64,000 nt of DNA from Planctomyces sp. SH-PL62 (GTDB lineage: Bacteria; Planctomycetota; Planctomycetia; Isosphaerales; Isosphaeraceae): contig NZ_CP011273.1 in NCBI RefSeq assembly GCF_001610895.1, positions 5,084,001-5,148,000 on the forward strand, written 5' to 3'. The notes beneath the pieces were generated by a model. The model ran no database searches, had not been told where the DNA came from, and worked only from the letters and a program-made list of their open reading frames with translations. The position numbers were made by a program, and so were the translations under genes. How positions within the stretch are numbered: the stretch's first letter is position 1; each line of letters opens with the position of its first letter. Of this stretch, positions 1 to 64,000 are shown in pieces.

Positions 1-1734
1 CCGCATCGCTCGCCGGTCGCGCTCGCCCTCTCCGCGGACGGGACGCGGCTCCTGACCGCGAACCAGACGGCGGGGACCGTCAGCCTGATCGACACGGCCT
101 CGCGGACGGTGCTCGACGAGACGGTCGTCGGCGACAAGCCGGCGGGGGTGGCCTTCGCCCCCGACGGCCGCCGGGCGATCGTCGCCAACTGGTACGGCTA
201 TGACCTCGCCGTGCTGGAGATCGACGGCGACAAGCTCCGCGTCGCCAGCCGGATCGAGGTGGGCCCCGAACCCCGAGGTACGGCGATCGCCGCCGACGGC
301 AAGACCGCCTACGTCGCCGTCGGCGTCGCCGACGAGGTCGCCCGCGTCGACCTGGACGCCCTCCAGGTCACCGGCCGGGTCGGCGTCGGTCGGGAGCCGC
401 GCGGCCTGGCCCTCTCGCCCGACGGCAAGACCCTCGTGGTCGGCAACGCGCGGTCTCAGAACGTGTCGGTGATCGACGTCGACGGCTTCCAGGTGGCGAA
501 GACCGTCGCCATCGAGGGGGAGAACCTGAGACAGCTCTCGATCGCGGCCGACGGCCGGTACGCCTACCTCGCCAACATGAAAGACCGCCAGTTCGCCACG
601 ACTCGCAACAACATCGACCAGGGCTGGGTCGTCGGCCAGCGACTGACCCGCATCGACCTGAAAGAGCCCGAGCCCTACGCGACGATCTCGCTCGACGTGC
701 GGGGCAAGGCCGCCGCCGACGCGCACGGCGTCGCCATCAGCCCGGACGGCGCCTTGCTGGTCGTCGGCCTCGGCGGGACGCATGAAATCATGATCTTCCG
801 GGCCGCGCCGAAACGCCTCCCCTGGCGCATCGACGGCTCCCGCGACCTGATCCAGGCCGAATTGCAGAACGACGAGGGGGGCCGCTTTCGGCGCGTCGCC
901 CTCGGCGGACGGCCGACCGAGCTGGCGTTCGCACCCGACGCGAGGACCCTCTACGTCGCAAACTACCTGGACGACTCCGTCCAGGTCGTCGACGCCGAAA
1001 CCGCGACCCTGGTCGCGACGATCCCCCTGGGGTCCCCCTCGACCCTCTCGCTGGCCCGTCGCGGCGAGATCCTCTTTCACGACGCGACCCGCTCCTTCAA
1101 CCAGTGGTACAGCTGCAACACCTGCCACAGCGACGGCCACACCAACGGCCTCCACTTCGACACCCTCAACGACGGCCGTCAGGATCTCCGCAACACCCAC
1201 GAACGCAGCCGCAAGAAATCCCCGACCCTCCGGCGCGTGACCCACACCGCCCCCTGGACCTGGCACGGCTGGCAGACGAGCCTCGAACACGCCACGTCCG
1301 AATCGTTCACCAAGAGCATGCAGGGGACGATGCCGACCGACGAGGAAGCCCGCGCGGTCGTCGCCTATCTCGAGACCCTCGACTTCCCTCGGAACCCCTA
1401 CACCCGCCCGGACGGCTCTCTCACCCCCGAGGCCGAGCGCGGGAAGGCCGTCTTCAAGTCCGCGAAGGCCGCCTGCAACACCTGCCACCGGGGGCCCGAG
1501 TTCACCGACGGCAAGATCCACGTCGTCGGCCTTGAAGAGCCCGATGACGCCTACGAGGGCTACAACCCGCCCTCGCTGCGAGGGGCTTACGACAAGTATC
1601 CCTACCTGCACGACGCCCGCTCGCCGACCCTTCACGACGCCCTCACCGGCCCCCACAGTCCCGAGATGGTCGGCGGCGAGAGCCTGAGCGAGCAGGAACT
1701 CTCCGACCTGATCGCCTTCGTCAAGAGCCTCTGA
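1..1734 (+). CDS. YVTN beta-propeller / dihaem cytochrome c protein, 5' truncated by window edge
   Basis: The reading frame is open from base 1, so the true start lies upstream; the first in-window start-like codon (GTG, 109) falls inside a propeller repeat. Residues encoded by about 1-1060 form repeated surface-exposed blades (SPDGKTLYVAN-type repeats) typical of YVTN/NHL propellers. The C-terminal third carries two CxxCH haem motifs, CNTCH near 1114-1128 and near 1474-1488, as in MauG/cytochrome c peroxidase-like dihaem proteins. Such proteins are exported, and a periplasmic redox role is likely; the substrate is unknown. The signal peptide would be outside the window. The gene is followed 95 bp later by eutB, but nothing ties the two functionally. 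Confidence 0.85.
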   Translation, partial: PHRSPVALALSADGTRLLTANQTAGTVSLIDTASRTVLDETVVGDKPAGVAFAPDGRRAIVANWYGYDLAVLEIDGDKLRVASRIEVGPEPRGTAIAADGKTAYVAVGVADEVARVDLDALQVTGRVGVGREPRGLALSPDGKTLVVGNARSQNVSVIDVDGFQVAKTVAIEGENLRQLSIAADGRYAYLANMKDRQFATTRNNIDQGWVVGQRLTRIDLKEPEPYATISLDVRGKAAADAHGVAISPDGALLVVGLGGTHEIMIFRAAPKRLPWRIDGSRDLIQAELQNDEGGRFRRVALGGRPTELAFAPDARTLYVANYLDDSVQVVDAETATLVATIPLGSPSTLSLARRGEILFHDATRSFNQWYSCNTCHSDGHTNGLHFDTLNDGRQDLRNTHERSRKKSPTLRRVTHTAPWTWHGWQTSLEHATSESFTKSMQGTMPTDEEARAVVAYLETLDFPRNPYTRPDGSLTPEAERGKAVFKSAKAACNTCHRGPEFTDGKIHVVGLEEPDDAYEGYNPPSLRGAYDKYPYLHDARSPTLHDALTGPHSPEMVGGESLSEQELSDLIAFVKSL

Positions 1735-1829
1735 CGCGGTCGGTGCGCCGTTGCCTTCCGGTCGGCGGCGCATCAGAATAAGCCCTCCTCTCACGCGGAC
1801 GACGGATCCGACAGGCCGCAGAACCCGGG

Positions 1830-3260
1830 GTGGGCCCCTTGAACCTGACCACGACGCTCCGGGGCGAGCGCTTCGCGTTCGGCGACCTCGCCGAAGTGCT
1901 CGCGAAGGCCAACGAGGAGAAGTCCGGCGACCAGCTCGCCGGCCTGGCCGCGCGCACCGAGCGCGAGCGCGTCGCCGCCAAGATCGTCCTCGCCGAGATC
2001 ACCCTCGGCGAGGTCGTCGACAACCCCGTCATCGACCCGGACGAGGACGAGGTCAGCCGGCTGATCCTCGACCAGCTCGACGCCGAGGCGTTCGCCCCCT
2101 TTCGCGGCCTGACGCTGGGGGCCTTCCGCGAATGGGTCCTCGACGACGCCACGACGGGCGCGACGCTCGCGGACGCCCGAGGAGCGATCACGCCCGAGAT
2201 CGCCGCGGGCGTCGCCAGGCTGATGAGCAACAAGGACCTGGCCGTCGCCGCCGCCAAGATCCGCAACGTCACCCGATGCCGGAACACCCTGGGCGAGCGC
2301 GGCGTGCTGGGAATCCGCGTCCAGCCCAATCACCCGAGCGACGACCTCGCGGGCATCCTCCTCTCCGCCGTCGACGGGCTGACCTACGGTTGCGGCGACG
2401 CCGTGATCGGCGTCAACCCCGCGACCGAGTCGGTCGACGTCGTCGAAGTGATCCTTCGCGGGCTCGACCGGCTCATCGACGCCTTCGCCATCCCCACCCA
2501 GGCCTGCTGCCTGGCGCACATCACCACGCAGCTCGCTTGCCTCGACCGCGGCGCGCCCGTCGACCTCCTCTTCCAGTCGGCCGCCGGCACCGAGGCCGCC
2601 AACCGGAGCTTCGGCATCGACCTGGCCCTCTTGCGGGAGGGCCGAGAACGAGTCCTGGAGAGCCACGCCCGCCGCGACGTCCGCTGGGCCGGCTCGCAGG
2701 TCATGTACTTCGAGACCGGACAGGGAAGCGCGCTGTCGGCCGGGGCGCACCACGGCGTCGATCAGCTCACGCTGGAGGCCCGCGCGCAAGGGGTCGCCCG
2801 CGCCTTCGACCCATTCCTGGTCAACAGCGTCGTCGGCTTCATCGGCCCCGAGTATCTCTTCGACGAACGCCAGATCGTCCGGGCCGGGCTGGAAGACCAT
2901 TTCGTCGGCAAGCTGCTGGGATTGCCGATGGGGGTCGACGTCTGCTACACGAACCACGCGGAGGCCGACCAGAACTCGGCCGACAACCTGATGCTCCTGC
3001 TGGCCGCAGCCGGCTGCAACTTCTTCATGGGCGTCCCCTGCTCCGACGACGTGATGCTCAACTACCAATCTACCAGCTACCATGACTCCCTGGCGGTCCG
3101 AGACCTGTTCGGGCTCCGACCCGCTCCCGAGTTCGACGCCTGGCTGGCCGGGCGCGGGCTCGGCCGAGGCACGTCGGCGATCGACCAAGAGCAGGCGAGG
3201 AGTCGCGCCATGCGAGGGCTCGAAACGGTGATCTCGGAGACCAGGGGCTTCCATCCATGA
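1830..3260 (+). CDS. eutB: Ethanolamine ammonia-lyase large subunit
   Basis: 476 aa, close to the usual EutB size (about 450-470). The protein matches the EutB TIM barrel throughout: an N-terminal stretch with LAKANEEKSGDQLAGLAA, a central RVQPNHPSDD segment, and a C-terminal cobalamin-proximal part with DVCYTNHAEADQNS and FFMGVPCSDDVMLNYQSTSYHD. With EutC it forms the adenosylcobalamin-dependent lyase (EC 4.3.1.7) that converts ethanolamine to acetaldehyde and ammonia. The start is GTG at 1830; a TTG at 1839 is the alternative. The stop overlaps the next gene by 4 bp (ATGA), which suggests translational coupling. No eutA reactivase and no microcompartment shell genes are in the window, so this is a minimal, non-compartment set. 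Confidence 0.96.
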   Translation: MGPLNLTTTLRGERFAFGDLAEVLAKANEEKSGDQLAGLAARTERERVAAKIVLAEITLGEVVDNPVIDPDEDEVSRLILDQLDAEAFAPFRGLTLGAFREWVLDDATTGATLADARGAITPEIAAGVARLMSNKDLAVAAAKIRNVTRCRNTLGERGVLGIRVQPNHPSDDLAGILLSAVDGLTYGCGDAVIGVNPATESVDVVEVILRGLDRLIDAFAIPTQACCLAHITTQLACLDRGAPVDLLFQSAAGTEAANRSFGIDLALLREGRERVLESHARRDVRWAGSQVMYFETGQGSALSAGAHHGVDQLTLEARAQGVARAFDPFLVNSVVGFIGPEYLFDERQIVRAGLEDHFVGKLLGLPMGVDVCYTNHAEADQNSADNLMLLLAAAGCNFFMGVPCSDDVMLNYQSTSYHDSLAVRDLFGLRPAPEFDAWLAGRGLGRGTSAIDQEQARSRAMRGLETVISETRGFHP

Positions 3261-4771
3261 ACGAGCCGGGAGCGGACCTGACGGCGGAGGACGACGACGC
3301 CCGACGCCTGCGCGGGCTCGGATATAAGCAAGAGCTGGCGCGTCGCCTGAACGGGTTCTCGAACTTCGCCATCTCGTTCTCGATCATCTGCATCCTGGCC
3401 GGGGGCGTCAGCTCCTTCCACCTGGGCCTTTGCAGCGTCGGCGGCGCGTCGATCGGGCTGGGCTGGCCGCTGGTCGCCCTCTTCTCCCTGGCGGTCGCCG
3501 CGACGATGGGCCAGCTCGCCTCCGCGTTCCCCACGGCCGGCGGCCTTTACCACTGGGCGGCGATCCTGGGCGGTCGCGGCTGGGGGTGGGCGACCGCCTG
3601 GTTCAACCTCGCGGGACTGGTCACGGTCCTCGCCGCGATCAACGTCGGCACCTATCGCACGGCCGCGACCGCGATGGGATACGGCGGCGGGATGGAGACG
3701 TGGCGGGAGCACCTGGCGCAGGTCTTCGTCGTGGTCGCGATCACGGCGTCCCAGGCGGCGATCAACCACCTGGGGATCAGCGTCACGGCCCGGCTCACCG
3801 ACTTCAGCGGCTACTGGATCCTGGCCGTCTCCGCGCTCCTCGCCGGCGCCCTGCTCGGGTTCGCGCCGACGTTGGACTTCGGCCGTTTGGTCGCGTTCGA
3901 GAATTTCGGAGGCGCGGCGGGAGGCGGGGTCTGGCCCGAGACCGGCAGCCTCGCGATGCTGTTCGCGCTGGGGGCGCTCCTGCCCGCGTACACGATCACC
4001 GGATTCGACGCCTCGGCCCACGCGTCGGAGGAAACCCTGGACGCGAGCGAGTCGGTGCCGAGGGGGATCGTGCGATCGGTCCTGATCTCGGGGATCGCGG
4101 GCTGGGTCCTGCTGTCGGCCGTCGTGCTGGCCGCGCCGAGCGTCTCCGAGGCCGCCGCGAAAGGCGAGGGCGCGTTCCCCTGGATCCTCCACAGCGCGTT
4201 TCCGACGTGGCTGGCGTCGGCGTTCGCGGCGGCCATCGTGGTCGCGCAGTACCTCTGCGGACTGGCGACGGTCACATCGACCTCGCGGATGGCCTTCGCC
4301 TTCGCCCGCGACGGCGGCCTGCCGTTCTCGGCGGCGATGCGCCGCGTCAGCCCCAGGCGGCGCTCGCCGGCCGTCGCGATCTGGGCGACGTCCGCCGCCG
4401 CCGTCCTGTTCACGGTCTACACGCCCGTCTACTCCACCATCACGGCGGTCTGCACCATCCTCCTCTATCTCTCCTACGTCCTGCCGAGCATCCTGGGCGC
4501 GCGGGCCTACGGCAAGACCTGGACGATCATGGGCCCCTGGAACCTGGGACGCGGCTTCCGCCCGCTGGCCTGGCTAAGCGCCCTCGGCTGCGCGGGCCTG
4601 ATCGCGATCGGCATGCAGCCGCCGAACGAGCAGTCGGCGTGGGTGGTCGGAACCATGGTGATCGCCCTGGCGGTCGTATGGTTCGCCGGCGAGCGCAAGC
4701 GGTTCCCCGGCCCCCCCGTGCTCCGCGAGATCCACCGGCACGCGATCCACCTTCAAGAGGCCCCGCGATGA
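3257..4771 (+). CDS. APC-superfamily amino acid/ethanolamine permease
   Basis: 504 aa with about 12 hydrophobic helices. The N-terminus (LARRLNGFSNFAISFSIICI, then FPTAGGLYHWAA) is typical of the GABA/amino-acid permease branch of the APC superfamily. ITGFDASAHASEET and the following PRGI segment are also characteristic. It starts in a 4-bp ATGA overlap with eutB and ends in a 4-bp overlap with eutC, so it lies inside the ethanolamine operon between the two lyase subunits. From context it probably imports ethanolamine; this substrate is inferred, and the family alone would equally allow an amino acid or GABA. Inner membrane. Confidence 0.9.
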   Translation: MNEPGADLTAEDDDARRLRGLGYKQELARRLNGFSNFAISFSIICILAGGVSSFHLGLCSVGGASIGLGWPLVALFSLAVAATMGQLASAFPTAGGLYHWAAILGGRGWGWATAWFNLAGLVTVLAAINVGTYRTAATAMGYGGGMETWREHLAQVFVVVAITASQAAINHLGISVTARLTDFSGYWILAVSALLAGALLGFAPTLDFGRLVAFENFGGAAGGGVWPETGSLAMLFALGALLPAYTITGFDASAHASEETLDASESVPRGIVRSVLISGIAGWVLLSAVVLAAPSVSEAAAKGEGAFPWILHSAFPTWLASAFAAAIVVAQYLCGLATVTSTSRMAFAFARDGGLPFSAAMRRVSPRRRSPAVAIWATSAAAVLFTVYTPVYSTITAVCTILLYLSYVLPSILGARAYGKTWTIMGPWNLGRGFRPLAWLSALGCAGLIAIGMQPPNEQSAWVVGTMVIALAVVWFAGERKRFPGPPVLREIHRHAIHLQEAPR

Positions 4772-5571
4772 GCGACCTCCTCCCCGATCGCCCGGAACCG
4801 GATTCCGACGACCTGCTCGCCCGCGTCCGCCTTCGAACTCCCGCGCGAGTCTTGACCGGACGCGCCGGCGGCTCATACAAAACCGCCACCTGGCTTGAAC
4901 TCCGGGGCGACCACGCGGCGGCTCGCGACGCCGTCCGCGCCGACGTGGACCTGGAGCGCGACTTCGGACGCCCGTTCCTCGACCGCTGGGATCTTTTCGA
5001 GGTCGCCACCGCCGCCGGGTCCAAGGCGGAGTATCTCCTCCGGCCCGACCTCGGCCGCTCACTCCGTCCCGAGGCCCGCGCCGAGGTCGCGGCCCGCCGC
5101 GCCATCGGCGCCGATCTCCAGATCGTCCTGGGCGACGGCCTCTCCGCGGCGGCCCTGATCGCGCAGACTCCGGGCCTCCTGCCCCGTCTCGCCGAGGAGT
5201 CGAGCACGGCCAGGCTCGGCCTGGGCCTTCCGTTCTTCGTGCGTCACTGCCGGGTCGGAGTCATGAACGACGTCGGCGACCTGCTCGATCCGGCGGTCGT
5301 CATACTCCTGATCGGCGAGCGCCCGGGGCTGGCCACGGCCGAGAGCCTCTCGGCTTACCTGGCCTTCCGCCCGCGATCGGGCCACGACGACTCGCGCCGG
5401 AACCTCATCTCCAACATCCACGCTCGCGGCATCCCCATCGACCAGGCCGCCGCCCGGATCGTCGATCTGGCCCGTCGGATGATCGCCGGGCGCGTCAGCG
5501 GCGTCGCGATCAAGGAGACCTGGTCGCCGTCCCTTTCAGGCCCCGCGAAGCGCTCGATCGAGCCGTCCTGA
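4768..5571 (+). CDS. eutC: Ethanolamine ammonia-lyase small subunit
   Basis: 267 aa. The start ATG at 4768 overlaps the permease stop (ATGA). EutC features are visible: LRTPARVLTGRAGGSYKTAT near the N-terminus, then VGDLLDPAVVILLIGERPGLATAESLSAYLAF and a C-terminal DSRRNLISNIHARGI segment that is close to the cobalamin-binding motif of the family. It pairs with EutB to make the active lyase. The open frame extends far upstream of 4768, but that part is a shadow of the permease gene, so the overlapping ATG is the right start. The gene ends 24 bp before the convergent ATP-grasp gene. Confidence 0.95.
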   Translation: MSDLLPDRPEPDSDDLLARVRLRTPARVLTGRAGGSYKTATWLELRGDHAAARDAVRADVDLERDFGRPFLDRWDLFEVATAAGSKAEYLLRPDLGRSLRPEARAEVAARRAIGADLQIVLGDGLSAAALIAQTPGLLPRLAEESSTARLGLGLPFFVRHCRVGVMNDVGDLLDPAVVILLIGERPGLATAESLSAYLAFRPRSGHDDSRRNLISNIHARGIPIDQAAARIVDLARRMIAGRVSGVAIKETWSPSLSGPAKRSIEPS

Positions 5572-5595
5572 CCCACGTGTCCGCGAGCCGAACGT

Positions 5596-6723
5596 CTAAC
5601 CGAGCCGATCCAGCCAGCCGCGTTCCTGCGCATCGAGCTGGGCGAGGCACTCGTCCGAGGTCTCGGCGGTCGCCAGCACGCTGAGGATCGGCTCGCCGGG
5701 CTCGATCCTCGTCCCTTCTTGGGGGACGTCGGCGATCGGGGGCGTCGCGAAGGGAGCGTCGACCGACCAGCGGGGAACCTCCACCTTCGGGAACCTGACC
5801 GGGCACCGGGCGTAGACGACCCGCTTGCCGACGACCGGCGCCCGACGACTCGGTCCGAGCTCTTCGACGAGTTCGCCCTCCACGCACGCGCGGACGTGGT
5901 CCCGAAGCAGGACGCGGCCCGACGACAGCTCGAACAACTCGACTGACGCCGTGTAGCGAGGGTTCACCTCGACGACCCACGGTCGACCGGCGTTCAGGAT
6001 GAAATCGACGCCGAACAGGCCGACGAGCCCGAAGGCGCCGGCGAGAGCCTCGCCGATGCGGCCGAGTTCCGCGTCCGTCGCCTCGCTCAACCCCCAGGGC
6101 GCAATCCCGCCGCGATAGAGGAATGGCGCGTCCGGCGCCCCCAGGAACTGCCTGGCCGCGCCGATCAGACGGGCTCGCCCCGAGGCCGCGATGAAAAGGC
6201 CCGAGAAGGTCGGGCCTTCGAGGAATTCCTGGAAATCGTGGGCGTCGTCGGGCGCGTCCCTCCCCGGCTCCGCCCAGGCGACGCCCAGCCCGCCGGCCCT
6301 GACGCGAGACTTCCTGAGCCATCGGCCCGACGCCGACGCCTCCGAGAGGTCGCGGCGCAAAGCCGGCGACGGCAGGCCCTCCCCGCGCAGCACGTCGGAC
6401 ACCTGCCACGGATCACGGACCCGTCGGAGAACCTCGGGACCGTTCCCGAGCCGCCGGCCGACTCGCGAGAGCCGCTCGACGAGGTCGGGCCGGGCCTCCA
6501 TCGAGCCGGTGAACATCCACGACTCGCAGCCGAGCGAATCCGCCAGCCGCTCCAACCCGTCGGCGTCGCGATCGGGATCGAATCGGACGACCGGCGCGTG
6601 GTCTGCCAGGTCGGCGTCGGCGAAGAGGTCGAGGCAGCGAGGGCGGAATCCGGCTCGAATCGCCGAGAAGGCCGCGGCGCGGGTGCTTGCGCCGACGATC
6701 AGGATTTCCTCGATTTCGGACAT
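5596..6723 (-). CDS. ATP-grasp enzyme, probably of H4MPT-dependent C1 metabolism
   Basis: 375 aa. An N-terminal pre-ATP-grasp region (ILIVGASTRAAAFSAIRAGF) is followed by ATP-grasp elements: a lysine-containing strand (RWLRKSRVRAGGLGVAW), QEFLEGPTFSGLF, and the metal-binding end FGVDFILNAGRPWVVEVNPRYTAS. Carbamoyl-phosphate-synthase-like ATP-grasp proteins of this size are encoded among the tetrahydromethanopterin C1 genes of methylotrophs and planctomycetes (often called orf17-like), where they are thought to act in cofactor synthesis. Here fae and mtdB lie 0.7 kb away, which supports that role; the reaction itself is not established. The start codon follows a terminator T-run with only one base between, and there is no good Shine-Dalgarno site. 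Confidence 0.8.
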   Translation of the reverse strand: MSEIEEILIVGASTRAAAFSAIRAGFRPRCLDLFADADLADHAPVVRFDPDRDADGLERLADSLGCESWMFTGSMEARPDLVERLSRVGRRLGNGPEVLRRVRDPWQVSDVLRGEGLPSPALRRDLSEASASGRWLRKSRVRAGGLGVAWAEPGRDAPDDAHDFQEFLEGPTFSGLFIAASGRARLIGAARQFLGAPDAPFLYRGGIAPWGLSEATDAELGRIGEALAGAFGLVGLFGVDFILNAGRPWVVEVNPRYTASVELFELSSGRVLLRDHVRACVEGELVEELGPSRRAPVVGKRVVYARCPVRFPKVEVPRWSVDAPFATPPIADVPQEGTRIEPGEPILSVLATAETSDECLAQLDAQERGWLDRLG

Positions 6724-6724
6724 G

Positions 6725-6754
6725 AAAAAACCCCGCCCCGATCGTGCCGGGGCG
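6725..6754 (-). terminator. Rho-independent terminator of the small secreted protein gene
   Basis: Read on the minus strand, a 7-bp GC stem (6748-6754 with 6734-6740, loop 6741-6747) is followed by GGG and a run of six T (6725-6730). It sits 38 bp after the stop of the gene at 6792-7139. It also lies directly before the ATG of the ATP-grasp gene at 6723, so it could act as an attenuator for that gene. Confidence 0.75.
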
Positions 6755-6791
6755 AGGCTCCTGTTGCTTCGCGGTCAGGACCGATGGAACA

Positions 6792-7139
6792 TCAGTCGGC
6801 CTTGGTGATCTTCTCGGTCGGGGTGAGGACGTGCTTGCCGTCCTTCTCGACGCAGGTCCCGGTGACCTTCACCTTGACCGGCTTGTCCTTCTTGGCGGTG
6901 CAGATGCCGAGGCCCTGGTGCGCGTCCTTGAAGAATTCGTTCTTCTCGAGGTAGTAGGAGGTCTTCTTGCCGTCCTTCTCGACGAGGACGACGTTCTGGC
7001 ACTCCTTGGTCTCGCCCAGGGCGCACTTGCCGCAAAGGCCGTCGCCCTCGATCGTGACCTTCTTGCCGTCGTCGGCGAGGGCCGCGCCCAGGCTCATCGT
7101 CAGAATGCCGCAGACAGCGAGCGTCAAGAGCTTGCGCAT
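6792..7139 (-). CDS. Small secreted Cys-rich planctomycete protein (DUF6370-like)
   Basis: 115 aa. A Sec signal peptide (MRKLLTLAVCGILTMSLGAALA) precedes a mature part of about 93 aa. The mature part has a four-cysteine pattern: CGKCALGETKEC near the N-terminus, then single cysteines in GICTAKK and TGTCVEK. The layout resembles small periplasmic proteins found widely in planctomycetes (DUF6370-like, from memory). Metal or thiol chemistry is possible but unproven. Two ATGs are in tandem (7142 and 7139); 7139 is preferred because GGAG then stands 6 bases upstream. The gene diverges from fae. A strong terminator follows it. Confidence 0.75.
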   Translation of the reverse strand: MRKLLTLAVCGILTMSLGAALADDGKKVTIEGDGLCGKCALGETKECQNVVLVEKDGKKTSYYLEKNEFFKDAHQGLGICTAKKDKPVKVKVTGTCVEKDGKHVLTPTEKITKAD

Positions 7140-7301
7140 CATTCTCTCCGTCGTTTGAAGTTTCGGCCAGACCAGGAGCGGGGCGGGCCTCGTGGAGCGT
7201 TTTCACGATAACGACCGACCGCACCTGCTCGACAAGTATTCAACCAGCTTGCGCGAAAGGAAACAATCGAGATCCTTCGATTCCGGCCGGACTCGCGGGG
7301 G

Positions 7302-7330
7302 TTGCCGGGCGGGGGGCGGCCGTCTATCAT
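7302..7330 (+). promoter_or_regulatory. Candidate sigma-70-type promoter for fae-mtdB
   Basis: TTGCCG (7302-7307) and TATCAT (7325-7330) are separated by 17 bp. The predicted start is near 7337, about 100 bp before the fae ATG. Only pattern evidence. Confidence 0.45.
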
Positions 7331-7437
7331 GCGAGTCTCACTCGCGCGCCCCACAGTCGAGGCCCGCGAAGTCCGAACGCGCGCGGCGGCCCGCCCTCGA
7401 TCCCCGCGCGGCAATTTCCCCAGGGAGTGCGAACGAG

Positions 7438-7944
7438 ATGGCCGGCGAAATTCTCATGAACATCGGTGAGGCCCTTGTGGGCGAAGGCAACGAAATCGCC
7501 CATATCGACCTCCTCATCGGCAAGAAGGACGGCCCGGTCGGCCTCGCCTTCGCGAACGCCCTGGCGAACCAGTCGGCGGGCCACACCAACCTGCTGGCCG
7601 TCCTCACGCCCAACCTGATCGCCAAGCCCGCGACCGTCATGGTCACCAAGGTGACGATCAAGGGGATGAAGCAGGCCGTGCAGATGTTCGGCCCCGCGCA
7701 GTCGGCCGTCGCCAAGGCCGTCGCCGACAGCGTCGCCGAAGGCGTCATCCCCGCCTCCGCGGCCGACGACCTCGTGATCGTCTGTGGCGTGTTCATCCAC
7801 CCCGAGGCCGAGGACAACGCCAAGATCCTCAAGTTCAACTACGAGGCCACCAAGCTCGCCATCGCCTCGGCGATGAAGAACGAGCCGTCGATCTCCCAGA
7901 TCACGGCCAAGAAGGACTCGGTCGAGCACCCGTTCGCCAAGTGA
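7438..7944 (+). CDS. fae: Formaldehyde-activating enzyme
   Basis: 168 aa, the normal Fae length. The protein opens with GEILMNIGEALVGEGNEIAH; the histidine in NEIAHIDLLIG corresponds to the conserved catalytic His of Fae. NLLAVLTPNLIAKPATVMVTK and FIHPEAEDNAKILKFNYEATK are also diagnostic. Fae condenses formaldehyde with tetrahydromethanopterin to methylene-H4MPT in the cytoplasm. The frame is open further upstream, but ATG 7438 is preceded by AGGGAG and matches the family N-terminus. mtdB follows and uses the product, so the pair forms the entry to the H4MPT formaldehyde oxidation and detoxification route. Confidence 0.97.
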   Translation: MAGEILMNIGEALVGEGNEIAHIDLLIGKKDGPVGLAFANALANQSAGHTNLLAVLTPNLIAKPATVMVTKVTIKGMKQAVQMFGPAQSAVAKAVADSVAEGVIPASAADDLVIVCGVFIHPEAEDNAKILKFNYEATKLAIASAMKNEPSISQITAKKDSVEHPFAK

Positions 7945-8042
7945 CCTCCCGGTCAGAGACGCCGGCCGCGATCCTTCGCGCCGGCGTCTCCCCCTTTCCG
8001 CCCGCCCAAGCCTACGCCTGCGCCCACGCGCCGGGGGCCGCC

Positions 8043-8918
8043 ATGCCTGACGACAAAGCCTCGATCCTGATCCAGCTCGACGTCGACCCTCAGCCGAGCG
8101 TGTTCGACGCCGTGGTCGCCGTGGACGCCCGGGTGGACCACCTGTTCCGGCACGGCGACGTGACGCCCGAGAACGTCCAGGACCTCGTCTACGGAGCCCT
8201 GTTCACGCGAGGCCCGTCGGACCTGCACCGGACCGCGCTGTTCGTCGGCGGGTCCGACGTGGCGAAGGCCGAGGCCGTGCTCGAAGCGATCAAGAAGACG
8301 TTCTTCGGCGCGTTCCGCGTCTCCGTCCTGTTCGACGCCAACGGCTCCAACACGACGGCCGCCGCCGCCGTCCTGGCCGCGCGGTCGAGCCTCGGCGGCT
8401 CCCTCGAAGGAGCCCGCGCCGTCGTGCTCGCCGCGACCGGCCCCGTCGGCCAGCGCGTCGCACGGCTCCTGGGCCGTCAGGGTGCGACGGTCGCCGTCGG
8501 CTCACGCGACGCGAACCGATCGGGCAAGCTGGCCGAACGCCTCGCCGCGACGACCGGCGCCCGCTACGACGCCTTCAGCAACGCCGACCCCGACGACCTC
8601 TCCCGCACCCTTGAATCCGCCGCCCTGATCGTCGCCGCCGGCCCCGAGGGGGCGCGACTTCTGTCGGCCCCGCAATGGCAAGGGCTGGGCAGGCTGCGCG
8701 TCGTCGTCGACCTCAACGCCGTCCCCCCGTCGGGCGTCGAGGGAGTCGAGCCGACCGACAAGAACGTGGACAAGGGCGGCGTCCGCGCCTGGGGCGCGCT
8801 CGGCGTCGGCGGCCTCAAGATGAAGATCCACAAGCGGGCGGTCCAGGAACTCTTCGGCTCCAACGACAAGGTCCTCGACGCCGAGGAAGTCCTGGAACTG
8901 GGGCGCGACCTCGCCTGA
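8043..8918 (+). CDS. mtdB: Methylene-H4MPT dehydrogenase (NAD(P)-dependent)
   Basis: 291 aa (family about 285-300). The N-terminus MPDDKASILIQLDVDPQPSVFDAVVAVDA and the segment VHHG-like DHLFRHGDVTPENV match MtdA/MtdB. A Rossmann motif, ATGPVGQRVARLLGRQGATV, near residue 130 binds the nicotinamide cofactor, and a serine-arginine pair (VGSRD) after it fits NADP use. The enzyme oxidises methylene-H4MPT, the Fae product, to methenyl-H4MPT. An upstream extension of the frame begins at 7941, overlapping fae, but homology starts at ATG 8043. mch and the fhc genes for the later steps are not in the window. Confidence 0.93.
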   Translation: MPDDKASILIQLDVDPQPSVFDAVVAVDARVDHLFRHGDVTPENVQDLVYGALFTRGPSDLHRTALFVGGSDVAKAEAVLEAIKKTFFGAFRVSVLFDANGSNTTAAAAVLAARSSLGGSLEGARAVVLAATGPVGQRVARLLGRQGATVAVGSRDANRSGKLAERLAATTGARYDAFSNADPDDLSRTLESAALIVAAGPEGARLLSAPQWQGLGRLRVVVDLNAVPPSGVEGVEPTDKNVDKGGVRAWGALGVGGLKMKIHKRAVQELFGSNDKVLDAEEVLELGRDLA

Positions 8919-8941
8919 CGGCCGCGCCCCGCACCACGTCG

Positions 8942-9997
8942 TCAAGGCTTCAGGACGCCCGGGATCGAGCCCTTCGTTCCCGTCTTGATGCGACCGATGT
9001 ACATATCCGAGGCGATGTAGAGCACGCTGCCGTCCTCGCCCCACGCGCAGTTGCCGCAGGCCTCGCCGGTCGCGAGGGTCCCCAGGTGCTTGCCGTCGGG
9101 CGCGAAGACCAGCACGCCCCCCGGCCCGGTCGCGAAGACGTTGCCGGCCGCGTCGACCTTCAGGCCGTCCGGCAAACCCTTGCGGGCGGGGACCAGCGAC
9201 GTGACGTCCGCGAACACCCGACCCGCTCCCAGCGTCCCGTCGTCGGCCACGGGGTAGGCCATCCAGACCGCCTTCGCGGGGTCCGAGACGGCCACGTACA
9301 GCGTCTTCTCGTCGGGCGAGAACGCCAGGCCGTTCGGAAAGGTCAGCTCGCTCGTCAGGAGCGTCAGCGCGCCGTCCGGGCTCAGGCGGTAGACGCCGTT
9401 GAAGCTCAGCTCCTTCCCCTGGTCGCGGTTCGGGCCCAGCAGGCCGTAGGGCGGGTCGGTGAAGTAGTAATCGCCGTTGGATTTGAAAACGCCGTCGTTG
9501 GGGCTGTTGAGCCGCTTTCCCTCGTAGCGGTCGGCGAGGGTCGTGAACGTGCCGTCGGCCTCAAGCCGGGCGATCCGACGGTCGCCGTGCTGGCACAGGA
9601 CGAGCCGGCCCTGGGGGTCGAAGGTCAGCCCGTTCGAGCCGGGCTCGCCCCCTCGGGCGATGGTCCCGGTATATCCGCTCGGCTTGAGGAAGGGGCTCGC
9701 CCCTTTCTCCTTCGTCCACTGGTGGACGACGTTCTCCGGCACGTCCGAGAAGAGAAGCCGAGCGCCGGCGGCGTCCCAGACGGTCCCTTCCGACCAGTCG
9801 TACCCCTCGGCGATCCGCTCGACCCGGGCGCCGGGCGGGATCAGCTTGTCGAAGGCCGGGTCGACGCGTTCGATGGTTCCCAAGGTCGGCGGCTCCTGGG
9901 CGCTTGCGACGACCGGCGCGAGGAGGGCGGCCGAACCGACCAGGAGCCCGGCGCACGTCTCGCCTACTCGCCCCGTGAAACGGCGATTTTTCTTCAT
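8942..9997 (-). CDS. Secreted SMP-30/gluconolactonase-like protein
   Basis: 351 aa. The start ATG at 9997 has AGGGAG about 10 bases upstream; the longer open frame beyond it is a shadow of the next gene. A signal peptide (MKKNRRF...LLAPVVASAQ) is followed by an SMP-30/gluconolactonase six-bladed propeller: EGPVW-like EGYDWSEGTVWD, LLFSDVPENVVHQW, RLNSPNDGVFKSNGDYYFTDPPYGL, SELTFPNGLAFSPDEKTLYVA and GLPDGLKVDAAGNVFATGPGGV. The Glu/Asn/Asp metal ligands of the family are present in these segments. It probably hydrolyses a sugar lactone in the periplasm. It follows 98 bp behind the 357-aa gene and could be co-transcribed with it. Confidence 0.9.
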   Translation of the reverse strand: MKKNRRFTGRVGETCAGLLVGSAALLAPVVASAQEPPTLGTIERVDPAFDKLIPPGARVERIAEGYDWSEGTVWDAAGARLLFSDVPENVVHQWTKEKGASPFLKPSGYTGTIARGGEPGSNGLTFDPQGRLVLCQHGDRRIARLEADGTFTTLADRYEGKRLNSPNDGVFKSNGDYYFTDPPYGLLGPNRDQGKELSFNGVYRLSPDGALTLLTSELTFPNGLAFSPDEKTLYVAVSDPAKAVWMAYPVADDGTLGAGRVFADVTSLVPARKGLPDGLKVDAAGNVFATGPGGVLVFAPDGKHLGTLATGEACGNCAWGEDGSVLYIASDMYIGRIKTGTKGSIPGVLKP

Positions 9998-10095
9998 ATG
10001 CAGACTACTCCCTGGAGACACGGCTGTCGCGGATCGTCCCGCGTCCCGAAGGTATCCGATCGCCGCGGCCCCCGCAACGCGGCGGCCCCCCGCGC

Positions 10096-11169
10096 TCAAC
10101 GGCGTTCTCGCGACCGGTCGACGCTCCTCGGGTCGTCGCGATCGGTCCTCCAGGGGGGGTGGGGGAAGTGGACGACGAAGTCGCCGTTGTAGGAGGCCGC
10201 CGCCTCGTGGAAGACGATCCGGCCGATCGGCCTCCAGTCGCGGACCTTCACACGTTGCACGAGCAGGCCCCTCGAATAGCCGTCGTCCGAGACTGCCACC
10301 TCGAACGTCAGGGTCCGGCGAGGTCGCGGGTCCCCCGGATCGTAGATCTGGTCCAGGATCTCGTCCCGGAAGTCGAGATCCTTCCCCGGCGTCGCCCGCG
10401 CGTCGCCGACGACCCGAAGCCGCAGGAACGACGGCGATCGCGTCGGCTCGCCTTCGGGCTTCCCCAACTCGGCGATCTCGTAGAGCTGGCGCATGGTGGG
10501 CATGGGATTGGCGCGCCCGAAGGCCACGCCCGACAGGAGCAGGACCGGGAGGGCGGCCCCCCGCCGCCAGGGGGTCGTGTCGGGCGCATTTCGGAGGATC
10601 GCGTCCTTGACGAACTTGGTCTTCTCGCCCCCCAGGTCTTGCTGCGTGAAGAAATTCGCGGTCCGCGTCGGCTCGAGATGGTCCGGGTCGATCGTGGGGT
10701 AGATCTTGCCGACGAGGGAGAGCGAGCGATACCGCCCGCGCCGCGTCTCCGTGCAGCAGGTCGAGTAGCGGCCGACGATCAGCCCTCGGGCTCCCGGCCG
10801 GAAGTAGCCGGTGTAGGGCGAGCCCTCGTACGCCTCGTCGATCTCCCAACTCCCGAAAAGGCAGACGCCGTTGGGGTGGAGGAGCCGCCGAAACCCCCGG
10901 CCGTCGGCCCCCCACCGCATGTCGGCGCGGGTGCCGACGGTCCGCCGCGCAGCCTGGAGGAGCTTCCAGCGCGGGCCGAACGGCAAGATCCCCCGCAGCG
11001 TACGCGCAAGCGTGACCTCATAGACGGGCAACGGCGTCCCTTCCCCCCACGTCCGGTAGTACGTGTTGGCGAAGATCGCTTCCCGCACCTCCGCGAAGCG
11101 AGAGAGTCCGCCGGCCTCGTCGGCCGAGGTCGCGCCTTGCGGGCCGTCATGGTCCCGATCGAAGTTCAT
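10096..11169 (-). CDS. Possible catalase-superfamily haem protein (y4iL/catalase-like)
   Basis: 357 aa, no signal peptide seen. I do not recognise it firmly. The middle resembles the catalase fold core: LLHPNGVCLFGSWEI, then YTGYF, GLIVGRYSTCC (compare RFST of catalases), RYRSLSLVGKIYPT (compare RGFAVKFYT) and TANFFTQQDLGG. The His in LLHPNG would be the distal His. The proximal Tyr motif near the C-terminus is not clear to me, so activity is uncertain. The start ATG at 11169 is favoured over an upstream TTG at 11184; neither has a strong Shine-Dalgarno. The gene lies 37 bp after the DUF4331 gene and is likely the last gene of that unit. Confidence 0.5.
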   Translation of the reverse strand: MNFDRDHDGPQGATSADEAGGLSRFAEVREAIFANTYYRTWGEGTPLPVYEVTLARTLRGILPFGPRWKLLQAARRTVGTRADMRWGADGRGFRRLLHPNGVCLFGSWEIDEAYEGSPYTGYFRPGARGLIVGRYSTCCTETRRGRYRSLSLVGKIYPTIDPDHLEPTRTANFFTQQDLGGEKTKFVKDAILRNAPDTTPWRRGAALPVLLLSGVAFGRANPMPTMRQLYEIAELGKPEGEPTRSPSFLRLRVVGDARATPGKDLDFRDEILDQIYDPGDPRPRRTLTFEVAVSDDGYSRGLLVQRVKVRDWRPIGRIVFHEAAASYNGDFVVHFPHPPWRTDRDDPRSVDRSRERR

Positions 11170-11206
11170 GGGGTCGGCTCGCAAAGGAGGCCGCGGGGTC
11201 GAGGCG

Positions 11207-12643
11207 TCAGAGGACGTAGCGTCGACGCAGCTTGCGGCGGTGATAGAAGTACGCGACGGCCCAGTTCTCCAGGGCGAGCAAGGCGACCAGCCCCACGACG
11301 ATGCCGACGAGCTTCGCCTTGTTCCACGGGTTCAGGGTCGGAGGCGGAGTCGGGGCCCGGTCCGGCCAGGGCGCCGCGAGATAGGGGAACGTCTTGAGGA
11401 AGTCCTTGTCGTTCGTCGTGGCGCGGGGCCAGCCCCCCACATGGTGCGAGAGTTCCAGCAGCAACGTGTCGCCGTGCTGCGCCAGGAGCGGCGCGACGTC
11501 GTCGGTGAGCAGCCGACCGTTCGGGAAGCCGACGGGGAACCGAGTGGTGAAGACCATCACGTCGGGGACGAAATCCCAGCGCCGATAGGCGAACATCGAC
11601 TGGAAATTGAATCTGAGGGCGATGTCCCTGGCGAGGCTGGGGTGCTCATGCTCTTCGATGATCGCCTCGACGTGCTCGCGCGGCGGAAGGGTGTTCAGGA
11701 GCTCGAAACGGGGGTTCTGGGTGCGGAGCGAGCGGCCGACGTGGTCGATCTGCCGCGAGCCGCTGTGCGAGGTCCCCCAGACGATCCAGTCCTTCGTCCC
11801 CTCCTTGAAGGCGGACATGGGGATGCTCATCACCATGGCGATGACGTTGGTCTGGAAGAACGCGGGGAAGATGAAGGGGTCGTCGCGGACGCCCGCCCAG
11901 GCGGTGATCCGGTCCGGGTCGACCTTGAGATCCTCGAGGTCCTCGACGAGTCGAACGTCCTTGTCGCTCGCGTTCAACAGCCCCTTCACGACGCGAAACT
12001 CGCGCAGGGAGGCGTCGTTCTTGAGCTTGAACTCGACGAGGACGTCGTCCTCGATGGTGTTCGAAACCGGGATCCGGCCCCCGTAGCGGAGGCGCGCCTC
12101 GGCGCCCGTCGGCCGGGACACCTTGGGCTTCGAGGCCGATTCGGAGAACATGTAGCCCTCGCCCGCGGCGGTGGGCGTCGGGGCGTCCCCCGGCGTGTCG
12201 TCGAAGTCGATGGACGTATGTTTGTCTATATGGACTCGATACGTGTAGGGCTCCAGCCGGAGTTTTCCGGTCTCGGTCAGGGCGCGGCGGACGCAGAGGA
12301 TGACGATCAGGTTCTTGATCTGCGATCGCTCCTCGTCGCTCAGGGCCCGGCGAGGCTTGAGGTCGGGCTTCGCCAGCGAGACGTCGTCGGTCCGCTCGAA
12401 GGGGAACGCCGGGGAGCCGTCGGCGAGCACGGGGAAGACGAACAGGTCGGTGATCCCCCCTTCCAGACGCTCCCGATTGAACGGGTCGATCGGATCGGCG
12501 TGATCCGATGCGAAAGCGCGCGGCGGGGGCGCGACGACGACCGCCGCGACCGCCAGCACCAGGGCGAATGCGAAGGCGGGTCCAACCGGAATCGTCCGGC
12601 TCCTGGTGGGGGGGACGGGGTGACGGATGGCGGCTCGATTCAT
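11207..12643 (-). CDS. DUF4331-family exported, membrane-anchored protein
   Basis: 478 aa. An N-terminal signal peptide ends near FASDHADPIDP, and one C-terminal transmembrane helix (LVGIVVGLVALLALENWAVAYF) is followed by a basic tail. The body matches DUF4331: SDHADP, then GITDLFVFP, RDDPFIFPAFFQTNVIAMVMSIP, IVWGTSHSG and RQIDHVGR. The biochemical role of DUF4331 is not known; such proteins are exported and often sit near redox proteins. It is 49 bp downstream of the GMC-patatin gene, with GAGGAA before its ATG. The C-terminal anchor puts the main domain outside the cytoplasmic membrane. Confidence 0.8.
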   Translation of the reverse strand: MNRAAIRHPVPPTRSRTIPVGPAFAFALVLAVAAVVVAPPPRAFASDHADPIDPFNRERLEGGITDLFVFPVLADGSPAFPFERTDDVSLAKPDLKPRRALSDEERSQIKNLIVILCVRRALTETGKLRLEPYTYRVHIDKHTSIDFDDTPGDAPTPTAAGEGYMFSESASKPKVSRPTGAEARLRYGGRIPVSNTIEDDVLVEFKLKNDASLREFRVVKGLLNASDKDVRLVEDLEDLKVDPDRITAWAGVRDDPFIFPAFFQTNVIAMVMSIPMSAFKEGTKDWIVWGTSHSGSRQIDHVGRSLRTQNPRFELLNTLPPREHVEAIIEEHEHPSLARDIALRFNFQSMFAYRRWDFVPDVMVFTTRFPVGFPNGRLLTDDVAPLLAQHGDTLLLELSHHVGGWPRATTNDKDFLKTFPYLAAPWPDRAPTPPPTLNPWNKAKLVGIVVGLVALLALENWAVAYFYHRRKLRRRYVL

Positions 12644-12692
12644 GGGTTCCTCGAATCGTCGTGGGGCCGTTGAGGATGCTGGGGTCGGGGCA

Positions 12693-15600
12693 TCAAGGCT
12701 TCACCTTCACCCTCCAGAACCAGTCGGGGTCGGTCAGCAGCCCGGAGGCGGCGTGCTCGCCGAGCTTGCGATAGCTTTCCCATTGCGCCTCGTCGAAGAA
12801 CTGGTCGCTCGTGCTCTCGTGCGGGAAGTCGCCGTGGAGCGTCCGGTATTGCAGCACGTCGACGCTCTCATCGCCCGTGACCGAGGCTTTCAGATAGAGG
12901 AGCAGCGAGCTCGCGTGCGACCCCGCGTCGTAGCGGACGCGGAACAACGCCGCGTGCTTCCGGGAGGGCCCGCCGCCGGCCGCGGGGCGCAGTTCGTCGA
13001 TCGTCCCCAGCAGGGCGCGAACCTCGGGCGGGATCACGTTCCGGGCCGCGAGGTCGTCCAGGTCGGCGTCCGTGAACGGCTCGACGTGGGCGTCGAAGTC
13101 GATCCGAACCTTGCGGATCAGCTCGCCCAGCCCTTCCATGGTGAAGGCGGGGTCGGCGCTGGCGTCGCAGACGATGATCCGGGGGACCTGGCGGCGGATC
13201 AGCTCGTAACCCCCCAGGTTCTCGAAGAATCCGCCGTCGGAGACGTGCCAGTAACGCGCCCAGGGGCCCGGGTAGAGGGCCAGCCATTCCGAGACCAGGA
13301 GCGTGTGGGTCAGGAAGGTCCGCGAGACGGCGTAGGCCATGCGCCTCAGGACGCTGAGGTCGGGGAAGCCCCGACGCCCCGCCAGCGTGATCCCGCTGTC
13401 CCACCAGTAGCCGGTGCGGAGGTTCGCCAGGCCGAACAGCAAGGCCGTGCCGAGCCGCGTCGACTGCCCCCGACCCGGGCCGATGGCGGCCCCGGAGAGC
13501 GCGACCCATTCCCGGAGCGAGAGCATCTCCACCCGGCCGCTCGGATCGCCGACGACGTCCAGGGCCGGATGATCCGAGCCGGGACGGACACCAAGGGGGT
13601 CCAGCAGGTTCCTCGCCCCTGGGTCCCCCATCGAGCCGGCGTCGGCACCCCAGGCGGCGTGCCAACGCTTGCCGACGGTCATCCCGATCGGGCTCACGGC
13701 GAGGCTCTCCCCCTTGCGGTCGCGGTTGCCGCGGAATGAGGAGAAGTCGATCGTTTGATTCACCGTCAGGTTGATGAGGTGGAGCGGCCCCCCCATCTCG
13801 TAAGGGCGATAGTCCTTCAACGAGCCCACGTCGTCTCCCGGGATGACCTCGGTCACGTCCGCCGAGCCGGGCCGCCGCCGCTCCGGGTTCGACGCCCCCA
13901 GGTAGGCCCGCGCCAGCCGAGCCGCGTACATCTCCGAGAACGACGAGCGGTTGACGAACGTCAGCGCCGCCGGGTGGGCCAGGATCAGCGAATAGGCCAG
14001 CGCGCACAACGTGGCGATGATCCCCCGCCCCGGGTTGTCGCCCCCTCCGAATGCCGCATGGGCCGCGAACGAATAGAGCACCAGGGGGACGGTGAACAGG
14101 ACGGCGGCCAGGAGCCCCGCCACGACCTGCGCGTGGAAGTCGCGCGACGACGACGACTGGACGCCGGTCCCGCGTTTCTGCACGAACAGGCCGGCCAGCG
14201 CCCGGCCCAGCGGCACCAGGCCGGCGATCGTGGCGAGAAGGGTCGCGAAAGCGCCGACGTACATCTCCTTCCGGGCCGCGTATTGCTGGAGCGCGAAGCC
14301 GATCGAGTCCACGACGGCCAGCAAGAGCGCCCCCGCGGTCAGCACCAGAGCGAAGCCCAGGTCGTGGGTGAGCAGGTTCCTCGTCCGGAGCCGTTGCGTC
14401 CGGGAATCGCCGACGCCCACGGCCGCCTCCCGGATCCGTCCCCGATACCAGGCCAGCTCGACGTGCCAGAACGCCAGCAGCAGCGACAAGGCGAGCAGGA
14501 GCGGCTCCAGCCGCAGGCCGTAGTAGAGCCCGAGGACGACCAGGCCCGACGCCACGAAGACCAGGATCGACAGCATCAGGCCGTGGAATCGCTCTTGCCG
14601 ATGCTGGCAGACCAGCCAGTATCCGACCCCGAGCGGCAGGACCAGCGTGAGGAAGAGTACCTCCGCGAGCAGGAACCAGGGGCTGTAGAAGGGCCCGAGA
14701 AATCCCCGAATCAGGTCGCCGAAAGGCATCCCCCCCGAGCCCACCGAGACCTGCTTGAACAGGGCCAACGACGGCGAGAAGACGCCGTACCGGATGGCTT
14801 GCATGAGCCCGAAGAGGGTGAAGAACAGGATCCCCACCACCAGGTGGACGCTCACGAGGTTGCGGAAATAGTTGGCCGCGTTGACCCGCTCATCGCCGGC
14901 CCCCGAGGGGGCGAGATAGTTGCTCTGCCTCCGCAGCCAGGCGATCTCGGGAGACCCCGGGTCGACCAGCTCGCCCTCGACGTGCGACGGGCCGGGCGGA
15001 TAGGAGCGGCCGTCGAGCCCTTGCACCGGGGCCTGGCGAAGGCGGTCGAAGCAGCGGCCCAGGAACGAGCCGACGTAGCCGCCGCCGGAGACCGTCGACA
15101 GGAAGTCCACCTTCCGCAGCCGCTTCGCCCGCGCCAGCGCCTGGAGCACTCCCAGGTTGAACGTCGCGCTCCGGACGCCCCCCCCGGAGAGGGCCAGGCC
15201 CGTCACGTCGTCGGGCCAGTCGGGGGTCTCCCCGTCGATCGAATCGAGCGGCAAGTCGGCCTTCGCGGCGTCGTCGTTGACCCGATCGCGTCGCTTCCCG
15301 ATCGCGATCGACTCCTTCCGCCGCAGCGCCTCGGGATACTCCGGCGCGTCCCTCAGATGCTGTCGTGCGTCCTCGATCAGGACGTCGGCGGCCTTCTCGC
15401 TCGCCATGTAGATGTTCGTGACCAGGAAATAGCCCGGGATCTGCGGGAAGATGGAGGCGTCGACGACGCGCAGGCCGTCGACCCCGCGGACGCCGAACCG
15501 CGAGTCGAGGACGGCCGAGGGGTCGCCTTCAGGGCCCATGCGACAGGTCCCGCAGGCGTGGTGCCCCCAGGCTTCGCGGAGGATCCACGCCTTGATCTTC

Positions 15601-17465
15601 GCCTCGTCGTCGGTCGGCACTTCGGCCACGCCGGGATGGCTCTCCCGCTTGACGTAAAGCCCCGCGTTCCGGGAGATCCCCCGCACGAACTTCACCCCTT
15701 GGACGAGGGCGTCGAGGTCGGGGTCTTCCAGGGACTTCCCTCGTCGGTCGGCCTCGTTGAAGTAATGGAAGTTGATCTCGGGCGTGTCTCGCGGGTCCGT
15801 GGAGCGAAGGCGGACGGTCCCGCCGTTGTTCCTGGTCTTCGCCTTGAGGATCACCCAGGAAAACATGTCGTGGATATGACCCACGTCCGAATAGCCGACC
15901 GCGTACCCCTTGAACGGAAGGGGGGCGCCGAAGATGAAGAGGTCGGGCTGGACCAGGTTCGGGGACGATCGCTTGAACAGGCCCAGCACGGCCCCATTGG
16001 TGGAGTAGAGCCCCGTCCCCTCCTTGCGCCACTCCTGCAAGTGCGGGTCTCGAGACGGGTCGGCGTCGTCGTCCTTGAGCGTCGCCCCCTCGAGCAGCGA
16101 GAAGGGCGCCTTCATCTCGCTGACGAGTGAGACCTCGTAGCGATCCTGGAGGTTGCGGCCGACGCCGGTCAGGTGGATGCGGGACGGTTGCTCGTTCTGG
16201 TCGAGGATCACGTGCCCGTCCCCGTCGCAGAGGGCGCAAAGCTTGGGATCGCCGGCCTCCGCGGCCGCTTTCGCGAGCTGCTCCGAATCGCCGATCCCCG
16301 AGAGCATCAGGAGTTGCGGCGTGTTGAACGACCCCCCGCAGAGGACGACCTCGCCCGTCGGCTTGACGAACGCCCGCTCCAGTTTCCCCTCGTCCGGGCT
16401 GGGGACCACGTGGGCGCGGTAGAGCCTGGCCCCCCTCCGCAGTTCCACCCCCACGGCGCGGGGCAGATCCTCGCGGCTGAAGAGGACGCGGGTCGCCAGG
16501 CAGTCGGTCCAGATGTGAAGCCGATCGGGATGGGCTTCGCGGACCTCCAGGAGAAACTCGCGGGGGCTGGAACGGCGGCCCCGGCGGACGTTGGGCGTGG
16601 TCCTTTGCTCGTGGATCGAGGTCCCCTCGCCGCAGGCGGCCAGCGGGATCAGGACCACCCCCTCGGGGCTCTCGGCCTGGGTGGTCGCGTGATTCGGGTC
16701 GAGCCCCTCCGACGCCCGGCCCCGGAGGATCGTCCGCACCCACGTCCACGCTCGATCCAGGCCCGCGGACTTCGCCTGCCAGAGCGCCGCCTTGAGCATG
16801 CCGATCAGCTGGCGATCGCCCAGGCCGAGTTGCAGGTCCAGGACGCTGGTGTGCAGCCAGCCGTCGTAGCCGTGCTTTCCCCCGGTATGGTCGACGTTCT
16901 TGCCCAGAAGCCACCACAGGCCGTCCCGAAACCGGCCGAGGAATCGCGACGGGACCGGCCTCGGCCTGGGGAGGTACTGGTTGCGCTCCAGCTTCTGGAA
17001 GTAGGGCCGCATGGCGGTCGACCGCCACGAATCGTCTTCCAGATATACGGACAGTTCGTCCCAATCGGCGTCGGGCCCGGCGATGGTGATCAGCGCGTTG
17101 TGGACGGTGCAGCCCCCCAGCGCGGCGGCTCGGGGATAGAAGATCCCTTCATGGGTCTCGTTCTCGCCCTTTGCCCGATCGGGGAGGTGCCACTTCGGGT
17201 CGACGCCGGCGGGGGGGTCGTCGTAGTGCTTCACGAAGAACCGCCAGCTCAGCGCGGGGTCCTCGGTGGACGCGGCGTGGAGGCCGGGGACGAGGCTGAC
17301 CTCGGGCGACCGCCCGGGGTCGCCGTGCGAGCCGGCCTCGATCACGAGCACTCTATAGCCCTTCAGCGCCAGCCGGGCCGCCAGCGGACCGCCGCCGGCC
17401 CCCGAGCCGACGACGATGTAATCATAGCCCTCGTGATGCGGGACGTTCGTCTTGGCCGTGGTCAT
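12693..17465 (-). CDS. GMC oxidoreductase-patatin phospholipase fusion, multi-pass membrane
   Basis: 1590 aa in one uninterrupted frame. Residues about 12-690 form a GMC (choline/glucose dehydrogenase type) flavoenzyme: FAD-binding VVGSGAGGGPLAARLALKG, GGCTVHNALI, LCGGSFNTPQLLMLSGIG, and the C-terminal GHHACGTCRMG and VVDASIFPQIPGYFLVTNIY. From about residue 755 a patatin-like phospholipase begins: GGGVRS (about 761), the nucleophile motif STVSGGGY (Ser about 789) and the catalytic DGGFF (Asp about 1408). Between Ser and Asp lies a long insertion with about six hydrophobic helices (roughly 860-1180). Each domain has its key residues, so both may be active. A redox flavoprotein on the same chain as a lipid hydrolase is unusual. 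The upstream cytochrome gene may supply the electron acceptor. Confidence 0.9.
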   Translation of the reverse strand: MTTAKTNVPHHEGYDYIVVGSGAGGGPLAARLALKGYRVLVIEAGSHGDPGRSPEVSLVPGLHAASTEDPALSWRFFVKHYDDPPAGVDPKWHLPDRAKGENETHEGIFYPRAAALGGCTVHNALITIAGPDADWDELSVYLEDDSWRSTAMRPYFQKLERNQYLPRPRPVPSRFLGRFRDGLWWLLGKNVDHTGGKHGYDGWLHTSVLDLQLGLGDRQLIGMLKAALWQAKSAGLDRAWTWVRTILRGRASEGLDPNHATTQAESPEGVVLIPLAACGEGTSIHEQRTTPNVRRGRRSSPREFLLEVREAHPDRLHIWTDCLATRVLFSREDLPRAVGVELRRGARLYRAHVVPSPDEGKLERAFVKPTGEVVLCGGSFNTPQLLMLSGIGDSEQLAKAAAEAGDPKLCALCDGDGHVILDQNEQPSRIHLTGVGRNLQDRYEVSLVSEMKAPFSLLEGATLKDDDADPSRDPHLQEWRKEGTGLYSTNGAVLGLFKRSSPNLVQPDLFIFGAPLPFKGYAVGYSDVGHIHDMFSWVILKAKTRNNGGTVRLRSTDPRDTPEINFHYFNEADRRGKSLEDPDLDALVQGVKFVRGISRNAGLYVKRESHPGVAEVPTDDEAKIKAWILREAWGHHACGTCRMGPEGDPSAVLDSRFGVRGVDGLRVVDASIFPQIPGYFLVTNIYMASEKAADVLIEDARQHLRDAPEYPEALRRKESIAIGKRRDRVNDDAAKADLPLDSIDGETPDWPDDVTGLALSGGGVRSATFNLGVLQALARAKRLRKVDFLSTVSGGGYVGSFLGRCFDRLRQAPVQGLDGRSYPPGPSHVEGELVDPGSPEIAWLRRQSNYLAPSGAGDERVNAANYFRNLVSVHLVVGILFFTLFGLMQAIRYGVFSPSLALFKQVSVGSGGMPFGDLIRGFLGPFYSPWFLLAEVLFLTLVLPLGVGYWLVCQHRQERFHGLMLSILVFVASGLVVLGLYYGLRLEPLLLALSLLLAFWHVELAWYRGRIREAAVGVGDSRTQRLRTRNLLTHDLGFALVLTAGALLLAVVDSIGFALQQYAARKEMYVGAFATLLATIAGLVPLGRALAGLFVQKRGTGVQSSSSRDFHAQVVAGLLAAVLFTVPLVLYSFAAHAAFGGGDNPGRGIIATLCALAYSLILAHPAALTFVNRSSFSEMYAARLARAYLGASNPERRRPGSADVTEVIPGDDVGSLKDYRPYEMGGPLHLINLTVNQTIDFSSFRGNRDRKGESLAVSPIGMTVGKRWHAAWGADAGSMGDPGARNLLDPLGVRPGSDHPALDVVGDPSGRVEMLSLREWVALSGAAIGPGRGQSTRLGTALLFGLANLRTGYWWDSGITLAGRRGFPDLSVLRRMAYAVSRTFLTHTLLVSEWLALYPGPWARYWHVSDGGFFENLGGYELIRRQVPRIIVCDASADPAFTMEGLGELIRKVRIDFDAHVEPFTDADLDDLAARNVIPPEVRALLGTIDELRPAAGGGPSRKHAALFRVRYDAGSHASSLLLYLKASVTGDESVDVLQYRTLHGDFPHESTSDQFFDEAQWESYRKLGEHAASGLLTDPDWFWRVKVKP

Positions 17466-17523
17466 GTTTCGCCTCGATGTTCGCGCCTCTCGAACCGGGT
17501 CGCCGCGCGATCCCGGCGGCCGT

Positions 17524-20500
17524 TCAGAACGTCTTCAAGAGCTCGATCAGGGCGTCCTTGTCGTCGTCGGTCATGGACTTGAACCAGGGGAAGTCGTGCC
17601 CCTTGTCCATCACGAAGTCGGGGCATTTGCTCACTTCGAGCAGCGCAGGCGCGACTTTCTGGCGGAGGAATTCCTGGGCCTCCTCCCCCTTCAGTCCCTG
17701 CGTATCCAGCTCCCCGAGGGCCTTCGCGACCTCGGCCGCCGCCTTCGCCAGCTTCTCGGGTTCGGCCTCCGGGTTGACGTTCGCCAGCAAGTTGACCGGC
17801 GTGCCCGCCGGGATCGGCCCGATCCGCAGCTCGCCCACCCGGCCGAGCAGGAAGGACATGACGAAGGCCAGGACGAGGCCCGACAGCAGCGGGAGATAGC
17901 CCAACCAGATGCGCCGCCGCAACGTCTTCACGTTCAGCAACGCCACCAGTCCCAGAATCGCCGCCCCGATCGGCAAGAGGATCAGGCGGGGGGACCTCAG
18001 CCACGGATGGTCGTCGAGCGTCCGCATCAACACGTCGATGTTCGTCGCTGCGAGGTACGGGACGTGACGCGCCGGGATCGTGAGGTAGCTCTCGACCGGC
18101 GTCCGCCAGATGAGCCCCTGGTCCTTCGCGAGCCGCTCCGCCGTCGCCCCGTTGTAGCTGGAGCTTTCGAGCCGCTTCCGGGGCCAGAGCAGTTTGCGGA
18201 TCGCGTCGTCGAACGCCAGAAGGCGGCCGTCGACTGAGGGATCGTTGTTGAACAGCCCCAGGCTGTTGTTGTGCAGCAGCGGCGCGCCGGCCCAGATCGA
18301 GATCAGGGTCGGCACCCGGTAGAAGCCCGGCCCGCCCCCGCCCTCGGGAACGCCCGGCGGCGCCTTGTGGCGCGGGGTGTAGCTGTCCGGCCCGCCGGAC
18401 TCCCCCTTGTAAGGGTTGAAGAACGGGATCGAGCCGACCGAGGGGAGGTTCTGATAGTCGACCGAGGCGAAGTCCTGCCACATGCGGCCGGTCATCGCGT
18501 TGGTCGCCATCGCGCGGGCCGAGTTGGTCCCGACGTAATCGACGGGGATGCGATAGTCGGTGGAAAGGAAGTTCTCCAGCCAGAAGGTGGGCGTCTCGAC
18601 GATCTCCTCGGCCCACTTCCGATACTTCGGGTCGGAGAGCCAGCGGCCGGGATCGTGGTCCCAGAACTCGCCGCGCTCGGCGAACTCGGCCATCTCCTCG
18701 TGCCGCTCGTTCGGCTGGATGCTCGAATGGCAGACGATGCAGTTCCGCGCGAAGACCTTCCGACCATGCGCCAGCTTCGACGTATCGACGTGCTTCGCGC
18801 GCTCCTGGGCCAGCAGCGTCCGGAGATCGCGATTCTCCCGCTCGGCCTTCGCCTTCAACGCGGCTTCGTCGATCCGGGCGGTCCGATCCACGTCCCCGAC
18901 CACGTCGAGCAGCCGCATCGGCGGGGTGATCCGCAGGAAGTAGTCGCGCATCGGCCCGACCCGCGCCTGGGTGGCGAGCCAGTAGACCGAATGGGCGTCG
19001 AGATCGTCGATTCGAAACGGCTCCTGGGGCTGGAATCCGACGATCAGCCGGTTGATCCGGATCCACTGCTCCCAATATGACCCGATGTTCAGGTAGACCC
19101 GCGCCAGCGACGCATAGCCGCCGATCGAGTCCGAGCCGTCCAGCAGGACGCGCGGCACGAGCCGGGGGTTCTCGTTGGACTTCTCCAGCTTGGCGACCTC
19201 GTCCCCCCGGTCGGGATACACCGCATCGAGCTTGCGGAGGTAGGCGACGAACTCGTTGTACGATTCGGACTTCCCGAACTCGGAGTCCGCCCAGAGGGAG
19301 GGCAGCGAGGCGGAGACCGTCGAGAGCTTCTCCTTCGGGTTCCTCAGCGAGAGCGCCACACGCTGGCGGAGCCCGAAGATGGAGTTCATCGTGTTCGTGT
19401 TGTTGATGTTGTCCGAGGGGAGCAGCGAGGTGTCGATCGTCCCCGGAGGCTGGCTGTCCAGCAGGTGGTAGACGAAGCTGTTCTTGTCGAGGAGATTTGC
19501 GAAGACTCCTCGGATCCGGAGGTACTGGGCCCCGATGTTCCCCGACAGGTTCTCCCACGCGGGATCGGTGATGTTCCGCGGCGGGTTCAGGGGGCTGAAG
19601 GACGTGTGGCAGAACGCGCAGCTCATCCCCACGCGGAAGGGACGCACCAGCTCGGGGTCGGCGTAATAGTCCGGGTCGTTGTAATAGCGATCGGCGTCCC
19701 ACTTCGCCCGCGCCTTCGCGTCGAAATTGGGATTCGGGAAGAGTCGCAGGCCGATGACGCCGCTGGAGAGGCCGTAGATGTCCGGCGGAAGGTCCCTGGC
19801 GACGCCCTTCCCCTTGTCGTATCCCTCGCCGCCGTATGCGTCGGTGTTGGCCTTCGCCTCGGCCGGGCCGGCGTGATCGTGGCCTGCGTCGGCGTGATCG
19901 TGGTCGTAGTCGTAGGAGGGGTTCCGGGGCTCCTCGTCGCCTTCACGACGAGCGAAGGCGCGCGAGAGATAGGCCCCCCTCGCCGAACGACGGCCGGGGT
20001 CCGAGGGGACGCTGAGCCGGATCCCGAAATCGGTCGGCTCCGGCGTCCCCGGATCGGTCATCTCGGGCTCGTTGATGAGGCCGGCCTCATGAAAGAGGGT
20101 CGCGCGATTGCGGCTGTCCAGGATCTTCAAGAGGTCGCTGCCGCCGAAGCTGTTGTTCGCCAGCCAGTCCCAGAAGCCCTCATTCCCTGCGCACCAGGCC
20201 ATCCAGGTGTTCCGGCCGATCGCCTCGGAAGTCGTCAGCTTGAGATGCCCCACGTCCCGCCCGGGACGCCAGGGGATGCCGGGTCGCTTTTCGCCGTCGG
20301 GCTTCGCCTCGGCCGGCTTCGGTTCCTCCGGCTTCGGTTCGTCGGGCTTCGCCTCGTCCTTCGCCTTCTCGGGCTCCCGATCGACGAGTTGATCCGGCCA
20401 GGAAGCCGCCCCCCCGGCTTCCCGGCCGACGTAGTCCATTCGAGGGAAATAATCATATTTGGGGGCCGCGAAGTCGCCTGCGGCCTCCTCGGGCGTCCGT

Positions 20501-20715
20501 CCCGCGAGACGGGCCCTGGCCATCGCCTCGTCGTCCGGGGGGACGCCGCCGGATTTGTAGCACCCGCCCCCGGTCGCCGTCGCCAGGGCGGCCGCGAGCA
20601 CGAGCATCCCGGAAACCGGGATGCCCACGCGCCGACGCCGAGCCGTCCCCACCCCGACCACGATCCTCGCCTCGGCTGATCTGGGGATGTCCGGCGTCTC
20701 TCGTGCAAGCACCAT
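17524..20715 (-). CDS. Large c-type cytochrome, membrane-anchored
   Basis: 1063 aa. The N-terminus has a hydrophobic segment (about 35-50) ending in GGGCYKSG, a signal peptide or weak lipobox. A Pro/Glu/Lys-rich linker (about 120-145, EEPKPAEAKP type) follows, then a His/Asp-rich stretch (DYDHDHADAGHDHAG). Two haem motifs are seen: CAFCH (about 366) and CIVCH (about 658). Two transmembrane helices lie near 905-965. FYRVPTLISIWAGAPLLHNNS resembles segments of di-haem peroxidase-like cytochromes. It is the first gene of the minus-strand unit and ends 58 bp before the GMC-patatin gene, so it is the likely electron acceptor of that flavoenzyme (inference). Confidence 0.82.
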   Translation of the reverse strand: MVLARETPDIPRSAEARIVVGVGTARRRRVGIPVSGMLVLAAALATATGGGCYKSGGVPPDDEAMARARLAGRTPEEAAGDFAAPKYDYFPRMDYVGREAGGAASWPDQLVDREPEKAKDEAKPDEPKPEEPKPAEAKPDGEKRPGIPWRPGRDVGHLKLTTSEAIGRNTWMAWCAGNEGFWDWLANNSFGGSDLLKILDSRNRATLFHEAGLINEPEMTDPGTPEPTDFGIRLSVPSDPGRRSARGAYLSRAFARREGDEEPRNPSYDYDHDHADAGHDHAGPAEAKANTDAYGGEGYDKGKGVARDLPPDIYGLSSGVIGLRLFPNPNFDAKARAKWDADRYYNDPDYYADPELVRPFRVGMSCAFCHTSFSPLNPPRNITDPAWENLSGNIGAQYLRIRGVFANLLDKNSFVYHLLDSQPPGTIDTSLLPSDNINNTNTMNSIFGLRQRVALSLRNPKEKLSTVSASLPSLWADSEFGKSESYNEFVAYLRKLDAVYPDRGDEVAKLEKSNENPRLVPRVLLDGSDSIGGYASLARVYLNIGSYWEQWIRINRLIVGFQPQEPFRIDDLDAHSVYWLATQARVGPMRDYFLRITPPMRLLDVVGDVDRTARIDEAALKAKAERENRDLRTLLAQERAKHVDTSKLAHGRKVFARNCIVCHSSIQPNERHEEMAEFAERGEFWDHDPGRWLSDPKYRKWAEEIVETPTFWLENFLSTDYRIPVDYVGTNSARAMATNAMTGRMWQDFASVDYQNLPSVGSIPFFNPYKGESGGPDSYTPRHKAPPGVPEGGGGPGFYRVPTLISIWAGAPLLHNNSLGLFNNDPSVDGRLLAFDDAIRKLLWPRKRLESSSYNGATAERLAKDQGLIWRTPVESYLTIPARHVPYLAATNIDVLMRTLDDHPWLRSPRLILLPIGAAILGLVALLNVKTLRRRIWLGYLPLLSGLVLAFVMSFLLGRVGELRIGPIPAGTPVNLLANVNPEAEPEKLAKAAAEVAKALGELDTQGLKGEEAQEFLRQKVAPALLEVSKCPDFVMDKGHDFPWFKSMTDDDKDALIELLKTF

Positions 20716-21109
20716 GGCGTGAGCCCCCGGAGATGACCATCTAGTGGATGCGCGACGGACCAGCCCGACGACGCGCGCACCACGACCGCTCCGGCCCAGA
20801 GCCGTTATCCCGCGAATCCTGGGCGGCCCGAGTCAGCCGGGCGATCGTCGAACGCGAACGTGAAGCGACGGAGGAAGTCGGTCCGGGAATCCGACAAAGC
20901 GTACTATTCCCGCTCGAACAGGTCGAAGTGTGCCGATTTCCGACCTTAGTATACGGGACGTCCTCAAAGTCTCTATCACTAATTTTCATTAAAGCGAGAA
21001 ACTTTCGCCGTCCCGCAGGTGCCGCGCGCGACTTCGCCCGGCCGACGAGCGAGCGTCGGCCGGGCGAAGGGGGAATCGGCGTGTCGTTTCGGTTGAGGCG
21101 GGGCCCGCG
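20716..21109. other. 394-bp intergenic region upstream of the cytochrome-GMC unit
   Basis: No convincing gene. On the minus strand a TATACT box (20948-20953) could be the -10 element for the large cytochrome gene, giving a leader of about 225 bases; no good -35 is seen. The right part contains the perfect hairpin at 21032-21069, which separates this unit from the 97-aa gene. Confidence 0.4.
21032..21069 (-). terminator. Perfect 16-bp stem hairpin after the 97-aa gene
   Basis: 21032-21047 and 21054-21069 are exact reverse complements with a 6-base loop (AGCGAG). It lies about 40 bp after the stop of the minus-strand gene 21110-21403. No T-run follows at once, so it may be a processing or Rho-assisted end rather than a classic terminator. 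Confidence 0.6.
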
Positions 21110-21403
21110 TCAGGCGACGGCCTTCGTCTCCTCGTCGGCGTCGTAAAGCAGGAGGTTCGCCCGGTGGAACTCCTCGTGCGTCACCTCGAAGGGGGAGCCT
21201 GTGATGGCCCACATCCCCTCGATCACCTCCTCAATTGAGCCTTCGGGCTCGTCCCAGGTGGCGACCATCGTCTCCTCGCCCCGAACCAGGACTTCGAGTC
21301 CCTGGTCCAGGAGAAAGGTCTCGATCTCGCCGCGGTGGGCCGGATCGACGGCGAAGGTCCAGCGGATCATCTCGATGCTCAGGGTCTCGTCGTCCGAGCT
21401 CAT
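21110..21403 (-). CDS. Small acidic protein of unknown function, 97 aa
   Basis: The start ATG at 21403 follows an excellent Shine-Dalgarno (GGAGGGAGGA, 6 bases upstream). The larger open frame around it is a shadow. The product is 97 aa, strongly acidic, without signal peptide or transmembrane helix: it begins MSSDDETLSIEMIRWTF and contains EIETFLLDQGLEVLVRGEETM and EPEGSIEEVIEGMW. The pattern of a beta-alpha-beta small domain (ACT or ferredoxin-like) is possible but not shown. I do not recognise the family. It is transcribed divergently from yqeY and ends before a strong hairpin. Confidence 0.7.
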   Translation of the reverse strand: MSSDDETLSIEMIRWTFAVDPAHRGEIETFLLDQGLEVLVRGEETMVATWDEPEGSIEEVIEGMWAITGSPFEVTHEEFHRANLLLYDADEETKAVA

Positions 21404-21568
21404 GGTTCGTCCTCCCTCCGTGGAATTCGAATACCAGTCTTCCTTTATCCCATCGGCCCCCAGCCCGGCCGCCTTGAAACATCGACCGGCCTCCGACGAT
21501 GATCGAGGGTCGTCGTTTCGACGAGGGAACCCGGCGCGGTCGGGACGAATTTCAGGAGCAGTCCGGTC

Positions 21569-21973
21569 ATGACGATCGTCCAGAAGATGCGGAGCCAACT
21601 CGGCCCGGCCATGAAGGCCCGAGACGCGGCGAAGACGGCTTTCCTGCGATACTGGATCGCCCAGCTCACCCTGGCGACCGGCGACGAGATGGCCGACGCC
21701 GACGCGATCAAGAAGATGCGGAGCGTCCTCAAGGAAGCGAAGTCCGGCGTCACCACGTTCACCGCCGATGAGGTGGAGCGACTCCGCGAATGGGTCCCCG
21801 CCAGCCTCGCGCCCGATCAGATCGTGGAACTGCTCGCGCCGGTCGCCGACCCCATCCGCGCCGCCCCCAAGGACGGCATGGCCCTGGGAATCGCCATGAA
21901 GGCGCTGGCGGGGCGGACCGTGGAGACCGAAGACGTGAAGGCGGCCGTCGCCTCCCTCCGGGGGCAGCCTTGA
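21569..21973 (+). CDS. GatB/YqeY-domain protein
   Basis: 134 aa, near the YqeY length (about 147-150). It has the all-helical YqeY pattern: an N-terminal KMRSQLGPAMKARDAAKTAFLR, a middle ELREWVP-like VERLREWVPASLAPDQIVELL, and a C-terminal KDGMALGIAMKAL that corresponds to the tRNA-binding GatB C-terminal domain (usual form DMGKVMG). The family is associated with tRNA amidotransferase GatB, but free-standing YqeY has no settled function. ATG 21569 has AGGAG 10 bases upstream. It is a stand-alone gene ahead of the PSCyt operon. Confidence 0.85.
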   Translation: MTIVQKMRSQLGPAMKARDAAKTAFLRYWIAQLTLATGDEMADADAIKKMRSVLKEAKSGVTTFTADEVERLREWVPASLAPDQIVELLAPVADPIRAAPKDGMALGIAMKALAGRTVETEDVKAAVASLRGQP

Positions 21974-22058
21974 CCATCCATAAACGGATTGTTTAACATG
22001 CCTCCAGAGTCCGACGACCTCGCCCGAACGGCGGGTCGACCTCCAGGGGCGGAAACGC

Positions 22059-24272
22059 ATGATTGTTCGCTTCCTCGTCCGGCTCCCGGCCCTCATGCTC
22101 GCGGTCGCCTCGCTCGCCGCGGCGACGAGGGCCGAGGAACCGTCCCCCGCCGCGACGGCGGACGCCGCGAAGGCCGAGCACTTCACTTCGAAGGTCGAGC
22201 CCATCCTGACCTCTCGCTGCCTGAAATGCCACGGCGGCGAGAAGACTCGCGGGGGGCTCCGGCTCGACGGCCGCGAGGCGATGCTCAAGGGCGGAGACCT
22301 CGGCCCGGCCGTCGACCTCGACGCGCCCGACGAGAGCCTGCTGCTCAAGGCGATCCGCTATGAGGACGGCCTGGAGATGCCCCCCTCGGGGCGGCTCCCC
22401 GACGATGACGTGAAGGTGCTCGCCGAATGGCTCGCAGCCGGCGCCCCCTGGTCCGGCGGCGACACCGCCGGGGCGAGGCCGACGACTTCCGAGGAGCCGG
22501 ACGCGCCGACGGCCGATTCGTGGCCCTATCGCGAGGTCGTCCGCCCCGAGATCCCGACCGTCCGGGATCGGAGCTGGGCGCGGAACCCCGTCGACGCCTT
22601 CCTCCTCGCCGGGCTGGAGGCCGACGGCCTCGCGCCGGCCCCCGAGGCCGATCGTCGGACCTTGATCCGCCGCGCGACCTTCGACCTCACCGGCCTGCCG
22701 CCGACCCCCGCCGAGATCGAAGCTTTCGAGGCCGATCCCGCGACCGACGCCTTCGAACGGCTCGTGGACCGACTGCTCGCCTCGCCCCAGTACGGGGAAG
22801 CCTGGGGCCGACACTGGCTGGACCTCGTCCGCTACGCCGAGACCAACGGCTACGAACGGGACGCCGCCAAGCCCTTCATCTGGCGGTATCGCGACTACGT
22901 CGTCGACGCCTTCAACCACGACAAGCCGTACGACCGCTTCCTGCTCGAACAGCTCGCCGGCGACGAGGTCGCTCCCGACTCGGTCGAGGCGCAGGTCGCC
23001 ACCGGCTTCTACCGCCTGGGCGTCTGGGACGACGAGCCGGCCGACCGTCCCCTCGCCCGCTTCGACATGCTCGACGGCGTGGTCTCCACCGTCGGCCAGG
23101 TCTTCCTGGGCATGACGATCAACTGCGCCCGCTGCCACGACCACAAGAAGGACCCGATCCCCCAGTCCGATTACTACCGGCTGCTGGCCTTCTTCATCGA
23201 CATGGGCGAACAGACCGGCCTGGAGACCCGCAAGGTGGGCCCCGAGGGCGTCGCCGTCATGGCCGCCGTCGAGAAGGGCCGCACCGAGCCGCACGTCCTG
23301 CTGCGAGGCAACCCGAACCTTCTCGGCCCCCGCGTCGAGCCGGGCGTCCCCGTCGTCCTGGACCCGGATCGGGCGACGTTCGGCCCCGGCGCCGGCAAGC
23401 GTCGGGCGCTCGCCGAATGGCTGGCCGATCGCCGCAACCCGATGACCGCCCGGGTCTTCGCCAACCGGCTCTGGCAGTACCATTTCGGCCGCGGGCTGGT
23501 CCCCTCCCCCAACGACTTCGGCAGCCTCGGCGACCCTTCGACCCACCCCGAGCTGCTCGACTGGCTGGCCGCCGAGCTGATGGGCGGCGGCTGGACGGTC
23601 AAGCGGATGCATCGGATCATCATGCTTTCGAGCGCCTACCGGATGTCCTCGCGGCCGTCCGACGCCGCGCTCGCCCGCGACCCGGCGAACCTGAAGTTCC
23701 AGCGGTTCCCGATGCGTCGGCTGACGGCCGAGGAGGTCCGCGACGCGATCCTCGCGGTCGGCGGCGTCCTCAACCCCGGCGCGAAGGGTCCCTGGGTCTG
23801 CCCGCCGATCCCGGACGAGGTCCTCGCCGGCCAGTCGGTCCCGGGCCAGGGCTGGAAGGTCTCCTCCCCCGAGGAGTCGGCGCGGCGGAGCCTCTACGTC
23901 CACATCAAGCGGTCGCTGGCCGTCCCCATCCTGGCGACCCACGACGCGGCCGACACCGATTCCAGCTGCCCCGTCCGCTACACGACGACCGTCCCCACCC
24001 AGGCGCTCGGCCTACTCAACGGGGCCTTCGCCAACGAGCACGCCGCGAAGCTCGCCGGGCGGCTCGCGAAGGGCCGCGAGGGGGACCTCGAAGCCCAGGT
24101 CCGCGAGGCCGTCCTCCTGACCACCGGCCGCGAGCCGACCGCCGACGAGGCCGCCCGCGACCTCGCGTTCCTCCACTCGCTGCGCGACGAGGCGGGGCTG
24201 TCCGAGGCCGAGGCGCTCGTCCAGTACGCGCTCCTCGCGCTCAACGCCAACGCCTTTTTGTATCTCGACTGA
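22059..24272 (+). CDS. Planctomycete cytochrome PSCyt1 + DUF1549 + DUF1553 protein
   Basis: 737 aa with a Sec signal peptide (MIVRFLVRLPALMLAVASLAAATRAEE). A PSCyt1 haem domain follows: VEPILTSRCLKCHGGEKTRGGLRLD, with the CLKCH motif near residue 55, and MPPSGRLPDDDVKVLAEWLAAGAPW. Then come DUF1549/PSCyt2 (FDLTGLPPTPAEIEAF, YGEAWGRHWLDLVRYAETNGYERD, NCARCHDHKKDPI with a second CxxCH) and DUF1553/PSD1 (NRLWQYHFGRGLVPSPNDFG, HPELLDWLAAELM, GWTVKRMHRIIMLSSAYRMS). This architecture is a hallmark of planctomycetes, probably in periplasmic oxidation of complex substrates. DUF1501 follows 13 bp downstream, its usual partner. Confidence 0.95.
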   Translation: MIVRFLVRLPALMLAVASLAAATRAEEPSPAATADAAKAEHFTSKVEPILTSRCLKCHGGEKTRGGLRLDGREAMLKGGDLGPAVDLDAPDESLLLKAIRYEDGLEMPPSGRLPDDDVKVLAEWLAAGAPWSGGDTAGARPTTSEEPDAPTADSWPYREVVRPEIPTVRDRSWARNPVDAFLLAGLEADGLAPAPEADRRTLIRRATFDLTGLPPTPAEIEAFEADPATDAFERLVDRLLASPQYGEAWGRHWLDLVRYAETNGYERDAAKPFIWRYRDYVVDAFNHDKPYDRFLLEQLAGDEVAPDSVEAQVATGFYRLGVWDDEPADRPLARFDMLDGVVSTVGQVFLGMTINCARCHDHKKDPIPQSDYYRLLAFFIDMGEQTGLETRKVGPEGVAVMAAVEKGRTEPHVLLRGNPNLLGPRVEPGVPVVLDPDRATFGPGAGKRRALAEWLADRRNPMTARVFANRLWQYHFGRGLVPSPNDFGSLGDPSTHPELLDWLAAELMGGGWTVKRMHRIIMLSSAYRMSSRPSDAALARDPANLKFQRFPMRRLTAEEVRDAILAVGGVLNPGAKGPWVCPPIPDEVLAGQSVPGQGWKVSSPEESARRSLYVHIKRSLAVPILATHDAADTDSSCPVRYTTTVPTQALGLLNGAFANEHAAKLAGRLAKGREGDLEAQVREAVLLTTGREPTADEAARDLAFLHSLRDEAGLSEAEALVQYALLALNANAFLYLD

Positions 24273-24285
24273 GGGAGAGGACCCC

Positions 24286-25776
24286 ATGCGAAACGACGGT
24301 GCCCCTCCCCCCTCGCGCGCCCCGCACGGCCAGTTCTGCGGCCGTACCCGCCGGGAGTTCCTGTGGGAGACCGGCGGCGGCTTCACCGCGACGGCCCTCG
24401 CCGGGCTGCTGTCGCAGGACGGCTTCCTGGGTCGACGAGCCCGCGCCGCCGACGCCGCGCCGCCGTTCGTCAACCCGCTCGCCCCCAAGTCCCCCCCGAA
24501 AACGGGCAAGGCCAAGAGCGTCATCTTCCTGTTCATGTACGGCGGCCCGAGCCACGTCGACACCTTCGACCACAAGCCGAGGCTCTACCCGCTCGACGGC
24601 AAGACGATCGAGGTGAAGACCTTCGGCCGAGGGGGCAAGCGCAACGAGGGCCGGGTCGTCGGCCCCAAGTGGGCGTTCCGCCCCTACGGCGAGTCGGGCA
24701 AGATGATCTCGGACCTGTTCCCGAACCTGGGGACGTGCGCCGACGACATGGCGTTCGTCCACTCGATGTACGCCGAATCGCCGATCCACGGCTCGGCCAT
24801 GCTGATGATGAACTCGGGCCGGATCCTCAGCGGCAACCCCTGCCTCGGCTCCTGGGTGACGTACGGGCTGGGCAGCGAGAACCAGAACCTCCCCGGCTTC
24901 GTCGTCATGCTCGACAAGACCGGCGGACCGATCAGCGGGCCCAAGAACTGGTCGAGCGGCTACATGCCGGCCGTCTACCAGGGGACCGTCCTCCGCGCCG
25001 ACGGCGTGCCGATCCACGACCTCTCCCCCCCCGAGGGGACCGACCGCGCCCTCCAGCGTCGGCTCCTGGACCGCCTCCGGGAGAAGAACGAGGAGCACCG
25101 CGTCCCCCGCGCCGACAACTCCGAGCTGGCCGCGCGGATCGCCAGCTATGAGCTGGCCTTCCAGATGCAGCAGCACGCCCCGGAGGCCGTCGACTACTCC
25201 CAGGAGAGCGCGGAGACGCTGGCCCTCTACGGCGTCGACCGACCCGAGACCGCCGACTTCGGCCGGAAGTGCCTGCTCGCCCGCCGACTCGTCGAGCGCG
25301 GGGTCCGGTTCATCCAGGTCTACTCCGGCGGGGCCCACAACGACGACAACTGGGACGCCCACGGAGACATCGTCTCCAACCATACCAAGCACGCGGGCCG
25401 GACCGACAGGCCCATCGCCGGGCTCATCAAGGACCTCAAGCGCCGGGGCCTGCTCGACGAGACCCTGATCGTCTGGGGGGGCGAGTTCGGCCGCCAGCCG
25501 ACCGCCGAATTCGCCGAGGGGACCGGCCGCGACCATAACTCCTACGGCTTCACCGTCTGGCTCGCCGGCGGCGGGATCCAGGGGGGCGTGAGCGTCGGCT
25601 CGACCGACGAGCTGGGGAGCGCCGCGGTCGACGACCGGTTCCACGTCAAGAACCTCCACGCCACGATCCTCGACCGGCTCGGCTTCGACCCCAACGCCCT
25701 CGCCTACTTCTACGGCGGCCTCGACCAGAAGCTCGTCGGCGTCGAGGGCGCCGAGCCGATCCATCAACTGATCTAG
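24286..25776 (+). CDS. Tat-exported DUF1501 (sulfatase-fold) protein
   Basis: 496 aa. The N-terminus carries a twin-arginine signal (GRTRREFLWETGGGFTATALAGLL). The body matches DUF1501, which has an alkaline phosphatase/sulfatase-like fold: VIFLFMYGGPSHVDTFDHKP, GSWVTYGLGSENQNLPGFVVM, RRLVERGVRFIQVYSGG, DHNSYGFTVWLAGGGIQGG. The usual catalytic Cys/Ser of sulfatases is not seen, so activity is open. It follows the PSCyt gene after 13 bp with GGGAGAGGA before its ATG. The pair occurs together in very many planctomycete genomes and is likely one operon with the next gene. Confidence 0.95.
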   Translation: MRNDGAPPPSRAPHGQFCGRTRREFLWETGGGFTATALAGLLSQDGFLGRRARAADAAPPFVNPLAPKSPPKTGKAKSVIFLFMYGGPSHVDTFDHKPRLYPLDGKTIEVKTFGRGGKRNEGRVVGPKWAFRPYGESGKMISDLFPNLGTCADDMAFVHSMYAESPIHGSAMLMMNSGRILSGNPCLGSWVTYGLGSENQNLPGFVVMLDKTGGPISGPKNWSSGYMPAVYQGTVLRADGVPIHDLSPPEGTDRALQRRLLDRLREKNEEHRVPRADNSELAARIASYELAFQMQQHAPEAVDYSQESAETLALYGVDRPETADFGRKCLLARRLVERGVRFIQVYSGGAHNDDNWDAHGDIVSNHTKHAGRTDRPIAGLIKDLKRRGLLDETLIVWGGEFGRQPTAEFAEGTGRDHNSYGFTVWLAGGGIQGGVSVGSTDELGSAAVDDRFHVKNLHATILDRLGFDPNALAYFYGGLDQKLVGVEGAEPIHQLI

Positions 25777-25820
25777 TTCCGATCGCGGTTCGATCCGACC
25801 CCCCCCGGAGCCAGCCCGCC

Positions 25821-26582
25821 ATGCGACCGAGAACCTCGCCGGCCGTCCTGATCCTCCTCGCCTCCGGATTCGCCGGGCTCGCCGATCGGGCGGTCGCCGA
25901 ACCCCCGGTCACGCGCAAGGCCTCCTGCGCCTGGGCGAGCGAGGCCCCGACGCTCGACGGCAAGCTCGACGACGCCTGCTGGCGCGCCGCCAAGCCCGTC
26001 ACCGACTTCGCCGCCCTCTGGCTCGGCGAGTCCCGGCCCGGCACCCGCGCCCGGCTCGCCTGGGACGACGAAGCCCTGTATTACGCGGCCGAGATGGACG
26101 ACGCCGAGCTTCGGGCGTTCGGCCGCAATCGCAACGACCACCTCTGGGAAGGGGACGTCTTCGAGATGTTCTTCAAGCCCCGCGAGGACCAGCCCGGCTA
26201 CTACGAGTTCCAGGTCAACCCGCTGGCCACGGTCTTCGAGGTCGCGTTCCCGAAGCGCGGCGCGCTCGACCACGCCTTCCGCGACGAGCCCCCGCTCGGC
26301 CACGAGGCGGCCGTCGTCCTCCGGGGCACGCTCGACCGTCCGGGCGACGTCGACGAGGGCTGGACCGTCGAAGGCCGCATCCCCTGGTCGGCGTTCGCCC
26401 CCACCGGCGGCCGCCCCAAAGTCGGCGACGCCTGGCGGTTCGCCCTCTGCCGGTACGACTACGGACCGGAGGGGACCAAGCCCGCCCTCATGAGCTCGGC
26501 CCCCCTGACGGTCCCCAACTTCCACCGCTACGAGGACTACGGCGTCCTCCAATTCGAAGGCCCGGACGCCGCCAGGCCCTGA
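25821..26582 (+). CDS. Secreted carbohydrate-binding CBM9-like protein
   Basis: 253 aa. A signal peptide (about residues 1-27, SGFAGLADRAVA) is followed by a CBM9-like/DOMON-type sandwich: PTLDGKLDDACWRAAKPVTDF, ARLAWDDEALYYAAEMDD, LWEGDVFEMFFKPREDQPGYYEFQVNP, and GWTVEGRIPWSAFAP near the end. This family binds carbohydrate ends or metals and is common in secreted planctomycete proteins. It is 44 bp downstream of the DUF1501 gene, so it probably belongs to that operon and may present a glycan to the redox pair. It is convergent with the BASS transporter gene (10-bp gap). Confidence 0.88.
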   Translation: MRPRTSPAVLILLASGFAGLADRAVAEPPVTRKASCAWASEAPTLDGKLDDACWRAAKPVTDFAALWLGESRPGTRARLAWDDEALYYAAEMDDAELRAFGRNRNDHLWEGDVFEMFFKPREDQPGYYEFQVNPLATVFEVAFPKRGALDHAFRDEPPLGHEAAVVLRGTLDRPGDVDEGWTVEGRIPWSAFAPTGGRPKVGDAWRFALCRYDYGPEGTKPALMSSAPLTVPNFHRYEDYGVLQFEGPDAARP

Positions 26583-26592
26583 ACCGGGACGG

Positions 26593-27627
26593 TCACGCCG
26601 CGTCGGCCGCGCACAGGCGGCCGACGCAGCCGGCGACGACGTGCTGCACGAGGTTGTAGACGATGATCGGCAGGAGCACCAGGGGCTCCGACGCCAGGAT
26701 CGTCGACGCCAGAACCAGTCCCGTGCCGTTGTTGTTCATCCCCATCCCGAACATCAGCGCCGTGCGCTGTGGCCGTCCGGCCCGCAAAAGACGACCAATC
26801 GCATAACCGCCAAAAAAGGTGAGTATGCAAAGCCCCGTTGATAAAGCCAGGGCCGCGCCCAGGAAGTCCCAGTCCGGGTCGGCGAGCGCCTGCGGCAGAC
26901 AGGCCGCCGCGTTCGAATAGCAGAGAGCCAGGAGCGCAAGCGTCGCCGCCGACTTGAGCGCGCGTTCCAGCCGTTCGACCAGCGTCGTCGACGCGAGCCG
27001 GCGGGCCGCCATCCCGAGCAGCGACGGGACCAGCACCCAGGCGGCCAGGAAGGCTCCCGTCCCACGCCCGGCCAGGGCGAGCAGGTCGTTCGCGGCCTCC
27101 CCCGGAAACGCCAGGCCCGCGAACCGGAGCAGGGCCGGCGTGGCGATCGGGCTGAGCAGCGTCGAGCCGACCACGAGCCCCAGGCTGAGGGACATGTCCG
27201 CGCCGACGCTCTGCGCCCACCCGGTCGAGGATCCCGCGATCGGCATCGCCGCCACCAGGGCCAGGCCGACGACCAGGCTCGACGCCTCGACCGGGTCGTG
27301 CCAGGCGACGAGCGCCGGTGCCAGCGCCGCCAGGTACAGCAGCGGGATCATCATGTTGGCGAGCAGGCCCGCCAGCACCACCGAGGGCCGCCGAGCGATC
27401 TCCCGCATCCGGTCGGGACGAGCCCGCAACCCCGCGTTGAACAGCAGAAGCGCCAGCAGCAGAGCCGGCCCCGACGCCTCGATCCGCCCACCACCAGCCT
27501 CGAACTCGAATGCGCGGACGTTCCGAAGCCAGAGCCCGGCCGTCGGGCTCGTCCGGGCCGCGACGTAGGCCGCCGCGATGCAGAACAGCAAATGCCGATG
27601 AATCCAGTGGCTCAATCGCTCGATCAT
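26593..27627 (-). CDS. BASS-family (bile acid:sodium symporter-like) transporter
   Basis: 344 aa with about 9-10 hydrophobic helices. Family features are an early NAG segment (LLLFNAGLRARPDRMREIARRP), the conserved MPIAGSSTGWAQSVGADMSLSLGLVVGSTLLSPIATP, and a second inverted-repeat half with MGMNNNGTGLVLASTIL. The two halves each contain an Asn-rich crossover typical of the sodium-binding site. The substrate is not predictable; BASS members carry organic anions, pantoate or bile acids. The gene is divergent from the PepSY two-component operon, with three palindromic sites between them that could control both. Confidence 0.88.
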   Translation of the reverse strand: MIERLSHWIHRHLLFCIAAAYVAARTSPTAGLWLRNVRAFEFEAGGGRIEASGPALLLALLLFNAGLRARPDRMREIARRPSVVLAGLLANMMIPLLYLAALAPALVAWHDPVEASSLVVGLALVAAMPIAGSSTGWAQSVGADMSLSLGLVVGSTLLSPIATPALLRFAGLAFPGEAANDLLALAGRGTGAFLAAWVLVPSLLGMAARRLASTTLVERLERALKSAATLALLALCYSNAAACLPQALADPDWDFLGAALALSTGLCILTFFGGYAIGRLLRAGRPQRTALMFGMGMNNNGTGLVLASTILASEPLVLLPIIVYNLVQHVVAGCVGRLCAADAA

Positions 27628-27735
27628 CCCAGGGATCCCTCCGTCTCGGGTTACGCCGTGATCCGGGTCGAGTGTCGAACTCCCGGACGTCGGAGGGATC
27701 CTAGACCCGCCTCCTGAGACGGCGACGAGCCCTGA

Positions 27736-27751
27736 ATAAGATCGGCCTTAT
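27736..27751. promoter_or_regulatory. Inverted-repeat operator candidate 1 (ATAAG-N6-CTTAT)
   Basis: ATAAGATCGGCCTTAT. It is the exact reverse complement of site 3 (27814-27829). Centre near 27743.5. Confidence 0.55.
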
Positions 27752-27775
27752 AGATGACCCGCGAAGCTACGATCG

Positions 27776-27790
27776 ATAAGCTGAGCTTAT
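27776..27790. promoter_or_regulatory. Inverted-repeat operator candidate 2 (ATAAG-N5-CTTAT)
   Basis: ATAAGCTGAGCTTAT, a 15-bp perfect palindrome around one central base. Its centre (27783) is about 39 bp from the centres of sites 1 and 3. Confidence 0.55.
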
Positions 27791-27813
27791 GCCCTTTCTG
27801 TTTTTTCCCGTCG

Positions 27814-27829
27814 ATAAGGCCGATCTTAT
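27814..27829. promoter_or_regulatory. Inverted-repeat operator candidate 3 (ATAAG-N6-CTTAT)
   Basis: ATAAGGCCGATCTTAT, flanked by CG on both sides so that the symmetric part reaches 20 bp (27812-27831). It is about 100 bp upstream of the PepSY gene start. Confidence 0.55.
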
Positions 27830-27930
27830 CGTCGCATCACGGTCTCCTCAGGATCACCCCGTAGAATTCACAAAGGCCGGGGGGAGTTCCCCAGGCCGCC
27901 GGCTCGACCTGTACCGGAAAGGTGGAAACC

Positions 27931-28425
27931 ATGAGGATGCTGCTTCTGAAGTCTCTCGGTGTGATGATCCTGGCTGCCGCGGCCAGCTCGATCTCGGTCG
28001 CCTCGGCGGACGACGCTCCCAAGGCGGTGGTGGACGCCGTCAAGGCGAAGTTCCCCAAGGCCGAAATCAAGCACGTCGACAAGGAGGAGGAGGACGGGGA
28101 GGTCGTCTATGAGTTGAGGCTTCAGAACGGCGCCGATCGAGTCGAGGTCGAGGTGCGTGAGGACGGCCGGATCCTCCAGATCGAGACCGAGGTCAAGCCG
28201 GCCGACCTCCCCAGGCCGGTCGCCGACCTCGTCGCCGCGAAGCACCCCGGCAAGCCGGTCAAGAAGGCCGAGAAGGTCGTCAAGTTCGAGAAGGGCGCCG
28301 AGGTCGTGACCTACGAGGTCGTGGTGGAAGCCGATGGCAAGAAGATCGAGATCGAGGCCACCCCGGCCGGCAAGCTCGTCGACGCCGATGGCGACGACGA
28401 GCACGAGGAGAAAGACGAGGATTGA
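27931..28425 (+). CDS. Secreted protein with two PepSY-like repeats
   Basis: 164 aa. A signal peptide (MRMLLLKSLGVMILAAAASSISVASA) is followed by two related units: PKAVVDAVKAKFPKAEIKHVD with YELRLQNGADRVEVEV, and PVADLVAAKHPGKPVKKAEK with TYEVVVEADGKKIEIEA. This is the PepSY-like/DUF2874 pattern. The tail is Asp/Glu-rich (DGDDEHEEKDED), possibly metal-binding. ATG 27931 is preferred to GTG 27922 because AAAGGTGG then lies 5 bases upstream. It is directly ahead of a response regulator and histidine kinase; small periplasmic PepSY proteins are often regulated by, or modulate, such two-component systems. Confidence 0.82.
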   Translation: MRMLLLKSLGVMILAAAASSISVASADDAPKAVVDAVKAKFPKAEIKHVDKEEEDGEVVYELRLQNGADRVEVEVREDGRILQIETEVKPADLPRPVADLVAAKHPGKPVKKAEKVVKFEKGAEVVTYEVVVEADGKKIEIEATPAGKLVDADGDDEHEEKDED

Positions 28426-28454
28426 ACCTCCGACTCGGAGGAGGAGGACGCGAC

Positions 28455-29153
28455 ATGCTCGGCCTGAAGGTGCTGGTGATCGAGGATGACGAGGAGATCG
28501 CCGATTTCCTGGTGCGGGGGCTCCGTGAGGAGGGCTTCACGGTCGATTCGGCCGCGACCGGCCCCGACGGCTGGCTCGCCCTCTCGCGGGGCGCCTGCGA
28601 CCTCGTCGTACTCGACTGGTGGCTCCCCGGGGTCGACGGGCTCACGCTCTTGAAACGCTTCCGACAGGCCGGGCACGACGCCCCCGTCCTCCTCCTCACC
28701 GCGCGCGACGCCCTCTCCGACAAGGTCAGCGGCCTCGACGGCGGCGCGGACGACTATCTCTGCAAGCCGTTCGACTACGAGGAATTCCTGGCTCGCGTCC
28801 GCGTCCTGGCGCGGCGGCGGGCCGCCTCCGCCTCGGCGGTCCTCTCCTACGCCGACGTCCGCGTCGACCTCCGCACCCAGCGGGTCGAGCGGGCGGGCCG
28901 CGTCGTGGAACTCACCGCCAAGCAGCAGGCCCTGCTCGTCTTCTTCCTCAACCGCCCCGACGAGGTCCTCACGCGCACCCGGATTTACGAGCACGTCTGG
29001 GACGAGCGCTACGACGGCTCCTCGAACACCCTGGAGTTCCACGTCATGGAGCTCCGACGCCGGCTGGAAGCGCACGGCCCCCGGCTCATCCACACCGCCC
29101 GGGGACGTGGCTACGTCTTCGGCGCGCGGGACGCCGAGGGGGAGGCGCGATGA
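28455..29153 (+). CDS. OmpR-family response regulator
   Basis: 232 aa. The receiver domain (1-115) has acidic pocket residues in VIEDDEEI, the phospho-acceptor Asp in LVVLDWWLPGVDG, the conserved Thr in LLTARD and Lys in CKPFDYEEF. The C-terminal winged helix (130-228) has ELTAKQQALLVFFLNRPDEVLTR and NTLEFHVMELRRRLE, ending GRGYVFGAR. It binds DNA as a phosphorylated dimer. ATG 28455 follows a long GGAGGAGGAGGA ribosome-binding stretch; an upstream TTG (28422) would lack one. Its stop overlaps the kinase start (ATGA). The palindromes upstream of the operon are possible targets. Confidence 0.95.
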   Translation: MLGLKVLVIEDDEEIADFLVRGLREEGFTVDSAATGPDGWLALSRGACDLVVLDWWLPGVDGLTLLKRFRQAGHDAPVLLLTARDALSDKVSGLDGGADDYLCKPFDYEEFLARVRVLARRRAASASAVLSYADVRVDLRTQRVERAGRVVELTAKQQALLVFFLNRPDEVLTRTRIYEHVWDERYDGSSNTLEFHVMELRRRLEAHGPRLIHTARGRGYVFGARDAEGEAR

Positions 29154-30616
29154 CCCTCCACGCCCGGATCTCCCGGTTCTTCCTGGCGACGCTCGCGATC
29201 GTCCTGTTCGGGTTCTCGACCCTCCTCTACGCCGTCTCCGCTCGCTATCTCCATCGCCGGACCGAGGACCGGGTCGAGTCGATCCTCAACACGCTCGCCG
29301 CCGCGGCCGAGATCACGCCCGGGGGGGTCGAATGGGAACCCGAGGAGCGGAGCCTCTCGTTCGGCCGCAGGGCTCCCGAGGGGGGATTCCAGTGGACCGT
29401 GTCCGACGAGCGAGGCGCGGCGATCGACGGCTCGACGCCCCGGACGATCCTGGCTCGCGACGACCCGGACCGTTCCCTCGACGGCCGCCGCGCGTTCCGG
29501 ATGAAGGACGAGCGTGGGCTCGGCTGGGCCGTCGGCGTCCGGGTGCTGGCCCCCGAGACGGCCGGCTTCCCCGCCGCGCCGGGACTCGCGCCAGACATCC
29601 ACCCCGCCCTGATCCTCCGGGCCGCCGTCGCGACCGCGGACGTGGAAGTCGCGCTGCGAAACCTCAGCCTGTTCCTGGCCGGGGCGTCGATCGGGGTCTG
29701 GGTTCCGGCGTTTCTCGCCGGCCGCCGGTTGGTCCGCCGCGCCTTGCTCCCGCTGACGGAGATGGCCCTGGCGGCCCATGAGATCCGAGGCGACGACCTC
29801 GCGATGCGGCTCCCGACCCCCGCGACCGGGGACGAGTTGGAAGAGCTCGGCGGCTCGTTCAACGCGCTCCTGGGACGGCTCCAGGAGTCCTTCGAACGCC
29901 AGCGGCGGTTCACCGGCGACGCCTCCCACCAGCTTCGCACCCCGCTGACCGCCATCCAGGGGCAGGTCGACCTCGCCCTCCGTCGCGATCGCGAACCGGA
30001 GGAGTACCGCCGGACGCTGGAACTGGTCCGGCGCAAGACGCAGCACCTGCGGCGGATCGTCGAGGCCCTGCTCTTCCTGGCGCGGGCGGACCGCGAATCG
30101 TCCGAGCCCGCGCTCCAGGTCGTGGATCTTGCGGAGTGGCTCCCCGAGCACCTACACGCCTGGCGCGAGCCGCCGCGAGCCGCGGAGATCCGCCTGGAGA
30201 CGTCCGGCGAGCCGCCGATGGCGGTCGCGGCCCACGTCGCGCTCCTGGCCGAGATGGTCGACAACCTCGTCGACAACGCGACCCGGCACGGCCGGTCCGG
30301 GACGCCGGTCGCGGTCGGCCTGGCGCGCCGGGGAGGCCGGATCGAATTGACGGTGGAGGACCGGGGTCCGGGCGTCTCCGCGGCCGACCTTCCTCACCTG
30401 TTCGAGCCGTTCTACCAGACGGAGGGGGCTCGAAGCCGAGGGGCGGGGGGCGTCGGGCTCGGCCTCTCGATCGTGAAGCGGCTCGCCGAGGTCTTCGGCG
30501 CGACGGTCGCCGTCGCGAGCGAGCCGGGACGCGGCGCGAGGTTCCTGGTGAGGTTCCCCGAAGCCGCGAATGAGGCCGCGACGAATGCCGAGTCCTCGCC
30601 CGCGACGACCGCCTGA
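29150..30616 (+). CDS. Sensor histidine kinase (HAMP, HisKA, HATPase)
   Basis: 488 aa. The N-terminal transmembrane helix (about 11-32, FLATLAIVLFGFSTLLYAV) and a second one (about 180-205) flank a periplasmic sensor region of about 150 aa. HAMP follows, then HisKA with the phospho-acceptor H in GDASHQLRTPLTAIQ (about 262). The HATPase has the N box DNLVDNATRHG, G1 VEDRGPGVSAADLPHLFEPFYQ and G2 GGVGLGLSIVKRLAEV. The ATG overlaps the response regulator stop (ATGA). It pairs with that regulator. The ligand is unknown; the PepSY gene in the same operon suggests a cell-envelope or cation signal. Confidence 0.95.
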   Translation: MTLHARISRFFLATLAIVLFGFSTLLYAVSARYLHRRTEDRVESILNTLAAAAEITPGGVEWEPEERSLSFGRRAPEGGFQWTVSDERGAAIDGSTPRTILARDDPDRSLDGRRAFRMKDERGLGWAVGVRVLAPETAGFPAAPGLAPDIHPALILRAAVATADVEVALRNLSLFLAGASIGVWVPAFLAGRRLVRRALLPLTEMALAAHEIRGDDLAMRLPTPATGDELEELGGSFNALLGRLQESFERQRRFTGDASHQLRTPLTAIQGQVDLALRRDREPEEYRRTLELVRRKTQHLRRIVEALLFLARADRESSEPALQVVDLAEWLPEHLHAWREPPRAAEIRLETSGEPPMAVAAHVALLAEMVDNLVDNATRHGRSGTPVAVGLARRGGRIELTVEDRGPGVSAADLPHLFEPFYQTEGARSRGAGGVGLGLSIVKRLAEVFGATVAVASEPGRGARFLVRFPEAANEAATNAESSPATTA

Positions 30617-30641
30617 GGCGGCCGTCGCCAGGCGGGAATCG

Positions 30642-32360
30642 TCACTCGTTGTCGCTGCGTTCGCGTCGGACGGTGACGCTGCGGCCCTTGATGCGGCTGC
30701 CTCGAAGGGCGTCGATGACGGAGTCCGCCAGTTCGGAAGGGACTTCGACGAGCGAGAATCGGTCGGCGATGTCGATGTCGCCCACCTGCCGGCCGGTCAG
30801 CCCGGCCTCGCCCGTGATGGCGCCGACGAGGTCTTGCGGGCGGACGCCCGCGGCGCGACCGGCGCCGACGAACAGGCGGGTCATGTTCACGCCCCGGCTG
30901 TCGCCCGGCCGCTTGCGGTCGCGGGGGTTGCGCGACGGGGCGCGCGGCCCCGCGCCCCGGGCGTCGCGGAACGGCCGGTCGCGCTGCATCTCGACGTCGG
31001 GGATGTCCTCCTCCTCTTGCTGGGAGTCGGCCCCGATCGACTGGTGGAGCAGCTTGGCCGCGGCCATCGCCACGTCCATGAGGTCGAACTCGCTCGCCAG
31101 CGACTCGACGATCACCCGGTAGCGTTCCAGCTCCGCCCCGACGACCGCCTCGCGGATCGACGCGCGGGTCAGCTCCAGCCGGCGGGCCCGGAGGTCGGCC
31201 ACCGTGGGAATCTTCTCGATGGCGATCTTCTGGCCGGTGGCCTGCTCGATGATCCGGAGCTGGCGATGCTCGCGGGGTTCGGCCAGGGTGATCGCGATCC
31301 CTTCACGGCCGGCGCGACCGACGCGGCCGATCCGGTGGACGTACGACTCGGCCTCGACCGGGACGTCGAAGTTGATGACGTGCGAGAGCTGCTGGATGTC
31401 GAGCCCGCGGGCGGCGACGTCGGTGGCGATCAGGAGTTCCGCCGTCTCGCTCCGGAACTTCTTCATGACGCGGTTGCGCTGCTCCTGCGTCATGCCGCCG
31501 TGCAGCCCCTCGACGCGGCAGCCGCGGGCGCTCAGCGTCTCGACCAGCTCGTCGACCTCGTTGCGGCGGCGGCAGAAGACGATCGCCGAGGTCGGGTTCT
31601 CGATGTCGAGCACCCGGCCCAGAGTCGCCAGCTTGTGGCCCCGGGGGACGATGTACGCCGTCTGCTTGACCAGCGGGACCGTCCCGGGGGCGGAGGGCTC
31701 GCGATGGATCTGGATTTTCTGCGGGTCGGTCAGATGCTTCCGGGAGATGGCCGCGATCCGGGGCGGCAGGGTCGCCGAGAAGAGGACCGTCTGGCGCTCC
31801 TTGGGCGTGTCCGAGAGGATCGACTCGATATCCTCGGCGAACCCCATGTCGAGCATCTCGTCCGCCTCGTCGAGCACGACGATGCGGATCCCGTCCAGCC
31901 GGAGCGTCTTGCGCTTGATCAGGTCGAGCGCGCGGCCCGGCGTGGCGATGACGACGTCGGTCCCGCGCTCCAGGGCGCGGATCTGGGGCCCGTAAGCCTG
32001 CCCGCCGTAGACCGGGAGGACCGAGGCCCCCATCGGTCGACCGTAACGGTGCACGGCCTCGGCCACCTGCATGGCCAGCTCGCGGGTCGGGACCAGGACC
32101 AGGGCGAACGGTCGGGGGCTCTTCTTGTCGAGCTCCGTGAGCCGGTGGAGCATCGGCAGGGCGAAGGCGGCCGTCTTGCCCGTCCCGGTCGCCGCCTGAC
32201 CGACCAGGTCCTTCCCCGTCAGCAGGACCGGGATCGCCTCGCGCTGGATCGGAGACGGCTCCTCATAGCCGAGCCCCGTCAGGGCCTCGACCAGCCGGGG
32301 ATCCAGCCCCAACGATGAAAAACCCGGCTCGGCCGCCTGCTTCGTACCCTTCTCTGCCAT
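30642..32360 (-). CDS. deaD: DEAD-box RNA helicase, DeaD/CsdA type
   Basis: 572 aa. ATG 32360 has GGGAAGG upstream; the longer frame start is less likely. Motifs in order: Q motif (LGLDPRLVEALTGLGYEEPSPIQ), I (GQAATGTGKTAAFALP), Ia (VPTRELAMQV), II (VLDEADEMLDMGF), III (LFSATLP), V (ATDVAARGLDIQ) and VI (YVHRIGRVGRAGREG). The C-terminal part (about 490-570, MTRLFVGAGRAAGVRPQDLVGAITGEAG) is a DbpA-type RNA-binding domain. It acts in ribosome assembly and RNA unwinding, often cold-induced. A basic Arg/Pro-rich linker precedes the RNA-binding domain. Confidence 0.96.
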   Translation of the reverse strand: MAEKGTKQAAEPGFSSLGLDPRLVEALTGLGYEEPSPIQREAIPVLLTGKDLVGQAATGTGKTAAFALPMLHRLTELDKKSPRPFALVLVPTRELAMQVAEAVHRYGRPMGASVLPVYGGQAYGPQIRALERGTDVVIATPGRALDLIKRKTLRLDGIRIVVLDEADEMLDMGFAEDIESILSDTPKERQTVLFSATLPPRIAAISRKHLTDPQKIQIHREPSAPGTVPLVKQTAYIVPRGHKLATLGRVLDIENPTSAIVFCRRRNEVDELVETLSARGCRVEGLHGGMTQEQRNRVMKKFRSETAELLIATDVAARGLDIQQLSHVINFDVPVEAESYVHRIGRVGRAGREGIAITLAEPREHRQLRIIEQATGQKIAIEKIPTVADLRARRLELTRASIREAVVGAELERYRVIVESLASEFDLMDVAMAAAKLLHQSIGADSQQEEEDIPDVEMQRDRPFRDARGAGPRAPSRNPRDRKRPGDSRGVNMTRLFVGAGRAAGVRPQDLVGAITGEAGLTGRQVGDIDIADRFSLVEVPSELADSVIDALRGSRIKGRSVTVRRERSDNE

Positions 32361-32455
32361 CCGCGGAACCTTCCCTTCGCTCGCCCGCCCCACGCCTTCG
32401 AACCAAACCAAGAAAATAACGAATTCTCATCCCAGCGTCCATCGCGAAGGAGCGG

Positions 32456-32489
32456 AAGCCCGGCGGCCGCGGGTGCGGGCGCCGGGCTT
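32456..32489 (-). terminator. Hairpin between the isomerase gene and deaD
   Basis: A perfect 10-bp stem (32456-32465 with 32480-32489, AAGCCCGGCG arms) has a 14-base loop and lies 20 bp past the stop of the minus-strand isomerase gene. Only a short pyrimidine stretch follows, so termination strength is uncertain. Confidence 0.55.
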
Positions 32490-32509
32490 GTTCACGAAAA
32501 GGGACGGCG

Positions 32510-33442
32510 TCAGACGTCGCAGAGCGTCACGGCCTGCTTGAGGCCTTCGAGCGGGTCGCGGGTCGGGATGAATTCATGTCCCACGTAACCATCGTACCCG
32601 ATTTCCAGAAGGGCGTGCATGAGAGGCGGGAAGTAGATCTCCTGCTTCTCGTCCAGCTCGCCCCGGCCGGGGTTGCCGGCGGTGTGGATATGGCCGACCA
32701 GATCCTTCAGTTCGTGGAGCCGGCGGATCAGGTCGCCGTCCATGATCTGGACGTGATAGAAGTCGAACAGGAGCTTGAGGTTGGGCGAGCCCACCCGCTT
32801 GATGATGTCCACGCAGTAGTCGACGTGGTCGCCCTGGTATCCCGGGTGCCCCTTCATCGGGTGGTCGGCGGCCCGGGTGTTGAGCATCTCCAGGCAGAGC
32901 GTCACGCCCTTCTGCTCGGCGTAGCCGACGATCTTCTTGAAGCCCTCGACGCAGTTGGCCGCCCCTTCCTCGAGCGAGAGGCCCTCGGAGTAGCCGGTGA
33001 AGCAGATGACCCGCTTGAAGCCGTACTCGGCGCAGGCGTCGATGGCGGTCCGGGTCGCGGCGATGACCTTGTCCCAGTTCTTGGGGTCGTTGAACCCCCG
33101 GAGGAACGGCGGGTCCGGGCTCATGTCGATCTGGGCGATGGCGTTGTCGAGCCCGGCCGCCTTGAGCTTCGGGTACATCTCCGGCGGCGCCAGCTCGACG
33201 CTCGTGCAGCCGAGGTCCTGGGCGACCTTGATGAAGGCGTCGGCGTCCTTCCAGTAGGGCTCGTAACACCAGTGGACGAGCGACTGCTTGATCCGGCCGT
33301 TCTTGATGAGAGGCATGGTCCTGGCCTTCGCGGTTCGGGTCGCGCCCCCGAGTCCGACGGCGACCGCGCCGGCGACCTTCAGGAGGTCGCGGCGACTGGC
33401 CCCGTCCGATCGAGCGTCGCGGGGGCTTTGCGGGGTGTTCAT
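32510..33442 (-). CDS. Tat-exported TIM-barrel sugar isomerase/epimerase (hydroxypyruvate isomerase-like)
   Basis: 310 aa. The N-terminus has a twin-arginine signal (GASRRDLLKVAGAVAVGLGG). The rest is an AP-endonuclease-2/xylose isomerase-like TIM barrel: DLGCTSVELAPPEMYPKLKAAG, CFTGYSEGL, GVTLCLEMLNTR with a metal-ligand Glu, NLKLLFDFYHVQIMDGDLI, HIHTAGNPGRGELD, and the final EIGYDGYVGHEFIP. These match hydroxypyruvate isomerase-like proteins. The real substrate of exported planctomycete members is unknown. ATG 33442 has GGAAGGAAC upstream. It is divergent from the nucleoside hydrolase operon. Confidence 0.9.
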   Translation of the reverse strand: MNTPQSPRDARSDGASRRDLLKVAGAVAVGLGGATRTAKARTMPLIKNGRIKQSLVHWCYEPYWKDADAFIKVAQDLGCTSVELAPPEMYPKLKAAGLDNAIAQIDMSPDPPFLRGFNDPKNWDKVIAATRTAIDACAEYGFKRVICFTGYSEGLSLEEGAANCVEGFKKIVGYAEQKGVTLCLEMLNTRAADHPMKGHPGYQGDHVDYCVDIIKRVGSPNLKLLFDFYHVQIMDGDLIRRLHELKDLVGHIHTAGNPGRGELDEKQEIYFPPLMHALLEIGYDGYVGHEFIPTRDPLEGLKQAVTLCDV

Positions 33443-33710
33443 GGCGGCGGGGTTCCTTCCGGAACGTCGGCTCGCGCCGGCGAATACGGCGCCGGCGGTC
33501 GATCTCCGCCAGGATACGGCAGTCTCCGCCGGTTTGCGAGACGCGACCCCGGCGCAAACGACGGATCGATCCCCCCGAAGCGGCGCAACCGTCGCGAGTC
33601 GCGGCGACCCCCCGGGGCCTTGCCCGTCCGCCGGGGCTGACATAGAGTATCCCCGTCCCTCCACCTTCCCGAACGGCCTGGGTCGGGCCTTCTTCATGAG
33701 GACGATTGCG

Positions 33711-34745
33711 ATGCGACGCGTCTGGACCACCTTGATCGCGGGAGCCTCGCTGCTCGCCGCCGCGATCCCCACGTCGAGGGCCGACGAGCCCGTCGGCTTG
33801 ATCTTCGACACGGACATCTGCGGCGACGTCGACGACGTCCTGGCGCTGGGGATGATCCACGCCCTCGAATCGCGGGGCGAGTGCAAGCTGCTCGCGGTCA
33901 CGGTCAGCGTCGACAACCCGAAGGCCGCCCCGTTCGTCGACCTGGTCAACACCTTCTACGGTCGCGGCCAGGTCCCGGTCGGCGTCGTCGGCGAAGGCGG
34001 GGCGAAGGAAGACGGCAAGTACCTGCCGATGGTCGACCAGCTCGACGACGGCAAGCCTCGATACCCCCACGACCTGACCACGGCCCCGCCGGCGACGGCC
34101 GTCCTCCGCAAGGCCCTGGCGGCCCGGCCCGACAAGTCGGTCGTCGTCGCCCAGGTCGGCTTTTCGACCAACCTGGCCCGGCTCCTGGAGACCCCCGGCG
34201 ACGAATATTCGCCCCTCACCGGCGCCGAGCTGGTGCGGGCCAAGGTCAAGTTCCTGTCGCTCATGGCCGGCTCGTTCCAGCCCATCGACGGCAACGCCCA
34301 CTACATCGAATACAACGTGATCAAGGACGTCCCGAGCTGCGCCAGCCTCGTGGAGAAGTGGCCGACCGAGATGGTCTTCAGCGGCTTCGAGATCGGCATC
34401 GCCCTCCCCTACCCCGCGACCAGCATCGAGCGCGATTACGGCTACGTGAAGCACCATCCGCTGGCCGAGTCCTACATCCTCTACAATCCGCCGCCGCACA
34501 ACCGGCCGACCTGGGACCTGACCAGCGTCCTCTACGCGGTCCATCCCGACCGGGGCTACTTCGACGTCTCCAGGCCGGTCACCGTGACGATCGAGAAGGA
34601 CGGCTTCTCGAAGCACGTCGACGACGCGAACGGCCGCAGCCGCTACCTGATCCTCCGCGACGAGGCCCAGAAGGCCCGCGTCCTGGAGGCGCTCGTCCAG
34701 CTCTCCAGCCAGCCCCCGGACCATCGCGAAGGAGCCCGGCAGTGA
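33711..34745 (+). CDS. Secreted nucleoside hydrolase (inosine-uridine preferring type)
   Basis: 344 aa. A signal peptide (MRRVWTTLIAGASLLAAAIPTSRA) is followed by a calcium-site motif near the mature N-terminus, IFDTDICGDVDDVLALG, the exported-family variant of DTDxGxDD. Further family segments are LVNTFYGRGQVPVGVVG, VAQVGFSTNLARLLETPGD, SLMAGSF and EYNVIKDVPSC. The enzyme cleaves N-glycosidic bonds of ribonucleosides, here probably in the periplasm. ATG 33711 has GAGGA 8 bases before it; an ATG at 33696 is also possible. The next gene starts in a 4-bp overlap (GTGA), so hydrolysis and ribose-type uptake appear to be coupled. Confidence 0.9.
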   Translation: MRRVWTTLIAGASLLAAAIPTSRADEPVGLIFDTDICGDVDDVLALGMIHALESRGECKLLAVTVSVDNPKAAPFVDLVNTFYGRGQVPVGVVGEGGAKEDGKYLPMVDQLDDGKPRYPHDLTTAPPATAVLRKALAARPDKSVVVAQVGFSTNLARLLETPGDEYSPLTGAELVRAKVKFLSLMAGSFQPIDGNAHYIEYNVIKDVPSCASLVEKWPTEMVFSGFEIGIALPYPATSIERDYGYVKHHPLAESYILYNPPPHNRPTWDLTSVLYAVHPDRGYFDVSRPVTVTIEKDGFSKHVDDANGRSRYLILRDEAQKARVLEALVQLSSQPPDHREGARQ

Positions 34746-35731
34746 GGACCCTCCGAACGCTCTCGACCCTCGCCGCATCCCTCGCCCTGGCCGCCCTCGT
34801 CGGCTGCGGCGGCGAACCCGCCGAGGCCCCGACCACGCCTTCGGGCTCGGGCTCGGCCTCGCCCGCCCCGGCGACGCCCGGCAAGCCTCGGATCGCGCTC
34901 ATCATGAAGTCGCTGGCGAACGAGTTCTTCGCCGTCATGGCCGAGGGCGCCAAGACGTACCAGAAGGAGCACGCCGACCGCTTCGACCTGATCGTCAACG
35001 GCATCAAGGACGAGCGCGACATCGCCCGCCAGGTCTCGCTCGTCGACGAGATGATCGGCCAGAAGGTCGCCGCGATCGTCATCGCCCCGGCCGACTCCAA
35101 GGCCCTCGTCTCGGCCTGCCGGCGGGCCCAGGAGGCCGGGATCGTCGTCGTCAACATCGACAACAAGCTGGACGAGGCGGTGCTCGTCGAGCAAGGCGTC
35201 AAGATCCCGTTCGTCGGCCCCGACAACCGCGCGGGGGCCAGGCTGGCGGGCGACCTCCTGGCTTCAAAGCTCAAGCCGGGCGACCCCGTGGCGATCGTCG
35301 AGGGGCTCAAGACGGCGTTCAACGGCCAGCAGCGGCTCCTCGGCTTCCAGGACGCCGCGAAGGCCGCCGACCTCAAGATCGTCGACTCCCAGAGCGCCCA
35401 GTGGGAGATCGCCCAGGCGAATCGCGTGGCCTCGGCCATGCTCAGCGAGCACCCCGAGATCAAGGCCCTGATGTGCTGCAACGACAGCATGGCCCTGGGC
35501 GCGCTCGCGGCGGTCAAGGCCGCCGGGCGATCCGGCCAGGTCCAGATCATCGGCTACGACGGCATCGCCGCCGTGCGGACGGCGATCGACGAAGGGGCGA
35601 TCCTCGCCACGATCGACCAGCACGCCGATCAGCTCGCCGTATTCGGCCTCGAGTGCGCGCTCGACGTGATCGACAAGAAGGAGACGCCCGCCGACCGCAC
35701 GACGCCCGTCGACCTCGTGGTCAAGAAGTGA
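34742..35731 (+). CDS. Ribose-type ABC importer substrate-binding lipoprotein
   Basis: 329 aa. GTG 34742 overlaps the nucleoside hydrolase stop and has AAGGAG 8 bases upstream. The signal ends in the lipobox LVGC, followed by a Gly/Ser/Pro linker. The mature part is a type-I periplasmic-binding fold (RbsB/AraF class): IALIMKSLANEFFAVMAEGAKTY, ERDIARQVSLVDEMIGQKVAAIVIAPADS, VVVNIDNKLD, GPDNRAGARLAGDLLA, EIKALMCCNDSMALGALAAV and IIGYDGIAAVRTAI. From its place in the operon the ligand is likely ribose or a nucleoside. Confidence 0.93.
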   Translation: MRTLRTLSTLAASLALAALVGCGGEPAEAPTTPSGSGSASPAPATPGKPRIALIMKSLANEFFAVMAEGAKTYQKEHADRFDLIVNGIKDERDIARQVSLVDEMIGQKVAAIVIAPADSKALVSACRRAQEAGIVVVNIDNKLDEAVLVEQGVKIPFVGPDNRAGARLAGDLLASKLKPGDPVAIVEGLKTAFNGQQRLLGFQDAAKAADLKIVDSQSAQWEIAQANRVASAMLSEHPEIKALMCCNDSMALGALAAVKAAGRSGQVQIIGYDGIAAVRTAIDEGAILATIDQHADQLAVFGLECALDVIDKKETPADRTTPVDLVVKK

Positions 35732-35742
35732 GCCGAGCTGAG

Positions 35743-37263
35743 ATGAGCGGCCCCCCCTTGCTGTCGATCCGAGGGCTGAGCAAGAGCTACGCCGCGCCGG
35801 TGCTCCGGGCCGTGGACCTCGACCTGCATCCGGGCGAGGTCCACGCCCTGATGGGGGCGAACGGGGCCGGCAAGAGCACCCTCGCGCGGATCGTCGCGGG
35901 CCTCGGCGAGCCCGACTCCGGCGCGATGGAGCTGGACGGCGTCCCCTACCGGCCGGGCGCCAAGCATCGCGCCGAGGCCCTGGGCGTGCAGATCGTCCAG
36001 CAAGAGCTGACGCTCCTCCCCACCCTGACCGTGGCCGAGAACCTGTTCCTCGACCGCCTGCCGACCCGGTTCGGCCTCGTCCGCTTCCGCGCCCTCCGCC
36101 GCGACGCCGCCAGGGCGCTGGCGCGGGTCGGCCTGGATTCCGTCGACCCCGAGACGCCGACCTCGCGGCTGGGCGTGGGCGAGCAGCAGCTCGTCGAGAT
36201 CGCACGCAGCCTCGAACGCCCCTGTCGGGTCCTGATCCTCGACGAGCCGACGGCCGCGCTCACCGCCCCGCAGGTCGACCGCCTGTTCGAGAACATCGCC
36301 CGGCTCAAGCGGCAGGGAGCCGCGATCGTTTATATCAGCCATCGCCTCGACGAGGTCCGACGGATCGCCGACCGCATCAGCGTCCTGCGCGACGGCGACC
36401 TCGTGGCGACCCGGCCCGCGTCCGAGCTGGACCTGGACGAGGCCGTCCGCCTGATGGTCGGCTCGAACCCCTCGCGCGACGAGTTCCGCCACGCCCGGAC
36501 GCCCGGCGAGGTCGTCCTCCGGGTCCGCAACCTCTCGCGCGGCGACCGGGTCCGCGACGTGAGCTTCGACCTGCACGCCGGCGAGGTGCTGGGCGTCTCC
36601 GGGCTCGTCGGCTCGGGCCGGACCGAGCTGCTTCGCGCGATCTTCGGCGCCGATCCGGCCGACTCGGGCGACGTCTCCGTCGCGGGCGCGGCGCCGGCCC
36701 GCTTCCGCGAGCCCCGGCAGGCCGTCGCGGCGGGCCTGGGCCTGGTCCCCGAGGACCGCAAGGCCGAAGGGCTCCTGCTCCCCCGCTCGATCCGGATGAA
36801 CCTGACGCTCGGCCGGACGAAGCCTTATCGCGGCCCTCTGGGATTCCTGCGGGCCCGTCGCGAACGCGCCGACGCGGTCGCGACGGGGAGGCGCGTGCAG
36901 CTCGCCTGCCATTCGCTGGAGCAGCCGGTGGAGCAGCTCAGCGGTGGCAATCAGCAGAAGGTGGTCGTCGGCCGCTGGCTCCTGCGCGAGCCCCGCGTGA
37001 TGCTGTTCGACGAGCCGACGCGGGGGATCGACGTCGCCGCCAAGTTCGCGGTCTACCACCTGATCGACGAGGCCGCGGCGCGGGGCGCGGGGGTGGTCGT
37101 CGTGTCGAGCGAGGTCGAGGAGCTGCTTTTGATCTGCGACCGGATCGCGGTGATCTCGGCCGGGCGATTGGTCGCGACCTTCGCGCGCGGCGAATGGTCG
37201 GAGGAGAAGCTGCTCGCCGCGGCGTTCCAGGGCTACACGAATCGAGCGGGGGCGGACGGCTGA
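35743..37263 (+). CDS. rbsA: Ribose-type ABC importer ATPase (two NBDs)
   Basis: 506 aa, the usual RbsA/MglA length. The first domain has Walker A GANGAGKST, signature LGVGEQQLVEIARSL and Walker B VLILDEPTAALT. The second has the degenerate Walker A GLVGSGRTEL, signature LSGGNQQKVVVGRWL and Walker B VMLFDEPTRGIDV. This asymmetry is normal for the family. It energises import by the neighbouring permease. The gene is 11 bp after the binding-protein gene and 1 bp before the permease gene. The exact sugar is inferred from neighbours, so the symbol is by class. Confidence 0.95.
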   Translation: MSGPPLLSIRGLSKSYAAPVLRAVDLDLHPGEVHALMGANGAGKSTLARIVAGLGEPDSGAMELDGVPYRPGAKHRAEALGVQIVQQELTLLPTLTVAENLFLDRLPTRFGLVRFRALRRDAARALARVGLDSVDPETPTSRLGVGEQQLVEIARSLERPCRVLILDEPTAALTAPQVDRLFENIARLKRQGAAIVYISHRLDEVRRIADRISVLRDGDLVATRPASELDLDEAVRLMVGSNPSRDEFRHARTPGEVVLRVRNLSRGDRVRDVSFDLHAGEVLGVSGLVGSGRTELLRAIFGADPADSGDVSVAGAAPARFREPRQAVAAGLGLVPEDRKAEGLLLPRSIRMNLTLGRTKPYRGPLGFLRARRERADAVATGRRVQLACHSLEQPVEQLSGGNQQKVVVGRWLLREPRVMLFDEPTRGIDVAAKFAVYHLIDEAAARGAGVVVVSSEVEELLLICDRIAVISAGRLVATFARGEWSEEKLLAAAFQGYTNRAGADG

Positions 37264-37264
37264 C

Positions 37265-38305
37265 ATGAGCGACGCGACGACCGGAACCGAGAAATGGGCC
37301 GAGAGCCCGCGACTGGCGAGCTGGCGGGGCGTGGGCGACGTCGTCGGCATGATCGTCGTCCTGGCGGCGCTGGCGGGCCTGTTCGGGACGCTCAGCAACC
37401 ACTTCTGGTCGGCCCAGACGGTCAAGACGATCGTCAACCAGTTCGCCGACCTGACCGTGATGGCCGTCGGCATGACCCTGGTGCTGGTGATCGGCGGGAT
37501 CGACCTCTCGGTGGGCTCGGTGATGGCCCTCTGCGGGGCCGTGCTCGGCATCGCGATCGTCGACTGGAACGTCCCGTTCCCGGTGGCGCTGGCGGCCTGC
37601 CTGGCCATGGGGGCGGCCTGCGGACTGGTCAACGGATTCATTTCCGTGCACTGGTCGATCCCGTCGTTCATCGTCACGCTCGGCATGCTCGAATCGGCCC
37701 GAGGGGCGACCTACCTGCTGACGAAGTCGGAGACGAAGTACGTCGGCCCCCGGATCGAGTGGCTGGCAAGGCCGCTGCCGGGGCTGGGGGCCTCGACGAG
37801 CTTCCTGATCGCGCTCGGGCTGGTGGCCGCGGGGCACGTCCTGCTGACGCGGACGGTGCTGGGGCGCTACATGGTCGCGATCGGCACCAACGAGGAGGCC
37901 GTGCGGCTCTCGGGCGTCGACCCGAGGCCGACGAAGCTCCTGACGTTCGTCCTTTCGGGCCTGTGCGCGGCGATCGCGGCCGTGTTCCAGGTCTCGCGGG
38001 TCTCCTCGGCCGACCCCAACGGCGGCGTGGGGATGGAGCTGGGGGCGATCGCCGCGGTGGTCATCGGCGGGACGAGCCTGATGGGCGGGCGGGGGTCGGT
38101 GCTGCGGAGCTTCCTCGGCGTCCTGATCATCGCCGTCCTGCAGACGGGCCTGGACCACGTCGGCGCGACCGAGCCCTCCAAGCGGCTGATCTCCGGCGCG
38201 GTGATCGTGCTGGCCGTCGTGGCCGACGTCCACCGCCGGAGCTGGGGAGACACGATCCGGCGGACGGCGGGCCGCTTCAGCCGGAAGCCGCGGCTCCCGG
38301 TGTGA
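37265..38305 (+). CDS. rbsC: Ribose-type ABC importer permease
   Basis: 346 aa with 8-10 hydrophobic helices. RbsC-family signatures include NQFADLTVMAVGMTLVLVIGGIDLSVGSVMALCG, FIVTLGMLESARGATYLL, and the EAA-like loop YMVAIGTNEEAVRLSGVDPRPTKLLTF, then GAIAAVVIGGTSLMGGRGSV near the C-terminus. It forms the membrane channel with the double-NBD ATPase. It is the last gene of the nucleoside hydrolase-ABC operon. Its last 29 bp overlap the 3' end of the convergent MFS gene. Confidence 0.95.
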   Translation: MSDATTGTEKWAESPRLASWRGVGDVVGMIVVLAALAGLFGTLSNHFWSAQTVKTIVNQFADLTVMAVGMTLVLVIGGIDLSVGSVMALCGAVLGIAIVDWNVPFPVALAACLAMGAACGLVNGFISVHWSIPSFIVTLGMLESARGATYLLTKSETKYVGPRIEWLARPLPGLGASTSFLIALGLVAAGHVLLTRTVLGRYMVAIGTNEEAVRLSGVDPRPTKLLTFVLSGLCAAIAAVFQVSRVSSADPNGGVGMELGAIAAVVIGGTSLMGGRGSVLRSFLGVLIIAVLQTGLDHVGATEPSKRLISGAVIVLAVVADVHRRSWGDTIRRTAGRFSRKPRLPV

Positions 38306-39500
38306 CGACCCCCGACCCGTCGCCGACGCCGCCGACGAACGTCGGCCGATCCCACCTGGTCGCGAGGAAGACGCCGAGCGCCGCGACGACGAACACCGCC
38401 CCCACGGCGCACGCGCCGGGCCAGCCGTAGCGGGGCCAGGCCGCGGCCCCCGCCGCCGAGCCGAGCGCCCCGCCGAAGAAGAACGCGACCATGTAGACCG
38501 TGTTCAGCCGGCTCCGCGCCTCCGGCATGAGGCCGTAGATCCGCGTCTGGTTGGAGATGTGGTTGCACTGCGTGCCGACGTCCAGCAGCAAGACGCCGAC
38601 CACCAGCCCCGTCAGGCTCCCCCCGAACACGCCCAGGATGACGTAAGCCGAGAGCATCAACAACAGCCCCGAACCGATCGACCACCTCGAGCCGCGACGG
38701 TCGGCGAACGAGCCGACCAGCGGCGCGGCCAGCGCCCCGGCGGCGCCGACCAGCCCGAACAGCCCCACCACGTCGCTGCCGTACCCGAACGGCGGCCCCG
38801 CCAGGTGGAACGCCAGGACCGTCCAGAAGACGCTGAACGACGCGAACGCCAGCCCGCCGAACAGCGCCGAACTCCGAAGCGCCGGCAGGTCGCGCACCAG
38901 CCCCCCGAGCGACCGCATCAGCGACCCGTACGACCCCCCCGCGAGCGTGGGCGTCGATCTCGGCATCGCCTTCGCCATCACGCCCATCAGGCCCACCATG
39001 AGTGCCGCCGCCAACCAGAAGACCGCCCGCCAGCCCAGGTGCGAGCCGAGGAAGCCGCTGGCCGTCCTCGCCAGCAGGATCCCGATCAGGAGCCCGCTCA
39101 TCACCGTGCCGACGACCTTCCCGCGCTCGTGCGGCTCGGCGATCGCCGCCGCGAACGGGATGATGATCTGGGGGGTGACCGTGGCCGCCCCCATCGCGAA
39201 ACTCGCCGCCGCCAGCCAGGCGAAGCTCGGCGACGCGGCCACCGCGGCGAGCGTCAGGGCGGTCGCCCCGAGCAACGCCACGATCAGCTTCCGGCGCTCC
39301 AGCAGGTCCCCCAACGGGGCGAGCGCCAGCATCCCCAGGCCGTAGCCGACCTGCGTCACGGTCGAGACGATCCCCATCCGCGACGCCGAGACCGAGAAGT
39401 CGTCGGCGATGCGTTCCAGCAGCGGTTGGCTATAGTAGAGGTTGGCGACCGACAACCCGCTGCCGATCGCCATGATCCAGACGGTCCGACGTGCGATCAT
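38277..39500 (-). CDS. MFS transporter (YnfM/drug-efflux type)
   Basis: 407 aa with 12 predicted helices. Early segments SGLSVANLYYSQPLLERIADDF and VTQVGYGLGMLALAPLGDLLERRKLI fit the MFS motif A region and resemble the YnfM/arabinose-efflux class of small-molecule exporters. The middle has a short cytoplasmic loop after helix 6 (KAMPRSTPTLAGGSYG). The substrate is not predictable. ATG 39500 fits the family N-terminus but has only a weak Shine-Dalgarno. The 3' end overlaps rbsC by 29 bp on the other strand. Confidence 0.92.
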   Translation of the reverse strand: MIARRTVWIMAIGSGLSVANLYYSQPLLERIADDFSVSASRMGIVSTVTQVGYGLGMLALAPLGDLLERRKLIVALLGATALTLAAVAASPSFAWLAAASFAMGAATVTPQIIIPFAAAIAEPHERGKVVGTVMSGLLIGILLARTASGFLGSHLGWRAVFWLAAALMVGLMGVMAKAMPRSTPTLAGGSYGSLMRSLGGLVRDLPALRSSALFGGLAFASFSVFWTVLAFHLAGPPFGYGSDVVGLFGLVGAAGALAAPLVGSFADRRGSRWSIGSGLLLMLSAYVILGVFGGSLTGLVVGVLLLDVGTQCNHISNQTRIYGLMPEARSRLNTVYMVAFFFGGALGSAAGAAAWPRYGWPGACAVGAVFVVAALGVFLATRWDRPTFVGGVGDGSGVVTPGAAASG

Positions 39501-39633
39501 GTTTCCGGGATCAAACCCGCCGCCAGGGAGATGCGGGCCGGCGACGCCGGGATCGACCCCGCCCGCCCGGCCCGCGAGGCCTATCCCCGATTCTAGGAAC
39601 CTCGTCAACTCAAGGCCCCAGGGAGTCGCCTCC

Positions 39634-40773
39634 ATGCCATCCAGGAAACCGCTCGCCCCCCTCCTCGGCTTGCTGGCCTGCCTCGCCGCCACGGCCGCCC
39701 CGGCGCAGCCGACGTCGACGGACGGAGTCCGATTCCTCGACCTGGCCGGCCAGTCTCGGCGTCAGGTGATCGTGGACCGCGAGCCGGGCCAGTACCTCGG
39801 ACATCCGACGACGGTCCTGCTCGAAGACGGAAAGACGATCGTGATCGTCTACCCCAAGGGCCACGGCAAGGGCCCGATCATCCTGAAGCGGAGCGGCGAC
39901 GGCGGCCTGACCTGGTCCGACCGGCTTCCCACCCCCGAGAACTGGACGACCTCGCTGGAGACCCCCACGATCCACCGCACGGTCGACGCCCAGGGCAAGA
40001 AGCGGCTCATCCTCTTCTCGGGCCTCTACCCGATCCGGCTCGCGGTCAGCGAGGACGACGGCGCGACCTGGACCCCGCTCGCGAAGATCGGCGACTTCGG
40101 CGGCATCGTCGCCATGGCGAGCGCCGAGCGTCTCAAGGACGGCTCCTACATGGCCCTCTTCCACGACGACGGCCGATTCCTGCACGACGGCGGAAAGGCC
40201 GGGAAATTCCGCGTCTTCAAGACGCTCTCGAAGGACGGCGGACTGACCTGGGGAGAGCCGGTCGTGATCGCCGAGGACGACGCGCTCGACCTTTGCGAGC
40301 CCGGCCTGATCCGATCGCCCGACGGCAAGCAGCTCGCCGTCTTGCTCCGCGAGAACTCCCGCAAGAAGAACTCCCACCTGATCACCTCGGACGACGAGGG
40401 CGAGACCTGGTCGAAGCCCCGCGAGCTTCCCCTCTCACTCACCGGCGACCGCCACGCCGGCAAGTACGCCCCCGACGGCCGCCTCCTCCTCTCGTTCCGA
40501 GACACCGCCAAGGGGAGCCCCACGCAGGGCGACTGGGTCGCCTGGGTCGGCACTTACGACGACGTCGTCTCCGGTCGCGACGGCCAGTACAAGGTCCGCC
40601 TGATGGACAACCATCACCAGTGGGACTGCGCCTACCCCGGCGTGGAAGTGCTGCCGGACGGCACGTTCGTCGCCACTACCTACGGCCACTGGACCGAAGG
40701 CGAGAAGCCCTACATCGTCTCCGTCCGCCTCAAGCTCGACGAGCTGGACGCGATGGCGAAGTCCAACCCCTGA
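39634..40773 (+). CDS. Secreted BNR/sialidase-like six-bladed propeller protein
   Basis: 379 aa. A signal peptide (MPSRKPLAPLLGLLACLAATAAPAQ) is followed by several Asp-box blades: RSGDGGLTWSD, SEDDGATWTPL, SKDGGLTWGE and SDDEGETWSKP. These are the SxDxGxTW Asp boxes of sialidases and related exo-glycosidases. Active-site Arg/Tyr/Glu of true sialidases cannot be assigned by eye, so activity on sialic acid is doubtful; such proteins in planctomycetes may bind or cleave other glycans. ATG 39634 has GGGAG 9 bases upstream. It is convergent with the DUF4091 gene, 26 bp away. Confidence 0.88.
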   Translation: MPSRKPLAPLLGLLACLAATAAPAQPTSTDGVRFLDLAGQSRRQVIVDREPGQYLGHPTTVLLEDGKTIVIVYPKGHGKGPIILKRSGDGGLTWSDRLPTPENWTTSLETPTIHRTVDAQGKKRLILFSGLYPIRLAVSEDDGATWTPLAKIGDFGGIVAMASAERLKDGSYMALFHDDGRFLHDGGKAGKFRVFKTLSKDGGLTWGEPVVIAEDDALDLCEPGLIRSPDGKQLAVLLRENSRKKNSHLITSDDEGETWSKPRELPLSLTGDRHAGKYAPDGRLLLSFRDTAKGSPTQGDWVAWVGTYDDVVSGRDGQYKVRLMDNHHQWDCAYPGVEVLPDGTFVATTYGHWTEGEKPYIVSVRLKLDELDAMAKSNP

Positions 40774-40799
40774 CGGAGGCCCCGGGCGGCCCCGCCGCC

Positions 40800-42569
40800 T
40801 CAGGGCCGCGCCGAATCGGGCGCGGCCTTGAGGAGGGCGTCGATCGTCCGATGGATCCAGGAGTCGTCCTTGGGGAAGTCGGCGTAGGACTTCAGGTCCG
40901 CCAGACGCGGGTCGTCCGGGCGGACGCCGGCGGTCTGGAGGACGGCGTAGTCCTGGAGCGACTCGGCGAAGACCTCCCATCGGATCGAGTCGAGCGGGCC
41001 GTCCTTCCCCGGATAGATCATGAAGGGGTCGCCGTAGGGGATGTTCGGCCACGCGCCGTTGGAGGCGTCGTGGAAGGGGTCGCCGATCGCCTCGCGCTCC
41101 ATCAGGTGCCAGTAATTGAAGCCCCAGTGCAGGAACCCCTTCGCGCCCAGCCGGTAGAACAGCGGGCCGGACATGCGGATCTTGGAGAGCGGCGTGTCGA
41201 GGAAGCGGTTCAGCCACGGCCCCGTCGGGGCGCAGCAGTAGTAGACCCAGTGGGGGATGCCGGCGTCGATGTACGCCTGGGCCGCGCTGACGAGCGGGAT
41301 CGGGATGTCGGTCAATCCTTCGCGTCCGTACTCGATCGAGCTCAGAGCGTCCATGACCTTCCCCTTCATCCACGGCGCCTTCTCGCGGAGGATCTGGCGG
41401 GCTCGCTTGTAGTTGGCGATGTGCTGCCCCTCGCCCGGCTCGTCGGAGAGGTGGAAGTACGAGCCGTCGAGCAGGTCCTCGGCCGTGAGGAAGGCGTGGA
41501 ACTCGGGCAGGAACTGGTCGAGGAAGTTGAGGAAGACGTCCGAGTAGCCGCTGATCTCGGGCGGCCAGAGCATGACGAATCGGTCGTCCTTCCGCGTGTA
41601 GACCCGGACGGGGTTCTCGGCGCCCCAGTAGATCCACAGGTGAGACCATTCGAATTTCTTGAAGCCGATCTCGCGGCACATGGCGACGAACCGCCGGGTC
41701 CGCTCCCAGTCGAACCGATACTTGCCGGGCTCGGGCTCGTCAACCTCCAGGAGTTGGCAGGGCCGCTCGAACGGCTCGCGGCGGGCCACCAGCAGCGGCA
41801 CGGAGACCACGTCCGAGCCGTGGTCGAACATGTTGCGGAGCTGGTCGCGGGTCAGCTCCCACCAGCGTTCGTCGAACCGGCCGGTCTTGTAGTAGTCCCA
41901 GGTCGCCTCGCCGCGCCACCAGTGGATGACGGGGAAGTCGCGCCGGGGGGCGACGACCAGCTCCGACACGTCCAGTTCGACGGGCATCGCGGCGACGTCC
42001 GCATCCTTGCCGCCCCAGGGGACGATCCGCGCGGTGAGCGTGCGACGCCCCGGGCGGGCGTCGGCGGGCGCCCTCAGCGAGACCCAGAACGAGCGCGTCT
42101 CGAACGGGCCGAGCGCGACCCTCGTCTCGGGAAGCAGCGGATCGGGGACGAGGCCGGGGCCGTGCTCCACCCCCTCCAGCTCCGCCGAGTCGGTCGCGGG
42201 CGTGAAGTGCGGCATGGGGACGAGGCCGACAAGCCGGACCTGGGGCGCGAGATCGTCGGCGTCGACCACCGAGCAGTCGAACCCGATGTACGCCGAACTC
42301 TCATTGCGGACGCAGACCTGGAACGACGCCTTGCCGTTGCGAGGGATCGCCAGGCGATGAGACGCGGCCCCCGGCTTCGACGCGGGATAGACCCGCTTGA
42401 GCGAGGACTCCAGCCAGTAGGCGACCGGCGCGCCGGCCTCGCCGACCCGCTTGTGGATCGGCCCCGAAACGGCGTCGGCCCCCTCGTCGCCGCCGAACGC
42501 CTTCGGGGCGCCCGGCGGGACGAGCATGATCGCAAGCGAGAGGCCGAGGACGAGGGCGACGCGTGTCAT
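40800..42569 (-). CDS. Secreted DUF4091 glycoside hydrolase (GH123-like)
   Basis: 589 aa with a signal peptide (MTRVALVLGLSLAIMLVPPGAPKAFG). An N-terminal beta-sandwich of about 200 aa precedes a TIM-barrel catalytic DUF4091 region: FPVIHWWRGEATWDYY, FKKFEWSHLWIYWG, SYFHLSDEPGE with acidic residues in the usual catalytic place, IPHWVYYCCAPTGPWLNRFLDTPLSKIRM and LGAKGFLHWGFNYW. DUF4091 proteins resemble GH123 N-acetyl-beta-galactosaminidases. Probably periplasmic or surface glycan degradation. GGAAGGTGG precedes ATG 42569. It is 44 bp downstream of the TIM-barrel protein gene, so the two may be an operon. Confidence 0.9.
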   Translation of the reverse strand: MTRVALVLGLSLAIMLVPPGAPKAFGGDEGADAVSGPIHKRVGEAGAPVAYWLESSLKRVYPASKPGAASHRLAIPRNGKASFQVCVRNESSAYIGFDCSVVDADDLAPQVRLVGLVPMPHFTPATDSAELEGVEHGPGLVPDPLLPETRVALGPFETRSFWVSLRAPADARPGRRTLTARIVPWGGKDADVAAMPVELDVSELVVAPRRDFPVIHWWRGEATWDYYKTGRFDERWWELTRDQLRNMFDHGSDVVSVPLLVARREPFERPCQLLEVDEPEPGKYRFDWERTRRFVAMCREIGFKKFEWSHLWIYWGAENPVRVYTRKDDRFVMLWPPEISGYSDVFLNFLDQFLPEFHAFLTAEDLLDGSYFHLSDEPGEGQHIANYKRARQILREKAPWMKGKVMDALSSIEYGREGLTDIPIPLVSAAQAYIDAGIPHWVYYCCAPTGPWLNRFLDTPLSKIRMSGPLFYRLGAKGFLHWGFNYWHLMEREAIGDPFHDASNGAWPNIPYGDPFMIYPGKDGPLDSIRWEVFAESLQDYAVLQTAGVRPDDPRLADLKSYADFPKDDSWIHRTIDALLKAAPDSARP

Positions 42570-42613
42570 GTTCCACCTTCCGGGACGAGGCCCGCCGACG
42601 TATCGAAGGATGA

Positions 42614-43516
42614 TCAGATCAGGTTGCGCATCTTCGCGGCGTAGCGCGGGATGGCGGTCATCGGATCTTCCTTGGCCTCGTACTCGATCACGACGTAGCC
42701 GGAATAGAGGGCCCCGATGAGGATGTCGACGATCTTGCCGAAGTCGGCCTCCTCGGTCTTCCCCCCCGCGCGATGGATCTCCGTCTTGACCTGGACGTTG
42801 ACCGCGTACGGGGCGAGCTGCGCGATGTCGGCGTACGGGTCCTCGCCCCGGAAGTTGGCGGTGTCCAGGTTCACGCCGAAGTTCGGGTGGTCGATCGCCT
42901 GGACGAACTTCAGGAGCTGCTCGGGCCTCGCGGTGATGCCGCCGTGGTTCTCGAGCGCCAGCACGATCCCCTTGGACTCGGCGTAGGGCAGGACCTCGTT
43001 CATGCACTCGACGACCCAGCCGAAGGCGGCGTCCTCGGTCGAGTCCTTGGGGACGTTGCCGGCGAAGACGCGGATCACCGGGGCGCCGAACAGCGCGGCG
43101 CGGTCGATCCACTGCTTCGTATTCGCGACCTGCTCGGCCCGCTTCTCGCCCGCCGGGACGCAGAAGTTGTTGCCGATGGCCGTCCCGGAGACGTCCAGGC
43201 CTTCGAGGAACGCGTGCCGCTTGAACCGGGCGAAATAGGCGTCGTCGGCCGTGGCCGGGAAGTAGTACGAGGTGGCCTCGACGGCGTCGAAGCCGAGGTC
43301 CGCGGCCAGGTCGACGAATCCGAACATGTCCATCTGCGGCGGCTTGGCCGTCAGCAGCTGGCGGTACGAGTACGCGGCGATGCTCAGCTTCAGATGGCTG
43401 GGGCGCTTGCGGGTGAGCGGGGGGATGGCCAGGGCGGCGGCGGGCCGCAGCACGGCCGGCGCGACGGCCGCGGCGAGCAGGGACCGGCGCAGGAATCCGC
43501 GACGATGATCGTTCAT
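42614..43516 (-). CDS. Exported sugar phosphate isomerase/epimerase family protein
   Basis: 300 aa. A twin-arginine-like signal (DHRRGFLRRSLLAAAVAPAVL) precedes a TIM barrel of the AP-endonuclease-2 superfamily: LAADLGFDAVEATSYYFP, GAPVIRVFAGNVPKDS, SKGIVLALENHGG with the metal-ligand Glu, HPNFGVNLDTANF, and VQVKTEIHRAGGK. The last strand has YVVIEYEAKEDP. It is a different protein from the isomerase at 32510-33442, with which it shares only the fold. The substrate is unknown. It probably works with the DUF4091 glycosidase that follows it. Confidence 0.88.
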   Translation of the reverse strand: MNDHRRGFLRRSLLAAAVAPAVLRPAAALAIPPLTRKRPSHLKLSIAAYSYRQLLTAKPPQMDMFGFVDLAADLGFDAVEATSYYFPATADDAYFARFKRHAFLEGLDVSGTAIGNNFCVPAGEKRAEQVANTKQWIDRAALFGAPVIRVFAGNVPKDSTEDAAFGWVVECMNEVLPYAESKGIVLALENHGGITARPEQLLKFVQAIDHPNFGVNLDTANFRGEDPYADIAQLAPYAVNVQVKTEIHRAGGKTEEADFGKIVDILIGALYSGYVVIEYEAKEDPMTAIPRYAAKMRNLI

Positions 43517-43667
43517 GGCGAGGGGCCTCCAGGCGGGGCGACCGAGGGGGTGGGACGGGGCGGGAGCGGAATCCCCGCGCCCGCCGGCCTCATGTCACCG
43601 AATGTAACGGGACGGGGGGCGCCTCGCCACGCCCCACCGGAATTCCCGGAACCCCCAGACGCCCGCG

Positions 43668-45191
43668 TCAGTCGTCGAGGTCGGAGAGCAGTTCGTTCAC
43701 CTCGCGGTTGATGAACCGGACCTCCTCGTGCTCGACCGCGTTGCCGGCCTTCTCGCCGGGAAGCGCGTGGTAGTCCACGTCCACCCAGTCCTCGCCCACG
43801 CCCGCCTCCGCCTCGCGGCGGGGCCTGCGCTCGCCGGCCTCGGTCTGCTTACGGGCGCGCATGTAGAGCTTGATCGGCACGTCGCGGAACGGCAGCTTCT
43901 CGCGGAAGATGTTCAGCAGATAGCGGAGGTAGGTGGCGTCGAACAGCCGGGGGCTGTTCACGAACAGGACGACGGTCGGCGGGGCCTCGCCCACCTGGGT
44001 CGCGTAGTAGATCCGCGGGGCGCGGTTCTCGCGCATCGACGGCGGGTGCGCGGCGACGGCCTCGCGGAGCACCCGGTTGAGCGTCCCGGTGCTGATGCGG
44101 CGGTTCGCCTGCTTGAACAGCGACTGCGAGAGGTTCAGCAGCGACTTGACGTTCTTCCCGGTCTTGGCCGTGATGAACGCCATCGGCATGTAGCTCATGT
44201 TGCGGAAGGCGTGCTGGACGACGTGCGCGAACCGGGTCATGCCCGCGCGGCCCTCGGCCTGGGCCTCCTCGTCGGCGAGCATCAAGTCCCACTTGTTGAT
44301 CACGAAGATGCAGGGCTTGTATTCCTTGGCGATGTAGTCGGCCAGCTGCTTGTCCAGCCGGCTGATCCCCTGCGTGGGGTCGAGGAACAGGTAGACCACG
44401 TCGGCCCGGCGGATCGAGCGTTCGGCGCGGTGGACCGAGTAGAAGTCCAGGTCGTCGCGGATCTTGGCCTTGCGCTTCACGCCCGCCGTGTCGATCGCCA
44501 TGAACGGCAGGCCGTCCAGCTCGAAGTGGACGTCGACCGAGTCCCGCGTGGTACCGGGCCGCTCCGAGACGATCATCCGCTCGGCCTGCGCCAGCGTGTT
44601 GATGAACGTCGACTTGCCGGTGTTGGGGCGGCCCACCACGGCGATCTTCATCGCGGCGTCGGCCGGCCTCTGGGTCTCCTCCCAGGGCAGGAGTTTCTCG
44701 ATCAGCCGCAGGAGCTGCTTCTTGTTGCGGTTCTGGTGCGTCGATACGGCGATCGGCTTGCCCCGGCCGAGCTTGTAGAACTCGCCCCCGCGGTCGTCGA
44801 AGATCGGGTCGTCGGCCTTGTTCATCACCAGGATGACCGGCGTCTTGAGGTAGCGCAGACGCTGGCCGACCTCCTCGTCCAGCGGCATCAGCTCCTCGCG
44901 GATGTCGACCACGAACAGGATCAGGTCGGCCTCGTTCATGGCCGTGTCGATCTGCCGCTCGACGTCCTGGCTCAGGTCGTCGCGGTCGACGATGCCGACG
45001 CCGCCGGTGTCGACCAGCTCGAAGAAGCGGGGGTCGTCGTCCTCCCCGAGCTGGACGAGCGTGCCGACCCGGTCGCGGGTCACCCCCGCGATGTCGTCGA
45101 CGATCGCGATGCGGCGACCGGCCAGCCAGTTGAAGAGCGATGATTTGCCGACGTTGGGCCGGCCCACGATGACGACTTTGGGCAAAGCCAT
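43668..45191 (-). CDS. der: Ribosome-assembly GTPase Der (EngA)
   Basis: 507 aa. Two tandem Era-like GTPase domains are clear: the first has G1 GRPNVGKSS, G3 DTGG and G4 NKAD; the second has G1 GRPNTGKST, G3 DTAG and G4 NKWD. A C-terminal KH-like domain (about 360-470) follows, with the family PSMRENRAPRIYYATQVGEAPPTVVLFVN. A short acidic tail (EVNELLSDLDD) is added. Der acts in 50S subunit maturation in the cytoplasm. ATG 45191 (MALPKVVIVGRPNVGKS) is the family start; the longer open frame reaches into the promoter region. A consensus-like promoter lies 165 bp upstream. Confidence 0.97.
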   Translation of the reverse strand: MALPKVVIVGRPNVGKSSLFNWLAGRRIAIVDDIAGVTRDRVGTLVQLGEDDDPRFFELVDTGGVGIVDRDDLSQDVERQIDTAMNEADLILFVVDIREELMPLDEEVGQRLRYLKTPVILVMNKADDPIFDDRGGEFYKLGRGKPIAVSTHQNRNKKQLLRLIEKLLPWEETQRPADAAMKIAVVGRPNTGKSTFINTLAQAERMIVSERPGTTRDSVDVHFELDGLPFMAIDTAGVKRKAKIRDDLDFYSVHRAERSIRRADVVYLFLDPTQGISRLDKQLADYIAKEYKPCIFVINKWDLMLADEEAQAEGRAGMTRFAHVVQHAFRNMSYMPMAFITAKTGKNVKSLLNLSQSLFKQANRRISTGTLNRVLREAVAAHPPSMRENRAPRIYYATQVGEAPPTVVLFVNSPRLFDATYLRYLLNIFREKLPFRDVPIKLYMRARKQTEAGERRPRREAEAGVGEDWVDVDYHALPGEKAGNAVEHEEVRFINREVNELLSDLDD

Positions 45192-45357
45192 AGGACGATC
45201 TCCCCGCGAAGACGAAGCGAATGCGGCCCGACGTGCGTGGTTGCGGGGAGGCTGACGAAGAAGGACCGGAGACTGATTGTTGAAGTCGACCCCGGATGCG
45301 CGCGCCGTCTGATTCACCCGATTCTGCCGCGACACGAACCTATCTGTGCAACTTGCT

Positions 45358-45387
45358 ATTATACGATGCGAGGCGTCTCCACCGCAA
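45358..45387 (-). promoter_or_regulatory. Candidate sigma-70 promoter for der
   Basis: On the minus strand TTGCGG (45382-45387) and a perfect TATAAT (45358-45363) stand 18 bp apart. The leader to the der ATG would be about 160 bases. Confidence 0.5.
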
Positions 45388-45448
45388 ATCCCCGCGATCG
45401 TCGCAGCGGCGGACGCCGTCCTCCTCGCACGAATGCGAAAGCTCGGAG

Positions 45449-45973
45449 ATGGCCGCCGAGACCACGCCCCCAAGCGAGACTCGATTCACGCTGCTCGACG
45501 GCGCCGCCCTGGTGATGGGCTCGGCGGTCGCCTCGGTCCAGCTCCGGCCGCTGGCGCGGGAGGGCTCGTCCACGGCCGGGCTGATCGGGGCGAGCCTGGT
45601 CTTCGCCTGGCTGGCCGCGACCGCGACCGGGCCGTTCGTCTATCTGGTCCGCCGGTTCGTCCGACCGACGACCGGGCCTTCGGGGATCGGCGAGCGGCTC
45701 TGGGCGCTGCTGGGGACCCCCTGGCTCCTCGGCGCCGTGTTCCGATCGGCGGGGACGCAGGGCGGCGCGGAGGGCGTTTACCCGTTGGTGATGGCGGGGA
45801 GCGTGGCGGCGGCCTCGCTGATCGCCTTCCTGACGACCTGGCAGACCTGGGTCGCGGCGTCCCCCGAGGAGGCGAGCCGGGTCGGCGCTGGGGCCTGGCC
45901 GAATCGGATCGGGCTCGTCCTGGCGATCGCCTGGCCGATCCAGTGCGGCCTGGCGTTCGTCGTGCTGGGCTGA
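45449..45973 (+). CDS. Small membrane protein of unknown function
   Basis: 174 aa with about four hydrophobic helices: LLDGAALVMGSAVASVQL, GLIGASLVFAWLAATATGPFVYLV, VYPLVMAGSVAAASLIAFLTTW and a C-terminal IGLVLAIAWPIQCGLAFVVL. I do not recognise the family. ATG 45449 is the best start; the frame is open further upstream. It lies between the divergent der gene and the convergent GH57 gene (7 bp gap), with GGAG immediately before the ATG, closer than ideal. Codon use matches neighbours, so it is probably a real gene. Confidence 0.7.
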   Translation: MAAETTPPSETRFTLLDGAALVMGSAVASVQLRPLAREGSSTAGLIGASLVFAWLAATATGPFVYLVRRFVRPTTGPSGIGERLWALLGTPWLLGAVFRSAGTQGGAEGVYPLVMAGSVAAASLIAFLTTWQTWVAASPEEASRVGAGAWPNRIGLVLAIAWPIQCGLAFVVLG

Positions 45974-45980
45974 ACGGGGG

Positions 45981-47345
45981 TCAACCGGCGGCGAGGACGT
46001 CCAGGTCCAGGTCGGGCAGGAAGCCGGGGCCGCGGCGCAGCCTGGCGAGCCGGGCGCGGTCCAGGCGTCCGGCCATGAGGGCGCCGGCCAGCTCGTAGAA
46101 TCGGGCGAGGTGCTCCGAGGACCGTCGCAGGCCGGCTTCGGGATCGAGCCCGCCCGCGATCGGGTAGGACCAGTCGACCTGCTGGGCGCGGACGAGGCGG
46201 CGGGCCATCTCGGCGACGGCCTCGCGCTCGATCGCGGTCAGGTCGCGCCGTCGTTCGACGGCGAACGTCAGCAGGTCGGACGCGGCGCGACAGCGGTCGA
46301 ACAGGTCCGAGCCGGCGGGACGCGCCGCGAGGGCGCCGCCGACGCTCACGCCGGGGCGGCCGAGGGGACCGATCGGGTTGCGCGACAGGTAGCGGTCGAG
46401 CGACGAGGCCCGGCCGAACTCGCCCCCCGCCAGCCCTTCCAGGAGCCGGGCGAGCCAGGCGTCGGCGCCGCCGAACGGCCAGGCGCGGGCCAGGTCGTGC
46501 GCCGAGAGGGCCGCGACCCCCAGGCGTTCGGCCGGAGCCTCGGCCCCGGGCGGGACGTCCGCCGCCTGCTGGGACCAGCGGCCGAGAAAATGCTTCGCAT
46601 GATCGGCCGCCGCCCGCGCGGCCTGCTTCGGGTCGGCGTATCGCGAATCCTGGCCGTAGCCGACGCGAGGGTCGAGCGCCTCGGCGACCGGGGAGGGCGA
46701 GACCGCGAACGCGGCGACCCCAGGCGGCGTGACCATCGGGCCCATCGCCCGTCCGGGGGGGAGGACCGTCCCGCGCAGGAAGACGTCGGCGGCCACCCCG
46801 AAAAACCGCAGGCCCCGCCCGGCCATCGTCGTCTCCAGGCCCGGCGGGTAGCCCAGGAACGGCAGCCAGACGCCGCTCGGCGGCGACTCGAACCGTCGCG
46901 CGTGGTCGACCGCGGCGAGCCCCACCTGCGCCCTGGCGACGATCGGGTCGCACGCGACGCTGGGGAGCCAGGTGTGGGTGGCGGTCGTCGGCACGAGGTC
47001 GATCGCGCCCGAGGCGTTCCAGCGGCGGAGCAGCCGGAGGGCGTCGCCGTCCCCCGCCGTGGCGAAGAATCGCAGCAGGCCCCGATCGGCCTCCCCGGCG
47101 TGCACCCGACGTTCCAGCTCACGGCGCTGGACCGCCCGGCCCTGTGGGTCGGCGGCCAGGGCCGTCCAGCTCGGGCTGACCGCCAGGGTGATCGAGGCGT
47201 CGCCGGCCCGCTCGACGAACCCGTCCAGGGCGCGAAGCAACGGCCAATCGACGGCGACGCCCGCGGTCGCCCAGTCCGGCCCCGCGACCTCGTCGGGGCC
47301 GGGGAGCGGATGGTGGAGTTCCAGGACCAGGGCCAGACACGGCAT
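45981..47345 (-). CDS. GH57/DUF1957-type glucan branching enzyme-like protein
   Basis: 454 aa. The N-terminus ALVLELHHPLPGPDE corresponds to the HxH start strand of GH57 (usual form HAHLP), and GVWLPFLGYPPGLETTMAGRGLRFFGV to the GIWLPECGY segment. The usual catalytic Glu in that motif (E of PECGY) is replaced here by Phe/Leu, so catalysis is doubtful. The C-terminus (YELAGALMAGRLDRARLARLRR) matches the helical DUF1957 end of the branching-enzyme group. The gene follows the glycosyltransferase-DUF4912 gene after 57 bp. Together they may handle an alpha-glucan, but an altered active site suggests a structural or regulatory role. Confidence 0.72.
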   Translation of the reverse strand: MPCLALVLELHHPLPGPDEVAGPDWATAGVAVDWPLLRALDGFVERAGDASITLAVSPSWTALAADPQGRAVQRRELERRVHAGEADRGLLRFFATAGDGDALRLLRRWNASGAIDLVPTTATHTWLPSVACDPIVARAQVGLAAVDHARRFESPPSGVWLPFLGYPPGLETTMAGRGLRFFGVAADVFLRGTVLPPGRAMGPMVTPPGVAAFAVSPSPVAEALDPRVGYGQDSRYADPKQAARAAADHAKHFLGRWSQQAADVPPGAEAPAERLGVAALSAHDLARAWPFGGADAWLARLLEGLAGGEFGRASSLDRYLSRNPIGPLGRPGVSVGGALAARPAGSDLFDRCRAASDLLTFAVERRRDLTAIEREAVAEMARRLVRAQQVDWSYPIAGGLDPEAGLRRSSEHLARFYELAGALMAGRLDRARLARLRRGPGFLPDLDLDVLAAG

Positions 47346-47402
47346 GGCGACGTTCCGTTCCTCGGTGCGATGCGGTTCGGTTGGCGAGGCGGTTTCCGAT
47401 GG

Positions 47403-48914
47403 TCAGGCGCCCGGTCGACGCGGGAGCACGCGGAGCCGCCTCGGCGTCGTCGTCGGGGGGGACGCATCGCGCGGAAGGTGGCATATCCGGGAATGGGCGA
47501 TCGGGTGGAAGTACCCCCAGCGCGACCGCACGCCCAGGCAGGCGGCCAGGGAGCGGCCGTCGAACGGCAGCGCGAGCGTCCGATGGGTCTCGCCGGGGCC
47601 GAGGTCCACGTCGGAGGTGCTGTGGGCGTTCAGGCCGTCGAACGCCACGTCGGTCACGTCGAACAGGCGGATCGTCAGCACCGCCCGCACGGACTCCGGC
47701 CCCAGCCATTCCAGAGCCCCTCGCCAGTCGTCGGGACGGAGCGTCCAGGACGCCAGGGCCTCTCGACAGGAGACCGGGATCAGCGACAGCCGAGACCGAA
47801 GCTCCGGGAACGGAGCCGTCGGGCCGTCCGGCGAAGCGCGCCCGACCTCGGGCGGATCGAAGGCCGCCGCGTTCCGCTTGCGATCGACGAGCCGCCGGTA
47901 GACCTCCAGCCACCGCGCGGCGACGCCGTCGAACTCCAGGCGGCGAGACTCCAGCGCCGAGCCGATCCGCACGTCGGCCTCGCGGCGCTCGCGATCGAAC
48001 ACGGCGTCCAGCAAGGTGCGGGCCATCGCCTCGGGATCCTTCCCTCGCACGGGGACCACCGGCGCACCGACCAGCCAGGCCGCGCGGGCGAAGGGGTCGT
48101 CCACCAGGTCGTCGGCCGCCGTCCCCACGATCGCGGCCTGGGCCACCGCCCCGTTCCAGCGCCCGCTCCTCGGCGTGCAGGTGTCGCCCCATCGGGTCGA
48201 GAGCAGCCGCCGCGTCTTCAATCGCCGTCGCAGCCGTTCGCAGCGGGGATCGGTCCCGAAGACCGCCGCGACCAGCCCCGGCGCCTTCTCCCGAGCCAGC
48301 GCGACCCCCTCGACGATCGCCTGGACCGAGAATCGGTCGCCGGCGTGGAAGGTCAGCACCGCGCAAGGGCCTTCGGTCGAGCCCTCGCGCGGGCCGTCGC
48401 GATCGCTCCAGAACGACAGGCCGGCCGGCGTCGTGATCGTGAACACGGGCGATTCGTCGTCGACCGCGAGCCTCGCGCGGAGCCGTTCGGCCCCCCACGG
48501 ATGGTCGCAGATCCAGCCGTCGGGCACCGCGAGCGGACCGAAGCCCGGAGACTCCTCGACGTCCTCTTCCGAGGCCCGCTCCGAGGCCAGGACGACCCCC
48601 TGGCCCTCCCCCCTCGCCGCCAGTTCGCCGGCCGCCGGTCGGGTCTTCCAGTCCATCGCGTGGACGACGTCGAACCCGAAGCCCAGGCCCGAGTTGCTCG
48701 CCGCGCGGACCGCCGCGACCCCGAACGCCGAAGCCTCGTCGCGCGGGCCGCCGCCGATATCGTGGGGGCAACGGGTTTCCAGCCACCCCGGGTGAGCCTC
48801 GCGTTCCGGCTCACCGGGGAACCACCGCGTGAACGCGACGACGTCGACGCCGAGGCGGGCGACGGCGTCGATCGCCTCGCGCTCCAGATCCCACCCCAGC
48901 AGGGCGATCCTCAT
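47403..48914 (-). CDS. Glycosyltransferase-like protein with C-terminal DUF4912
   Basis: 503 aa. The N-terminus (MRIALLGWDLEREAID) and the segment FDVVHAMDWKTRPAAGELA have the form of a GT-B glycogen synthase-like GT4/GT5 first domain. The second domain (about 190-330) is recognisable by VLTFHAGDRFSVQAIVEGVALARE and the donor-site-like VGTAADDLVDDPFARAAWLVGAPVV, but the GT4 EX7E glutamates are not clear. Residues about 370-490 match DUF4912: SWTLRPDDWRGALEWLG, TIRLFDVTDVAFDG, DVDLGPGETHRTLALPFDG and WGYFHPIAHS. DUF4912 is found next to GH57 glucan enzymes in other bacteria, as here. It may be a degenerate or regulatory partner of the GH57 protein. Confidence 0.68.
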   Translation of the reverse strand: MRIALLGWDLEREAIDAVARLGVDVVAFTRWFPGEPEREAHPGWLETRCPHDIGGGPRDEASAFGVAAVRAASNSGLGFGFDVVHAMDWKTRPAAGELAARGEGQGVVLASERASEEDVEESPGFGPLAVPDGWICDHPWGAERLRARLAVDDESPVFTITTPAGLSFWSDRDGPREGSTEGPCAVLTFHAGDRFSVQAIVEGVALAREKAPGLVAAVFGTDPRCERLRRRLKTRRLLSTRWGDTCTPRSGRWNGAVAQAAIVGTAADDLVDDPFARAAWLVGAPVVPVRGKDPEAMARTLLDAVFDRERREADVRIGSALESRRLEFDGVAARWLEVYRRLVDRKRNAAAFDPPEVGRASPDGPTAPFPELRSRLSLIPVSCREALASWTLRPDDWRGALEWLGPESVRAVLTIRLFDVTDVAFDGLNAHSTSDVDLGPGETHRTLALPFDGRSLAACLGVRSRWGYFHPIAHSRICHLPRDASPPTTTPRRLRVLPRRPGA

Positions 48915-49223
48915 CGGCGACCATCCCCCCTCGAACCGAGACGCCTACGCCCGTCCCCGCGACCTCGCGAATCGGGCCGGCTCGCTCACCTGCGAACTAT
49001 AACACGACCGCGAAGCTGGCGAGGATCCCCTCATCGGGCAAACCGCGACGTTGAGGCCGACTATCCGAATCGTGACGATCGCGACAGCGTTTCGAATCTC
49101 TCCCCATCCCGGATTTCGGATGCACGGTCAGGATGGGGCGCCTTGCGCCTCGGCTCTTTCTCAATGCGATTGAAGTCGTGCGCGGCCCTCAAGTCCGATC
49201 ACCCGCGCCAGCACCGGACATCC

Positions 49224-49391
49224 CTTCCCCCCTCGCGGGGGAAGGTGGCCCGCAGGGCCGGATGAGGGGGAAGACGAGCACGGAAACCGATGGTGGCACG
49301 AGTGGCCGGACTGCGGATTCCGACGGCTTCCCGGCTCGTCACCCCCTCATCTGAGGCCTTCGGGGTCTGACTTCCCCCGCGAGGGGGGAAG
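49224..49391. repeat. 168-bp MITE-like hairpin element with 21-bp perfect inverted ends
   Basis: 49224-49244 is the exact reverse complement of 49371-49391, and each end is itself nearly palindromic (CTTCCCCC...GGGGGAAG). A second inner arm pairs GGCCGGATGAGGGGG (49256-49270) with the CCCCCTCATCTGAGGCC stretch (49342-49358), and GACGAGC with GCTCGTC. The whole unit can fold as one long hairpin with a loop near 49281-49330. No transposase is present, so it would be a non-autonomous or structural intergenic repeat. Similar C-rich/G-rich mirrored ends recur in intergenic DNA of GC-rich bacteria. Confidence 0.7.
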
Positions 49392-49413
49392 ACCTTCGGT
49401 ACGACGCCAAATG

Positions 49414-49731
49414 CGCCGAACGAAGCCAATTTTCGGCACCCACCCACAATCACAATACAAAATCCAACAACACTTTGCGTCCGATGGCTTCGATTCCGGG
49501 TCGGATCGATCGAAGCCAATTTCCGGGAAGGTGGCGGAGTTGAGGGTGAGAAACGACGGCCGACATGAAAACCGCCGAACGAAGCCAATTTCGGGGGCCG
49601 ATTCTTGTTGGCAAGTTCAATTCTGGGCGAGCGTTGCGGCCGATGGGTTCGCTTTCGGGTCGGGGCGATCGAAGCCAATTTCCGGGCTCGACCGAAACGG
49701 AGCCGGCCCGGAGGTCGAACCGTGGGGTCGA
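49414..49731. repeat. Degenerate 159-bp tandem repeat, two copies
   Basis: The word GCCGAACGAAGCCAATT occurs at 49415 and 49574, and GATCGAAGCCAATTTCCGGG at 49508 and 49667: both pairs are 159 bp apart. Each copy also has a TCCGATGG-to-CCGATGGG segment (GGCTTCGATTCCGGGTCGG type). Between conserved words the copies differ strongly, so this is an old or fast-evolving duplication. The core CGAAGCCAATTTCCGG occurs four times in about 255 bp. Function unknown. Confidence 0.65.
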
Positions 49732-49766
49732 ACTCCGGGCCGGGGTTTTTCGAGGGGCGGTCCGGG

Positions 49767-51644
49767 TCAGCTCCGGAAGTCGTCGTCCTTGGCCTTCTCG
49801 TCGGGGGGGGCCCAGTCGGCGGGGAGTCCGGCCTGGCGGCGGAGGCGGTTCATCCAGGTCTCGTCCTGGCGGATCGCGGCTTCATCGCCGGCGAGCATGT
49901 TGAATCGCATCTCCTCGCCGTTGGGGGCGTAGAGCTGGGCGAAGGCGACCGGCTCGCGACGATCCGGGACGACGACGTAGTAGGTCGTCTTGGGCAGGTT
50001 GGAGGCGACGGCCGTCTCCCCCTCCTTGACGCCGAAGTAGGCGTCGCGGAAGTCGTCGCCGGCGTAGTCGACGTCGGGGATGGGGGTCTCGGTCTGGGGG
50101 ACGTAATCGAACGGGCCTGCGCCGAGGCCGCCGATCTGCATCCGGGTGATGGCCGGGATCGAGACGACGTTGTAGCCTTCGATCTGGTCCTCGTCGAGCT
50201 TGGCGTTCTTCTCGGTCTTGATCTTGGCGGCGAGGTCCTGGGCGGCCTTCTCGGCCAGGGGGCGGGCCTTGGCGAGCTTCCAGGCGCGGGCGACGTCGGC
50301 CTTGACCTCCTCGAGCGTCGGGATTCGGGGGGCTTCGTCCTTGACCTTGCGGGCGAGGTAGCGGGTCCCCTGGATGTCGGTCAGCTCGACCGGCTCGTAG
50401 AGGCCGACCTTGGAGTCGAGGAACTCGTCGGCGAACCGTCGGCCGCCGCTGAGGCGGGTGGAGCCGACCTGGGCGTTGGCGATCAGGCCGTAGCGGCCGG
50501 CCTGCTCCCGGGTGAGGAGCGGCGTGATCTCGTAGGCGAGTCCCTTCTCCTGGGCCAGGGCCTTGAGATCGACCTCCTTGGGGGCCTCGACCGGGGCGTT
50601 GGGGGCGGCGGCCTTCTCGTCGAGCATCGTCAGGTACTGGTCGGCGTACGGGATCAGCACCTCGTCGCGGATCTGGCCGAAGACCTCGTTGATCCCCTCC
50701 TGGGCCTTCTCGTCGGCGAGCCGGCTGGCGAGCAGGCTGCGGATCTCGCCGAGCGGCTGGATCACGGCGGGGGTCAGGTCCGGGGCGTCGGCGAAGAGGT
50801 CGTCGGGGAGTTCCGAGGGGACCTTGAACTCGCTCTTATGATTTTCGTAGTAGGCTTGCAGCTCGGAGTCGGTCATCTTGTCGCGGAGTTCCCGGGCCCG
50901 GGCGCCGCCGTCGAGGGAGACGAACTCGACCTGGACCTGGCGGGGGACCTTGAAGCCGGGGGTCTCCGAGGCCGGGTCGGGGAGGACGTCCTTGTACTTC
51001 TCGTACAGTTCCTGGAGGTCGGCCTGGGAGGGCTCGCCGACCTGGCCGACGAAATTCTCGACCGGGATCTCGACGAGCTTGTCGGCCACCCGCTCGGTCT
51101 GGCCGCGATAGGACTGGTAGACGTCGTAGGGGGTGATCGGGGGGCGGCCCAGCAGCGAGCGGACCTTGGCGATGCGGACCTGGTTGGCCAGGTCGGCCAG
51201 GAGGTCTTCCTGGCTGATCTCGCTGCTGAAGCGGCTGTAGAGCATCTCGAACATCTCGCGATTCAGCTGGCCGCCGGTGCGGGCCTTGAGCCAGTCGCGG
51301 CCGGTGATCGGGTCGGCCGGCATGCCCAGGCGGACGGCCTCTTTCTCGAGGATCAGCGCGTCGATCAGGTCCCGTTCCTTGAGGCCGCCGAAGAAGCCGT
51401 CGCGGCTGTAGGGGTTGAGGGCGGCCATGAAGAGGTTGGCGCGGTTGCGCTGGCGGGCCATCTCGTTCAGGTCGCTGCGACGGACGGTCCGGCCGAACAA
51501 CTTGGCGACCTCGACGTCGGGGCCGGAGTAGTCGACGCCGAACAGGCGGGGGAGGCTGTCCGCGAGGACGAAGGAGAACATGGCCAGGATGGCGAGGACG
51601 GCCAGCATTTTGCGCTGGTGGCGGCGAAAGACCTCGAAAGGCAT
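49767..51644 (-). CDS. SurA/PpiD-like periplasmic chaperone without visible parvulin domain
   Basis: 625 aa. One N-terminal transmembrane anchor (RKMLAVLAILAMFSFVLADSLPRLF) is followed by a SurA N-terminal-like helical region (VAKLFGRTVRRSDLNEMARQRN, DLIDALILEKEAVRLGM, then EMLYSRFSSEISQEDLLADLANQVR). The C-terminal half has the long helix EEVKADVARAWKLAKARPLAEKAAQDLAAKIK, as in PpiD. I see no parvulin core (no GGxLG or HILV-type strand), so it is more likely a chaperone than an isomerase. It acts at the outer face of the inner membrane. It is divergent from topA. Confidence 0.8.
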   Translation of the reverse strand: MPFEVFRRHQRKMLAVLAILAMFSFVLADSLPRLFGVDYSGPDVEVAKLFGRTVRRSDLNEMARQRNRANLFMAALNPYSRDGFFGGLKERDLIDALILEKEAVRLGMPADPITGRDWLKARTGGQLNREMFEMLYSRFSSEISQEDLLADLANQVRIAKVRSLLGRPPITPYDVYQSYRGQTERVADKLVEIPVENFVGQVGEPSQADLQELYEKYKDVLPDPASETPGFKVPRQVQVEFVSLDGGARARELRDKMTDSELQAYYENHKSEFKVPSELPDDLFADAPDLTPAVIQPLGEIRSLLASRLADEKAQEGINEVFGQIRDEVLIPYADQYLTMLDEKAAAPNAPVEAPKEVDLKALAQEKGLAYEITPLLTREQAGRYGLIANAQVGSTRLSGGRRFADEFLDSKVGLYEPVELTDIQGTRYLARKVKDEAPRIPTLEEVKADVARAWKLAKARPLAEKAAQDLAAKIKTEKNAKLDEDQIEGYNVVSIPAITRMQIGGLGAGPFDYVPQTETPIPDVDYAGDDFRDAYFGVKEGETAVASNLPKTTYYVVVPDRREPVAFAQLYAPNGEEMRFNMLAGDEAAIRQDETWMNRLRRQAGLPADWAPPDEKAKDDDFRS

Positions 51645-51701
51645 GGGGATCCTCGGTGCTTGCTGAGAGGCTTCGGAGGGGCCTCCTCGGCATCCCCCCC
51701 C

Positions 51702-51730
51702 TTGACAGACCCCGTTACCCTAGCTATGCC
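51702..51730 (+). promoter_or_regulatory. Candidate sigma-70 promoter for topA
   Basis: A consensus TTGACA (51702-51707) is followed after 17 bp by TATGCC (51725-51730). The predicted leader to the topA GTG is about 155 bases. Confidence 0.5.
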
Positions 51731-51891
51731 GCTAAGTGTGAAGGATGCGGAGTCGTGATCGACGGCCCAGGAATCTCACATCGTAGCAAGTCCGCCGCCC
51801 GGAGCAACCTCAAAGGCCTCCCGGGCGGGAATCCGGCGGCTTCGGTCGGATAGACGGATCTCGTTCCAAGCAAAGACCATAGGACAACAAC

Positions 51892-54663
51892 GTGCCGCCA
51901 AAGTCCTCCCCCAACTCGACGCCCGAAGACGGCGACTCCCCCAAGCCCAAGGCGGCCAAGACGCCGAAGGCCCCCAAGGCGTCGTCGGCCAAGGACGCCA
52001 AGCCCGCGACACCCAAAGCGCCGAAGGCTCCCAAGGCGGCCAAGACGCCGAAGGCCCCCAAGGCGGCCGCCGCCAAGGGGACGCGGGCGAAGTCGTCGAC
52101 CGCGAGCCTGGGCGTCCCCGGCAGCGGCCCGTCGCTGGTGATCGTCGAGAGCCCGAAGAAGGCCAAGTCGATAAACAAGTTCCTGGGCTCCCGCTACATC
52201 GTGAAGGCGAGCATGGGCCACGTCCGCGACCTCCCCAAGCGCAAGCTGGGGCTGGACGTGGCCAACGGCTACGCCCCGTCCTACGAGGTGGTCCCGACCA
52301 AGAAAGACACGATCGGCGAGCTGCGGCGGGACGCCGCGCGGGCCGAGATCATCTATCTGGCGACCGACCCCGACCGCGAGGGGGAGGCCATCGCCTGGCA
52401 CCTCCAGCACGCGCTGGAGCTGCCCGACGATCGGGTCCGCCGCGTCACCTTCCATGAGATCACCGAGCGGGCCGTGCGGGACGCCTTCACCAAGGTCGGC
52501 CCGATCAACATGGACATGGTCAACGCCCAGCAGGCCCGGCGGTTCCTCGACCGGTTCGTGGGCTACCAGCTCAGCCCGCTGCTCTGGAAGAAGGTGGCCC
52601 GCAACCTGAGCGCCGGGCGGGTCCAGTCGGTCGCCACCCGGCTGATCGTCGACCGCGAGCGGGAGATCCGGGCGTTCGTCCAGGAGGAGTTCTGGCGGAT
52701 CACCGCCAACGTCTCCCCCGCCGGCTCGACCAAGGAAGACGAGCGGTTCGACGCCCAGCTCGCCGAGTACGAGGGGAAGAAGTTCGAGGCCAAGACCGAG
52801 GCCGACGCCCAGCGGGTCCGCGACGTCCTGGCGTCGGCGCCCTACGTCGTCTCCAAGGTCGACGAGGCCGAGAAGCTCGACCGGCCCGACGCCCCGTTCA
52901 AGACGAGCACGCTCCAGCAGCAGGCCGCGATCCGGCTCCGCTTCTCGGGCAAGAAGACGATGAAGCTGGCCCAGGAGCTGTACGAGGGCATCGACGTCGA
53001 CGGGTCGGGGCCGACGGGGCTCATCACCTACATGCGTACCGACAGCCTGCGGGTGTCGGAGGAGGCCGTCGCCAGCGTCCGCGACCTGATCAAGGACCGC
53101 TACGGGGACCGCTACCTCCCCGCCAAGGCCAACCGCTACGCCGCCGGCAAGAACGCCCAGGAGGCCCACGAGGCCGTCCGCCCGACCGACCTGGCGCTCA
53201 CCCCGGAGCGGGTCCGCGACCGCCTGGGCCACGACCAGCACCGGCTCTACCAGATGATCTACAACCGGTTCGTCGCCAGCCAGATGACGCCGGCCGTCTT
53301 CACCGTGACCGACGTCGTCATCGAGGCCGGGCCGGGGCTGTTCAAGGCCCAGGGGAAGATCCTCCGGTTCGACGGCCATCGCAGGCTCTGGGCCTCGTCC
53401 GGCAAGCAGGAAGACGCCCTCCTGCCGCCGATCAACGTCGGCCAGAGCCTGGACCTCCAGGCCCTGGAAGCCACCCAGCACTTCACCCAGCCGCCGCCGA
53501 GGTACAGCGAAGCCACGCTGATCAAGGCGCTCGAAAAGGAGAACATCGGCCGGCCGTCCACCTACGCGCCGATCATCCAGACCATCCAGGACCGCAAGTA
53601 CGTCGAGCACAAGGACCGGCGGTTCTTCGCGACCGAGCTGGGCATGGTCGTCACGGACGTCCTGGTCAAGCACTTCCCCAAGATCCTGGACCTGAAGTTC
53701 ACGGCCCGGATGGAGGACGAGCTCGACGAGGTCGCCACCGCCAAGGAGGACATGATCAAGGTCCTCGACGAGTTCTACCACCCGTTCCAGGAGGCCCTCA
53801 AGGCGGCCGAGACCCAGATGGAACGGGTGCAGATCGCCACCGACGAGGTCTGCCACGTCTGCGGCGCGCCGATGGTCATGAAGTTCGGCCGGACCGGCGA
53901 GTTCCTGGGCTGCTCGAAATACCCCGACTGCAAGGCGACCCGGCCGATCGGCGGCCAGCCCCGCGCCGAGGCCGTCGAGAGCGGCCACGACTGCCCCAAG
54001 TGCGGCAAGCCGCTCTTGATCCGCGAGAACAAGAAGGGGGAGAAGTTCCTCTCCTGCTCGGCCTACCCCGAGTGCAAGGAGTCGTTCGACATCGGGGCCG
54101 ACGGGAACCCCGTCCCCAAGCTCGTGGAGACCGAGCACAAGTGCGAGAAGTGCGGCAAGCCGATGGCCCTGCGGAACGGCCGCCGCGGCCCGTTCCTGGG
54201 CTGCACCGGCTACCCCAAGTGCCGCAACATCGTGGCCGTCGACGCCGAGGGGAACCCCCTGCCGACCCTCAAGATCGACCTCAAGTGCGAGAAGTGCGGA
54301 AAGCCCCTGGCCGTCCGCCAGGGCAAGCGCGGGGCGTTCCTGGGCTGCACCGGCTACCCCAAGTGCCGCAACGCCGTCCCCGTCCCGGACGAGCTCAAGG
54401 ACGAGGTCGCCAAGATGGCCCCGCCCCCGCCGGCCGCCACCGGGCCCGACCTCAAGTCGATCCCGATCGAGGAGACCTGCGACGACTGCGGCGGGCCGAT
54501 GATCCCCCGCAAGGGCCGCCGGGGCTACTTCCTCGGCTGCGCCAAGTATCCCAAGTGCAAGGGGACCAAGGAGCCCAGCGCCGAGACCCTGGAGAAGATC
54601 AACACCGCGCTCGCCTCGGCCGAGGCCGCCGCGTCAGCCGAAGCGGCCGAGGTCGCCGAATGA
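51892..54663 (+). CDS. topA: DNA topoisomerase I with histone-H1-like N-terminal tail
   Basis: 923 aa. GTG 51892 has AGGA upstream. Residues 1-75 are a Lys/Ala/Pro-rich repeat (KTPKAPKA units) resembling histone H1 tails. The Toprim domain starts near 80 (SLVIVESPKKAKSINKFLG) and has the metal triad in LATDPDREGEAIAWHL. The catalytic Tyr lies in GLITYMRTDSLRVS (about 380). Five C4 zinc fingers form the C-terminus, for example CHVCG...CSKYPDC and CDDCG...CAKYPKC. It relaxes negative supercoils by cutting one strand. The gene ends 25 bp before the convergent acpS gene, where a bidirectional hairpin sits. Confidence 0.97.
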   Translation: MPPKSSPNSTPEDGDSPKPKAAKTPKAPKASSAKDAKPATPKAPKAPKAAKTPKAPKAAAAKGTRAKSSTASLGVPGSGPSLVIVESPKKAKSINKFLGSRYIVKASMGHVRDLPKRKLGLDVANGYAPSYEVVPTKKDTIGELRRDAARAEIIYLATDPDREGEAIAWHLQHALELPDDRVRRVTFHEITERAVRDAFTKVGPINMDMVNAQQARRFLDRFVGYQLSPLLWKKVARNLSAGRVQSVATRLIVDREREIRAFVQEEFWRITANVSPAGSTKEDERFDAQLAEYEGKKFEAKTEADAQRVRDVLASAPYVVSKVDEAEKLDRPDAPFKTSTLQQQAAIRLRFSGKKTMKLAQELYEGIDVDGSGPTGLITYMRTDSLRVSEEAVASVRDLIKDRYGDRYLPAKANRYAAGKNAQEAHEAVRPTDLALTPERVRDRLGHDQHRLYQMIYNRFVASQMTPAVFTVTDVVIEAGPGLFKAQGKILRFDGHRRLWASSGKQEDALLPPINVGQSLDLQALEATQHFTQPPPRYSEATLIKALEKENIGRPSTYAPIIQTIQDRKYVEHKDRRFFATELGMVVTDVLVKHFPKILDLKFTARMEDELDEVATAKEDMIKVLDEFYHPFQEALKAAETQMERVQIATDEVCHVCGAPMVMKFGRTGEFLGCSKYPDCKATRPIGGQPRAEAVESGHDCPKCGKPLLIRENKKGEKFLSCSAYPECKESFDIGADGNPVPKLVETEHKCEKCGKPMALRNGRRGPFLGCTGYPKCRNIVAVDAEGNPLPTLKIDLKCEKCGKPLAVRQGKRGAFLGCTGYPKCRNAVPVPDELKDEVAKMAPPPPAATGPDLKSIPIEETCDDCGGPMIPRKGRRGYFLGCAKYPKCKGTKEPSAETLEKINTALASAEAAASAEAAEVAE

Positions 54664-54688
54664 CCGCCTGACGCCGGGATCGAAAGAC

Positions 54689-55108
54689 CTACGCCCCCGG
54701 GCCTTCCGCCGGGGGCGTGGGGTCCGGCCGGGCGACCGCCGTCGCGTAGGCGGTGGCGTAAGTCCGGCAGTGGGCCATCGAGACCAGGACGTCCCCCACC
54801 CCCCGCCGCCGAGCGACGTCCTTCGCCGCGCCGGCGACCAGGACCCGGCAGGAGCCCCGGGCCTCGCCGCGGATCTCCACGTCCGTCCAGGCGACCCCCT
54901 CCGACGGCCCCGTCCCCAGGGCCTTGAAGACGGCCTCCTTGGCCGCCCACCGGGCCGCGAAATGCTCGATCGGCCGCCGTCGCGCCTGGCAGGCGCGGAT
55001 CTCCCGGTCGGTGTAGATCCGCCGCAGGAAAAGCTCGCCGTGCCGCTCGATCATGCCGCCGATCCGGGGGCATTCGACGATGTCCGTCCCGATCCCGATG
55101 ATCTCCAT
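54689..55108 (-). CDS. acpS: Holo-[acyl-carrier-protein] synthase
   Basis: 139 aa. AcpS hallmarks are GIGTDIVECPRIGGMIERHG at the N-terminus (metal-binding Asp) and FAARWAAKEAVFKALG near 50-65 (catalytic and metal-binding Glu, Lys). SMAHCRTYATAYATA closes the fold. It transfers 4'-phosphopantetheine from CoA to acyl carrier protein. ATG 55108 is chosen over GTG 55114 because AGAGGTG stands 5 bases upstream. The last codons lie inside the hairpin that ends topA. Confidence 0.93.
   Translation of the reverse strand: MEIIGIGTDIVECPRIGGMIERHGELFLRRIYTDREIRACQARRRPIEHFAARWAAKEAVFKALGTGPSEGVAWTDVEIRGEARGSCRVLVAGAAKDVARRRGVGDVLVSMAHCRTYATAYATAVARPDPTPPAEGPGA
54691..54718. terminator. Bidirectional hairpin between topA and acpS
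   Basis: A perfect 10-bp stem (54691-54700 with 54709-54718, ACGCCCCCGG arms, 8-base loop) lies 28 bp past the topA stop and overlaps the acpS 3' end. It could end both convergent transcripts; no T-run. Confidence 0.55.
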
Positions 55109-55313
55109 CCGCACCTCTCTTCCCCACCCCTCCGAATCGACCCCTCCAGCTTACCGGAGCCGCCCTCGGGCCGGTAGGATGCCGCCGGTTGCGACGGCCG
55201 CGGGCCCCGCCGAGGGTCGAAATCGAATCGCCGGGAGGGGCCGCCGTCGCTATACTGCCTTCCAGGGAGATCGTCCCCTGGACCCGGACGTACACGCCGA
55301 AGCAAGGACCGCG

Positions 55314-57584
55314 ATGGATCTGCTCGCCGACCTCACGCCGCCCCAGCGCGAAGCCGTGACCCACGTCAACGGCCCCCTCCTCGTCCTGGCGGGCGCGGGC
55401 TCCGGGAAGACCCGAGTCATCACCCGACGCGTCGCCCACCTGCTCCGCGAGGGGATCCCGGCGCGGAACATCCTGGCCCTGACCTTCACCAACAAGGCCG
55501 CCGGCGAGATGCGGGAGCGGATCGAGGCCATCGTCCCCGACGCGAAGGTCTGGGTCGGCACCTTCCACGGCTTCTGCGCCCGGCTCCTCCGCAGCTACGG
55601 CTCGCTCGTGGGCCTGGACTCGTCGTTCACCATCTACGACCAGGCCGACCGCCTCCGGGCCGTCCGCGACGTCCTCGACGCGATGGGCGTCGAGGAGCCG
55701 CCGATCACCCCCGAGAAGATCGAGTCGGCCATCAGCCGGGCCAAGAACGACCTGGCCACCCCCAAGTCGCTCGCCTACCGGGCGCGAGACGACCGCGACC
55801 GCCTCGTCGCCAAGGTCTACGCCGGCTACGAGGAGAAGCTCCGGGCGGCCTCGGCCGTCGACTTCGACGACCTCCTCGTCCACGTCGTCAAGATCCTCAA
55901 GGAGCACAAGGACGTCCGCGCCGAGCTCGACGCCCGCTACCGCTACGTCCTGGTCGACGAGTACCAGGACACCAACATGGCCCAGTACGCCATCGTCCGG
56001 GCCCTCTCGGTCGACCACCCCAACCTCTGCGTCACCGGCGACCCCGACCAGTCGATCTACGGCTGGCGCGGGGCCAACCTCTCGAACATCCTCGAATTCG
56101 AGAAGGACTACGACTCCGTCCAGGTGGTCAAGCTCGAACACAACTACCGCAGCACCAAGACCATCCTCGCGGTCGCCGACCACCTGATCCAGTACAACGT
56201 CAACCGCAAGCCGAAGGCCCTGATCACCGAGAACCCGAGCGGCGAGCCCGTCCAGCTCACCGTCTACGCCCGCGAGACCGAGGAGGCCGAAGGGGTCGCG
56301 GGCCGGATCGCCGGCCTCGTCCGCGAAGGGGCCTACAACTTCTCCGACGTCGCCGTCTTCTGCCGGATCACCGCCCTGACCCGGACGTTCGAGCAGGCCT
56401 TCCGATCCGCCCGGATCCCCTACCAGATCGTCGGCGGGGTCTCGTTCTACGAGCGGCAGGAAGTCAAGGACGTCGTCTCGTACCTCAACCTGATCAACAA
56501 TCCCAAGGACGACATCGCCCTCAGCCGCGTCGTCAACGTGCCGCCCCGAGGCCTCGGCAAGACGTCGTTCGAGCACCTGATCGGCTTCGCCCGCCAGCAC
56601 GGCCTCACCCTGCTGGACGCCGCCCGACGCGCCCGGGAGGTCCCCGGCCTGAAGGAGAAGGCGATCCGGTCGTTCACCGACTTCGTCACCCTCTTCGACG
56701 AGCTGGCCGGCCTCCGCGACCACCCGGCCGAGGTGGTGATCCTCCAGACGATGGAGAAGACCGGCTATCGCCAGCATCTCAAGGACGAATCCCGGGGCGA
56801 GGGGGAAGACCGGCTGGCGAACCTGGAGGAACTGATCTCCGCCGCCCGGGAGTTCGACCTGGAGCACGCGGGGGCCACGATCCAGGACTTCCTGGCCGAG
56901 ATCACCCTGGCCTCGCCGGTCGACCGCTGGGACCAGCAGACCGGCGCGGTGACCCTGATGACCCTGCATGCGGCCAAGGGCCTGGAATTCCCGGTCGTCT
57001 TCATCATCGGCCTGGAGGAAGGCATCCTGCCTCACAGCCGGGCCTTCGACAACCCCCACGAGCTGGAAGAGGAGCGCCGGCTGTTCTTCGTCGGGATCAC
57101 CCGGGCGCGGAAGGAGCTGTACATCAGCCGATGCCGCATCCGGACCTTCCGGGGCCAGCAGCAGGCCACCGCGCAGTCCCAATTCCTGACGGAGCTGCCG
57201 GAAGACTACCTGACCTACGACGACCGCTCCGGGGTCTCGACCGGCGACTCGCGATGGAGCCGGTCGTCCTACGACTCCCGTTCCAGCTACGCCCCGCGCC
57301 GCCCCCAGACGCCCCCCGGACCCCCACCCCAGCCCCGAGTTCGGGTTCGGGCTCGACCCCGCCCGCGTTCCGACTCACCACCGCCGCCCAGCTCGGCGGC
57401 GGGGCCGCGCCGATCACCCCGCCCGGCGACCTCGACGCCTTCCGCCCCGGGGCGTCGGTCCTGCACCCCCAGTACGGGCTGGGACGGGTCGTGGCTATCG
57501 ACGGGGCGGGCCCCAACCGCAAGGGGCGGATCGCCTTCACGCTGGGGGGGGAGAGAACGTTCGTGCTGGCCAAGTCGCCGTTGA
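55314..57584 (+). CDS. pcrA: UvrD/PcrA-type DNA helicase, apparent frameshift near 57310
   Basis: The start is ATG 55314 (MDLLADLTPPQREAVTHVNG). SF1A motifs are intact: I (AGAGSGKTRVITRRVAHLL), Ia (LTFTNKAAGEM), II (VLVDEYQDTN), III (GDPDQSIYGWRGA), IV (LEHNYRSTKTIL), V (LMTLHAAKGLEFPVVFIIGLEEGILPHS) and VI (RRLFFVGITRARKEL). About 665 aa read well, to RSSYAPRRPQTP. After that this frame gives Arg/Pro/Ser junk to 57584. The normal C-terminal tudor-like domain is found in another frame (57428-57619). Runs of C at 57302, 57312 and 57321 lie at the likely break. The intact protein would be about 768 aa. It works in excision repair and replication-conflict control. Confidence 0.9.
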   Translation: MDLLADLTPPQREAVTHVNGPLLVLAGAGSGKTRVITRRVAHLLREGIPARNILALTFTNKAAGEMRERIEAIVPDAKVWVGTFHGFCARLLRSYGSLVGLDSSFTIYDQADRLRAVRDVLDAMGVEEPPITPEKIESAISRAKNDLATPKSLAYRARDDRDRLVAKVYAGYEEKLRAASAVDFDDLLVHVVKILKEHKDVRAELDARYRYVLVDEYQDTNMAQYAIVRALSVDHPNLCVTGDPDQSIYGWRGANLSNILEFEKDYDSVQVVKLEHNYRSTKTILAVADHLIQYNVNRKPKALITENPSGEPVQLTVYARETEEAEGVAGRIAGLVREGAYNFSDVAVFCRITALTRTFEQAFRSARIPYQIVGGVSFYERQEVKDVVSYLNLINNPKDDIALSRVVNVPPRGLGKTSFEHLIGFARQHGLTLLDAARRAREVPGLKEKAIRSFTDFVTLFDELAGLRDHPAEVVILQTMEKTGYRQHLKDESRGEGEDRLANLEELISAAREFDLEHAGATIQDFLAEITLASPVDRWDQQTGAVTLMTLHAAKGLEFPVVFIIGLEEGILPHSRAFDNPHELEEERRLFFVGITRARKELYISRCRIRTFRGQQQATAQSQFLTELPEDYLTYDDRSGVSTGDSRWSRSSYDSRSSYAPRRPQTPPGPPPQPRVRVRARPRPRSDSPPPPSSAAGPRRSPRPATSTPSAPGRRSCTPSTGWDGSWLSTGRAPTARGGSPSRWGGRERSCWPSRR

Positions 57585-57619
57585 AGGTCGTCGGCAAGAC
57601 CGGGGCCGGGCCCCGATGA
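57428..57619 (+). other. Out-of-frame C-terminal tudor-like domain of the helicase
   Basis: This frame reads DLDAFRPGASVLHPQYGLG, then [35 protein letters not shown] and a stop at 57617-57619. It is the standard PcrA/UvrD C-terminal domain (GxxVxHxxFGxGxV pattern) and belongs to the gene at 55314. Joining needs a -1 step (one base missing) between about 57230 and 57340. Confidence 0.8.
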
Positions 57620-57650
57620 CCCGCTTCACGCAGAACCGGAACCGCACGCC

Positions 57651-58405
57651 ATGACCGCCGCCGCCTCCCGATTCGACCGCCGCCCCCCCCGATTGGGGGT
57701 GAACATCGACCACGTCGCCACCCTGCGCCAGGCGCGCCGGGGGGTCGAGCCCGACCCGGTCTGGGCCGCCGCCGCCGCCGAGCTGGGGGGCGCCGACGGG
57801 ATTACCGTCCACCTGCGCGAGGATCGGCGGCACATCCAGGACCGCGACGTCCGCATCCTTCGCGAGACGGTGCAGGTCGGCCTCAACCTGGAACTCGCCG
57901 TCGAGCCGGCGATGCTGGCGATCGCCCTGGAGATCCGCCCCGACCAGGTGACGCTCGTCCCCGAGCGCCGCGAAGAGATCACCACCGAGGGGGGCTGGCC
58001 GTGGCCTCCCGCCGGGACCGCGTGGCCGAGGCGGTCGCCCGTCTCCGGGACGCCGGGATCCGGGTCGCGACCTTCCTGGACCCGGAGGCGTCGGAGATCG
58101 ACGCCTCCGTCGCGATCGGGGTCGACGCCGTCGAGCTGCATACCGGCCGCTTCGCCGAGGCCCCCGAAGGGAGGGACCGCGACCGCGAGCTGGAGGCGCT
58201 CCGGTCCGCCTCGGCCCGGATCGTCTCGGCGGGGATCGGGCTCCACGCGGGCCACGGGCTGAATTATCGGAACGTCCGCGAGGTGGCGGCGATCCCCGAG
58301 ATGGCCGAGCTGAACATCGGCCACGCGATCGTCTGTCGGGCCGTCTTCGTGGGGCTGGAACAGGCCGTGCGGGAGATGAGAGGCCGCATCGAGGCCGCTT
58401 TCTGA
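57651..58405 (+). CDS. pdxJ: Pyridoxine 5'-phosphate synthase, frameshift at 57989-57995
   Basis: The first part (57651-57995) reads [44 protein letters not shown] and [14 protein letters not shown], all PdxJ signatures including the early catalytic Glu/His region. The rest continues one frame back: [56 protein letters not shown] and [24 protein letters not shown] to the stop at 58405. The joined protein is about 251 aa, a normal PdxJ length. The junction is the run G GGG GGC (57989-57995). PdxJ condenses aminoacetone-phosphate and deoxyxylulose-phosphate to pyridoxine phosphate. The gene starts 31 bp after the helicase reading ends. Confidence 0.9.
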
Positions 58406-58512
58406 GCGGGCGACGGCCCCCCGGATCGCAGGGTCGCGCGCCCCAATTCGTCGACCGAACGGAATCCCCCCCTTCCCTAAAGCCGGGTGGGACCCTAAGA
58501 TATCTGACGCTG

Positions 58513-58530
58513 GTATGCGGCGTTGCATAC
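58513..58530. promoter_or_regulatory. Inverted repeat GTATGC-N6-GCATAC over the dapA -35 box
   Basis: 6-bp perfect arms (58513-58518 and 58525-58530) with a 6-base spacer. It overlaps the TTGCAT -35 candidate, a position suited to repression. Confidence 0.45.
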
Positions 58531-58549
58531 TTAATCGTTGTGTTATGAT
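58523..58549 (+). promoter_or_regulatory. Candidate promoter for dapA
   Basis: TTGCAT (58523-58528) and TATGAT (58544-58549) with a 15-bp spacer, shorter than ideal. The AT-rich context stands out from the surroundings. Confidence 0.45.
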
Positions 58550-58612
58550 TTCGCAAGAAGTCGTCGACCCTCTTCATGTGTTCGCATGTCGATCGACGGC
58601 GTCCGAGGTTGG

Positions 58613-59518
58613 ATGCATCTTCTTATGGCGACCAAGGGACGAATCTTCGCCGGCTGTACGGTGGCCCTGGCGACCCCGTTTCGGGACGGCGAGGTCGACG
58701 AACCGGCCCTGCGATCCTGGGTGGAGTGGCAGATCGAGCAGGGGACGCCGATCCTCAGCCCGGTCGGCACCACGGGCGAGGCCCCGACGCTGTCTCACGG
58801 CGAGCACGAACGGGTGATCGCCGTGGTGGTGGAGACGGCCGCGGGCCGGGCGAAAGTCGTGCCCGGCACCGGTTCGAACTCGACGACCGAGGCGATCCGC
58901 CTGACCAAGTTCGCCGCCCGCGCCGGGGCCGACGGGGCGCTGATGGTCGCCCCCTATTACAACCGGCCGAGCCAGGAGGGGTTGTACCGGCACTTCGCGT
59001 CCGTCGCCGAGGCCGTGGACCTCCCGATCATGCTTTACAACATCCCGGCCCGGACCGGGCGGAACGTCGAGCCGGAGACCGTCGAACGCCTGGCCGCGAT
59101 CGAGACGATCGTCGCGATCAAGGAAGCCGCGGGCTCCCTGGACCAGGTGAGCGACATCATCGCTCGCACGAACCTGACGGTCCTCTCGGGCGACGACAGC
59201 CTGACGCTGCCGATGCTGGCCGTCGGGGCCGAAGGGGTGGTCTCCGTGGCCGCGAACATCGTCCCCCGCGACGTCCGCGGGCTTATCGACGATTTCAACG
59301 CCGGGGACGCCCCGGCCGCCCGGGAACGCCACGCCCGGCTCTTCCCGCTCTGCCGCGACCTGCTGGGCCTCGCCCCCAACCCCGTCCCCCTGAAGGCCGC
59401 GCTGGCCCTCCTGGGGCGCGGCAACGGCGAGATCCGGCTGCCGCTCTGTCCGCTCGACGAGTCCGAGACCGCCAAGCTCACGCGCGCCCTCGCCCGATAC
59501 GGCCTGCTCGAAGCCTGA
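58613..59518 (+). CDS. dapA: 4-hydroxy-tetrahydrodipicolinate synthase
   Basis: 301 aa from ATG 58613 (GAGG 4 bases upstream); ATG 58625 would give 297 aa and is also possible. DapA signatures are [74 protein letters not shown] (Tyr of the triad) and [12 protein letters not shown] (Schiff-base Lys). [20 protein letters not shown] follows, and [13 protein letters not shown] near the C-terminus. It condenses pyruvate and aspartate semialdehyde for lysine and diaminopimelate synthesis. It stands alone behind its own promoter and an inverted repeat. Confidence 0.96.
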
Positions 59519-59879
59519 GACCGCCGCCGATCTTCGTTTTCGCCCGCGATCGCCCTGCACTCGTCCTCGAAATGGAATATATTAACTTCAGTTCCTCCTG
59601 ATCCGACCTGGCCTCGTTCGAATTCGGTCCGGCGTTCTGTCGTCCCGACTCATCCCTCGCTCCCACGGGCCTCGAAATCTTCTCGATGGCCCGCTTCGAC
59701 TAAAAACCACTACAACCCGACGCCCCCGCCTCGACGGCCCGCCCCATGAACGGCGTGGGCGGATCGCGGCCGTTACGATTACGTTCCTCACTCCGAATTC
59801 TTTCGTCGATCTTCCGATTTTCGACGCCTCCCCTGGGAATCGGACTCCCTCGCACAGACTTTGACAAAGGGATCCCGCC
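59519..59879. other. 361-bp intergenic region between dapA and the ArsR gene
   Basis: No gene found. It contains the only strongly AT-rich patch nearby, around 59570-59592 (GAATATATTAACTTCAG), a possible promoter or regulator-binding site for the ArsR gene. A TTGACA at about 59863 is too close to the ATG to serve as a promoter for this gene. Confidence 0.35.
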
Positions 59880-60323
59880 ATGGCTCGCAAAGCGTCCTCG
59901 AACGGCAACGGCAACGGCAACACAGGCAATGCCAACGGCGCCTCCGCCGCGAAGGCGGAGGACCTGGCGCCGGAGGTCTCCGATCAGTCGATCCGCGAAC
60001 TCGCCCAGGTCTTCAAGCTCCTGAGCGACGAGACCCGGCTGCGGATCCTCTTCTACCTGGCGCTGTCCGAGGACGGCGAGCTGCACGTGACCGAGCTTTG
60101 CAACCGCCTGGGCCAGAGCCAGCCGGCGGTGAGCCATCACCTGGCGCTGCTCCGGGTGTCGAGCCTGATCGAGTCGCGTCGCGAGGGGAAGCACAACTTC
60201 TACAGCGTGCGGACCGAGCATTTCGGCGACCTGCTGCTGAGCCTGTTCGCGGCCGCCGGCGAGACGCCGAAGAACAAGAAGTACCGCTTCCACGACTTCG
60301 TCCTGAACTACACCGGCGCCTGA
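59880..60323 (+). CDS. ArsR-family winged-helix transcriptional regulator
   Basis: 147 aa. Residues 1-30 are low-complexity Asn/Gly/Ala (NGNGNGNTGNANGA). The winged helix follows: IRELAQVFKLLSDETRLRILFYLAL, then HVTELCNRLGQSQPAVSHHLALLRVSSLIESRREGKHNFYSV. This is the ArsR/SmtB pattern. The metal site ELCVCDL of alpha-3 is replaced by ELHVTEL, so it is unlikely to sense arsenite that way and may respond to another signal or act constitutively. Target genes are unknown. It is a single gene followed by a strong hairpin. Confidence 0.88.
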   Translation: MARKASSNGNGNGNTGNANGASAAKAEDLAPEVSDQSIRELAQVFKLLSDETRLRILFYLALSEDGELHVTELCNRLGQSQPAVSHHLALLRVSSLIESRREGKHNFYSVRTEHFGDLLLSLFAAAGETPKNKKYRFHDFVLNYTGA

Positions 60324-60338
60324 CGCCGGCTCCCCCCA

Positions 60339-60357
60339 CGCCCCCGGCTCGGGGGCG
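60339..60357 (+). terminator. Hairpin after the ArsR gene
   Basis: An 8-bp perfect GC stem (60339-60346 with 60350-60357) with a 3-base loop (GCT), 16 bp after the stop. No T-run follows. Confidence 0.55.
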
Positions 60358-60436
60358 CGTCGGGGGCGGCGGGGGACGCGACCGATCCCCGGCGCCGGCC
60401 CGTCGTCGATTCGCGTCGGCGCCGCGACGGTTCGCC

Positions 60437-60465
60437 TTGACCCTGATTCGGCTTCTCGGCAAAAT
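60437..60465 (+). promoter_or_regulatory. Candidate promoter for the OmpH/Skp gene
   Basis: TTGACC (60437-60442) and CAAAAT (60460-60465) with a 17-bp spacer; the leader to the ATG at 60658 is about 185 bases. Confidence 0.4.
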
Positions 60466-60657
60466 GCCCGCATCGGCCCGGCGGACCCGCGATCGACGTC
60501 CCGGAGGCGTCTCCGGATCGTCCAGCGCCTGCGGGGGCGGAGCCTTCGAATCTCGCCGGGATCGGCGAGGCTCGATCCGCCGCCCGAGGCGGCCCCGATC
60601 GGGCGCGAACAAGTCGTCGTTCCGCGCCACCAGCGGTGCAAAAAAGGAGTTTTGCCG

Positions 60658-61398
60658 ATGGGTCTCTCTTCTCGTTTGATCGTGGCGGCGGGCCTGGGCG
60701 TCGTGGGCGCGGGCCTCCTGGTCGCGCCGATCCAGGGCCAGCAGGACGGCGCGGTCCGCAAGACCAACGGCGGCGCGTCGCAGTTCAAGGAAGGGACCCC
60801 GCCGGTCATCGGCACGATCGACCTGGACGGCGTCTTCAAGAATTACGAGAAGGTCAAGTACGCCAACGAGGAGTTCCAGGCGTCCTTGCTCGCCAAGCGG
60901 AACGAGCTGATGAAGCTCCAGCAGGAGATGGCGCAGGAGGCCGAGGTCCTGAACCGGTACGCCCCCGGCCAGGAAGAGTTCAAGAAGCAAGAGAACAAGC
61001 TCACCGAGCTGAAGGCGAAGATCGAGGCCGGCCGTGAGCAGGCCGAGCGCGAGTTCCAGTCGAAGGAAGCCGAGGCGATGGCCAGCCTCTACAACGAGGT
61101 GACCGAGGTCGCCAAGAAGATCGCCAAGGCCCGCAAGATGACCTACGTCATGAAGGTGACGAACCAGCAGCCGAGCGGGGCGAACCCGAACTCGGTGATG
61201 GCCGCCATGTCCAACCCGATGATCTACTTCGACTCGGCCAACGACATCACCCAGGACGTGGTCTACAACCTGAACGCGGTGTACAAGGCCGCCGGCGGCC
61301 CGACCGCCAAGGCCGCCCCGCCCGCCGCCGACGCCCCGGGCGCCGCCGCGACGACGCCCCCGGCCGCCGCCGCCGCCCCCAAGGCGATCGCTCGCTGA
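60658..61398 (+). CDS. OmpH/Skp-family periplasmic chaperone
   Basis: 246 aa. A signal peptide (MGLSSRLIVAAGLGVVGAGLLVAPIQG) is followed by the OmpH core: PPVIGTIDLDGVFKNYEKVKYANEEFQA, then a long charged coiled coil (about 75-140, KLQQEMAQEAEVLNRY, QENKLTELKAKIEAGREQAE) and the hydrophobic strand YVMKVTNQQ. The tail is Ala/Pro-rich and low complexity. Skp holds outer-membrane proteins in the periplasm. ATG 60658 has AAGGAG 8 bases upstream. Its place before lpxC-fabZ and lpxA matches the skp-lpx order of Gram-negative bacteria. Confidence 0.92.
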   Translation: MGLSSRLIVAAGLGVVGAGLLVAPIQGQQDGAVRKTNGGASQFKEGTPPVIGTIDLDGVFKNYEKVKYANEEFQASLLAKRNELMKLQQEMAQEAEVLNRYAPGQEEFKKQENKLTELKAKIEAGREQAEREFQSKEAEAMASLYNEVTEVAKKIAKARKMTYVMKVTNQQPSGANPNSVMAAMSNPMIYFDSANDITQDVVYNLNAVYKAAGGPTAKAAPPAADAPGAAATTPPAAAAAPKAIAR

Positions 61399-61606
61399 TT
61401 GGAGCCCCGGGGCGAGCCCGCTCGATCGGCGGCCCGCCCCGCCTCCGCCGCCGACCTCCCCCGGCTCCCGACGCCGGGGGCCGTCCCGATCATGGACCGA
61501 TCGGGACGGCGCGAAGCAGCCCGGCCGTCGACACGTCGAGCCGCGCATTGGACGCCCCCCCGGCCGCAAGATCGTCGCCGCGCCGGGCGAAAGGACCAGG
61601 GAAGGT

Positions 61607-62956
61607 ATGCTCATCGCCAAGCGTCCCCAACGGACCCTCGCCCGCGAGGCCGTCCTGAGCGGCGTCGGCTTCTTTCACGGGGCCGACGTGAACCTGCGGT
61701 TCCTGCCGGCCGAACCCGACTCCGGGATCCGGTTCGTCCGCACCGATCTCCCCGGCCGCCCGGGGGTGGCCGCCCGGATCGACCAGGTCGTCCCGACCCA
61801 GCGGCGCACCGCCGTCCAGGACGGCGCCGCCAAGGTCGAGATGATCGAGCACGTCATGGCCGCCTTCGCGGGCATGCAGGTCGACAACTGCACGATCGAG
61901 ATCGACGCCCCCGAACTCCCGGGCCTCGACGGATCGAGCCGAGGCTACGTCGAGATGATCGACGAGGCCGGCGTCGTCGAGCAGGCCCGCCCCCGGCAGG
62001 CCCTGTCGCTGGAGCGGTCGGTCGTCGTCCGCGAGGGGGACGCCGTCCTCGCGGCGCATCCCAACTCGGCCGAGGGCTTGACGCTCTCGTATCACCTCGA
62101 CTACGGCCAGGCGTCCCCGATCGGCAACCAGAGCGTCCTGCTGGCGGTGGCCCCCGACATCTTCCGCCGGGAAATCTCCCCCTGCCGCACCTTCCTCCTG
62201 GAGCAGGAGGCCAAGGCGCTTCGAGCGGCCGGAATCGGGCTCCGAGCCAGTGAGGCCGACGTCCTGCTGTTCGGCCCCGACGGGGTCGTCGGGAACGCCC
62301 TGCGGTTCCCCGACGAGTGCGCGCGGCACAAGGTCCTCGACATGGTGGGCGACCTCGCCCTCCTGGGTATGGACCTGCACGCCTTCGTCGTCGCCCACCG
62401 CTCCGGGCACCACACCAACGCCCTGCTCGTCCGCAAGCTGATCCAGTCGATCGAGAAGGATCGCGAGAAGGACGCCCGGCCCCGGACCAGTCCCCTCCCC
62501 ATCCGCGACGACGGCACGATCGACATCCAGGGCATCCTGGAGATCCTCCCGCACCGTTACCCGATGCTCCTGCTGGACCGCGTCGTCGAGCTGGAGCCCG
62601 GCCGCCGGGTGGTGGGGATCAAGAATGTCTGCGCCAACGAGCCCTTCTTTCAAGGTCACTGGCCCGGCCGGCCGATCATGCCGGGTGTGCTCATCCTCGA
62701 AGCGATGGCCCAGGCCGCCGGCGTCTTGATCGCCTCGACCGTGTGCCGACTGGGGAGGGCCGCGGTGATCGCCTCGGTCGACGGCGTGAAGCTGCGACGC
62801 CAGGTGATCCCCGGCGATCAGCTCCGTCTGGAGGTGGAAGCGGTGAAGATCAAGTCGGCCTACGCCAGCGTCCGAAGCGTCGCCCGGGTCGGCGACGCCG
62901 TGGCCGCCGAGGCGAGGATCCGTTTCGTGTTGATCGACGCCCCCCCGACCGCCTGA
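61607..62956 (+). CDS. lpxC-fabZ: Bifunctional UDP-3-O-acyl-GlcNAc deacetylase / 3-hydroxyacyl-ACP dehydratase
   Basis: 449 aa. Residues about 1-290 are LpxC: REAVLSGVGFFHGADVNLRF, zinc ligand His in VEMIEHVMAAFAG, APELPGLDGSSRGYVEMI, and the second ligand set HKVLDMVGDLALLGM with the catalytic-loop His in RSGHHTN. Residues about 305-445 are FabZ: ILEILPHRYPMLLLDRVVEL, the catalytic His and Glu in FQGHWPGRPIMPGVLILEAMAQ. The fusion makes the committed lipid A step and the hydroxyacyl-ACP dehydration that competes for the same precursor. The fusion is known from several phyla. GGGAAGGT precedes ATG 61607. lpxA follows. Confidence 0.96.
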   Translation: MLIAKRPQRTLAREAVLSGVGFFHGADVNLRFLPAEPDSGIRFVRTDLPGRPGVAARIDQVVPTQRRTAVQDGAAKVEMIEHVMAAFAGMQVDNCTIEIDAPELPGLDGSSRGYVEMIDEAGVVEQARPRQALSLERSVVVREGDAVLAAHPNSAEGLTLSYHLDYGQASPIGNQSVLLAVAPDIFRREISPCRTFLLEQEAKALRAAGIGLRASEADVLLFGPDGVVGNALRFPDECARHKVLDMVGDLALLGMDLHAFVVAHRSGHHTNALLVRKLIQSIEKDREKDARPRTSPLPIRDDGTIDIQGILEILPHRYPMLLLDRVVELEPGRRVVGIKNVCANEPFFQGHWPGRPIMPGVLILEAMAQAAGVLIASTVCRLGRAAVIASVDGVKLRRQVIPGDQLRLEVEAVKIKSAYASVRSVARVGDAVAAEARIRFVLIDAPPTA

Positions 62957-63031
62957 GCCGGCGGGGCGGCCTCCTTTCGGAACAGCCAAGTATCTTCCAA
63001 TCCCGCTGACCGGCTGTAGGAACCCACACTC

Positions 63032-63847
63032 ATGGCCACCATGATCGCTGACACCGCGTGCATCGACCCCCGCGCCGAGATCGCGGACGGGGTGGAGATC
63101 GGCCCGTACTGCGTGATCGGCCCCGACGCCCGGATCGGTGAAGGCACCCGGCTGATCGCGCACGTCTGCATCCTGGGGCACACGACGGTCGGCGACCACA
63201 ACGTCGTCCACCCCAACACCGTGCTCGGCGGCGACCCCCAGGACTTCACCTACAAGGGCGAGCCCACCCGGCTGGAGATCGGCGACCACAACACCTTCCG
63301 CGAAGGGGTCACCATCCACCGCGGGAGCTGCAAGGAAGAGGGCGTCACCCGGATCGGCTCGCACAACTACTTCATGGCCAACGTCCACGTCGGCCACGAC
63401 TGCATCCTCGGCGACCGGATCCTGATCGCCAACAACACGATGCTCGCCGGCCACATCCACATGCAGTCGCACGCCACGGTCTCCGCCGGCTGCGGGCTGC
63501 ACCAGTTCGTCACGGTCGGCCAGTACAGCTACATCGGCGCCCTGACCCGGGCCTACCACGACGTGCCCCCCTACATGCTCGTCGAGGGGAACCCGTCGAA
63601 GGTCCGCTGCATCAACATCGTCGGCCTGAAGCGGCACGGGATCTCCCCCGAGGCCGTCACGGCCCTGCACGAGGCCCATCGCCTGATCTACCGCGCCCGG
63701 ATGATCGCCAAGCAGGCCCATGAGGTCCTCGAAGCCCACGGCCAGGTCTGCGCCGAGGTCCGCGGCCTCCTCGACTTCATCGAGGCCCAGCAGCAGGGCC
63801 GACACGGCCGGGGCCGCGATCGCGCCCGGCTCTCCGCCTCGGCCTGA
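63032..63847 (+). CDS. lpxA: UDP-N-acetylglucosamine O-acyltransferase
   Basis: 271 aa, close to the usual 262. Left-handed beta-helix hexapeptide repeats run from residue 8 to about 190 (IDPRAEIADGVEIGPYCVIGPDARIGEGTRLIAHV). The catalytic His lies in GCGLHQFVTVGQYSYIG region conserved in LpxA, preceded by the VGHDCILGDR segment. The C-terminal helices begin LKRHGISPEAVTALHEAHRLIYR. It adds 3-hydroxyacyl to UDP-GlcNAc as the first step of lipid A synthesis. It stands 75 bp after lpxC-fabZ. The next gene may supply a modified sugar substrate. Confidence 0.96.
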   Translation: MATMIADTACIDPRAEIADGVEIGPYCVIGPDARIGEGTRLIAHVCILGHTTVGDHNVVHPNTVLGGDPQDFTYKGEPTRLEIGDHNTFREGVTIHRGSCKEEGVTRIGSHNYFMANVHVGHDCILGDRILIANNTMLAGHIHMQSHATVSAGCGLHQFVTVGQYSYIGALTRAYHDVPPYMLVEGNPSKVRCINIVGLKRHGISPEAVTALHEAHRLIYRARMIAKQAHEVLEAHGQVCAEVRGLLDFIEAQQQGRHGRGRDRARLSASA

Positions 63848-63896
63848 ACGCCCGGGCAATGGAATGCCACGCCTTGAGACACGGAGTGTCCGTCCG

Positions 63897-64000
63897 ATGA
63901 AACCGCTGCGAGTCGCCGTCGTCGGCGTCGGCCACCTGGGCCGACATCACGCCCGGATCCTGGGCTCTCTCCCCGGGGTCGAACTGGTCGCCGTCGCGGA
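63897..64000 (+). CDS. Gfo/Idh/MocA-family oxidoreductase, 3' truncated by window edge
   Basis: Only the first 34 codons are in the window: MKPLRVAVVGVGHLGRHHAR, then ILGSLPGVELVAVA. This is the NAD(P)-binding Rossmann start of the Gfo/Idh/MocA family. In several bacteria with lpx operons a protein of this family (GnnA) oxidises the 3-position of UDP-GlcNAc on the way to the 2,3-diamino sugar of lipid A, and lpxA neighbours it. The same role is plausible here but rests on context only. Confidence 0.75.
   Translation, partial: MKPLRVAVVGVGHLGRHHARILGSLPGVELVAVA

Follow-up and report, generated by a model that had tools for sequence, protein, structure and literature searches.

Genes and palindromes at the locus

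The window, by which we mean the whole stretch of 64,000 nucleotides from Planctomyces sp. SH-PL62 that was analysed, contains a transporter gene of the BASS/SBF family (26593-27627, minus strand; Pfam SBF, 7.8e-19) that is divergent from an operon of three genes on the plus strand. The first of these encodes a PepSY-like protein with an apparent signal sequence (27931-28425; Pfam PepSY_like, 3.1e-08), for which the ATG at 27931 was chosen as start by comparison with relatives, and it is directly followed by genes for a response regulator (28455-29153) and a sensor histidine kinase (29150-30616; HAMP, HisKA and HATPase domains). The response regulator has a receiver and a winged-helix domain (Pfam Response_reg and Trans_reg_C), as proteins of the OmpR/PhoB family do, and is the only one of the four conserved gene products for which Pfam indicates DNA binding; it is the protein that we propose to act on the intergenic region, with the BASS gene, the divergent neighbour also in relatives, as a predicted target. 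The BASS gene is preceded by a gene with a CBM9 domain (25821-26582), and 22059-25776 is taken up by a large gene and then a DUF1501 gene.

There are three palindromes of the form ATAAG-N5/6-CTTAT in the intergenic region: site 1 (ATAAGATCGGCCTTAT, 27736-27751), site 2 (ATAAGCTGAGCTTAT, 27776-27790, with a 5-bp spacer) and site 3 (ATAAGGCCGATCTTAT, 27814-27829). A sequence-only reading had located them between a BASS transporter gene and a PepSY two-component operon; all three are found where it put them, and the Pfam assignments of the neighbours agree with that location. Direct comparison also bears out its claim that site 1 is the exact reverse complement of site 3, and site 2 is a palindrome, as had been said, with its symmetry around a single central base. 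A random-like occurrence of the motif across the genome would speak against a regulatory role, and a scan of all 6.78 Mb gave exactly three matches, all at the BASS/PepSY locus; the number expected by chance in the window is 0.00, and dinucleotide shuffles of the window yield none. With one mismatch allowed, seven more palindromes appear outside the locus, fewer than the 14 matches of the controls, and most are therefore put down to chance; one of them, at C1:3252462, sits upstream of a paralogous response regulator.

The centres of the palindromes are 39.5 and 38.5 bp apart, and those of the outer pair 78 bp. The even spacing to which attention had been drawn is thus present in this genome, but it is not the conserved architecture, which is an array phased at 11 bp at each promoter. 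The accompanying idea that the distances come near to integral numbers of helical turns had to be abandoned, as they correspond to 3.76 and 3.67 turns, and to 7.43 turns for the outer pair.

The predicted operator unit

Further half-sites, absent from the sequence-only reading, lie at 11-bp steps outside the outer palindromes, with predicted -10 boxes on both sides. From the alignments, the predicted operator unit of each promoter is one inverted and three direct pentamers at 11-bp steps, ending 10-11 bp before the -10 box. The usual form in the family is RTAAG-N6-CTTAT-N6-CTCAY-N6-CTCA followed at a fixed distance by a TAnnnT -10 box, and the two divergent promoters in the window carry this layout in mirror image. 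On the PepSY side (plus strand) site 3 provides the inverted arm and the first direct arm, CTTAT (27825-27829); the second direct pentamer is ATCAC (27836-27840; CTCAC/T in relatives), 11 bp past the first, and the third is CTCAG (27847-27851), 11 bp past the second, after which comes the predicted -10 box of the PepSY operon, TAGAAT (27862-27867), which fits TAnnnT and lies 37/38 bp away from the first direct arm. On the BASS side, read on the minus strand, site 1 provides the inverted arm and the first direct arm, again CTTAT, and alignment on the palindrome gives CTCGT (27725-27729) and CTCAG (27714-27718) as the second and third, followed by the predicted -10 box TAGGAT (27698-27703) at 37/38 bp. 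Site 2 lies between the two operators, off the 11-bp register of both, and no counterpart of it was found in relatives.

When loci are aligned on the palindrome, the extra pentamers peak at exactly +11 and +22 bp on both flanks, with a score at these positions that was matched by 0 of 2000 shuffles, and TAnnnT stands at 37/38 bp on the PepSY side of 13/13 loci and on the transporter side of all ten BASS-linked loci. With up to two mismatches allowed, the full operator pattern is matched twice in the genome, each time at this locus (controls 0), and ten times across six genomes of the genus, with nine of the ten matches falling here. With half-sites that recur every 10-11 bp or so shortly before a -10 box, the predicted unit has the form of an OmpR/PhoB operator. 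A simple scan for sigma-70 promoters gave none at the locus, which is to be expected if the arms of the regulator replace the -35 element, and a scan of the locus for terminators also gave none.

The predicted operator in relatives

The family sample comprised 45 genomes, 32 of which had a PepSY match. At ten loci (that of the window and nine others) a BASS gene is divergent from PepSY, and at nine of these a response regulator was present within the fetched flank. Seven of the ten have RTAAG-N6-CTTAT between the BASS and PepSY genes, and the remaining three have ATAAG-N6-CTCAT or CTCAG in its place. The longer pattern RTAAG-N6-CTTAT-N6-CTCAY is present in seven of the 45 genomes, once in each, and all seven sites lie immediately before PepSY; the reversed control has no match in the sample. 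The only member of the genus without a PepSY match (G004) lacks the palindrome as well.

Within the family, a search for three direct arms followed by a -10 box found the operator upstream of 27 of 30 PepSY genes, a count that is descriptive rather than an independent test, as is the following one, since the scoring was set after some of the loci had been inspected and the loci share ancestry. An inverted arm stands at -11 from the first direct arm at 27/27 of these loci, although this position was excluded from the scoring; the other offsets have an inverted arm at 0 to 3 loci, apart from -22, where the count of 10 reflects the mirrored second arm of the divergent loci. The inverted arm is thus, by alignment, a predicted part of the operator. 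For many of the 27 loci the search of the fetched flank turned up no BASS gene. The layout is also present in two Gemmataceae genomes, Zavarzinella and one other.

The order of genes varies: Zavarzinella formosa (L045, 2604-6303) and locus L067 (2643-6470) have a single operon PepSY-RR-BASS-HK. At G016 (L013) a full two-sided operator precedes PepSY (minus strand, 1498-2031) and the fetched flank has neither response regulator nor BASS gene; this counts against the assignment to a linked regulator, although response regulators of such type occur elsewhere in that genome. Close BASS homologues (L047-L119) are found in Nitrospira, Nitrotoga, Methylocystis and others, and most of these lack a neighbouring two-component system of this kind.

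The proposed binding protein

The instances of the operator go either with a PepSY gene or with this subfamily of regulators. The genome of the window has a second response regulator, 62% identical (G000:C1:3251301-3251972), next to a kinase (L175, G000:C1:3249600-3254000), and about 500 bp upstream of it there is a diverged 11-bp operator, ATTAG.CTTAT.GTAAC.TTAAC, followed by TATCCT; paralogous response regulators in general, this one included, have a diverged operator layout upstream of their operons. The recognition helix reads HVM in the orthologues that were read and HVF or HIF in paralogues with arms of the TAAC/TAAG type, and the paralogues with F for M also differ in the second and third arms, while the position of M is taken by K or A in certain other regulators linked to PepSY. 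In PmrA His195 is a likely determinant of specificity (PMC3973317), and its position corresponds to M in the regulator of the window when aligned by eye. This is suggestive of a covariation between the residue and the sequence of the arms. In Zavarzinella and SKW135, moreover, the BASS gene lies between those for regulator and kinase in a single operon, which ties the transporter independently to the sensor system.

We consider it very probable that the palindromes are parts of operators of the adjacent PepSY/response regulator/kinase system, and that this system would regulate itself and activate the BASS gene along with it. The earlier suspicion that the neighbouring response regulator binds here has gained strong comparative support, and we infer this assignment with high confidence from the linkage and from the behaviour of the family. 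The phosphorylated regulator would occupy the arms beside the -10 box, stand in for a -35 element and recruit RNA polymerase in the manner of PhoB and AgrR, and so its own operon and the divergent transporter gene might be activated together. Recruitment of polymerase by a regulator bound to such arms has been described for BqsR (PMC4682146) and AgrR (PMC7380067); that the regulation would be activating here is judged from the position of the operator alone.

Comparison with known systems

By analogy, the predicted operator is in kind a CopR/AgrR-like inverted repeat with in-phase direct repeats, combined with a BqsR-like 11-bp array and a DbfQRS-like PepSY module, and it differs from these comparators in the sequence of its arms and in the constancy of the four arms. 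The AgrR box of Cupriavidus metallidurans and the cop box of CopR/PcoR belong to metal response regulators of the OmpR family (PMC7380067), and a 16-bp inverted repeat with an in-phase direct repeat is found here too. The arms of AgrR are however ATKACA with a 4-bp spacer (PMC7380067), and its 6-4-6 arrangement (ATKACANNNNTGTMAT) is not what we find, which is ATAAG-N6-CTTAT with a 6-bp spacer; here there are also three direct arms at nearly every PepSY promoter examined. The best NCBIfam match of the regulator is to the heavy-metal regulator family cztR_silR_copR (TIGR01387), yet its 213.9 bits stay below the cut-off of 279.2.

The BqsR (CarR) box of Pseudomonas aeruginosa, TTAAG-N6-TTAAG, is also made of pentamers with 6-bp spacers, i.e. 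an 11-bp step, in overlapping tandem arrays of which the last pentamer overlaps the -35 region (PMC4682146), and PepSY genes adjoin that system. Directly repeated pentamers with the same spacer are present here, but they are CTTAT/CTCAY instead of TTAAG, and whereas BqsR uses direct repeats that occur many times in its genome, the operator described here has a conserved inverted arm and is confined to one locus. The PmrA box has half-sites of the CTTAA type placed 11 bp apart head-to-tail, but just two of them, both direct (PMC3973317). The gene order resembles that of DbfQRS in Vibrio cholerae, where, according to the portion of the source that was available, a gene for a small periplasmic PepSY protein lies upstream of those for response regulator and kinase and there is evidence for positive autoregulation; the same portion describes no operator and mentions no BASS partner (PMC12714742). 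In the open literature we found no binding code described for the PepSY two-component system of any planctomycete. The code put forward here is precise enough to be tested at the bench, and it would link a BASS transporter to such a system.

Alternative explanations

An unlinked one-component regulator, e.g. a repressor of 16-bp palindromes, could bind the sites, and the response regulator would then merely be a regulated neighbour. Dimeric repressors do typically use perfect short palindromes, and binding by the response regulator is something that we infer, but three direct half-sites at 11-bp steps and a fixed distance to the -10 box are a signature of the OmpR/PhoB type, known from BqsR (PMC4682146) and PmrA (PMC3973317), the arms diverge in step with paralogous response regulators, and no other DNA-binding protein is encoded by the four conserved genes of the locus. 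We find this explanation quite improbable. Less so, though still unlikely, is that the same regulator binds and that the palindrome is only the place where two divergent direct-repeat operators meet, the inverted arm having no role for the opposite promoter. At divergent loci a single pentamer is indeed both the inverted arm of one promoter and the first direct arm of the other; the inverted arm at -11 is retained, though, where the fetched flank showed no BASS gene, both of the separated promoters in the window have one next to them, and activation by AgrR requires its inverted repeat (PMC7380067).

The sites could instead act through DNA or RNA structure, with sites 1 and 3 pairing as a long hairpin or cruciform, or flanking an invertible segment. 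A 16-bp exact inverted repeat with its copies 62 bp apart and a DNA fold z-score of -2.48 are in line with such a structure, but relatives have one palindrome and no such pair, and there is neither a terminator-like site nor an Rfam match near the gathering score. An inversion would moreover change little at the promoters, as the -10 boxes and the outer direct arms lie outside the segment, and we regard a structural role as very improbable indeed. Two other candidates were rejected: a dispersed repeat or mobile element, as a search of six genomes of the genus with the 126-bp stretch gave no further genuine match, and an RNA family, as the only Rfam match, to mir-986, is due to chance, with 20.9 bits where the gathering score is 70.

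Arrangement of the palindromes in this genome

In relatives one palindrome is common to both promoters, whereas here each promoter has a private copy, and two palindromes at the spacing seen in the window were not found in any other of the 45 genomes. The exact reverse complementarity of sites 1 and 3 is accounted for by a complete operator at each of the divergent promoters; on the strand of its promoter, either site reads ATAAGGCCGATCTTAT. The private copies could have arisen as if by inverted duplication, and with separate palindromes the two promoters would not need to compete for the same arms. It is a tentative thought, and on balance a doubtful one, that this lineage redesigned the shared divergent operator into the triple palindrome: an inverted duplication would have given each promoter an operator of its own, and the middle off-phase site would let regulator bound at the two ends interact. 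If true, it would give a joint or switch-like control that is missing in relatives with a single palindrome. One shared palindrome in the relatives and two private ones plus a third here form a natural series for how divergent promoters share or split a regulator.

A variant palindrome, ATGAA-N6-TTCAT/G, is found at loci L106 and L113, between the BASS and response regulator genes or upstream of the latter, flanked on just one side by direct arms and a -10 box, and the alignment suggests that the half-site drifts there while the layout stays.
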